Below, piece after piece: positions 1-36,407 of a stretch of DNA of 36,407 nt (position 1 is the first letter of the stretch; every line of letters starts with the position of its first letter). Where the stretch lies: positions 1 through 36,407 of the forward strand of contig JACMLT010000109.1 in assembly GCA_014379455.1 (NCBI GenBank), read 5' to 3'. Both the position numbers and the translations under genes were made by a program. Source of the DNA: Nitrospiraceae bacterium. GTDB taxonomy: Bacteria > Nitrospirota > Nitrospiria > Nitrospirales > Nitrospiraceae. The notes beneath the pieces were generated by a model. That model ran no database searches. It was given only the letters and a program-made list of their open reading frames with translations, and was not told the DNA's origin.

Positions 1-442
1 GCCACGCTCGACATCAGCTAGCCTCGGCATTGGAAGACAGAGACCAGACAGAGTTTCAACCCCTACATGCGACTGCGTGTCCCACCTAAGACGCTCCTGG
101 CGTCGCCAACGGATTCAATATCTCTTATGTCCTACGATAGCGTGCAGTGTTATCAATGGGTTGTGAATAGGTGGGTCACGATGTGGGGGCATAGCTGGCT
201 GCGGACTCTGTCCTCAATCCATTAGATCGAGGGGAGGGTACCGGGGGAATCGTGGGAATGCCAAACGCACATATAGGCTCACATTTTTCCGCACATTTTG
301 GGGAACCCTTGAGGGACAAGGCATTCCTGCAGAGCGATTCACGAACCCCGCGCCCATGGCCTAGACCGATATTTTTCTCCACACATCCTGCAGAGCAATG
401 CCTAAGTCTTTAATAAGACACACGTTAAAATGCGGCCGCAAA
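1..442. other. Gene-less left edge
   Basis: I see no convincing gene here. The one open frame of moderate size, on the minus strand around 176-382, begins with GTG, has no recognisable domain and has an amino-acid make-up unlike its neighbours, so I do not call it. The stretch lies downstream of the small exported protein that ends at 495. Confidence 0.5.
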
Positions 443-444
443 TC

Positions 445-489
445 CTCCCCACCCAGCTTACAGGTTCCAATGGAACAGGGTAGGGGAGG
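445..489 (-). terminator. Hairpin terminator candidate after the small exported protein
   Basis: CCTCCCC-ACCC at 445-455 pairs with GGGTAGGGGAGG at 478-489 with one bulged base, and an inner GTTCC/GGAAC stem sits in the loop. Read on the minus strand it begins a few bases after the stop codon at 495 and is followed by GGATTT, a short T stretch. Position and stability fit a transcription terminator, but the T tract is short. Confidence 0.5.
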
Positions 490-494
490 TAGGC

Positions 495-806
495 TCATTT
501 AGGCATACTGTCAAAATTGCCCTTGTCATTGTAGGGATTATCGCCGTACTGCCTTTGCCGATCCTCATCGCGGTGCTGCCATCTATCGCGTTCCAGCTGC
601 ATAGCCCGCTCATCTTGTTGGCGCGGCATCCCGGCTCGTTCCCTTTGAATCGATTCGCGGTCTCGGCGCAGTTGATCTTCCAGCTGGCGTTGTTCATCGG
701 ATAGGCGTTGATCTGAGGGGTGACCGTACGTTGCGTCGTTAGCCTGGGCAGATCCCATCCAGCTGATGAGGATCAGAGCCGTCATAAGTCTTATTACATT
801 CTTCAT
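495..806 (-). CDS. Small exported charged protein, unknown function
   Basis: The product is about 103 residues when started at the ATG at 806, which has AAGGAGA a suitable distance upstream; an earlier in-frame start at 836 would add ten residues ahead of the signal peptide. The N-terminus (MKNVIRLMTALILISWMGSA) is a Sec signal peptide with cleavage likely after SAQA. The mature part is almost entirely charged and polar: Arg, Gln, Asp and Glu in runs such as RQLEDQLRRDRESIQRERAG, which should form a helix or coiled coil in the periplasm. I recognise no family. It stands alone, followed by a hairpin. Confidence 0.7.
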   Translation of the reverse strand: MKNVIRLMTALILISWMGSAQANDATYGHPSDQRLSDEQRQLEDQLRRDRESIQRERAGMPRQQDERAMQLERDRWQHRDEDRQRQYGDNPYNDKGNFDSMPK

Positions 807-949
807 TGCAGTTCTCCTTTCTATTTCTGGGGGCATTCCCCCAAAGACAGCATGCCTTGATTACTCCTTTATTTGTAATGTATGTTTCCCTCCACTGCAA
901 CGGCCAATTCATGTGATCTACTTGTCATTTTCGTCGGATACACTCATAA

Positions 950-1651
950 CTACTTAGAATCAGGAGGCACTGTCGCATATGCGATGGGATCTACAACCCC
1001 AGCCTTTGCAAATCCCTCCCGCCGAATCACGCAACTATCGCAACGTCCACAAGCCAGCTCTCCTGCCGGATCGTAGCAGCTGTGGGTCAGATGAAGCGGG
1101 ACGTGCAGCTCGATCCCCTTCAAGATAATGTCTGCTTTCGTCAGCATCAGCAAGGGGGCTCTGATATGGAATGGGCTGCCTTCCATGCCGGCTTTGGTAC
1201 CTTCCTGTACCACTGCTTCAAATGCGCGAATGAATTCAGGGCGGCAGTCCGGATAGCCAGAATAGTCGAGTATGTTGGCGCCAAAATAAATGAGAGACGC
1301 TCCCACAACTTCCGCATGCGCTGCCGCAATCGAGAGAAAGATGAGATTGCGGCTTGGCACATAGGTGACAGGAATGCTCTGGCTACGTTCCTCGCCGGGT
1401 CGGTTCTTGGGGACTGCCGCCGGGCCGGTGAGTGCCGATCCGCCGATGGCGCGAAGATCCAGACTCATCACCAGGTGATTCGTCACGCCCAAGGCAGCTG
1501 CGACCTGCCGAGCCCGGTCCACCTCCACTGCATGGCGCTGCCCGTAGGCCATAGTGAGAAAGAAAAGCTCGCACCCCTCTTGCTTGGCAATGGCTGCTGT
1601 GACAGTGGAGTCCAGTCCTCCGCTCGCCAAAACGACTGCGCGATGGTTCAT
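950..1651 (-). CDS. queC: 7-cyano-7-deazaguanine synthase QueC
   Basis: QueC converts 7-carboxy-7-deazaguanine to preQ0 using ATP and ammonia, a cytosolic step in queuosine synthesis. The 233-residue length is normal for the family. The N-terminus has the PP-loop ATP pyrophosphatase motif SGGLDST at about residues 10-16. The C-terminus has the zinc ligands: one Cys in THSCYDP, then CGRCDSC. The intermediate segment VTYVPSRNLIFLSIAAAHAE and the downstream NILDYSGYPDCRPEFI are also typical. It lies about 150 bases downstream of the DksA/TraR-type gene on the same strand. No other queuosine gene is in the window. Confidence in the function is high. Confidence 0.95.
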   Translation of the reverse strand: MNHRAVVLASGGLDSTVTAAIAKQEGCELFFLTMAYGQRHAVEVDRARQVAAALGVTNHLVMSLDLRAIGGSALTGPAAVPKNRPGEERSQSIPVTYVPSRNLIFLSIAAAHAEVVGASLIYFGANILDYSGYPDCRPEFIRAFEAVVQEGTKAGMEGSPFHIRAPLLMLTKADIILKGIELHVPLHLTHSCYDPAGELACGRCDSCVIRREGFAKAGVVDPIAYATVPPDSK

Positions 1652-1737
1652 GGCCTCATCACACCCACTCCCACATACGACGCGCGGTGCCTAGTGTCGT
1701 CACAGAACGCAAGCTTTGCCTAACGAGGGAGGGGACG

Positions 1738-1777
1738 GGATCATGTTGAGGGGAGGAGGATCATGTGGGGGGAAGGA
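1738..1777. repeat. Two imperfect 20-base tandem copies
   Basis: GGATCATGTTGAGGGGAGGA is followed at once by GGATCATGTGGGGGGAAGGA, between the DksA/TraR-type gene and queC. On the minus strand this is a C/T-rich stretch in the queC leader. It could be a small duplication without function. Confidence 0.5.
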
Positions 1778-1802
1778 GAAGACTGATCACGCGCATGAAC
1801 GC

Positions 1803-2369
1803 CTAGTCTCGATCTTCTTCCCGCTCGATTTTTTCCAGCAGCTCTTCTTTCGACTGACACTCAACGCAGAGCTTCGCAAACGGGACGGCTTCTAATCTCC
1901 GCTCACTGATCTCAACACCACATTCCGCGCAGATACCATAGGTGCCTTCGTTAAGCCGTGTTAACGCTTCATCGATGGCCTGCCGTCGGCGATTGCGCAT
2001 TTCCATCAAGGAAATGCCTAGCTCGCGATCGAGGTCCATGAGGGCTTGGTCTCCGACGTCGCGGGCAGATTCAAGCCGCCGCTGTTTATCTTCAATGAGG
2101 GATTGGCCTAGGCTGCCTTCAATCTCTTTAATAATGTCCTGCCGCTTTCGCACCAACATCTGATGGAGGACTTGGCGGCGGCGTTCCCGGTCTTCGCGTT
2201 CTTTCGCCGATTCTTTCGGCTTGGCAGCAAGAGGGGAAACAGCCATACTGATAAGTTTTTCTATGACTACAGTTGGAGTGTGGGTTGGTTTGCTCACTGG
2301 CTTCGAGACCTTCTCCTGCACGGTGGCCTTTGCTGCCGGTTTCTTCTTGGCGGGTGATTTTGTTGCCAT
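1803..2369 (-). CDS. DksA/TraR family zinc-finger protein
   Basis: The product is about 188 residues from the ATG at 2369. A longer frame starting at 2450 begins with a segment unlike the family, and I reject it. The first 70 residues are rich in Lys, Ala and Pro (KSPAKKKPAAKAT), a disordered basic tail like those seen in several DksA/TraR proteins outside Proteobacteria. A coiled-coil segment follows (about 75-145), then the four-cysteine finger CAECGVEISERRLEAVP with a second CVEC pair. Proteins of this family bind in the RNA polymerase secondary channel and adjust transcription, often with ppGpp. Whether this one acts that way is not shown. It lies about 105 bases downstream of apt and may share its transcript. 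Confidence 0.85.
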   Translation of the reverse strand: MATKSPAKKKPAAKATVQEKVSKPVSKPTHTPTVVIEKLISMAVSPLAAKPKESAKEREDRERRRQVLHQMLVRKRQDIIKEIEGSLGQSLIEDKQRRLESARDVGDQALMDLDRELGISLMEMRNRRRQAIDEALTRLNEGTYGICAECGVEISERRLEAVPFAKLCVECQSKEELLEKIEREEDRD

Positions 2370-2475
2370 GACGGATCCTACTCCTGGGATGAACACGGAG
2401 TCACCGGAAAATTTCCGGCATTCATAGCACGGTGCTCCAGCCTTTGACAAGAGGTTGTAAGGAGAGGCTGAGAGA

Positions 2476-3000
2476 TTAAGGGTAGAGGATTGTTGAATGG
2501 ATGGGATAGCCGGTTAGTTTCTCTCGACCCTTCAGGCCCTGGAGTTCAACCAGAAAGTCGAGTCCGGCGATTTCGCCTCCCAACTGACGAACGAGAGACA
2601 CCGTCGCGGCTGCCGTGCCTCCGGTGGCCAGCAGGTCATCCACGATCAACACCCGTTCTCCCATACCGATCGAGTCGCGATGGATGGCAAGGGAGTTCGA
2701 CCCATACTCCAGGCTGTATTTGACTTCAAAACTGTCGGCGGGCAACTTCCCAGGTTTCCGGACTAGAACAAACCCGGCGTTCAACCGATTCGCCAATATT
2801 CCTCCGAAAATGAACCCGCGCGACTCGATGCCGATGACTTTGGTGATTCGATGCCCCTGGTAGTAGGCGCTCAATTCATCGGTGATCGACGCCAGGGCGT
2901 GGGCATCCTTGAGCAGTGTGGTGATATCGTAGAAGAGAATACCGGGCTTGGGGAAGTCGGGGACTTCCCGAATGAGAGCGTGGTAGTTGATGGGGGGCAT
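2476..3000 (-). CDS. apt: Adenine phosphoribosyltransferase
   Basis: Apt makes AMP from adenine and PRPP, the cytosolic salvage route. The 174-residue length matches the family. The PRPP-binding loop is seen as VLIVDDLLATGGTAAA at about residues 117-132, and the N-terminal part has IREVPDFPKPGILFYDITTL, a hallmark of Apt. The substrate segment IGIESRGFIFGGILA is also intact. The start codon at 3000 is three bases after the stop codon of the sigma-factor gene, so the two are almost certainly cotranscribed and perhaps translationally coupled. Confidence 0.96.
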   Translation of the reverse strand: MPPINYHALIREVPDFPKPGILFYDITTLLKDAHALASITDELSAYYQGHRITKVIGIESRGFIFGGILANRLNAGFVLVRKPGKLPADSFEVKYSLEYGSNSLAIHRDSIGMGERVLIVDDLLATGGTAAATVSLVRQLGGEIAGLDFLVELQGLKGREKLTGYPIHSTILYP

Positions 3001-3003
3001 CGA

Positions 3004-3990
3004 TCAGAGCAGGTCGGCTTGTGTCATGGTTCTGCGTTCAATGGTGTGGCGTAAACGGGCCAAGGCTGCCATTTCAATCTGCCGGACACGCTCACGGGTC
3101 AATCCCATCTCCCGGCCGATTTCTTCCAATGTTCTCGCCTCGCTTCCATCAAGTCCGAAGCGCGACATAATAACAGTTTGCTCTTTCTCAGGCAACAGCT
3201 GTACCCACTCCATCATCTCTGCTCGACGCATCACCCCCTCGGCCGTATCGGCAGGCGAGACGCAGGAAGGGTCTTCAATCACATCGCGTAAGAATGTGTC
3301 TCCGCCCTCACTGATTGGACTATCCAACGAACAGGTTGTACGGATCACTTGCTTGAGATCCACCACCGTTTCTTCCGTCGTTTTCATCCGTGCCGCGACT
3401 TCCGACGCAGTCGGTTCTCGTCCAAGTTCCTGAACGAGTCGCTCCACCTTGGTGAGATACCGATTCAAACGCTCCACCACATGCACCGGCAACCGTACGA
3501 GCTTTCCCTGGTTGATAATCGCTCGTTCGATGTATTGCCTGATCCACCAGGACGCGTAGGTGCTGAAGCGAAACCCGCGTTTATAGTTGAACTTTTCGAC
3601 GGCCTTGATCAGCCCAAGATTGCCCTCTTCGATGACATCAGAGAAGGGGAATCCTCGATGCATGTATCGCTTGCCGATGCTGATCACCAACCGAAGATTC
3701 GATTCAATCATCTTTTGGCGTGCCTGCTCGTCGCCCGCCATAACCCGTTTGCCCAGCTGCTGCTCTTGCTTAAAGGTCAGTAGGGTGGAGTGACGGATCT
3801 CGCGCAAGTAACACTTGAGGGTATCCAATCCTTCGGAGCGGCGGCTCGATTTGTCCTCGTCGGCGGGCGACTCGTCCGCACTCGACGATGCGCCAGTGTC
3901 CTCATCGTCATGGTCGACGGTGTGTCGCCGTGCTTCATTCAGATCGTGTAATTCTTCGCCCCCTCGCCCCATACGTTCCGTTGCTCCCAC
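3004..3990 (-). CDS. rpoS: RNA polymerase sigma factor, RpoS-like group 2
   Basis: The 328-residue product has an acidic, poorly conserved N-terminus (about 1-55), then region 1.2 ([20 protein letters not shown]), region 2 ([19 protein letters not shown] and the following [19 protein letters not shown]), region 3 ([20 protein letters not shown]) and region 4 with the helix-turn-helix [20 protein letters not shown]. It lacks the long region 1.1 and the non-conserved insert of a primary sigma factor. The IERAI form of the 2.4 helix and the short C-terminal tail resemble RpoS, so a stationary-phase or stress role is likely but inferred. It sits between the acylphosphatase gene (9 bases) and apt (3 bases). 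A second Met at residue 7 is an alternative start. Confidence 0.9.
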
Positions 3991-3999
3991 CCGTGTTCT

Positions 4000-4296
4000 T
4001 CAGTACCACACTTGAAAATCTACAAATCGTCCTGTTGCTAGACTCCACTCCACGTCAATGGCTGTGACTCGCGCTGCCGGCGGCCCACTTTTGAGGTCTT
4101 CGATCAGGGTCAGAATCTGATCTTTGCGGCCCTCAACTTCAAGTTTGACTCGGCCGTCATCGAGGTTCCTCACACCACCGCAGAGACCTCGTTGCGATGC
4201 GACACGAGCCGCAAACGCTCGATAGCCGACTCCTTGAACCTTTCCTTTCACCGACAGTCTCGCTCGGAGCACTATCGATTCAATCTGTTCGGCCAT
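4000..4296 (-). CDS. Acylphosphatase
   Basis: Acylphosphatases hydrolyse the carboxyl-phosphate bond of acyl phosphates in the cytosol. With the start at 4296 (MAEQIES) the protein has 98 residues, the usual size; the upstream in-frame start at 4323 adds nine residues without family similarity. The signature GKVQGVGYRAF holds the catalytic Arg, and GGVRNLDDGRVKLEVEG holds the catalytic Asn. It is the first gene of a likely transcript acylphosphatase - sigma factor - apt. Confidence 0.9.
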   Translation of the reverse strand: MAEQIESIVLRARLSVKGKVQGVGYRAFAARVASQRGLCGGVRNLDDGRVKLEVEGRKDQILTLIEDLKSGPPAARVTAIDVEWSLATGRFVDFQVWY

Positions 4297-4774
4297 ACAT
4301 TCAGACAGGCAGCGCAGTACCAAGACGCCTATTCAATGAACGGATACTCTCACACCTCCGCAGAGGCGTCACGCGTTTTGCGATTCCGTGCGAGTACGTG
4401 TTGCCTATCGATCTGAAACGAAAAATGAGACGCGTGGAGAGGTTCGCCGCATGCAAGAACGGCGCAGCTATTCCTATACACGCGCCGGAAATTTCATGAG
4501 TATGAGATGGAGAAATGGCTTCGAGCTGAGGCACGAACAAGCTTGGTTTAGGGCGGCATGAATCACACAAGTGTCTATCCCGTGCCTCAACACTGCCCGC
4601 ATGATTCATGGAGCTTCTGCTACAAGCGTGGATACGCGGCTGTGACGGGCAGTCTCGCCGTTCAGCCCTTCGACATACTGCACGAGTATGCCTCAGGGCT
4701 TCACGCCTCCGAGTGCCCATCTCGCTTCGCGTCTGCACGCTTTCGCGACGAATCTTCATGAATCATGTGGGCTA

Positions 4775-5052
<278 letters not shown>

Positions 5053-5090
5053 ACAAAAACAACAGTATCGAAACGGGAGCGGGGATTGTC

Positions 5091-6194
5091 TTACATCAGA
5101 GGGTCGAAACGCAAGCCGTGGGCATCGGCCACCGCTCGACAGGTAATCTTTCCTCTGGACAGGTTGACTCCTTTCGCCAAACCTGCATCTGCTCGTACGG
5201 CTACTTCCACTCCCTGCGAAGCCAGACGCAGCAGATATGGAAGCGTGGCATTCGTCAACGCTTCAGTCGACGTACGCGGAACAATTCCCGGCATATTGGA
5301 CACCCCATAATGGAGGACTTTGTCCACCATGTAGACCGGGTCCGAATGGGTCGTGGTCTTCGTGGTCTCGAAGCAGCCGCCTTGATCGACCGCAACGTCC
5401 ACCACCACGGCTCCCGGTTTCATGCGTGCCACCAGTTCACGCGAGACCAACTTGGGCGCGCGAGCCCCAGGAATGAGGACAGCCCCGATAACCAGATCTG
5501 CAGCGATCACTGACTCCTCAATGGCCGCTTGCGTGGAAACACGCGTCACGATTCGACCATGATACAATTCGTCGAGCTCGCGAAGTCGTTCAAGATCGAG
5601 GTTGATCACTGTCACATGGGCCCCCATCCCGACCGCAATCCGAGTCGCTGCGCTGCCCACCACTCCCGCTCCTAACACCACGACCATTCCAGGCTCTACC
5701 CCTGGCACACCCGCCAGGAGAACGCCTCGCCCTCCGTGCGTCTTCTCCAGATAATGTGCACCGATTTGTACCGACATCCGCCCTGCGATTTCACTCATCG
5801 GTTTGAGCATCGGCAATGTGCCGTCTTTCGCCTCGATCGTTTCGTAGGCGATCGCGGTGATCGTCGTATCCAGGAGTGCCTTTGTGAGATCCGGTAAGGA
5901 AGCCAAGTGTAGATAGGTAAACAGGGTTTGTCCCGGACGGAAGAAGTGGCACTCGGAAAGCAGCGGCTCCTTGACCTTCACGATGAGCGTTGCCTGCTGA
6001 AACAGCTGCTCTTTCGATTCTGCCATGGTCGCGCCGGCACTCCGGTAGTCCTCATCTGAGTATCCGCTGCCGACCCCGGCCGAGCGTTCGATCCAAACCT
6101 CGTGGCCGGCTTGCCGCAATGTCCGTACCCCATTGGGTGTGACACTGACACGATACTCATGATCTTTGATCTCTTTTGGGACCCCGATGACCAT
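5091..6194 (-). CDS. ald: Alanine dehydrogenase
   Basis: Ald catalyses the reversible NAD-dependent deamination of L-alanine to pyruvate and ammonium. I start it at 6194 ([10 protein letters not shown]) because AAGGAGGAG lies seven to eight bases upstream; the frame extends seven codons further. The resulting 367 or so residues fit the family. Visible residues are the pyruvate-binding Arg in EYRVSVTP, Lys in VKVKEPL, the catalytic His in YLHLA and the Rossmann glycines in [13 protein letters not shown] (about 168-180). The C-terminal [20 protein letters not shown] is typical. It is transcribed on its own, divergent from the ferredoxin cluster that starts at 6373. Confidence 0.95.
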
Positions 6195-6372
6195 GGCTGC
6201 TCCTCCTTTTCGCAATGTATCCTCGAAACTCGACCTATTCTATAGCAGGAGGTCGAGAAAATCCGCGAGCCTGTCTCGTGTATGAGGAGTCGTCTCTCTA
6301 AGTGGACAGTGCGCGGAAGCCTGGTGTAAGATTCGCCCGCTCTTCAGTTCATGGTCGACAGAGGGAGGCTCT

Positions 6373-6756
6373 ATGGATTCTGCAGCTGGGTCCTGCAATG
6401 CCTGCGGCGCTACCGGCACCGCGCTTATGAAGTTATCGCTCGGGAAGGACTTTTTTGGCCGAATCTATGATCGATTGTCTCCATCGACCGATCAAAGCCC
6501 TAAATGGTACTGCGAAGGTTGTTCGATGCAGAAAAATCTCCAGCGGGACTTCCGAGACATTTCCGCCGAGACCGACAAGCTTGTGGCCGGACAGTCCTCT
6601 GAACTGTCGAAGTCCGATGAGTTCCAGCGTGCGACGTTGCGGGTGAGAGAGATCATCGCTCTGGTTGATGCCGCACAGACCCATTCAGCGCTGCTCGCAA
6701 GCGGCGAGGTGGCACGGTTACTCGAACGACTTCATACCATCACTGTTTCAGCGTAG
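6373..6756 (+). CDS. Small cysteine-pair protein, unknown function
   Basis: The 127-residue protein starts at an ATG with GAGGGAGG just upstream. It has two cysteine pairs, CNAC at about residues 8-11 and CEGC at about 47-50, spaced as in a treble-clef or ribbon zinc site, then a helical C-terminal half with no signature I know. It is the first of four genes packed on the plus strand, 13 bases ahead of a [2Fe-2S] ferredoxin, which suggests a role with iron-sulfur or redox chemistry, by context only. I do not recognise the family. Confidence 0.75.
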   Translation: MDSAAGSCNACGATGTALMKLSLGKDFFGRIYDRLSPSTDQSPKWYCEGCSMQKNLQRDFRDISAETDKLVAGQSSELSKSDEFQRATLRVREIIALVDAAQTHSALLASGEVARLLERLHTITVSA

Positions 6757-6769
6757 GCTACGATCGATT

Positions 6770-7120
6770 ATGTCTGGGTACAAACGCCACATTTTCGTCT
6801 GTACGAATCAACGGAGTCCCGACGATCCCCGTGGGAGCTGCTCGAAGCTTGGTTCTGAGGCGCTTCACGCCCGCTTTAAACAAGAAGCGAAGCGATTGGA
6901 CTTAAAAGACATCGTCCGTGCCAATAAAGCTGGGTGCCTCGATCATTGCGCCGAAGGGCCGAGTGTCGTGATCTATCCTGAAGGTGTGTGGTATCAAGTC
7001 AAGTCCGAGGCCGACGTGACGGAAATCATGGAGCGTCACGTTATCAAAGGCGAGGTCGTGACCCGTCTCATTATGCCCGATCACCCCGTTCCCACGACAC
7101 TCCCTCCGCTCACATCGTAG
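6770..7120 (+). CDS. [2Fe-2S] thioredoxin-like ferredoxin
   Basis: The 116-residue protein has the start RHIFVCTNQR and then CSKLGSE, with a second cysteine group in KAGCLDHCAEGPSVVIYPEGVWY. The pattern C-x(n)-C and C-x3-C in a thioredoxin fold is that of Aquifex-type [2Fe-2S] ferredoxins and of the NuoE C-terminal domain. I use the ATG at 6770; the frame is open further upstream, but that part overlaps the preceding gene. It carries electrons in the cytosol; the partner is unknown, although a [4Fe-4S]-type ferredoxin follows two genes later. Confidence 0.88.
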   Translation: MSGYKRHIFVCTNQRSPDDPRGSCSKLGSEALHARFKQEAKRLDLKDIVRANKAGCLDHCAEGPSVVIYPEGVWYQVKSEADVTEIMERHVIKGEVVTRLIMPDHPVPTTLPPLTS

Positions 7121-7141
7121 CGCCGTACTACAAGGAACATA

Positions 7142-7555
7142 ATGGCCGTAGAAGAAAAGTGGAAAGCCAACCTGGAAAAGGTGGCCTTCATGAAGCAGTT
7201 TCCTGGGTTACTCGGAAACTGGGATTCCTTGGCGGGTAAGACCATCAAGGCCGTTATCCTGCTCAAGGGAAAACAGGGAGCCGCTGTGCTCGTATGCACC
7301 GACGGCACCTTCACCATCGTGCCTCCGATGGCGTCGGAGCCGTATGAGTTGGGCGAGGCATTGGCTGTGGCACGGACGCTCCTTGAGCCGACGCATCAGG
7401 CGGCCTATGTGGAGTATGATCGATTGGTCAAGAAGGACAAAGACGCCCTCAAGTCTGCCAGGGTCGAGAAGATTCTTGGAGCGATTCACAATAATCTGGA
7501 GCAGCATCCTGAATTGAAAGATCGCTTGAAAGAACTCGTGAAGGAGTGGAAGTGA
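7142..7555 (+). CDS. Conserved-looking protein of unknown function in the ferredoxin cluster
   Basis: The 137-residue soluble protein has no signal peptide or membrane segment. The N-terminal half has a beta-rich segment (AVILLKGKQGAAVLVCTDGTFTIV split by a turn), and the C-terminal third is helical and charged (LKDRLKELVKEWK). There is one cysteine. It begins 21 bases after the [2Fe-2S] ferredoxin and its stop overlaps the GTG start of the next ferredoxin by four bases. Coding is well supported by composition and spacing; function is unknown to me. Confidence 0.78.
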   Translation: MAVEEKWKANLEKVAFMKQFPGLLGNWDSLAGKTIKAVILLKGKQGAAVLVCTDGTFTIVPPMASEPYELGEALAVARTLLEPTHQAAYVEYDRLVKKDKDALKSARVEKILGAIHNNLEQHPELKDRLKELVKEWK

Positions 7556-7851
7556 GTGACAGCCTCCCTGATAGAAACATGTTCGACATCTTTTCTCAGG
7601 GCCTCTTTGAAGGAGTCAAACCTATGATGGTCATTCGCGATCACCTCGTCCGCCATCCCGACCGCTGTACTCATCAAGCCATCTGTGTTCCGATATGCCC
7701 GACCGGCGCCTGGCTCTCGACCCCGCCCTATAAGTTCGATGCTTCCCGCTGCCTGGAAAGTTGCCGCCTCTGCCTGGATGCCTGTCCCTCGCAGGCAATC
7801 TACGTGGTATTCAAGAAGGGGGAGAAAATGTTGGAGCCGCAAAAAAAATAG
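7552..7851 (+). CDS. 4Fe-4S dicluster-type ferredoxin
   Basis: The 99-residue protein carries two cysteine clusters. The first, around residue 40, is CTHQAICVPICPTGAW (C-x5-C-x3-C-P). The second is CLESCRLCLDACPSQAI (C-x3-C-x2-C-x3-C-P). Spacing is unusual compared with the classic C-x2-C-x2-C-x3-C-P of bacterial ferredoxins, especially in the first site, which has only three cysteines. I prefer the GTG at 7552, where AAGGAG lies five bases upstream and the start overlaps the TGA of the previous gene; a GTG at 7546 would sit on that ribosome-binding site. It probably transfers electrons together with the [2Fe-2S] ferredoxin. Confidence 0.85.
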   Translation: MSDSLPDRNMFDIFSQGLFEGVKPMMVIRDHLVRHPDRCTHQAICVPICPTGAWLSTPPYKFDASRCLESCRLCLDACPSQAIYVVFKKGEKMLEPQKK

Positions 7852-7863
7852 ACGGGGTAGACT

Positions 7864-7895
7864 GGCCGTCCCCGTTGCTCGCGCAACGCACGGCC
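7864..7895 (+). terminator. Two-part hairpin after the ferredoxin cluster
   Basis: GGCCGT (7864-7869) pairs with ACGGCC (7890-7895), and inside it GTTGC pairs with GCAAC around a TCGC loop. It begins 12 bases after the ferredoxin stop. No T run follows, so termination may need Rho, or the hairpin may only protect the 3' end. Confidence 0.45.
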
Positions 7896-8006
7896 TCTGA
7901 AGGCGCTCGTTGGACGCGCGCAGTCGGGAATCAGCCAGCCCACCCCCAAGAAGAAGGAAAAAAAAGAAAAGAAAAGTTTTCACGGTCCTTGAAGCGATTC
8001 GCATAC

Positions 8007-8934
8007 ATGCCGAGAAACTCCCAAGAGTCGATCTCAAATCTCTCAATGGGGCTCATTGAGCATGGCCTCACAATATTACAGACCCAATCATTTCCTGTTT
8101 GCCAAAAGAACATTGCCCAGCGGGATCCACCATTCGCCTCTACTGAATCTACTCCATCAGCTATAGCCATACTTCTGATGAGTTCGGGGCTAGATTATCA
8201 TCTTGCTCGACTCAAATGGTTGCGGGATGTCGCCCCACACGATTCACCACTCCCATATCCCACATACTTTAATTGGCAGGTCGGCGATGCCCTTTCACAG
8301 AAAATCACGAGACTTTTGATCCAAAAAAAACGAAACGCGGCTCAAAGAACAGTTGATCGAATTGACCATCGCACGTGATTCAGTCGCTCATCCCAGACTC
8401 TATCTGGTCAAACAGGCTATGCGATCTGACTTGAGTTTTTGCAGTCCACGTGCGGAGCTTTCGCCTGGTGCAGAACTTAGGCCAAAAGCTCTCATGAGAA
8501 AACTAAAAGGATCGGAGCGAACCAAGTCTCTCCGACTGCCTCTCGTATCAAGTTGGATCAGCTACCCAGACGCAGTTGTATGCGTTCTTGTTCTGCATCG
8601 ATTTCTGAATTTGCTAGAAATCAAGTACGGGAACCCCTACGCGTGGGTAGGGCACTTCAGCATCAGAAATGAGCCGTCTGGATTTTTCAAAGACTCTACC
8701 AAGACTTGGCTGACTCTCTCAATGGATGAATGGGCCCGCGCGTTCTTTCATTCCTTATCACAGGACGATCAAGAAAGAGTTAGAAAACGACTGGGAAGGA
8801 ACTTCTCCAAATATCTCCACAAGATCCTCCCTCGTCTCAGAATCGGACGAGGGACTCTTTCCGATGTAACCCGTGTCATGCAAAATCCTCCTAAGGCTGC
8901 TTTCTTCCATAAGGTTCCGCCTTGGCCGATATAG
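8007..8934 (+). pseudogene. HEPN-like protein gene split by a one-base slip in an A8 run
   Basis: Two frames join into one sensible protein. The first (from ATG 8007) contains SAIAILLMSSGLDYHLARLKWLRDV; at the A8 run 8323-8330 it drifts into nonsense and stops at 8378. Removing one A continues as ETRLKEQLIELTIARDSVAH and then on to 8934, giving about 308 residues. The motif RDSVAH (8374-8391) fits the R-x4-6-H signature of HEPN ribonucleases with a polar second residue; the surrounding helices look right too, but the family call is an inference. The downstream frame is reached by a +1 shift, so a base error, a true mutation or transcriptional slippage on A8 are all possible. The frame is open upstream to 7761, but that part is shadow of the ferredoxin gene and its hairpin. 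No antitoxin partner is adjacent. Confidence 0.6.
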
Positions 8935-8966
8935 CAAGGCCAAGATAGCCTCAGGCAAACAAATAT

Positions 8967-10013
8967 TCAGATGATCTGCTTTCGCAGTCGACCCCAGTAG
9001 GCGGTGCCGGTGGGGCCGCAGGCGAAGGTGCCTGTGGTGAGTGCCATGATCTGGTAGACCTTGCTGCGGGGGATTTTGACTTTGACGGCGGGGTTTAAGA
9101 GATCGGGCGAGTGCATGATCAGCTTCAGCGATTCGCCGGCAGACAGAATCGGCCACATGCAGGACAAGCGCAGTCGCATTTCGTGGCGCGGGATCGACAT
9201 CGTATAGAGCCAGCCTTGGTCGAGATGCTCCACCGCCATGCGGACGAGTTTGCTCAGGACTGGTTGAAAACGTGCGCGGTTCTGCTGGTCGAGTAAGTCT
9301 CGCGCAGTGAGTCCAGCTTCGGCCAGCATGGACGTCGGCACATAGCATCGACCTTTCTGGAGGTCGTGTGCGATGTCTTTCACAATGTTCGTGAGTTGGA
9401 GGCCTTTCCCAAATCTCACGCCGACCTCCGACATCTCCCGTACCTTCCATGAGGCCAATGCCTTTCGGTGCGCACACATCAAATCTGTCCAGAACTCACC
9501 TACGCAGCCGGCGACGTAATAGGTGTAGCGGTCCAAATCGTCGAGCGTCTTGAGCGCCGTAAGATTCTCCGCCGACGTTCCGGGGAAGACGGTGAGATCC
9601 ATCTCCATGCCCTGCGTCAGCGTCGTCATGAGTCGCTGTACGCGTTGGCGATCGTCCGGTGAAAAGGTCTGGAAGAGCTTGAAGCAATCTTCCAGCCGCT
9701 CAAGCAGGATGCTCTCGGAAGAATTTTGTTGGATTGGTCCCACCGCTTGCTGGATCTCTCGCACCTGAGTCCAGGCAATCTGATCGTTTACGAATTGAGC
9801 TTTGAGTTGGCCGAGTAAATCCAGCCGACGCGGACGGTCGATCAACTCCGTATCCGCAATCGTGTCCGCTGCGCGGGCAAACAGGTAGGCGAGGCTGACT
9901 TGATCGCGCACATCTGCCGGAACCACGACCAACGTCGTGTAGAAAAGACGGGACACTTGCTTGAGGAGATCGCGGAGCAATTTCTGCTTGGAGGGCTCTA
10001 TGCTCGTAGCCAC
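8967..10013 (-). CDS. Squalene/phytoene synthase family protein, probably squalene synthase
   Basis: The 348-residue protein belongs to the trans-isoprenyl diphosphate head-to-head synthases. The first Asp-rich motif is DTIADTE at about residues 50-56, after YLFARAA. The second region is GLQLTNIVKDIAHDLQKGRCYVP at about 203-225, shown here in part: QLTNIVKDIAHDL. The full-length form with an extended C-terminal segment resembles the one-enzyme squalene synthase more than HpnC or HpnD, so it likely condenses two farnesyl diphosphates for hopanoid synthesis; phytoene synthase cannot be excluded. It follows the cupredoxin gene by two bases and shares its transcript. The other hopanoid genes are not in the window. 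Confidence 0.85.
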   Translation of the reverse strand: MATSIEPSKQKLLRDLLKQVSRLFYTTLVVVPADVRDQVSLAYLFARAADTIADTELIDRPRRLDLLGQLKAQFVNDQIAWTQVREIQQAVGPIQQNSSESILLERLEDCFKLFQTFSPDDRQRVQRLMTTLTQGMEMDLTVFPGTSAENLTALKTLDDLDRYTYYVAGCVGEFWTDLMCAHRKALASWKVREMSEVGVRFGKGLQLTNIVKDIAHDLQKGRCYVPTSMLAEAGLTARDLLDQQNRARFQPVLSKLVRMAVEHLDQGWLYTMSIPRHEMRLRLSCMWPILSAGESLKLIMHSPDLLNPAVKVKIPRSKVYQIMALTTGTFACGPTGTAYWGRLRKQII

Positions 10014-10015
10014 AC

Positions 10016-10456
10016 CTATCGCACTTCCAGGGTCCCTTCCATCCCTTTATCGCGATGGCTGGGGAACGGCCAGAGCCGTTTGTCGCAGTAGATGGGAAAT
10101 GTGCCAGGCTGAGTCGGTGTAAACGTAATGGTAATTGTCTTGCCGGCGCTGACGTCCTGCTCGACGGATAGGATTCCAGCCGGCTCGTTGATAATGAAAT
10201 TGTGTGGGGTTATTGTCGTCACACTGGTCAGCGTCAGTTCAACCGGCTTTCCAGCTTCGACAATCAATTGGTTGGGGCTATACGAGTAGCTATCAAGTGT
10301 GACCGTGGCTCGCTGTACCCCGTCTGCCGCTACCGGGATCATCATGGGAGGACCGGACTGAGAGGGTTCCGCTCCATGAACGATAGCCACGCCGATCGAT
10401 GTCAGCAACCAGACCATCGCCATCATGTTGAGCCATTGCCCAGGTGCCTTCTGCAT
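10016..10456 (-). CDS. Exported cupredoxin-domain protein
   Basis: The 146-residue precursor has an N-terminal signal peptide (hydrophobic MMAMVWLLTSIGVAIVHG, cleavage near GAEPS). The mature part is a small cupredoxin: His in TPHNFII, Cys in FPIYCDKRLW, His in PSHRDKGM and the Met of the same motif form a plausible type 1 copper site, though the Cys-His distance is longer than in plastocyanin. Such proteins carry electrons or copper in the periplasm. It stands two bases ahead of squalene synthase and is probably the first gene of that transcript. A start at the inner MM pair is possible, since no strong ribosome-binding site precedes 10456. Confidence 0.82.
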   Translation of the reverse strand: MQKAPGQWLNMMAMVWLLTSIGVAIVHGAEPSQSGPPMMIPVAADGVQRATVTLDSYSYSPNQLIVEAGKPVELTLTSVTTITPHNFIINEPAGILSVEQDVSAGKTITITFTPTQPGTFPIYCDKRLWPFPSHRDKGMEGTLEVR

Positions 10457-10518
10457 GAGCCATTTCTAACAGGAAGGGCGGGAACCGGTCAACTTTGCCT
10501 AAGAGTTTCACGGGCTTG

Positions 10519-10540
10519 AGATGCCTTGACCTTGGCATCT
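10519..10540. promoter_or_regulatory. Inverted repeat in the cupredoxin/htpX divergent region
   Basis: AGATGCC and GGCATCT are perfect 7-base arms separated by TTGACCTT. The 22-base dyad lies between the divergently transcribed cupredoxin gene (63 bases away) and htpX (141 bases away), where an operator would be expected. No regulator binding this sequence is known to me. Confidence 0.45.
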
Positions 10541-10609
10541 TCGGAGTTATCATCATGATGAGCATTGTTTGGATAGTCTCGATGGAGTGCATTTCAGCTG
10601 ATCGGTTAG

Positions 10610-10615
10610 TATAAT
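10610..10615 (+). promoter_or_regulatory. Possible -10 element for htpX
   Basis: A consensus TATAAT lies 66 bases ahead of the htpX start in the divergent region. There is no good -35 hexamer 16-18 bases upstream, so this is a weak call. Confidence 0.35.
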
Positions 10616-10680
10616 GACGCTCACTGGTCACTCGCTCAATGAATGATGGGGCGAGCACGTGGTTTAGAAGGAGGATCTCG

Positions 10681-11568
10681 ATGAAGTGGATGAAAGGCAT
10701 GTTCCTGCTGCTGGCCGCTAACATACTGATCATGGTGACGCTGTCGCTCACCGTACCGTTGCTGATCAATATCGTCCTGCCCATGTTTGGAGTCGATCTG
10801 CGGGGAGCAGTCGACCTCAGTTCGTTAGTCTGGGCCCTCGCGTTCGGCTTTGGTGGCGCTTTTATCAGTTTGGCCTTCTCTAAACAAATGGCTCGGGCGA
10901 TGCTGGATTGCCGCCAGATCACCCAACCTCAGTCACATGCCGAACAGGTCATATACGGCTCCGTCCAAGAGATTGCCCAACGGCTTAAGATTACGATGCC
11001 TGAGGTTTGGGTCTACGAATCCCCTGATCCCAACGCCTTCGCGACGGGGCCCAGCAAGAACAACTCAATGGTGGCCGTTTCGACCGGGCTACTGAGCAAT
11101 CTACAAGAGCAAGAAGTGCGTGCGGTCCTCGCCCATGAGATGGGGCACGTCTACAACGGAGACATGTTTGCAACGACCGTCCTCGCTGGACTGATGAACA
11201 CCTTCGTCTACTACATTGCGATGTGGGTGCGTCGGTTCTTCGCAGAGCGCGATCAAGCCATGCTCGGCTTTGGATTGTCGATCGTGATCCAGATTGTCGT
11301 CAGCATCCTGGCTTCGGTCCTGATCTGCTGGTTTTCACGGCAGCGTGAATATGGCGCCGATGCCTTTTCCGCCAAGGTGTACGGCAAGGACTCGATGATC
11401 TCGGCCCTTCGCGCGATTGATCGATGGGTCACCCATTCGCAGGTCGAGTACGCCACACAGGATGCGCTTGCGACGATGAAGATCTCTGGTAATTCGTCAG
11501 GGTTCATGCGTCTTTTTGCCACGCATCCGCCGATGGAAGCGCGCATTGATGCCTTGGAGCGACTTTAA
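10681..11568 (+). CDS. htpX: Membrane zinc protease HtpX
   Basis: HtpX degrades damaged inner-membrane proteins. I start it at 10681 (MKWMKGM) because AAGGAGG is placed just upstream; the frame continues 14 codons further. The 295-residue protein has two N-terminal membrane segments (about 5-35 and 43-62), the zinc motif HEMGH at about residues 152-156, two further membrane segments around 165-215, and the downstream EYGAD with the third zinc ligand. All metal ligands are intact. It is followed by a glutathione-peroxidase-like gene after 14 bases, which suggests a stress-related transcript. Confidence 0.95.
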   Translation: MKWMKGMFLLLAANILIMVTLSLTVPLLINIVLPMFGVDLRGAVDLSSLVWALAFGFGGAFISLAFSKQMARAMLDCRQITQPQSHAEQVIYGSVQEIAQRLKITMPEVWVYESPDPNAFATGPSKNNSMVAVSTGLLSNLQEQEVRAVLAHEMGHVYNGDMFATTVLAGLMNTFVYYIAMWVRRFFAERDQAMLGFGLSIVIQIVVSILASVLICWFSRQREYGADAFSAKVYGKDSMISALRAIDRWVTHSQVEYATQDALATMKISGNSSGFMRLFATHPPMEARIDALERL

Positions 11569-11582
11569 CCGCGAGGTGTCCG

Positions 11583-12203
11583 ATGGAAAGATTACGTCAT
11601 ACATTCGTGGGATTGCTCGCAGGGATTGGCTTGATCGCCGGTGCTGCATCAAGTGAGCTACTTGAGCCAAATCACGCACAGGCGAAACAAGAAGGGACCG
11701 TACTCATGGCCACGCAGACGCCCATGGTCTATGACTTTACACTGAACGATATCGATGGAAAGCCGGTTTCACTCAGCCAATTCCGTGGTAAAGCTCTGTT
11801 GCTGGTCAACACGGCGAGCTTCTGCGGTAATACGCCGCAGTATACCGACCTCGAAAAGATGTATGAACAATATCGGGAAAAGGGCTTTGAGATCCTGGCG
11901 TTCCCCGCGAACAATTTCGGGCAGCAAGAACCAGGGACGAATACAGAGATTAAAGATTTTTGTTACACTAAGTACAGCCTATCGTTTCCACTGTTCAGCA
12001 AGATCAGCGTAAAAGGCGAAGACAAGCACCCGCTCTACCGCTATTTAACAGAACAGAGCCCATTTCCCGGTGAAGTAGAGTGGAATTTCCAGAAGTATCT
12101 AGTCGATCGTTCAGGAAAGGTGGTCGCCCGATACCATCACCGTACGAAGCCACTCGCTCAAGACATTGTCCAAGATGTTGAGCGCGTGCTTGCGGCCCGC
12201 TAA
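11583..12203 (+). CDS. Exported glutathione-peroxidase-like thiol peroxidase
   Basis: The 206-residue protein has an N-terminal hydrophobic stretch (GLLAGIGLIAGAASS) that looks like a signal peptide, then a GPx domain from about residue 46. The active-site Cys is C81 in NTASFCGNTPQY, a variant of the usual ASKCG motif; the Gln in FPANNFGQQEPG and the Trp in WNFQKYLV complete the catalytic set. It is a cysteine, not selenocysteine, enzyme and so probably reduces hydroperoxides with thioredoxin-like donors, here outside the cytosol. An internal Met at 42 would give a cytosolic form. It lies 14 bases after htpX. Confidence 0.9.
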   Translation: MERLRHTFVGLLAGIGLIAGAASSELLEPNHAQAKQEGTVLMATQTPMVYDFTLNDIDGKPVSLSQFRGKALLLVNTASFCGNTPQYTDLEKMYEQYREKGFEILAFPANNFGQQEPGTNTEIKDFCYTKYSLSFPLFSKISVKGEDKHPLYRYLTEQSPFPGEVEWNFQKYLVDRSGKVVARYHHRTKPLAQDIVQDVERVLAAR

Positions 12204-12208
12204 ACTCC

Positions 12209-12493
12209 TTAGGTTTTTCGATAAAAAGAAATGTGTACTCGATACTCCTGAATTGCGGCAGCTAGGGCTGGGCTGCCGAGAGGGATATTGGCATCCAGGG
12301 CCTCCTCAATCTCCGGATCGTCGATTTCCACATCATAGCGGTCTTGCAAGTTTGTCCTGACAGGGCCTTGCGCGATCTCCCGCGGCATAAAAATCTCTTT
12401 CCAAACTTCTTTCTCGACCAGACACACGTCTCTGAATCGTTCGTAGAGCAACGTGAGTTTTTCTTGATCCGTGACTTTGATTCGCGTTTGCAT
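12209..12493 (-). CDS. Small soluble protein, unknown function
   Basis: The 94-residue protein starts at an ATG with AAAAGGAA a few bases upstream. It is charged and mostly helical at the N-terminus (ITDQEKL-like start, then LLYERFRDVCLVEKEVWKEI), with an acidic middle (DDPEIEEALDANIPLGSPAL). No membrane segment or known motif is visible. It converges with the glutathione-peroxidase gene, only five bases apart, which limits room for terminators. Unknown family. Confidence 0.7.
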   Translation of the reverse strand: MQTRIKVTDQEKLTLLYERFRDVCLVEKEVWKEIFMPREIAQGPVRTNLQDRYDVEIDDPEIEEALDANIPLGSPALAAAIQEYRVHISFYRKT

Positions 12494-12563
12494 CTTGTTC
12501 CTTTTCTCTACGTCGCACGCAAATTTATAGGTGCTTCGGTCAAATTCGCCAATGGTATTGAGG

Positions 12564-13199
12564 CTAACGCGGGCTCACTTCGGCCGGAGCAACACCCTCC
12601 ACAATGGTAAACCGCATGGTACCTACTTGATTGGCCGCATGAAAGGACTGTTGTCCGAGCGGCGAGATGAACAGTTTCACCAGGTACATTCCGACGTCCC
12701 AGGCGTTTCCGGGTTTCTTGAGTTCGAGGAATCCATAGCGTTCATGCCCCGGCACTTCCAAGATGTCTTTGCCGAGTGGAACGGATGAAAGCGTGCCCTG
12801 TTCCCCCTCCAAAAACCATTGAGCACTGAATTGTGCGGGATCTTCGAGCGGTGCCGACTCGAACACAATATAGATCGCGGGAATGTCCCGATGAAACACC
12901 GATCCAGGCTCGATGGGTTTCAGCCGAGGGTCTTGCGTATACCAGCCTTTCCGTCCGAATGTATCCCATTCGACGTCATAGCCCTTGGCCATCTTGATCC
13001 AGGTAAACAGGGATTGCGGGATACCCTTCTTCTGATCGTCAAACGACGGGCTTTGGGTGGGTCCGACTTCGGTCGTCGTTTGCTCCTTCGGCGCATACGG
13101 ATCCCGCGCCTCGACTTCCTGCCAGACAGACAGGACAATGCTCAGGCTGACACACACGATTGCCAGGAGCTGCGTCCCGATCGTTTTAGTCTTTATCAT
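12564..13199 (-). CDS. Exported protein of unknown function
   Basis: I start it at 13199 (MIKTKTIGTQ), giving 211 residues with a clear signal peptide (LLAIVCVSLSIVLSVWQEVEA). The 17 codons further upstream do not fit ahead of a signal sequence. The mature protein begins with a polar linker (about 30-60) and continues as a beta-rich domain with many aromatic and Pro residues (WDTFGRKGWYTQDPRLKPI). Near the end is KPGNAWDVGMYLVKLFI, which looks like an edge of an Ig-like fold. I do not recognise the family. It is divergent from the MFS transporter gene. Confidence 0.75.
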   Translation of the reverse strand: MIKTKTIGTQLLAIVCVSLSIVLSVWQEVEARDPYAPKEQTTTEVGPTQSPSFDDQKKGIPQSLFTWIKMAKGYDVEWDTFGRKGWYTQDPRLKPIEPGSVFHRDIPAIYIVFESAPLEDPAQFSAQWFLEGEQGTLSSVPLGKDILEVPGHERYGFLELKKPGNAWDVGMYLVKLFISPLGQQSFHAANQVGTMRFTIVEGVAPAEVSPR

Positions 13200-13356
13200 G
13201 GGGGTTGTGCCATGCTGTCCACTCGCACTGTTATAATGGTATCGAGACATCAGTAAGGGGTCAATAACCGACTAACCTGGACGTTCATCTATTTTCGCTT
13301 GGCCTCTCTACCTTCTGGCGACTCGTGATTGAGGTCTTCTCTCAGGCTAGGATACT

Positions 13357-14757
13357 GTGCACCCAATACCGTCAAAAGATCCGCAAGTGGCCACGTCAAC
13401 CATCTCCCAGCCTCAGAGTGGGGCTGAGCAAGGTCTTCGCTATGGCCTTCGGGACGGTGCCTGCCAGGCTGTCACGCAAGGAAGCGGGGAGCAATACCTT
13501 TCCGCGTTCGCCTTGCTCCTTCAAGCAAGCCCGTTCCAACTGAGCGTGTTGTCGGCATTGCCCCAACTCGTTGGGACCGTGGCTCAACTCCTCTCTGTGA
13601 AGGTACTGCAGTGGTTTCCCAACCGTAAAGGTCTCATCTCTGCCGGCACTGTCGGGCAGGCTTTGATGTGGATTCCCATCGTGCTACTGCCGCTGTTGCT
13701 CCCACAGTGGGGCCCCTGGCTCGTCGTGGGCGGCGCTACCGCTTATTTCGCGTGCGCGCACTTCACTGCGCCGGCGTGGAATAGCTTAATAGCCGGTTGG
13801 CTCGGCCAGCATGAACGGGGCGCCTATTTTGCGCGCCGAGCCAAAATTATTGCTGGCCTCAGTTTCTTTGCGCTCTGCGGGGCCGGATGGATACTGAGCC
13901 TCTGGCAACATTCCACCGCCTGGTGGGGATTTGTCCTGGTCTTCGCCTTGGCTGGGAGCGCTCGCATCCTCTCGGTGTTGGCTTTGTCCCCCGTTCAAGA
14001 TGAGCATCCGACTGCTCATCTTGAAGCTCAGCAAGGATTTCGCGGCTTCTTCCGTCTGGGCGCCACGAAGGACTTTCGTCGATTCCTGGTGTTTTCAGGG
14101 CTGATGCATGCGTCCGTGTTGATCGCAGGCCCATTTTTCGTTCTGTACCTCCTTCAAGATATTCATCTATCGTATATTGGATACGGTGGATGGTTGGCTA
14201 CCGGCCTCCTTGGTCAACTTCTCGCACTGCAAGCATGGGGTAATTTCGGAGACCGATTTGGAAACAAAGCGTTGTTGTCCATTACCGGCTTCGCGGTGCC
14301 ATTTTTGCCGATGCTCTATCTTGTGAGCACGAACCTCAGCTTTCTGTTGGTCGTCAATTTTGTAGGCGGCGTCATTTGGGCCGGCTTGGGATTGGGGTTG
14401 CAAAACTATGTGTTTGATTCAGTCAGTCCAGAGGACCGTGCAAAAGCCATTGCGTTGTATAGCACGGTCAACGCAGTAGGGTGGTCGATGGGAGCATTGC
14501 TTGGGAGCTGGCTAGTCGAGCACCTTCCTACACGCATCGAGTGGGGAGGGGTCGTTCTCCAGCCTGCCTCGAATTTACCTTTTCTCTTTTGTCTCTCAGG
14601 TGTCTTGCGTCTGCTGGTCTCGGTCAGTTTTCTCGGCAGCTTCCATGAAGCGCGCCAAGTAGAACGAGCGCCTCGGCGACAACTTCTCTGGGAATTGCCG
14701 ATTGTGAAACCGGTTGCCCAGTTTGTGGTCTGGACTCTACCTAAATTGAATCGGTAG
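13357..14757 (+). CDS. Major facilitator superfamily transporter
   Basis: The 466-residue protein has about twelve hydrophobic segments in two halves, with the usual charged loop between segments (GWLGQHERGAYFARRAKI, and in the second half GNFGDRFGNKALL). It starts with GTG at 13357. The first 30 residues are polar, so a later start is possible. The C-terminal half has NFVGGVIWAGLGLGLQNYVF and VSPEDRAKAIALYS, a pattern found in uncharacterised MFS members. Substrate cannot be told from the sequence. It converges with a small lipoprotein gene nine bases away. Confidence 0.85.
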   Translation: MHPIPSKDPQVATSTISQPQSGAEQGLRYGLRDGACQAVTQGSGEQYLSAFALLLQASPFQLSVLSALPQLVGTVAQLLSVKVLQWFPNRKGLISAGTVGQALMWIPIVLLPLLLPQWGPWLVVGGATAYFACAHFTAPAWNSLIAGWLGQHERGAYFARRAKIIAGLSFFALCGAGWILSLWQHSTAWWGFVLVFALAGSARILSVLALSPVQDEHPTAHLEAQQGFRGFFRLGATKDFRRFLVFSGLMHASVLIAGPFFVLYLLQDIHLSYIGYGGWLATGLLGQLLALQAWGNFGDRFGNKALLSITGFAVPFLPMLYLVSTNLSFLLVVNFVGGVIWAGLGLGLQNYVFDSVSPEDRAKAIALYSTVNAVGWSMGALLGSWLVEHLPTRIEWGGVVLQPASNLPFLFCLSGVLRLLVSVSFLGSFHEARQVERAPRRQLLWELPIVKPVAQFVVWTLPKLNR

Positions 14758-14766
14758 GCGTCGGGC

Positions 14767-14982
14767 TCAGTAACGAGGTGTCGCCGGCTGGGCCGCTCGT
14801 TCTTGCTCTTCTTGCTTGAGCTTCTCAAACGTCCGATCGGCATGGCCTCGTACTTGGTCTGGAGTCGATGGGGGAAGAGGTTTTGGCTGATCACTAGCGC
14901 AAGCCGTGATCAGCAAGAGGACAAAGACGCCTACGACCATAGCGGACCCACGTTGTTGCATACGGCTTTGTCGACGATTCAT
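14767..14982 (-). CDS. Small lipoprotein, unknown function
   Basis: From the ATG at 14982, with AGAGAGG placed upstream, the product is 71 residues. The N-terminal signal ends in the lipobox LITAC, so the mature chain of about 40 residues starts at that Cys and is rich in Pro, Glu, Gln and Arg (DQPKPLPPSTPDQVRGHADR). The frame is open up to 15027, but those added residues would place a long charged tail ahead of the signal. Confidence 0.65.
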   Translation of the reverse strand: MNRRQSRMQQRGSAMVVGVFVLLLITACASDQPKPLPPSTPDQVRGHADRTFEKLKQEEQERAAQPATPRY

Positions 14983-15022
14983 TCGCATCCTCTCTTGTTC
15001 GTATTGTTCCTCATAGGTGGTC

Positions 15023-15044
15023 CACAATAAGCACTACTATTGTG
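15023..15044. promoter_or_regulatory. Inverted repeat upstream of the small lipoprotein gene
   Basis: CACAATA and TATTGTG are perfect 7-base arms around an 8-base spacer, 40 bases upstream of the lipoprotein start on the minus strand and 226 bases ahead of the YqeY gene. It has the geometry of an operator for a dimeric regulator. There is otherwise no feature in this roughly 240-base gap. Confidence 0.45.
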
Positions 15045-15270
15045 AGGACAGTCATGAGCTCACCCGCTCAGCTGTGGCTCGCTAATAGTCGGCTCTCCCA
15101 AAATTCTCCCATCTTGTTTTGCGCTGCACCCCGACATTGGAATATCATACTCTCTGCTCGGCATGAAAGCCACGCGAGCCAGAGCGTAACACCAGGACGC
15201 TCGTACATTGACTGGGGCGGACTGAAGGGGTATTCTCCACACGCGCGATCCCGCTCCTCTTCGAGGCTCT

Positions 15271-15717
15271 ATGTCCCTGCACGACCGTCTGACTGAAGAT
15301 CTGAAACTGGCCATGAAGGCCCGTGATCAATTGCGTATGGATGTGATTCGCATGATCAAGGCCGCCGTGATGAATAAGGAAATGGAGATCAAGAAGGATC
15401 TCGACGATGCGGAAATGAGCCGGGTCATGACGACCATGATCAAGCAACGCCGGGAATCAGTAGAACAATTTGAAAAAGGCAACCGAGCAGAACTTGCCGC
15501 AAAGGAACGGCAGGAAATCACTATTCTCGAGTCCTATCTCCCTCAGGCTCTCTCTCCCGAACAACTCTCCACCGTTGTAAACGCGGTTATTCAGGAAACC
15601 GGCGCTCGATCTCTGAAAGAGATGGGCCTGGTGATGAAAGCCGTGATGGCACGCGTGGTCGGCCAACCGATTGACGGGAAACAGATCAGCGACCTCGTCC
15701 GTGCCAAGCTCCAATAG
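15271..15717 (+). CDS. GatB/YqeY domain protein
   Basis: The 148-residue protein matches the stand-alone YqeY family: the opening SLHDRLTEDLKLAMKARDQL, the middle KQRRESVEQFEKGNRAELAA and EITILESYLPQALS, and the end GQPIDGKQISDLVRAKL. The domain is the tRNA-binding tail module of GatB; free-standing forms are widespread but of uncertain role, possibly in aminoacyl-tRNA handling. Length is normal. It is followed by the signalling cluster after about 70 bases, which has its own possible promoter. Confidence 0.9.
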   Translation: MSLHDRLTEDLKLAMKARDQLRMDVIRMIKAAVMNKEMEIKKDLDDAEMSRVMTTMIKQRRESVEQFEKGNRAELAAKERQEITILESYLPQALSPEQLSTVVNAVIQETGARSLKEMGLVMKAVMARVVGQPIDGKQISDLVRAKLQ

Positions 15718-15730
15718 CCCAATCGACATC

Positions 15731-15739
15731 TGCTATACT
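15731..15739 (+). promoter_or_regulatory. Possible extended -10 ahead of the signalling cluster
   Basis: TGCTATACT has the TG-n-TATACT form of an extended -10 element and lies about 50 bases ahead of the first receiver gene at 15789. No clear -35 hexamer is seen. Confidence 0.3.
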
Positions 15740-15788
15740 GAAAGCTGATCACTCGTCTCAGCTGTACGAACGCCTGTCAGGAACCGAT

Positions 15789-16427
15789 ATGGGCATTCTC
15801 ATCGTCGATGACTCCCTAGACCAACAGACGCTCCTTCGTGCGATTCTTAAGCAAGCCGGCCATCCAGATCTCCTGAGCGCTGAATCTGCAAAGATGGCGT
15901 TCTCCATGCTCGACATAGACGGTGAAGCCCCGCCTAGCGGGATTGACTTGATTCTGATGGACGTCCTTATGCCGGAGCTGGACGGAGTAGAGGCCTGCCG
16001 CCTGATCAAGGGTCGACCGCATCTGTGCGATATTCCCATCATCATGGTGACGGCTAACAACGATCACTCAAATCTCCAAGCAGCCTTTGCGGCAGGAGCG
16101 AATGATTACATTACCAAACCGGTGAACAGCCTGGAACTCTTGGCACGGGCCTCCTCCGCACTCGCGCTGAAAAAAGAAATGGACTGCCGCAAAACGCGCG
16201 AAGAAGAGCTTCGTCGAAGCAACGACGAGCTACAGAAAGCGCTGCGGGATGTCAAAGTCCTCAGAGGCCTCATCCCTATCTGCGCATCCTGTAAAAAGAT
16301 CCGAAATGACGGTGGATTTTGGCAGCAGTTGGAGGAATACATCGGCGAGCACTCCGAGGCTGAATTCAGCCATGGTATCTGTCAACCCTGCGTCAAAAAA
16401 CTTTATCCTGGCGTTTACCAGGACTAG
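15789..16427 (+). CDS. Response regulator with a cysteine-rich C-terminal domain
   Basis: The 212-residue protein has a receiver domain (1-125): acidic pair D7/D8, phosphoacceptor D58 in [13 protein letters not shown], Thr in IIMVTANN and Lys in YITKPVN. A helical, charged linker (about 130-158) follows. The C-terminal 50 residues read [20 protein letters not shown] and later [15 protein letters not shown]: two Cys pairs in a short module often found at the end of receiver or PAS proteins, possibly a zinc-binding output. There is no DNA-binding domain. Its receiver is clearly paralogous to that of the following diguanylate cyclase, with which it is probably cotranscribed. Confidence 0.88.
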
Positions 16428-16477
16428 TTGCTACGATTTCTCACGCGTACCACTCGTCTTACGAGGATTTTGAGCAC

Positions 16478-17485
16478 ATGAGCATTTTGATCGTTGATGA
16501 TTCGGCGGATGACCGCCTCTTAGTTCAGTCGATGCTCTCGGCTGCCGGTTATGACGATCTCCTGGTTGCTGACTCGGCTGCCTCTGCATTCCGCTTGCTG
16601 GGGCTCGATGACGGGAAGCACGGCGCCGTCTCTCGAGTCGATCTGATCCTCATGGATATCGCCATGCCGGGTATGAGCGGCATCGAAACCTGCCGCCAAA
16701 TCAAGGCGGTTGAACGATTCCGTAACACGCCCATTATCATGGTCACGGTGAAGACCGATCCCGTTGACCTCCAGCTCGCCTTTGCCGCAGGCGCACTCGA
16801 CTACATTGGGAAACCCATCAACAAGATCGAGCTTTTGACTCGTGTCCGATCGGTATTGCGGCTGGTCCACGAAATCGAACGGAGCCGGGCTCATGCGCAG
16901 GAGCTTCTTGAGGTCATGCGTCAGCTTCAGGAAGCGAACCAGATGTTGTTGCGTCTGTCTTGCCTTGACGGCCTCACCGGCATTACGAACCGTCGGCAAT
17001 TTGATGACTTCCTGGATCAGGAATGGCGACGAGCCGTCCGTGAATTGACACCGCTCTCGCTGATTATGCTCGACATCGATCGGTTCAAGTCCTACAACGA
17101 TACCCTCGGCCATACGTCGGGCGATGAGTGCCTCCGGCAGGTGGCCGCCACAATCGCGGGCGCCGTGAACAGACCCGGAGACCTGGTCGCTCGGTACGGC
17201 GGCGATGAATTTGTGGTTGTGCTTCCTGGCACCCGTACGGACGGGGCGGCACAGGTGGCGGAAACACTTCGGCAACGAATTGAGGCCTTGGGTATTACGC
17301 ATTCCGACGGTGGCTGTACCACCATCAGCGCCGGTTTCGCCAGTACGATCCCCAGCCGGAATAACTCTCCCACCGATTTGATCAAGGCGGCGGATCAAGC
17401 GCTGTATCAAGCGAAGCAAGAAGGCCGCAATCGGGCTAAACAAGCCGGTACACTCTCTCTCGTCCCCAACACGCGTGACAGGTAG
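16478..17485 (+). CDS. Receiver-GGDEF diguanylate cyclase
   Basis: The 335-residue protein joins a receiver domain (1-125, D60 in [13 protein letters not shown], Lys in YIGKPIN) through a helical linker to a GGDEF domain (about 160-325). The active-site GGDEF is intact at residues 241-245, and five residues ahead is RPGD at 232-235, the inhibitory I-site. It therefore should make c-di-GMP from GTP and be feedback-inhibited. Architecture is that of PleD/WspR-like enzymes with one receiver. It is the only apparent output enzyme in the signalling cluster, so the kinases downstream may act through it; this is an inference from position. Confidence 0.93.
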
Positions 17486-17619
17486 CTCCCCGGCGTTCTC
17501 GTGTGACCGACGCGCGTCCGCATGCATTGACCGACCGCTCCCAATCCAGGCGTGAGGCGGTGAACATCCCACACGCACATCTCGCAAGCCTCGACTGTCC
17601 TGAGCCCCTCGCCTCTGTT

Positions 17620-17663
17620 GCCGATGTACCGCCTACGGGTGAGGTTACGGCTGCCTGTTTTTT
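17620..17663 (+). terminator. Intrinsic terminator candidate after the diguanylate cyclase
   Basis: GCCG-x2-GTACC (17620-17630) pairs with GGTTACGGC (17643-17651), with one bulge, and a T6 run follows at 17658-17663. It lies about 135 bases after the cyclase stop. The gap between stem and T run is six bases, a little long. Confidence 0.4.
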
Positions 17664-18262
17664 GCAGTAATCTGCCACTGAGGGGAAAAGCATTAAGGCT
17701 CCATTTCTGATTGCTTCTGATAGCGATCGGACGATGATGGCGTGAATAACGAATTGGTTGGGTCGTTGACACCTGTTGAGTTATCGTGAACTGGCGTCCG
17801 AACAACGTAAGGCGTCCTTCTGCATCCTTGAGCAAGGCGCTGCACCTGACGTGAGGACACAGTGGCACGAAGGACTGGCGAATCTACCTGAACTTGAGTA
17901 TGAGCAGACAGGTCGTGACCGGCTGCATCGTGAACCCGCGAGTGATCGGCCAACACCAGGTATTCGAGAGTCTAACATTCCTCCTCATCCTGCTGCCCTC
18001 TTCGTGCCCTGGCAGCCGCGGAGCACACGACAGGATCAACACCCTGACGGTCTTCAATCGCAGCCTCAAAGGGATGTTCACCGCTTTAAACAGGTCGGCA
18101 AAAATGATTCTCTAGCAGTCTGGGGGAAACGGTTTTGACTTTTATAAGTCGTAAATCCCGGTGTCGGAGTGATCTTCAATGTGCGCAGAAACTCCATTCG
18201 TTCGATTCGGGTGGTGAGTAGCCCATACTCCAGCTAGAGGGGCGCGACGCCGAAAGAAGCCT
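17664..18262. other. Gene-less stretch ahead of the first hybrid kinase
   Basis: About 600 bases without a gene I can support. Several overlapping frames of 60-120 codons exist on both strands (for example 17776-18138 plus), but none shows a domain, a ribosome-binding site or a codon pattern like the neighbours. A short dyad GACTT-TTAT-AAGTC lies at about 18136-18149, around 115 bases ahead of the kinase start, where regulatory sites would be expected. Confidence 0.45.
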
Positions 18263-21200
18263 ATGATCATTCTTGTCATCGAGGACAGCCGTGAGGAGAT
18301 GATCCTGCTGCGAACAGCTCTTTCTGCTGTCACAGCCGTCGCCATTCGGGTGGTGCATGTGGATCAGCTGTCAGCCGCATCTACCTGTCTGACTGCGGGG
18401 CATTTCGACGCAATTATCTTGGATCTCAACCTGCCCGATAGCATCGGCCTCAATACACTCGCACGTGTGCAAGCGTCGGCGCCGGGGATTCCGGTGGTGA
18501 TCATGGCGAGCATGGATGACGAGCGTCTGGCGATGGACGGAATTCGTGCCGGAGCTCAGGACTACGTCGTGAAGGGGAGGTACGACGGAGCGCTGCTGTT
18601 CCGTTCCCTGTGCACTGCCATAGAACGGAAACGGCTGCTGACGGATCTTGAGGCGCGCGTTGCCGACCGTACGGCCGAGCTCGCGGCTGCCCATCAATCT
18701 CTCCTACGCGACAGGACGGACCTGAAGCGCATGGAAGAGACCGTGCGCGACAGTGAAGAACGGTTCCGTGCCCTCTATGACGAAACCCCGTTCATGCATT
18801 TCACAGTGAACCAACAAGGCACGGTGCTCTCCACCAACAGTTTTGGCGCGACACAGTTGGGATACACACCGGAAGAACTGATCGGGCGTTCTATCTTGTC
18901 GGTCTTTTATGAAGAGGACACGGATGCGGTCGTCCGAAAGTTGGCTGAAGCGTTCGGCAATCCCTCCTGCACGGCCTGGTGGACATTCAGGATGGTGAAG
19001 AAGAATGGAACGATGACCTGGGTCAGTGAGACCGTTCGAATTGCGCGTGGCGCTGACACGCCAGTCGCTCTCATTGCCTGCGAAGACGTGACCGCCTTCA
19101 AGCATGTGGAGAAGAAACGGGGGGAGCAGGAATTGCTCAACATGATTATGTTGAGCACAGGACCTAGCTGCATCAGCCGCGTTGCTTCCGATGGAACATT
19201 GCTGCAAATAAATCCTGTCGGACTACGATTTATTGAGGCGTGCAACGAGCAGGACGCGCTCGGTCTTTCAATGTTCGACCTGGTTGTCTCTGAGCATCGC
19301 GCCGCGTTCGTGAGTATGCATGACGACGTGATCGATGGTCACGAGCGAACACTCCAGTTTAAAATTCAAGGTCGCAAGGGATCCAGCCGGTGGATGGAGA
19401 CCTATGCCGTGCCCTTTCGAAACCCTGTCACCGGGTGCATCGAACAGTTAGCCGTAACCAATGACATCACTGAACGAAAAAATAGAGAGGACGCGCTGTT
19501 GGCGGTGGTCGAAGGGGTTGCGACACAGATAGGGGAGGATTTTTTTTCCTCCTTGGTCCGTCGCATGGCCACGGCATTCAATGTCCAGTTCGCCTATCTT
19601 TCTGAGAGGGATGCTGAAGGTACGCATTTTCGGTCCATCGCAGCGTGGGGGGCAGGCGCTTTCATCGAGCCGTTTGTGGTGCCGGCGGGCAGCCCTTGCG
19701 AGGCAGTGTTAACCGGACAGGCCGTTCACCATCCGGATCGGCTTCACACGCTCTACCCCCATGTCCGCTTGATCTCCGACTTTGGGGTTGTCAGTTATTG
19801 CGGGGTACCGGTCGCCGACAAGACGGGCCGGGTGATCGGGCATATCGTCCTTATGGACAACAAGCCGATGCCGGACGGGAAGCTGGCGATCCCTATTTTG
19901 CAGGTGTTTGCCTCTCGAATAGTGGCCGAGCAGGAGCGCAAACGGGTAGTTCAGTCACTCGAACGCAGTCGGTCGCTGTTGCAATCCTTCGTTGAGCACA
20001 CACCGGTCGCTGTAGCGATGCTCGACCAGCAGCTTCGATATGTGGCTGTCAGTCAGCGCTGGTATCAGGATTATCAGCTTGGCGAGCAGGATATCATCGG
20101 GCATCACCATTACGACGTGTTTCCTGAAATCCGTGACATGCGGGAGTGGCAGGATATCTATCAACGATGCCTGGCCGGTGCGATCGAGCGGAGGGAAGAG
20201 GATCCTTTCGTGCGAGCGAACGGGCACACCGACTGGCTGCGGTGGGAAGTGCGTCCCTGGCATGACGAACACGGCGCCATCGGTGGGATCATCATATTCA
20301 CGGAACTGATTACGGAGCGGAAGCAGATTCAGGAAGCCTTGCTCCAGGCGAAAGACACGGCTGAGATAGCCACCATGGCCAAGAGCGAGTTTCTGGCTAA
20401 CATGAGTCATGAGATCCGCACGCCGATGAATGCGATAGTCGGAATGGCTGACTTACTGGGGGAGACGTCTCTCACCGACGAACAGGGTAAATACGTCCGT
20501 ATCTTCCGAAACGCCGGCCAGAACCTCATGACTCTGTTGAATGACATCCTCGATCTCTCCAAGGTGGAAGCGAAGCAAGTTGAGCTAGAACGGATCCATT
20601 TCGATCTGCAGGACGTGATTGACAGCGTGATCGACCTGTTGGCCTTGCGGGCGCGCGATAAAAACGTGGAGCCGACCTGCTACGTGTCGCCTGCGATCCC
20701 TCGATTCCTCTATGGTGATCCAACCCGTCTCCAGCAGATTCTGATTAATCTTGTCGGTAATGCCATCAAGTTCACCGAGCAGGGTTCCATCGAATTGCGT
20801 GTGGTGCCGAATCCCGAGATCTCCGAACCGGGTGCGCTGCTGTTCTCTGTCGTCGATACTGGGATCGGCATTCCCCCAGATAAGCTGGAATCAATTTTCG
20901 ACAGTTTCACGCAGGCGCACATCTCCACCGCGCGCAAATACGGTGGTACCGGCCTGGGTCTCGCTATCTGTAAGCAACTCGCCACCCTGATGGGCGGCCG
21001 CATCTGGGCCGAGAGTGTCGTTGGTCACGGAAGTACCATCTCGTGCGCACTGCGATTCGACGTCGAGCCGGAGTCTCCGGAAGCCACTCTCTCCACCCTC
21101 ACGGACTTGAACGCTCTTCGCGTGCTGGTCGTGGATGATAACCCGACGAACCGACTCATCGCTCGGGAGGCCTTGACCGGCTGGGCCATGCTGACGCGGG

Positions 21201-21961
21201 AAGCGTCGGGCGGTCTGACCGCGCTGACCGAGCTGAAACGGGCGCGGGAGGCCGGCGAACCGTACGAATTTGTCCTGCTCGATTCCCGCATGCCAGATCT
21301 GGACGGATTCGAGGTCGCCGAACGGATTCGAGCGGATCCGTCCCTGAAGGATCTTGCCATCTTGATGCTCACGTCGGACTTCGGAGGGGCCATGCGCCGG
21401 TCCGGTGAGGTCGCGCGCACCTACGAACTTGGTCTGGCAGGATATTTGGAAAAACCCATTAAACGGTCTGAGCTTCGTCGCGCGCTCACGATCGCACATA
21501 GACGAAAGCAAGGTTTGTCTCCGTTGCCGAAGCAGGTTGAGAAACCCGTGGTATTGGTGGATCACCGACCACTAAGAATCCTGGTTGTGGAGGATTCGCC
21601 TGACAATCAGCTTCTGATCAAGGCCTATCTGAAAGCGACGCCGTACAAGGTAGATATCGCGGAAAACGGGCGGATTGCCTGTGACATGGTGACTGTCGGC
21701 CGATATGACCTTGTGCTGATGGATGTACACATGCCGGTAATGGACGGCTATGCCACGACTGAGACCATCAGGGAATGGGAAAAGAGGCAGGGCATTCCAC
21801 CGACGCCGATTCTTGCGGTGACGGCCTACGCGTACCCTGAAGATAAACGACGAATCAAGGCGGCCGGGTGCAATGGCGTCTTGGCCAAACCCATCAAGAA
21901 AACGACGTTGCTGGAAGCTATTCTCAGCTATACGGGATCGGCTGGCCGCCCGACGCAGTGA
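18263..21961 (+). CDS. Hybrid sensor histidine kinase 1 (REC-PAS-PAS-GAF-PAS-HisKA-HATPase-REC-REC)
   Basis: The 1232-residue soluble kinase has, in order: an N-terminal receiver (1-125, D54 in [10 protein letters not shown]), a coiled coil, two PAS domains (about 165-295 and 295-415), a GAF domain (about 415-565), a third PAS (about 570-695), HisKA with the phosphorylated H716 in [19 protein letters not shown], HATPase (N box [14 protein letters not shown] boxes DTGIGI and GTGLGLAI), and two receivers with acceptors D1007 and D1154. No membrane segment is visible, so it senses inside the cell, perhaps redox, light or small molecules through PAS/GAF. It is a paralogue of the next gene and has a receiver at its very front, so it may itself be phosphorylated by another kinase. 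Confidence 0.93.
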
Positions 21962-22007
21962 CACAGTGGCAGGCATCTGTGAGAAGAACGCGAAGGAGAA
22001 GCGACTT

Positions 22008-25000
22008 ATGATCATCCTTGCCATCGAGGATAATCGGCAGGAGATGGCCCTGCTGCAAGAAGCACTCTCCAGTTCCACGAACACCACCATTCTTGTCGAG
22101 CATGCGGATCGGTTGTCAGCGTCGTTGGCTTGCCTGGCCGCAAGGCGTTTCGATGCCATACTCCTGGACCTCAACCTGCCTGACAGCGAGGGCCTCAATA
22201 CGCTCGCGCGTGTGCAAGCACAGGCGCCGGAACTTCCGGTCGTGATCCTCACAGACCTGAATGCCGAGCCACTGGCGATTTTAGCCATTCAGCATGGAGC
22301 GCAAGATTATGTGTTGAAGGGGCCATACGATGGGGGAGCGATCGGCCGTGCTCTCTGTACAGCCGTCGAGCGGAAGCGGCTTGAGGAGGCACTTCGCGTT
22401 TCCCAGCAGCGCTACGTCTCGTTGGCGAAGTCCGTAAGCGGGATCGTTTGGGAGGCGGACCCAGTGACGTTCGGCTTCACGTATGTGAGCGATCAAGCCG
22501 AGCATATTCTTGGCTACCCTGTTCAGCGTTGGCTCAACGATCCGTTGTTCTGGTCCGATTGCCTACATCCTGAAGACCGCAAACAAGCCGTGGCCTATCG
22601 TACGGAGCAGACGAAGTTGGGCCTGGCCCATGATTTTGAATGCCGGATGCATGCCGTCGACGGCCACGTTGTTTGGGTCAGAAACATCGTGAACGTATGT
22701 GTGGAAGCGGGACACCCCGTCCTGTCCCATGGCATCATGGTCGATATCACTGAGCAAAAACGTCAGAACGAGAGGCTCGCTCAACTTCAGTGCGCGGTAG
22801 ATCACAGCATGGAAGGCGTTGCGCTATTGAGTGCCGATGGATTGCACACCTATATGAACTCAGCCTACGCGGCTCTGTATGGCTATGAGGTTGAAGAGTT
22901 GATCGGACAATCGTGGAAGAATCTCTACAGTCCCGAGCACCAGAGTAGAATTGAGGAAGACCATTTTCCCTTCTTGTTGCGGGTCGGATATTGGCGAGGC
23001 GAACTAGTCGGGAGAAGGAAGACCGGAGAGTCATTCAATGTCGAAATCGGGTTGCGGCAATCTAGCCATGGCGAAGGACATATCCCTGACATTATCTGCA
23101 CCTGCTGCGACATCACAGAGCATAAACGAATCGCGACACAAGAAAGCCGGCGCGTCAGTTTGTCCGAGGAGTATCAGGCTGGGTTGCTGGAATTGACTCA
23201 GAACAAGGCGATTATCTCTGGAGAACTTCACCTTGCGGCTCAGGCTATTACCGAGACAGCGAGCCGTGTGTTGGCGGTCGAGCGCGCCAGCATCTGGTTA
23301 TTCCGGGAAGATCCCTCAACTATCCAGCTGCAGGATCTGTATGAGGCTTCCACCTGTCAGCACAGCGCTGGAGCTGTTCTCCAGGCCGACCAATTCCCGT
23401 CGTACCTTCAGGCGTTGGAGTGGGAAGAACATGCGCTTGCGACTCTCGACGCCCACTTAGGTCCGCGTACCCGTGAACTTTCATCGTCGTATCTCACGCC
23501 ATTTGGAAGCGGCGCAAGGCTCGATGCATTGATCAGTCATAGAGGAAAGACGGTGGGCGTCTTGTGTCATGAAAACCTCGGCTCACCCCGCATATGGACC
23601 AGCAATGAAATGACTGTCGCCACATCATTAGCCATGATGGTGACTCTCGCGATGGAATCTATGGAACGTCGGGAGTCGGAGAAAGCCCTCCGCCAGGCAA
23701 AAGAACGAGCAGAGAAGGCGAGCGCAGCCAAGAACGAATTTCTTGCCAGCGTGAGTCACGAGATCCGCACGCCCATGAATGCCATTGTCGGTATGGCTGA
23801 TCTCTTATGGGAAACAGATCTGGCACCAGAGCAACGAAAATACCTGCGAATTTTCCGCCGTGCTGGCGGAAATCTATTAAATCTGATCAACGACATTCTC
23901 GACTTGTCGAAAGTCGAGGTCGGCCATCTGGAACTGGAATCAACCGAATTTGATTTGGGTGACTTGATTGAAAAGGCTATCGAGATTCTCGCCCTGCGGG
24001 CGAATGAAAAAGGCCTCGAACTTGCCTGTCATATTTCCCCTGATGTCCCCTGTGCGGTGATTGGAGACCCACACCGGCTCCACCAGATCATCTTGAATCT
24101 CATTAGTAACGCGATCAAATTCACCGACAGCGGGTCCGTCATGGTATGGGTGAAGCCGGATCCTGAAATCCCCTCCCTTGGCGCCATTCGATTTGCTGTG
24201 AGTGATACAGGGATCGGCATTCGATCAGACAAGCTTGCCTCCATATTCGAAAGCTTTACGCAAGCCCACGCCTCGACAACGCGTATGTATGGGGGCACCG
24301 GGTTAGGGCTGGCCATTTCAAAGCGATTAGCAGAACGCATGGCGGGACGAATTTGGGTGGAGAGCACTCTAGGAGAGGGCAGCACCTTTCATTGCTGCGT
24401 GCAGCTTGCGGTGCCATCCGGCCAGACCACCACCCATAACAACATCCCGCTCGATCTTCATGGGATCAGAGCCCTTGTCGTTGATGACCATGCCATCAAC
24501 CGCTTGATCCTTCACGAATCCTTGGCGGCCTTGGGTGCGGAGGTGACGGATACTGCCTCCGGTCACGATGCCATCGAAGAATGGCGGCGAGCCGCTGAGT
24601 CGTCGCGACCCTACCAGCTTGTGCTTCTCGACTGTCGCATGCCGGAGATGGATGGGTTTCACGTTGCCGAAGAGATTAAACGGGCCGACCCTTCCCAGGG
24701 ACCGAGGATTGTGATGCTGACCTCTCGTCATTGGGCCGACGATATCGCCCGCACCTACGACATGGGACTAGGTGGTTATTTGATCAAGCCTATCAGGAGA
24801 TCGGATCTGATTCAGACCATCAGCATCGCCTTCGACCGTGCGAAGGGGATCCAACATACGGCTGGGTTCTCATCAGTGGCGTCTACAACTCCAACTGAAC
24901 TCAAGGCGCTTCGCATCTTACTAGCTGAAGATTCCACAGACAATCAGATGCTCATTCGTGCCTATGTGAAACAGACTCCATATTGCCTTGATATCGCGGA

Positions 25001-25289
25001 TCACGGCGCCATCGCGGTGGAGCGATTCAAGATCGGCGACTACGATCTCATCCTGATGGATATGCAAATGCCGGTGATGAACGGCTATGAGGCTACACGA
25101 GCCATTCGAGCGTGGGAGCGGGAGCATAACCTCTTTCCCATACAGGTGATTGCCTTGACTGCCCAGGCACTGAAAGAGGACGGAGTGAAGATTTTCGATG
25201 CCGGCTGCGATGCCCATATGACGAAACCCATCAAGAAACACACCCTCCTGGAGGTTCTCCGGGCTTGCAAAGGACGGCATATATCATGA
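22008..25289 (+). CDS. Hybrid sensor histidine kinase 2 (REC-PAS-PAS-GAF-HisKA-HATPase-REC-REC)
   Basis: I start it at 22008 (MIILAIEDNRQEM), with AAGGAGA upstream and the same opening as its paralogue; the frame extends into the end of the preceding gene. The 1093-residue protein has a receiver (D54), two PAS domains (about 125-250 and 255-380), a GAF-like segment (about 390-550), HisKA with H584 in [18 protein letters not shown], HATPase with intact N and G boxes ([21 protein letters not shown]), and two receivers with D875 and D1018. The N- and C-terminal parts are very similar to kinase 1, while the sensory middle differs and lacks one PAS. Its stop overlaps the HPt start, so HPt is very likely its partner. 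Confidence 0.93.
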   Translation: MIILAIEDNRQEMALLQEALSSSTNTTILVEHADRLSASLACLAARRFDAILLDLNLPDSEGLNTLARVQAQAPELPVVILTDLNAEPLAILAIQHGAQDYVLKGPYDGGAIGRALCTAVERKRLEEALRVSQQRYVSLAKSVSGIVWEADPVTFGFTYVSDQAEHILGYPVQRWLNDPLFWSDCLHPEDRKQAVAYRTEQTKLGLAHDFECRMHAVDGHVVWVRNIVNVCVEAGHPVLSHGIMVDITEQKRQNERLAQLQCAVDHSMEGVALLSADGLHTYMNSAYAALYGYEVEELIGQSWKNLYSPEHQSRIEEDHFPFLLRVGYWRGELVGRRKTGESFNVEIGLRQSSHGEGHIPDIICTCCDITEHKRIATQESRRVSLSEEYQAGLLELTQNKAIISGELHLAAQAITETASRVLAVERASIWLFREDPSTIQLQDLYEASTCQHSAGAVLQADQFPSYLQALEWEEHALATLDAHLGPRTRELSSSYLTPFGSGARLDALISHRGKTVGVLCHENLGSPRIWTSNEMTVATSLAMMVTLAMESMERRESEKALRQAKERAEKASAAKNEFLASVSHEIRTPMNAIVGMADLLWETDLAPEQRKYLRIFRRAGGNLLNLINDILDLSKVEVGHLELESTEFDLGDLIEKAIEILALRANEKGLELACHISPDVPCAVIGDPHRLHQIILNLISNAIKFTDSGSVMVWVKPDPEIPSLGAIRFAVSDTGIGIRSDKLASIFESFTQAHASTTRMYGGTGLGLAISKRLAERMAGRIWVESTLGEGSTFHCCVQLAVPSGQTTTHNNIPLDLHGIRALVVDDHAINRLILHESLAALGAEVTDTASGHDAIEEWRRAAESSRPYQLVLLDCRMPEMDGFHVAEEIKRADPSQGPRIVMLTSRHWADDIARTYDMGLGGYLIKPIRRSDLIQTISIAFDRAKGIQHTAGFSSVASTTPTELKALRILLAEDSTDNQMLIRAYVKQTPYCLDIADHGAIAVERFKIGDYDLILMDMQMPVMNGYEATRAIRAWEREHNLFPIQVIALTAQALKEDGVKIFDAGCDAHMTKPIKKHTLLEVLRACKGRHIS

Positions 25290-25612
25290 CTACGGGACCG
25301 AACAGAAACGCCGACAACATCATCACCGTGCGCGTCGACCAAGGGCTTGAAGAAATCGTCCCAGGATTTCTGGAGAACCGTCGCCGTGATGTGCAGATCC
25401 TGGAAGCCGCGTTGCAAAACAGTAATCTGGCCCAGATTGAAATCATTGGACATCGGATGAGAGGGGATGGGGGAGGATACGGGTTCGACGCCATCAGTAT
25501 GATTGGGGCGGCCTTGGAGCAAGCGGCAGCAAGAGAAGATCGGAGCGCAATACGACGACATGTCGACGAACTTATTGATTTTCTTGCCAGGGTCACAGTG
25601 GTGTACCAGTGA
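25286..25612 (+). CDS. Stand-alone histidine phosphotransfer (HPt) protein
   Basis: From the ATG at 25286, which overlaps the TGA of kinase 2 as ATGA, the protein is 108 residues. The phosphorylated residue is H56 in IGHRMRGDGGGYGFDAI, a form of the HPt motif H-x2-[KR]-G; the flanking helices (LEEIVPGFLENRRRDVQILE and LIDFLARVTV) fit a four-helix bundle. It should shuttle phosphate from the last receiver of one or both hybrid kinases to a downstream regulator; the receiver-cyclase at 16478 or the receiver at 15789 are the closest candidates. A start at 25265 inside the kinase gene is less likely. Confidence 0.9.
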   Translation: MTTGPNRNADNIITVRVDQGLEEIVPGFLENRRRDVQILEAALQNSNLAQIEIIGHRMRGDGGGYGFDAISMIGAALEQAAAREDRSAIRRHVDELIDFLARVTVVYQ

Positions 25613-25828
25613 TAAGGAAAAAGATTTGTGCCGCACGCATCGCGTACTCTCTGTGAGCGAAATGGAGGGAAGCCGATCAATCAAGCGTAATCCCACATCT
25701 CCACTTTGACATCCAAGTGGTTGTACTGGCAGCATAGCTAAATAGCTCGCCAACTCGTGCCCTGTGTACGCTCGCTGGAATCGCTCCCACCATACCCCTC
25801 GCCCCTGGTCTCCTCCGTCACCGCGTTC

Positions 25829-25924
25829 TTACAATGCCTCCTTCTCTTTGCCAACAAGCAGTGCGCCCCAAAATACGATGCCTAGGTGAGGCAGCGGTGC
25901 AAGAACGCCATAGCCCAGGGCCAT
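25829..25924 (-). CDS. Possible 31-residue hydrophobic protein or fragment
   Basis: A minus-strand frame from ATG 25924 encodes a short membrane-helix-like chain (LGYGVLAPLPHLGIVFWGAL followed by a basic/acidic end KEKEAL). The frame stays open upstream without a stop for about 17 more codons, with sensible residues (NSPRLFNA), and the hairpin overlaps that part. It has no clear ribosome-binding site. It may be a real small membrane protein, the tail of a lost gene, or chance. Confidence 0.25.
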   Translation of the reverse strand: MALGYGVLAPLPHLGIVFWGALLVGKEKEAL

Positions 25925-25956
25925 TGCATTGAACAACCTTGGAGAGTTCAATGCAA
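25924..25956. repeat. Perfect 11-bp hairpin
   Basis: TTGCATTGAAC (25924-25934) is exactly complementary to GTTCAATGCAA (25946-25956) around an 11-base loop. No T run follows on either strand, so it is not a standard terminator. It could be an operator, an RNA structure, or a mobile-element end. Confidence 0.65.
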
Positions 25957-26166
25957 CGTCAACGTGGCGTATGCAGGATTATGCGCATGTATAGTGTGGT
26001 ACAACATTGCATCGGTCTACTCGATGGGTGATGCGCAGGTGGACATCGCCGCAGGGAATCGATAGAGGACCGACAGGTGCCCGACTCCTGCACAGACTAT
26101 CGACCTGAATATCCGGCGAGGGAATCGGCGCTGGAACATATATGAGAGATCTCAGCTGATCGAGGA

Positions 26167-26565
26167 ATGTACATGCTGCGACTGATCTTTTTCACACTCC
26201 TGGTTCTGAATAGCGGCGCTGCGTATGCAGCGTGGGTGAAAGTGAGCGACCGCGACGAAGCAGGGAAAACGGTATATGTGGATCCGGCCACCATACGCCG
26301 TAACAGCAATCTGGTAAAGATGTGGCAATTCTACGATTATAAGACTGTACAAACTGTGGGGGGCGTCAGGTTTTTAAGTAACAAGGAAGAATGGGAATTC
26401 GACTGCGTCGAGGAACGCAGTCGATCGCTAGGGCTCAAGGAATTCTCGGGAAATATGGGAAGTGGAACCGTGGTGTATACCAATTCGCAAGTTGGTAAGT
26501 GGCTACCAGTCGTGCCAGGCAGTATTGGTCACACAGTATGGAAAGTTGTGTGTAAGAAGGACTGA
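26167..26565 (+). CDS. Exported small protein resembling surface-adhesin E-type domains
   Basis: The 132-residue precursor has a signal peptide (LRLIFFTLLVLNSGAAYA, cut before AWVKVS). The mature 110 residues start with WVKVSDRDEAGKTVYVDPAT, then VKMWQFYDYKTVQ, and hold two Cys (CVEE and VVCKKD) that could form a disulfide. This arrangement, beta-rich with an early YVDP segment, is that of the small periplasmic proteins grouped with surface-adhesin E; the name does not establish adhesion. It stands alone. Met at codon 3 is an alternative start. Confidence 0.75.
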   Translation: MYMLRLIFFTLLVLNSGAAYAAWVKVSDRDEAGKTVYVDPATIRRNSNLVKMWQFYDYKTVQTVGGVRFLSNKEEWEFDCVEERSRSLGLKEFSGNMGSGTVVYTNSQVGKWLPVVPGSIGHTVWKVVCKKD

Positions 26566-26641
26566 TGACACGACCTCTGCCTCGCGTGGGCTTGTTGCGC
26601 ATGGGCCAGAGCCAACACGAGAACAGTCCACATTGTGAGCG

Positions 26642-26815
26642 TCAGTAATCGTCTATTTCTTCCGTTTCATCGATTAAATCAGCCGTGATATCGGTCCTCT
26701 CGGTTTCCCACTGCGTCAAGGGGATACCCCCGGCTTTGAGAATTGCCTCCTGTTCCGTGCCGGCGGCGATCATCAGATCATAATGAATGCTTTGTCGTAC
26801 CTGAAATGTTTTCAT
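26642..26815 (-). CDS. 57-residue protein, unknown function
   Basis: A minus-strand ATG at 26815 has AAAGGGGA seven bases upstream and opens a 57-codon frame that ends at TGA 26642. The chain begins MKTFQVRQSIHYDLMIAAGT, continues with EQEAILKAGGIPLTQWETE and ends acidic (DETEEIDDY). Composition and the ribosome-binding site make it a credible small gene. I know no family; it could be an antitoxin-like or regulatory peptide, but nothing in the sequence proves that, and no toxin partner is adjacent. Confidence 0.6.
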   Translation of the reverse strand: MKTFQVRQSIHYDLMIAAGTEQEAILKAGGIPLTQWETERTDITADLIDETEEIDDY

Positions 26816-27139
26816 ACGGTCCCCTTTTGAGGCTGATCTTTTCTCGCGTCATGTCTGTAAAATACTCGACTGCCAATGGAAATTCTCCAACTACCCATTC
26901 TCTTGCGTCGGTTCAACGCCTGGGAGACCATGAATCCTAGCATTGAACAGGTGCCACCGGCTACTGAGAGATATCGTGATTCCTGATGGGCGTATGTATG
27001 GATGCACTATTGCCGATGTGCCCTTGCCGGATGGAGCGAGCGCGAATCCCACACGTGATCTCTCAAATGGCCGAAGATAGCCACGTCGCTTTTTCTAGCG
27101 CGTTGACGTATCCTTCTATTTGTTTGATAGAAACGCAAG
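26816..27139. other. Gene-less stretch
   Basis: About 320 bases between the small minus-strand gene and the broken DUF2252 gene. I see no gene, hairpin or repeat of note. Confidence 0.45.
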
Positions 27140-27181
27140 GTGGCTTCGCTCCGTAAGAGCCGATTTCACTCGTCTGCCGTA

Positions 27182-28260
27182 ATGCTGATGAAGATTCATC
27201 GGGCCACCCGCCTTTATGAAGCCTGGCTGGCGAAGCAGATCCATCTTGTCCACATCGATCTTGCCCTCAAGCACAAGACAATGAAACGGGATGCCTTTCT
27301 TTTTTCCAATCTACATTTTACCGATGGATGCAGGTGTGGCCAGAAGCGTGTCGTGACGTCGTCACGGCACCGTTGCTATTGGCGTGGCGATGCGCACGTC
27401 GAGAACTTTGGAACATGGCGAGACAGTGAAGGCCGCGTAATTTGGGGAATCAACGATTTCGACGAGGCCTATCCACTCCCGTACACCAACGATCTGGTGC
27501 GATTAGCCGTCAGTGCCACGTTGGCTACCGATACGAAGCAGCTGGCGATCAAGCCTAAGGTTGCCTGTGACGCGCTGCTGACTGGCTACACAGAAGGGCT
27601 GAACTCAGGAGGCCGGCCGTTTGTGTTGGCCGAGGAGCACTGGTGACTGCGAGACACTGCCACCAACGCACTCCGTGACCCAGTCAAGTTTTGGGAGAAC
27701 ATGGAGGCGTTGCCGCCAGTGAAGGGGGCTGTTCCTCACAGTGTGAGGATAGCTCTCGACTATCTGATGCCGGAATCTGGTCTGCCGTATCGCCTTAAGC
27801 GACGGGTGTCAGGATTGGGAAGCCTGGGGCGCCCGCGGTTCATCGCGTTGGCCGATTGGCAAGGGGGGAAGATTGCCCGTGAGGCGAAAGCCTTGGGGCT
27901 CTCAGCCTGTGTGTGGGCAGGAGCGCACGATGGACCCGACACCATCTTCTATCAGTCTATATTGGACCAGGCTGTTCGGGGCCATGATCCTTTTGTGCGG
28001 GTACAGGGTGGCTGGCTTGTACGACGGCTCTCCCCCTACTGCTCGCGCATTGAACTTGCCACATTGCCGAGGAAACGAGATGAAGCCCATCTCCTGCACG
28101 CGATGGGCAGGGAGACGGCCAACGTGCATCTGGGAACACACAAGGCGATCAGGGCGATCCAGCGGACCTCGCAACACGAAAACCAATATGGCTGCATCGG
28201 GCTGCGAAACAGATGGCAAGTGTGATGATCAGCGACTGGACGGAGTGGAGAAAAACCTAG
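27182..28260 (+). pseudogene. DUF2252 protein gene, disrupted by several lesions
   Basis: The stretches IHRATRLYEAWLAKQ, GDAHVENFGTWRDSEGRVIW, NDFDEAYPLPYTNDLVRLAV and MGRETANVHLGT are the conserved blocks of DUF2252, a kinase-like family of unknown role. The gene is broken: near the T6 run 27300-27305 the frame shifts so that FYRWMQVWPEACRDVV is read in another frame, it returns near 27384, an in-frame TGA stands at 27644-27646 where a Trp or Arg is expected, and near 28163 a further shift is needed to read the proper end (WLHRAAKQM, DWTEWRKT) up to TAG 28258. Four lesions make loss of function very likely. Part of the damage could be sequencing error, but a stop plus three shifts is hard to explain that way. 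Confidence 0.85.
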
Positions 28261-28353
28261 CTCTGCTTCCCTTGAGGTCTTAGCACAACTCCGAATGAAC
28301 ATGGAGCATTGGATACATTCGCTGTCGTTGATCTCACGGCAAGGCGAGAGTCC

Positions 28354-28827
28354 TTACTGCCTGTCCCAGTATTGGATTTCTTTCCCGATGGGGTTCGAGC
28401 TCACATAGTCGGTCTCGATCTTGAGGACTTTGCCATCGGGTGAGACTTCCGCCGTTGAGACACCGGTCTCCTTCCCTTTAAACTTCAAGACAGTGACCGT
28501 GCGGTACGTGTCGATCCTTTTTATCCCCATCGTCTGGCCCGATGGTTTGCCATTGACCAAGAGAGGAACCTCCTTGCCGTTGAGCGGTGTCTGGACGGTC
28601 GAGACAGTGCTTGCCGGCGCATCCGGGCCGACAACCTTGTAGGTCAGGTTCCATCCGGTGTCCACCTCCTCTACGGTCATGATGAGGCGACCTCCTTGCG
28701 GAGGCTCACGTAGAACCCATGCCCCACTCCACAGACTGTCAGCGCTCACCATGGAGCTCAGGCTGAGTAGGCACACGACGAAAGTCATGCTGAGGAAACA
28801 ACGGGAGAGGTGAATCGAGAAGGGCAT
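28354..28827 (-). CDS. Exported protein of unknown function
   Basis: The 157-residue precursor has a signal peptide (FLSMTFVVCLLSLSSMVSA, cut before DSLWSG). The mature 128 residues look like a single beta-barrel or lipocalin-like domain: WSGAWVLREPPQGGRLIMTV at the start, WNLTYKVVG, then alternating strands and turns to the end IGKEIQYWDRQ. Gly, Thr and Val are frequent and there is no Cys in the mature part. No family recognised. It is intact, between two degraded regions. Confidence 0.72.
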   Translation of the reverse strand: MPFSIHLSRCFLSMTFVVCLLSLSSMVSADSLWSGAWVLREPPQGGRLIMTVEEVDTGWNLTYKVVGPDAPASTVSTVQTPLNGKEVPLLVNGKPSGQTMGIKRIDTYRTVTVLKFKGKETGVSTAEVSPDGKVLKIETDYVSSNPIGKEIQYWDRQ

Positions 28828-29020
28828 AGAGGCCTCGCAGGGGGGATTGTAAAGATGTACGAACGAAGGCGCAAGAGTCTAAATACAGCTGCCTTGAAAA
28901 TAATCTGGCATAGGTTCATCTCTTCGGTCGTCACATGCAGGGAGATAGCGGAGGGTACGAGATGGTGTGATCCGTGCGCGACGATGGGAGAACAGGATGC
29001 CACAGGCACGAATTTCGGTT
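28828..29020. other. Upstream region of the exported protein gene
   Basis: No gene is seen. The next feature to the right is repeat copy A, and together with the area up to 29167 it makes about 340 bases without a functional gene. Confidence 0.4.
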
Positions 29021-29099
29021 TGATGGAGGGCAGGCAATCCAACTGTCGTTGGTCACCTTCTCCACTTAGAGATTCAAAGGGGTGGCCCTAGCGGCCTAG
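29021..29099. repeat. Dispersed repeat, copy A
   Basis: About 79 bases from TGATGGAGGGCA to GCGGCCTAG align along their whole length, with two short gaps, with copy B at 35670-35749; I judge about three quarters of the bases identical. Shared blocks include GTCGTTGGT and TAGCGGCCTAG. The bases to its left differ from those beside copies B and C. Confidence 0.7.
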
Positions 29100-29167
29100 T
29101 GGCGAGGGGGAACGTTGTTCGGCAGTGGAGGGGGGTGGGGCACCCGCCGACACCCGGTTGTTTCCAT

Positions 29168-29343
29168 CTACCTTTCCCGGCACGCCCACGGCGTACCAGC
29201 TGCAGATCAACCCACAAACCTTTCTTGGCCTCTCCCGCTGACTTTTCGAGTGCTTCAAGTTCTGTTTCGAGCGGGGTATACTTCCGATACCACCAGCACC
29301 AGCCCTCTTTGAGGAGCGTGTGATTGACGTTGGTGCCAGCTCT
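29168..29343 (-). pseudogene. C-terminal remnant of a staphylococcal-nuclease-type thermonuclease (1)
   Basis: Read on the minus strand: GTNVNHTLLKEGWCWWYRKY, then LEALEKSAGEAKKGLWVD, the typical last third of SNase-fold nucleases. After that a one-base loss changes the frame; in the restored frame PPWACRER followed by a stop ends the domain, as expected for this family (PPWxxR). There is no catalytic part upstream, only unrelated sequence. It is a remnant without activity. Confidence 0.8.
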
Positions 29344-29419
29344 CTAGTAAGGTCTCAACCCAGAATTAGGGGTCAGAGAATTTCCCTACGCAGACGCTTG
29401 TTCTACCTGGAGGTGCGCT

Positions 29420-29911
29420 ATGCTGGCCATCCGATTGGTGCGACTTATCGAGACTCACATCGAACAGCTCTCCCGCGACCTCAGCGAGAAGGTATGGAAC
29501 TCTCCCCGGTGCAGCGATTTGAGCAAAGTCCCGGCGAGCGAACTCCAAGCCCGCACCCGCGAGATATACCGTAATCTGAGCGAGTGGCTGCTGGATATGG
29601 ATAAGGGCGAGGCCCAGTTGGAGCGGCGTTACACTGAGCTGGGTGCGGCGCGCGCTCAGCAGAGCGTGGACTACAGTCACTTTGTCTGGGCCATCATCTC
29701 CACCAGGGAACACGTGCGCGACTTCGTCCAGCGCGAAGGTCTGTCCGAGAGCGCCATGGAACTGCATGGAGAGCTGGAACTGCTGCACCTGCTTGGCCGG
29801 TTTTTCGATCGCGTGCTGTATTACGCCGCCGTGGGCTACGAGCAGGAGCGCAACCGGATAGGAGGGAAGCAAGGGAGGCGCAAAGGAGATGCGCAGACAA
29901 AATCCACGTAG
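29420..29911 (+). CDS. RsbRD N-terminal-like helical sensor protein
   Basis: The 163-residue protein is all-helical: RLIETHIEQLSRDLSEKVWN at the start, then LQARTREIYRNLSEWLLDMD, ERRYTELGAARAQQSVDYSH, VWAIISTREHVRDFVQREGL, and ELELLHLLGRFFDRVLYYAA. This is the pattern of the RsbT co-antagonist RsbRD N-terminal domain, a globin-like helical fold, here without the STAS domain. Such domains appear as free proteins in Nitrospira-like genomes, where their role is unclear. It is intact, with GGAGG upstream of the ATG, and lies between two SNase remnants that point the other way. Confidence 0.75.
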   Translation: MLAIRLVRLIETHIEQLSRDLSEKVWNSPRCSDLSKVPASELQARTREIYRNLSEWLLDMDKGEAQLERRYTELGAARAQQSVDYSHFVWAIISTREHVRDFVQREGLSESAMELHGELELLHLLGRFFDRVLYYAAVGYEQERNRIGGKQGRRKGDAQTKST

Positions 29912-29932
29912 CGTCTGAACGAGTGAGGACTC

Positions 29933-30115
29933 ATGCCTGCAGCAATATCCAGTGGGGCACCGGTTGCAGATTGGCCACAACCCTTTCCGCGCCTCTCGCG
30001 GTTCCTTCTTTAGTCCTTCCAGGACTGTATCCCCCGGCGCATACCGCCGATACAGCCAGCACCAGCCTTGTTTGACGAGTCCCTGATTGATGTTCATTCC
30101 GTCCCGTCACAACAC
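29933..30115 (-). pseudogene. C-terminal remnant of a staphylococcal-nuclease-type thermonuclease (2)
   Basis: The minus strand reads INQGLVKQGWCWLYRRYAPG, then LEGLKKEPREARKGLW, again the end of an SNase domain. One base is missing right after GLW; in the restored frame ANLQPVPHWILLQA and a stop follow. A DGT block ahead of it, near 30110, is out of frame by one base as well. The catalytic part is absent. It is paralogous to the remnant at 29168-29343 but not identical. Confidence 0.8.
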
Positions 30116-30196
30116 ATCAGGAAGGGTACGACTGGATTAATCGAGGCTTGTAGGTTTGGCGCGAGATGTCTTTTCACGAAAAATCGCCTTTGGATG

Positions 30197-30719
30197 CCCC
30201 GCCCGGCAGGGCGGGGAGGAAAAAGGCCTGCTGCCAGAGGCAGCACCAATCTTGTAAAGTGGGGGCATGGAAATTCGGCGTGCCAGCCACTGTGTCTACG
30301 ACACCAGATCATCTGGTGTGGGCTCCCAAGTACCGCAAGTGGGTGCTGCAAGGAGCGGTACGGGAGCGCGTCCGAGAATTATTTCTGGAGATCGCGGCGC
30401 ATCACGGGTTTGAGATCGAAGAGTTGGAAGTAGACAAAGACCACGTGCATGTGTTGCTGAGCTTTCCGCCGAAGTACTCGATTGGGCAGGTGGTGGGCTG
30501 TTGAAGGCGGTCAGTGCTCGGGAGATTCGGGCGGGATTTCCCGAGGTGCGCAAACAGTTATGGGGTGGGGAGTTTGGGGAGGATGGATGTTTTGCACGCA
30601 CGGTTGGCGATAAAGTAACTGCCGACGTGATCAAGAAGTATATCCGGTTTCATGAAGCCAAGAAGTGTCAAGCGGAGCAGTTAAAGATGTTCTAGAAAGC
30701 CCCGCCCGGAAGGGCGGGG
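30197..30719 (+). mobile_element. IS200/IS605-family element, inactive
   Basis: The element is delimited by two matching hairpins: CCCCGCCC-GGCA-GGGCGGGG at 30197-30216 on the left and CCCCGCCC-GGAA-GGGCGGGG at 30700-30719 on the right. These are the subterminal stem-loops that Y1 (HUH) transposases recognise. Between them lies one broken tnpA and no tnpB. The exact ends lie a little outside the hairpins and cannot be fixed by eye, since these elements leave no target duplication. Confidence 0.88.
30267..30695 (+). pseudogene. IS200-type transposase TnpA with two frameshifts
   Basis: The frame opens MEIRRASHCVYDTR from 30267, shifts by one base near 30308, continues HLVWAPKYRKWVLQGAVRER, IEELEVDKDHVHVLLSFPPK and YSIGQVVG, shifts again near 30499, and ends AREIRAGFPEVRKQLWGG, then VIKKYIRFHEAKKC. 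The HUH pair (HVH) and the candidate nucleophile Tyr (KKYIRF) are still coded. The restored length, about 143 residues, is normal. Two frameshifts make it non-functional unless they are sequence errors. Confidence 0.88.
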
Positions 30720-31166
30720 TTCTTTACTAAACCAGATCTGACGCGGTCTGCTACGGGAACTGTTTAGGAAAGAGATTATGCTTCGCGCTACTGCAGACGG
30801 CCGAGAACTTTACCTGGCGGTTGGAGTGTCGGGTGATTAAGAGGAATTACGGCGGCTCATAACCGGGCGGAATAAGTTTGGTGGAGGGCACCTGCTACCT
30901 GACTTATTCAGGCCAACAATTCGCGTTCCGCTGAGAACGACACAGGTGCGCGCCAACTTCAAGCAATAAGCCTGCGCTCTCCCACGCGGCACAGTTATCA
31001 ATAGGGATTAGGCATCATGGATTCCGAAAAAATAATCTTCATATTTTCTTTTGCCCCTCCATACCCACGAGGGGGATCAAAGTTCTCCAGCTTCAAGTAG
31101 CCTATCTTTTCCAGGCACCTAAGCGTGATATGATTTCTGGATATATGTCTATGCCTGAATCAGCCA
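30720..31166. other. Gene-less stretch between the IS element and the KaiC/CheB operon
   Basis: About 450 bases. A short open stretch near 30753-30839 (FRKEIMLRATADGRELYLAV) reads like the end of a protein but I cannot place it. Repeat copy C lies at 30871-30890. From about 31,000 on the sequence becomes visibly richer in A and T. Confidence 0.4.
30871..30890. repeat. Dispersed repeat, copy C (left part only)
   Basis: AATAAGTTTGGTGGAGGGCA matches 35662-35681 (copy B) at 19 of 20 bases and in the same orientation. To the right of GGGCA the two differ, whereas copy A shares the right side of B but not the left side. Confidence 0.65.
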
Positions 31167-31466
31167 CTAGGGCGCGCCCCCTGGGACTTGCATAAGGTTT
31201 TCCAAGTCGCGGTATTGTTCGTTTCTTTTCCTGTACAAGAAGTTCACTTGTGAAACCCAGCGTCCATATTCTTCTGCCGGTCTCTTCGTAGAGGACGACC
31301 CGCACGCTTTTAACAGCGTTGCCCTATCATTGAGTATCCTTGGTTCGGCAATTGAGTTTGATGGAACTGGAATTGCGGTGCGCTTCGCGAAAGTTGGACC
31401 ATAGATCCGGCCTGTCATGCTGTCAACCTGAACGCGGATTTTTGTAACGCCGGCGTAACTCATCAA
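31167..31466 (-). CDS. Small protein at the end of the KaiC/CheB operon, unknown function
   Basis: The 99-residue protein begins MMSYAGVTKIRVQVDSMTGR, has IYGPTFAKRTAIPVPSNS and ends in a helical, charged part (EEYGRWVSQVNFLYRKRNEQ). There is no signal peptide, membrane segment or known motif. Its start overlaps the end of the CheB-type gene by four bases, which suggests coupled translation and a linked role. A second, overlapping frame at 31102-31305 is less convincing. Unknown family. Confidence 0.6.
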   Translation of the reverse strand: MMSYAGVTKIRVQVDSMTGRIYGPTFAKRTAIPVPSNSIAEPRILNDRATLLKACGSSSTKRPAEEYGRWVSQVNFLYRKRNEQYRDLENLMQVPGGAP

Positions 31467-32041
31467 TCTTGCGCGACGCGCGCACCAATTTTGACAAGCC
31501 TCTTTACAATTTTGTCGAGCGGCAGAACGAAATCAATACAGCCTGAAGCCTGAGCACTGAGCGGCATGTCGTTGACTTCGGCAGACCTGTCCTGAGTAAA
31601 GGTTGTGCCTCCCTTTGCCTTGATGTGCTGGCATCCCGCAGTACCATCGCCATCATACCCGGAGAAGATAATGCCGATCGCACGGTTCCCCTTAGCCTCG
31701 GCTAAAGAAATGAAAAACAAATCGATCTGATTGTTCCTCCTAGTGCGCGGGGAGGTGACTTTAAAGGCATCGCGCTCAAATAGAAGATCCGTGCCCTGAG
31801 GAATCACGTAGACGTGATTCGCCTGGATGAGCATCGCGTTGGAAGCCAGCATTACTGGCATTTTTGTGTGACGCGACAGAATGAGCGCTAACTGAGTATT
31901 GGCGGTGGGGTGAACATGATACACAAAGACAAAGGCCATATTGGTTTGAGACGGCAGGACGTCCAAGAGCCCCGTATAGGCGTTAAGAGCTCCAGCTGAG
32001 CCGCCAATGCCAACAATGTAGGTGGGATGTAATACTCCCAT
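31463..32041 (-). CDS. Stand-alone CheB-type methylesterase domain protein
   Basis: The 192-residue protein is a CheB catalytic domain without a receiver. The triad is visible: S15 in VGIGGSAGA, H42 in VYHVHP and D132 in SGYDGDGTAG. The linker part HVYVIPQGTDLL and the segment SLAEAKGNRAIGIIFSGYDG also match. CheB removes methyl groups from, or deamidates, chemoreceptors; no receptor, CheR or CheA gene is in the window, and the absence of a receiver means it is not controlled by phosphorylation in the usual way. It starts three bases after the KaiC-like gene and overlaps the next small gene. Confidence 0.88.
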   Translation of the reverse strand: MGVLHPTYIVGIGGSAGALNAYTGLLDVLPSQTNMAFVFVYHVHPTANTQLALILSRHTKMPVMLASNAMLIQANHVYVIPQGTDLLFERDAFKVTSPRTRRNNQIDLFFISLAEAKGNRAIGIIFSGYDGDGTAGCQHIKAKGGTTFTQDRSAEVNDMPLSAQASGCIDFVLPLDKIVKRLVKIGARVAQD

Positions 32042-32044
32042 GAC

Positions 32045-33583
32045 CTAGGCCCGGATCCCTAGCTCTCTTGATTTGAGTTTCATTTTTTCTTTCTCAGTTT
32101 TACCAACCTTCTTTTTCTGATCGGGGTCTTCGGCAGCATTCATTGGTACGATGTTAATTCCGTCATCACTCAACACCAATTTGTGGACGTCACTGGAGTG
32201 GCCCATGCCACGAGACTTCACGATGTACAGTCCGCGAATGCGTTTTTTGCCCTCCTCTTCTTCTAGTTCTCTCACAACGAGCCACGTGTCAATTAAAGAC
32301 GAGACGCCGACTTCGCCGCTCGTGTAATTTTGTGCGTTGGAAGAAACAAGACTTGTAAAAACCCCAGTGATGCCCTTGGATTTTAAAAGATCAATCATGC
32401 GCGTAACCATTGATTGAATTTCACGTTGGCTCCCCTCTGCAATGAGACTTGTCAGGGGATCGATGATAACAGATTGTGGTTTGAAATCTTCAATGGTCTT
32501 GTATAAATCGAGTAGATGCATCTCTAACCCAAAAAAAGAAGGTCTCGTAGACTCAATCCGTAAGAGTCCTTTTTTCACCAATGGTGCCAAATGAATATCT
32601 ATAGAACTCATGTTTTGGATGAGCTGCCCCGAAGATTCTTCATACGACAAGAACAGACACCGTTCTCCACGTTTACATCGTTCTACTGCGAATGCCGCCG
32701 CGAGGCTTGTTTTTCCAGTGCCTGCGGTCCCGGAAAAGAGTATCGTGCTGCCTTTGGTAAACCCGCCACCTTGAAGCATTTTATCTAACGACGGAATTCC
32801 TGTCGAAACTCGCTTGCTGGTGCCTGGTTGATCGAGTCCTGCAGAAGTGATTGGAATGACTGACAGCCCATTTTTATCAATGACGAAGGGATATTCGTTT
32901 GTTCCATGATTTGAGCCGCGATATTTAATCACACGAATTCTACGGATGGCGATTTCTTGATTCACTCTGTTATCCAGCAAAATTATGCAATCGGAGAGGT
33001 ACTCCTCCAGGCCATGACGCGTATAAGAGTCGTGTCCCGGCTCGCCGGTCACGATCGCCGTCACGCGTTTGTTCTTCAGCCATCGGAACAGTCTTTTTAT
33101 CTCTAAGCGAAGAATGCCCGTATTTGTGAGGCCTGCAAAGAGAGATTCAATAGAATCTATCACAACGCGTTTGGCGCCGATAGCATCAATAGCATGTTCT
33201 AAACGAATAAATAGTCCCTCAAGATTAAATTCGCCGCTCTCTTGAATATCTCTGCGCTCCAAAAGAACATGTTCAATCAGAATCTTTTTTTGTGAAACCA
33301 GCCCCTGTAAATCCAGGCTGAGAGACGCCACGTCTTTATACAATTCATCTTCTGTCTCTTCAAAGGACATGAAGATGCCTGGCTCATTATAATTGGCCGC
33401 ACCCTTGATGAGAAAATCAATCCCCAAAAGGGTTTTTCCAGACCCGGCACTTCCGCAAACTAAAGTGGTTCTATTTCTCGGAAGCCCGCCTTCTGTAATT
33501 TGGTCAAAGCCTTTGATGCCGGTGGGGCACTTGTCTAATTGATTATGAGTAAAAGCTTTTTTCTTCTTACGAGTGTTAGGCAT
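32045..33583 (-). CDS. KaiC-like two-domain ATPase
   Basis: The 512-residue protein is a double KaiC/RecA-fold protein. Domain CI has Walker A GSAGSGKT at 44-51 and the catalytic glutamates E75/E76 in MSFEETED; domain CII has GTAGTGKT at 285-292 and E315/E316 in LSYEESS. In cyanobacterial KaiC the two phosphosites (Ser431/Thr432) lie in STITDT; here the matching segment is SSLIDT with S428/S429, so autophosphorylation is possible. There is no KaiA or KaiB gene nearby, so a clock is not implied; KaiC-like proteins outside cyanobacteria often work with histidine kinases. The C-terminal tail is highly basic (QKKKVGKTEKEKMKLKSREL). Base composition is A/T-richer than the rest of the window, which suggests transfer. 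Confidence 0.92.
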   Translation of the reverse strand: MPNTRKKKKAFTHNQLDKCPTGIKGFDQITEGGLPRNRTTLVCGSAGSGKTLLGIDFLIKGAANYNEPGIFMSFEETEDELYKDVASLSLDLQGLVSQKKILIEHVLLERRDIQESGEFNLEGLFIRLEHAIDAIGAKRVVIDSIESLFAGLTNTGILRLEIKRLFRWLKNKRVTAIVTGEPGHDSYTRHGLEEYLSDCIILLDNRVNQEIAIRRIRVIKYRGSNHGTNEYPFVIDKNGLSVIPITSAGLDQPGTSKRVSTGIPSLDKMLQGGGFTKGSTILFSGTAGTGKTSLAAAFAVERCKRGERCLFLSYEESSGQLIQNMSSIDIHLAPLVKKGLLRIESTRPSFFGLEMHLLDLYKTIEDFKPQSVIIDPLTSLIAEGSQREIQSMVTRMIDLLKSKGITGVFTSLVSSNAQNYTSGEVGVSSLIDTWLVVRELEEEEGKKRIRGLYIVKSRGMGHSSDVHKLVLSDDGINIVPMNAAEDPDQKKKVGKTEKEKMKLKSRELGIRA

Positions 33584-33646
33584 GAAATAATCCTTATCGA
33601 TGTACTAGGTTGAGCCCTTGCTGTGTATTGATTTCAGCACTTTCTA

Positions 33647-33820
33647 TCATGCGGTGGGGTCACATTCGATGAAAAGGGCGACTCGAACTCGGGTCCTAAG
33701 AACCCATCGGGCTTGGGTCATCAGGGGATAAATCACATCGACTTCATCCGTACCCGTGTCGCCTGCCAGCTTTTCAAGGGCTTCGACGACCGATCTCATC
33801 CAATCCTGTGGGCGCATCAT
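33647..33820 (-). CDS. Possible 57-residue protein
   Basis: A minus-strand frame from ATG 33820 (a second ATG follows directly) to TGA 33647 encodes MMRPQDWMRSVVEALEKLAG, then DEVDVIYPLMTQARWVLRTR and a hydrophobic end. Helical content and residue use look coding. There is no strong ribosome-binding site, and it lies about 60 bases ahead of the KaiC-like gene on the same strand, so it could be the first gene of that operon or a remnant of a longer gene. Confidence 0.4.
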   Translation of the reverse strand: MMRPQDWMRSVVEALEKLAGDTGTDEVDVIYPLMTQARWVLRTRVRVALFIECDPTA

Positions 33821-34084
33821 GCACGGTCTATTCGGTCAGCCGTCGCGTGAGGCAGGCTTCAGATCCTACGCCACTGTTCAAGCAGCCGTCTGATCAATAT
33901 TGCTCAGAGTGAAACAACTATCGGGAAGACTTCCAATAGTCTGACGTCTCTCCAGAAAACGACGACAGGTTATAACTAGAGTAACATGACGGCTTCGGCA
34001 GTCTCGTACGAAAGGAGCGGGATCCGACAGGTCGAAGCCGGGCCTGGACTGCACAGGGAGATACCCGCTGACTCCAGCACCCCT
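33821..34084. other. Gene-less stretch with a large inverted repeat
   Basis: No gene is seen. GAAAGGAGCGGG at 34010-34021 is complementary to CCCGCTCCTCTTTC at 34089-34102, with two bulged bases. Confidence 0.4.
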
Positions 34085-34102
34085 TAGGCCCGCTCCTCTT
34101 TC
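34010..34102. repeat. Inverted repeat enclosing 67 bases
   Basis: Eight perfect base pairs (GGAGCGGG with CCCGCTCC) are extended by GAAA/TTTC after a two-base bulge. The enclosed sequence is GC-rich and could fold further. The right arm overlaps the start of the recombinase remnant. It could be a structured RNA, a recombinase site, or chance. Confidence 0.4.
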
Positions 34103-34383
34103 ATAATATTAAGCCGGTCTCGGTTGGGCGGTGAATCGATCCAGGTCAGTTATGCCTTCAAGCAGATTATCGACTCTGGCGTCCGATTGTTCTTCTACAT
34201 GACGGACCAAGAGCGAAGGCTCGACAATGCACTGGACAAGATAATGCTCAGCCTCTCGAACTTTGCATCTGAAATGGAGCGCGAGAAGGCCAGACAACGG
34301 ACCTATGATGCGATGTTCGCAAAGCCAAGGTGCTACAGGTCACAGGCAACAACGTGTTCGGCTACGATAACGTCCCGGTCTAG
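34085..34383 (+). pseudogene. Serine recombinase (resolvase family) remnant
   Basis: The plus strand reads FIILSRSRLGGESIQVSYAF, then KQIIDSGVRLFFYMTDQERR, IMLSLSNFASEMEREKARQR and TYDAM; this is the second half of the catalytic domain of a large serine recombinase, including the SRLGR-type motif. Near 34320 a one-base shift is needed to continue as KAKVLQVTGNNVFGYDNVPV, followed by a stop. The catalytic-serine N-terminus and the DNA-binding C-terminus are absent. It is dead and probably left by a mobile element that brought part of this region. Confidence 0.85.
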
Positions 34384-34589
34384 CGGCATGGTAGCAGATG
34401 GGAATTTTAGTGCAGAGGAGCCGCAAGAAACTCTTTAGAGATGTGATCATGTCGCCATGCCTCTTTGTGTGAGACGGGACTTCCTCCGGCTTCAAAAGAA
34501 TATGAGATACCGGCCGCAATGATTGGACCTGCCCTCTATGAACCGAGTCGAATTTGGAGTGAGGATTCCAACCGGCGAACGGAGGGAGC

Positions 34590-34640
34590 ATGGCACGGAA
34601 GCGGTACATGATGAAGAAATTATTGACATGCTGACAAGAT
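34590..34640 (+). pseudogene. Possible start of an IS3-type transposase OrfA
   Basis: MARKRY followed, after a two-base offset, by DEEIIDMLTRL resembles the beginning of IS3-family OrfA proteins. Only about 17 codons remain, so this is a weak call. Confidence 0.25.
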
Positions 34641-34651
34641 TAACATACAAG
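34623..34651 (+). promoter_or_regulatory. Sigma-70-type promoter candidate for the lipoprotein gene
   Basis: A perfect TTGACA at 34623-34628 and TACAAG at 34646-34651 are 17 bases apart, 24 bases ahead of the start codon at 34675, which has AGGGAGGG upstream. Spacing is ideal; the -10 matches four of six bases. Confidence 0.45.
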
Positions 34652-34674
34652 ACGCCCCAAGGGAGGGCTGGACT

Positions 34675-35346
34675 ATGACCGGGACCATATGGATCGTGGC
34701 GTTTGGAGTCCTGGGTTTCGCGCTCTCATCCTGCGCTCCCACTTCGTTGCCCTTGCACACCACCGTGGATACCCTGAAGATCAGAAAGACCCCGCTGACA
34801 GCCGCGCTGGTCATGCCAGATGCCATCAAGAACGCCACGTCTAGGCAAGAGGTGTCCTGTGCCGGAACCTATGATGTACCCATTGGAGCGGAACTGGAAA
34901 CAGGCATGACGCAAGCGTTGTCGCAGGTTTTTGAGTCGGTCGAAGTGGTCGATGACAAAAACCAAGCAACAGGCCATGATGTGCTCATTGAAATCGCCAT
35001 CCCGCAACTGCAGGCGGAGGGACATTGTGCACTCCGAAGGACCTTGTATGCCACCGGACCCTTGTATTTTTTGTTTAGACCCTGGGATACCTATGAAGGG
35101 CATGCGGAGCTCAGTGGGACCGCCACAGGCCGCGAGGGACAACCGCTTCTCACCGCGACGTTCAAGTCGAAGGTACACAGCAAAGACACCCTCATGACCG
35201 ACAGTCTAAGCAGGGATTTTGCCGTCGAAACCGTGTTCCGAGAATCTTTGATCGATACCATTCAGCAACTGACCCGCGGCCTGGTAAAGTCGTCGCAATT
35301 TCATGAGTACGCCGACCGACTGAAGGGCAAATACGGCGAACGCTGA
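34675..35346 (+). CDS. Lipoprotein of unknown function
   Basis: The 223-residue precursor has a lipoprotein signal (TIWIVAFGVLGFALSSC) with lipobox LSSC, so the mature chain starts at Cys20. The mature part has an N-terminal loop (TSLPLHTTVDTLKIRK) and then alternating beta strands and helices: ALVMPDAIKNATSR, VPIGAELETGMTQALSQVFE, SVEVVDD, HDVLIEIAIPQLQAEG. The pattern, a hexameric-looking lipoprotein with an ETGMTQALSQVF-type helix, resembles small outer-membrane lipoproteins of the LptE/YajI sort only loosely. It is intact and has its own promoter. I do not recognise the family. Confidence 0.78.
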   Translation: MTGTIWIVAFGVLGFALSSCAPTSLPLHTTVDTLKIRKTPLTAALVMPDAIKNATSRQEVSCAGTYDVPIGAELETGMTQALSQVFESVEVVDDKNQATGHDVLIEIAIPQLQAEGHCALRRTLYATGPLYFLFRPWDTYEGHAELSGTATGREGQPLLTATFKSKVHSKDTLMTDSLSRDFAVETVFRESLIDTIQQLTRGLVKSSQFHEYADRLKGKYGER

Positions 35347-35643
35347 TCGATCTTAAACGCCCGGCCACAGGGAAAAGAACCAGTAAACCCCGTTTATCGA
35401 GATGGACAGGTAGTTCACTGCGGCTCTAAATCTCCTGAGAGGGTCAGCAGTTAGCTGGTCTTGCTACCAAGGTCATCGAGATGGAGTCATGCGAGGCGCG
35501 AATCGCAAGGACGCGATGAATGAATTCAAGAAGGCCGAGGGACCCCGAGTATAGCCAGGTTTCCTTCACGCAAGAGATCTGGTGACTCCAACTGGAGTGG
35601 AAGTGGTTTGCCAAGCCTAGTCATTAACGGCGGACGGGTCCTA

Positions 35644-35659
35644 ACATACCTAGGTATGT
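35644..35659. repeat. 16-base perfect palindrome
   Basis: ACATACCTAGGTATGT is identical to its reverse complement. It ends two bases before the left edge of repeat copy B, which is where an operator or a recombinase crossover site would fit. There is no gene that it clearly controls. Confidence 0.6.
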
Positions 35660-35661
35660 AC

Positions 35662-35749
35662 AATAATTTTGGTGGAGGGCAAGGGGATCCACCCGTCGTT
35701 GGTACCCTTTCTGCGCTTTGAAATTTAAGGAGTTGCCGTAGCGGCCTAG
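35662..35749. repeat. Dispersed repeat, copy B (most complete)
   Basis: The left 20 bases match copy C at 30871-30890 (19 of 20). The part from TGGTGGAGGGCA (35670) to GCGGCCTAG (35749) matches copy A at 29021-29099 with short gaps. The stretch shared by all three is only GGAGGGCA and its near surroundings, so B looks like the parent arrangement of A's right and C's left side. Confidence 0.68.
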
Positions 35750-35823
35750 CTACCCTCATCTCCATTCTCTGCAAGAAGGACCCCCCCTCGATAAGCAGCG
35801 ACTAATTTCAAGGAAAGAGAGAT

Positions 35824-36188
35824 TTGTCGCTGATCCATACGTTGACGATTCTCATCTGTCTGGCTGCGCTGTTCAGCTATGTGAACCACCGCTTGTTAGG
35901 CGGGGTTGTTGATCGGGAACCAAGGCCGCTCTGGGTGCTCATGCAGATCAAATTGTTCAGCCTGGTGCGAGAGTTTAGCGCACGCACGATCTCAATCTTG
36001 ACCTGGGGGGGCCTCCGCGGCGGGATTTCTGTGGCATTGGCTCTGTCGCTGCCGCTGGGCAGATGCGGGAGGCGGTGGTCACCATCACTTATGCGGTGGT
36101 GGTCTTCTCGATCCTTGTTTAGGGGCTCACGATCAACCGGGTGTTGGGATCAGGCGAGAGCATCAAGAACGGGGCTGAAGACCTCTAG
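35824..36188 (+). pseudogene. Sodium/proton antiporter remnant with a large internal deletion
   Basis: The first segment, LSLIHTLTILICLAALFSYV, is the first membrane helix of CPA1-type Na+/H+ antiporters. Directly after NHRLL the sequence jumps to the far end of such proteins: REFSARTISILTWGGLRGGI and SVALALSLPLG, the conserved last helices. Most of the membrane domain is gone. Then one frameshift near 36060 and a TAG at 36120-36122 in place of a Gln codon precede VITYAVVVFSI-like and GLTINRVLGSGESIKNGAED. It cannot be functional. Confidence 0.85.
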
Positions 36189-36220
36189 CCAGACAGGTTC
36201 ATCATTCTGGGATGGAGCGC

Positions 36221-36406
36221 TTAGGCCGATCCGTTCTGCCCATTGGTTAACAACACCAGAATGTCGCCGGCCTGTAGCCGCCGGGCCTGTTCCAATTCCA
36301 AGAGTGATAGCATTGTGCCGCCTCGGTAGAGACGGAGGAGGACATCGGGTTGGAGATCCGCCGGAGTTTTCCCGATTTCATCGGGACGGACCGTGCGTTC
36401 GAGCAA
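36221..36406 (-). CDS. C-terminal part of a TrkA-C (RCK_C) domain protein, cut by the window edge
   Basis: The visible 61 residues (RTVRPDEIGKTPADLQPDVL, then LSLLELEQARRLQAGDILVL) are a TrkA-C/RCK_C domain, the regulatory end of potassium channels, Trk uptake systems and some antiporters. The start lies outside the window on the right. It points toward the antiporter remnant and ends 32 bases after it. Whether the intact protein is a K+ channel or a TrkA-like subunit cannot be told here. Confidence 0.75.
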   Translation of the reverse strand: MLERTVRPDEIGKTPADLQPDVLLRLYRGGTMLSLLELEQARRLQAGDILVLLTNGQNGSA

Positions 36407-36407
36407 A

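Follow-up and report, generated by a model that had tools for sequence, protein, structure and literature searches.

The window analysed here, which is the whole of a 36,407-nucleotide contig (JACMLT010000109.1) from a Nitrospiraceae bacterium, carries on its minus strand a kaiC-like gene with a gene for a lone CheB methylesterase domain directly behind it (Table 1). The putative ribosome-binding site in front of kaiC, AAGGATTATTTCATG, is similar by eye to AAGGATTATTGTATG, which precedes kaiC in several distant loci of the same type. Elsewhere in the window, two giant hybrid histidine kinases (PAS/GAF-HisKA-HATPase-REC-REC-REC) lie in tandem with overlapping frames at 18263-25289, and an open frame at the contig end (35824-36405), which has no Pfam match, resembles by eye the end of a sodium/proton antiporter.

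Table 1. Features in and around the kaiC-cheB locus (positions in the window)
Feature	Position	Strand	Remarks
IS200/IS605 transposase, in two frames	30190-30727	+	GC-rich 21-nt copies at the edges (30196-30216, 30699-30719)
Inserted stretch with the cassette	30976-34539		about 0.27 kb at the corresponding place in congener G398 (L109:7181-7448)
Decayed 3' end of a hydrolase-like gene	31028-31349	-	two frames; homologous to a 394-aa ORF (L120:679-1863); overlaps 31167-31466
Lone cheB, CheB_methylest domain only	31463-32041	-	192 aa; triad Ser15, His42, Asp132; begins 3 nt past the kaiC stop
kaiC-like gene	32045-33583	-	512 aa; two RecA-type domains (CI, CII); Ser428/Ser429 at the clock phosphosites
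Putative ribosome-binding site of kaiC	33584-33600	-	AAGGATTATTTCATG; read by eye
Serine-recombinase (resolvase) catalytic-domain end, fragment-like	34124-34330	+	PF00239, E = 0.0046, 17.5 bits, below the cut-off of 23.3

The KaiC-like protein, the lone CheB and a gene remnant

The preliminary description of this DNA, made from its letters and open reading frames, had read the first gene as a two-domain KaiC with both Walker motifs, the catalytic glutamate pairs and two serines at the clock phosphosites, and this is borne out. Both domains are found by the Pfam KaiC model (E = 7.5e-111), the NCBIfam model PRK09302 scores 637 bits (cut-off 408), and the two Walker A motifs, the two Glu-Glu pairs and the serine pair are nearly invariant among about 50 relatives. 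Every aligned row that covers the segment has Ser-Ser at the position of S431/T432. The same pair, instead of Ser-Thr, characterizes the KaiC2 group (PMC5520375), the companion kaiB of which is missing from the window genome. The equivalent of T426, the dephosphorylation residue five positions before the phosphosites, is Gly in the window KaiC and in nearly the whole cassette clade, so that phosphorylation possibly follows a cycle unlike the one of known KaiC proteins.

The best solved full-length match is KaiC-RS of the KaiBC hourglass of Rhodobacter (Cereibacter) sphaeroides (E = 5e-155, about 49% identity; PDB 8DBA, 8DB3 and 8FWI; PMC10076222), which likewise has Ser-Ser phosphosites and needs no KaiA. 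In contrast to that system, the window genome has no KaiB, the Thr is replaced by Gly and the partner is CheB. The proteins also differ in length, since KaiC-RS has 568 residues with a C-terminal coiled-coil tail of about 50, whereas the 512 residues of the window protein leave about 30 after the conserved part, probably little room for such a tail.

The second gene had been described as a receiver-less CheB with an intact Ser-His-Asp triad, three bases after KaiC, and this too holds. The product matches PF01339 over the full domain (E = 2.2e-46), with no receiver domain in the Pfam search, and its AlphaFold model (pLDDT 88.7) agrees with the catalytic domains of CheB solved as 3sft and 1chd at a TM-score of about 0.84. 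Ser15, His42 and Asp132 align to the known CheB triad; an E. coli CheB sequence served for the numbering, and its alignment was verified on the solved CheBs. The triad is invariant across 36 lone CheBs, and where the respective columns are present Ser is kept in 39 of 39, His in 39 of 39 and Asp in 38 of 38. Judged from these residues and from the KaiC motifs, the active sites of both proteins are competent. Fold and triad are shared with classical chemotaxis CheB (1A2O, 6YMZ), from which the window protein differs in that it has no receiver, is only about 25% identical and does not stand beside cheA, cheR, mcp or other che genes. In a CheB tree the cassette clade groups apart from REC-CheB proteins and closer to the CheB domains of CheB-CheR hybrid kinases. 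No RNA structure was found downstream of cheB (z = +1.4).

A third component had also been proposed, namely a protein of 99 residues (31167-31466) whose frame overlaps the cheB stop codon, and this part of the description does not stand. The frame is an open frame only: family searches gave no match, and no counterpart exists at the other cassette loci or in 31 congeners. Its sole match is the 3' part of a 394-residue hydrolase-like gene at another place in the genome, and past the stop of the 99-residue frame the similarity goes on in a second frame (combined E = 4e-14). Because the match spans two different frames, the 99-residue frame is to be regarded as a decayed gene end. The overlap with cheB is what speaks for an operon of three components, a proposal that the absence of counterparts and the hydrolase origin leave with hardly any probability, and the frame is rejected as part of the cassette.

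Distribution and inheritance of the gene pair

Whether the two genes stay together in other genomes had been set as a check of the preliminary description, and they do. A search of GTDB genomes returned 50 loci with a KaiC of the cassette type (69-82% identity), of which 45 extend far enough to show a downstream gene; in 44 of these it is cheB on the same strand, mostly at a distance of -23 to +81 nt. No cheB was matched beside the more distant KaiCs (37-58% identity) of the same search. The cassette KaiCs form one clade with support of 100, as do the cassette CheBs, the window pair consisting of one member of each, and the distance matrices of the two proteins are correlated (Mantel r = 0.72; 0 of 5000 permutations). 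A single clade on either side with co-varying distances means that the two genes travel together, and this conserved adjacency makes a functional link between KaiC and CheB well supported.

The hosts belong to about ten phyla (Acidobacteriota, Bacteroidota, Pseudomonadota, Bdellovibrionota, Planctomycetota, Elusimicrobiota, Chloroflexota, Verrucomicrobiota, Nitrospirota and Melainabacteria), which are intermixed within the KaiC clade and across which KaiC identity is about 70-81%, many of the loci being short contigs of metagenome-assembled genomes (MAGs) that are possibly misbinned. Isolates of Mucilaginibacter, Polaromonas and Flavipsychrobacter carry the cassette on long contigs, so that its spread is not explicable by binning errors. 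As far as the sequences tell, kaiC and cheB are a co-inherited, tightly spaced pair that has been transferred between phyla with its motifs kept, usually without KaiB.

Among 396 sampled Nitrospirota genomes, only two have the cassette. The congener G398 does not, and it is syntenic with the window on both flanks of the inserted stretch (89-90% identity up to 28917, 83% over 29278-30176 and 97% over 34540-35409). This empty site shows that the pair arrived by insertion, and the syntenic flanks that the window copy is in place rather than bin contamination. A MEDS (DcmR-type sensory) domain protein adjoins the empty site in G398 (L109:6583-7086). Another member of the genus, G385, has a KaiC identical to that of the record Nitrospira sp. 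palsa_1310 (L011), and the DNA similarity of this cassette to the window, at 84% identity, is confined to 31448-33595, a span with hardly anything in it besides the two genes. In both G385 and L011, a second, different lone CheB is convergent to the cassette (L100:135-833, L011:2609-3307), and a 64-residue remnant of that type lies on contig C153 of the window genome (L091:1480-1674). The window genome also has a second kaiC-cheB copy on contig C217 (L002:975-3158), whose KaiC is 74% identical to that of the window and nests among Bacteroidota; with MAG contamination at 6.3%, this copy could be foreign to the bin or could have been acquired in a second event.

The IS200/IS605 element is a separate insertion that is missing from G398, and the only repeat seen belongs to it, with no conserved terminal repeats at the cassette ends. 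Together with the recombinase-like fragment, the broken IS200 fits a history in mobile DNA, without identifying the vehicle. Several carriers and roles were considered and rejected: a phage origin (phages gave no match, and viral contigs none that could be confirmed), carriage on plasmids (every plasmid KaiC is less than 60% identical, hence outside the cassette clade) and anti-phage defence (weak P-loop matches for KaiC only, none for CheB). A selfish or neutral hitch-hiking of a signalling pair on mobile elements, with no function in common, would suit the patchy distribution and an insertion that holds decayed gene pieces with transposase and recombinase remnants nearby. It is nevertheless very improbable, as the window and congener cassettes have just the two genes in common, the motifs of both proteins are kept over great distances and no mobile-element gene is common to the cassette flanks.

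KaiB, hybrid-kinase neighbours and CheB-CRP fusions

No kaiA, kaiB, cheR or receptor gene had been noticed in the preliminary description, which agrees with the genes observed in the window; a genome-wide search found no KaiB, but a classical che system (REC-CheB on contig C129, CheR and MCPs) is encoded on other contigs of the genome. Of 44 other cassette hosts, 29 likewise lack KaiB and the remaining 15 have it elsewhere in the genome, whereas all six checked hosts of non-cassette KaiC possess it (p = 0.003 against cassette hosts). Its absence alone separates the window genome from circadian KaiABC systems and, KaiB being missing, a metabolic (ATP/ADP) switch or an hourglass would be expected rather than a self-sustained clock. 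For a timing role, family resemblance is the whole of the support, and an ATP/ADP-responsive switch is more economical.

CheR or a CheB-CheR-PAS-histidine kinase hybrid adjoins the cassette at nine loci, contig-end fragments included, which belong to Mucilaginibacter/Pedobacter (L028:10652-14188, L042, L021), Bdellovibrionota (L024, L029, L078, L043) and Comamonadaceae (L034, L051), and thus to at least three lineages, in differing orientations. Among 136 near and 136 far flank proteins, CheR was counted 8 times against none (p = 0.007), CheB 7 times against none and receivers 11 times against 2, although p-values of this kind are optimistic because neither flank proteins nor loci are all independent. 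The CheB domains of these hybrids, the closest to the cassette clade in the CheB tree, are each one domain of a large kinase, whereas in the cassette CheB is a protein of its own that forms a pair with KaiC. In the neighbouring hybrids, a coiled coil that is rich in Glu and has repeats such as SxNEEL could be a methyl acceptor. Since hybrid kinases occur in about 15 of the 32 genomes of the window's genus, with or without the cassette, the adjacency may partly reflect the clustering of signalling genes. A CheB domain at the end of contig C284 in the window genome (L088:1-756, minus strand) is 58-59% identical to hybrid-kinase CheBs (L043, L051) and is probably a truncated hybrid kinase gene, the only candidate in that genome.

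These data also bear on the host's own chemoreceptors as the target, by which KaiC would control chemotaxis adaptation. The window genome would have the means for it with its MCPs, CheR and REC-CheB, and a CheR domain occurs in 40 of the 44 hosts. In about 32 of the 44, however, CheR lies in a frame of 800 residues or more, which is the hybrid-kinase form, four hosts have no CheR match at all, and in the tree the cassette CheB is closer to the hybrid-kinase CheBs than to REC-CheB, all of which makes chemoreceptors an improbable target. The earlier suggestion of a target other than a classical chemoreceptor is indirectly supported by the hybrid-kinase neighbours and the fusions described below.

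Fusions of CheB to a CRP-family regulator with cNMP-binding and HTH domains occur in Acidobacteriota (L010, L013, L018, L059) and a Rhizobium MAG (L016). The fusion partner in the gammaproteobacterial MAG L074 is of a different CRP family, about 22-25% identical to the first. With two unrelated CRP types, the fusion must have arisen at least twice. Stand-alone CRP-type genes like the fusion partner of L074 lie near two other cassettes (L035:6226-6705, L034:7494-7997). The catalytic His is lost in five of the six fused CheBs and in no lone CheB (p = 6e-6), and Asp is lost once among the fusions. The KaiC motifs are intact in the five lineages L010, L013, L016, L018 and L059, while the kaiC of L074 is frame-broken. 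Fused copies that are mostly without His next to an intact KaiC mean that the pair can make use of a CheB domain that no longer catalyses, and suggest that KaiC still needs its CheB partner after the loss of catalysis.

KaiC proteins of other organisms signal through the binding of partners such as KaiB and SasA. From this and from the losses of His and once of Asp beside intact KaiCs, it could be argued that CheB is a docking or regulatory domain in all cassettes, where KaiC would be the output enzyme or ATP sensor, with an incidental esterase and a signal passed by contact to kinases or CRP factors. We regard this as rather unlikely, as no lone CheB that covers the respective columns has lost any residue of the triad, in hosts that are very diverged, which argues for selection for catalysis.

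A candidate output route for KaiC

The reading that we prefer, and to which we give a little less than an even chance, is that of a horizontally mobile two-gene cassette in which the state of KaiC is read by the CheB domain, which in turn acts on hybrid kinases or, where fused, on transcription. The KaiC2-like protein would form the usual hexameric ATPase and autokinase with two serine phosphosites, and CheB, in place of KaiB, SasA or CikA, would read its nucleotide or phosphorylation state by a contact to which co-inheritance and the fusions point. The lone CheB would then demethylate or deamidate a substrate other than a receptor, most likely the Glu-rich coiled coil of the neighbouring CheB-CheR-PAS-histidine kinases, an action that the neighbourhood suggests and that the frequency of such kinases in the genus weakens. 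In lineages with the CRP fusion, where the esterase is mostly decayed, KaiC might gate transcription by binding the CheB domain, as the architecture of the fused proteins implies for these hosts. The full chain, in which a KaiB-independent KaiC gates either a CheB that edits Glu methylation on hybrid kinases or a CRP factor through a dead, docking CheB, is put forward more tentatively, with perhaps one chance in three.

Signalling by KaiC proteins through varied partners is known. Surveys that included Ramlibacter tataouinensis (PMC3164672) and the KaiC2 group (PMC5520375) likewise placed kaiC beside signalling genes, often without kaiB. The contexts listed were kaiC-kaiB(-HK), kaiC-HK and kaiC-REC, with cheB unmentioned in the main text (PMC3164672), so that kaiC-cheB would be a further one. 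Archaeal KaiC-family ATPases are similarly hubs with exchangeable partners, which in the parts of the account considered here are HalOD1, REC and PAS, without a lone CheB (PMC5847659, citing Makarova 2017). In the open-licence literature no paper was found on KaiC and a CheB or methylesterase as a pair, and an earlier description elsewhere is possible. The spread of the pair, usually without the other clock genes, points to a KaiC output of a kind for which no description was found there.

It has been concluded that non-cyanobacterial KaiC proteins must use an output pathway other than that of Synechococcus (PMC5520375). The cassette offers a concrete candidate for this pathway, one that is widespread and present in cultivable isolates; KaiC has a single enzyme of known chemistry as its partner there, and the CRP fusions point to a transcriptional read-out. 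If the proposed mechanism is true, it would add a new route to the outputs of Kai proteins and connect Kai-type switching with the reversible methylation of proteins.
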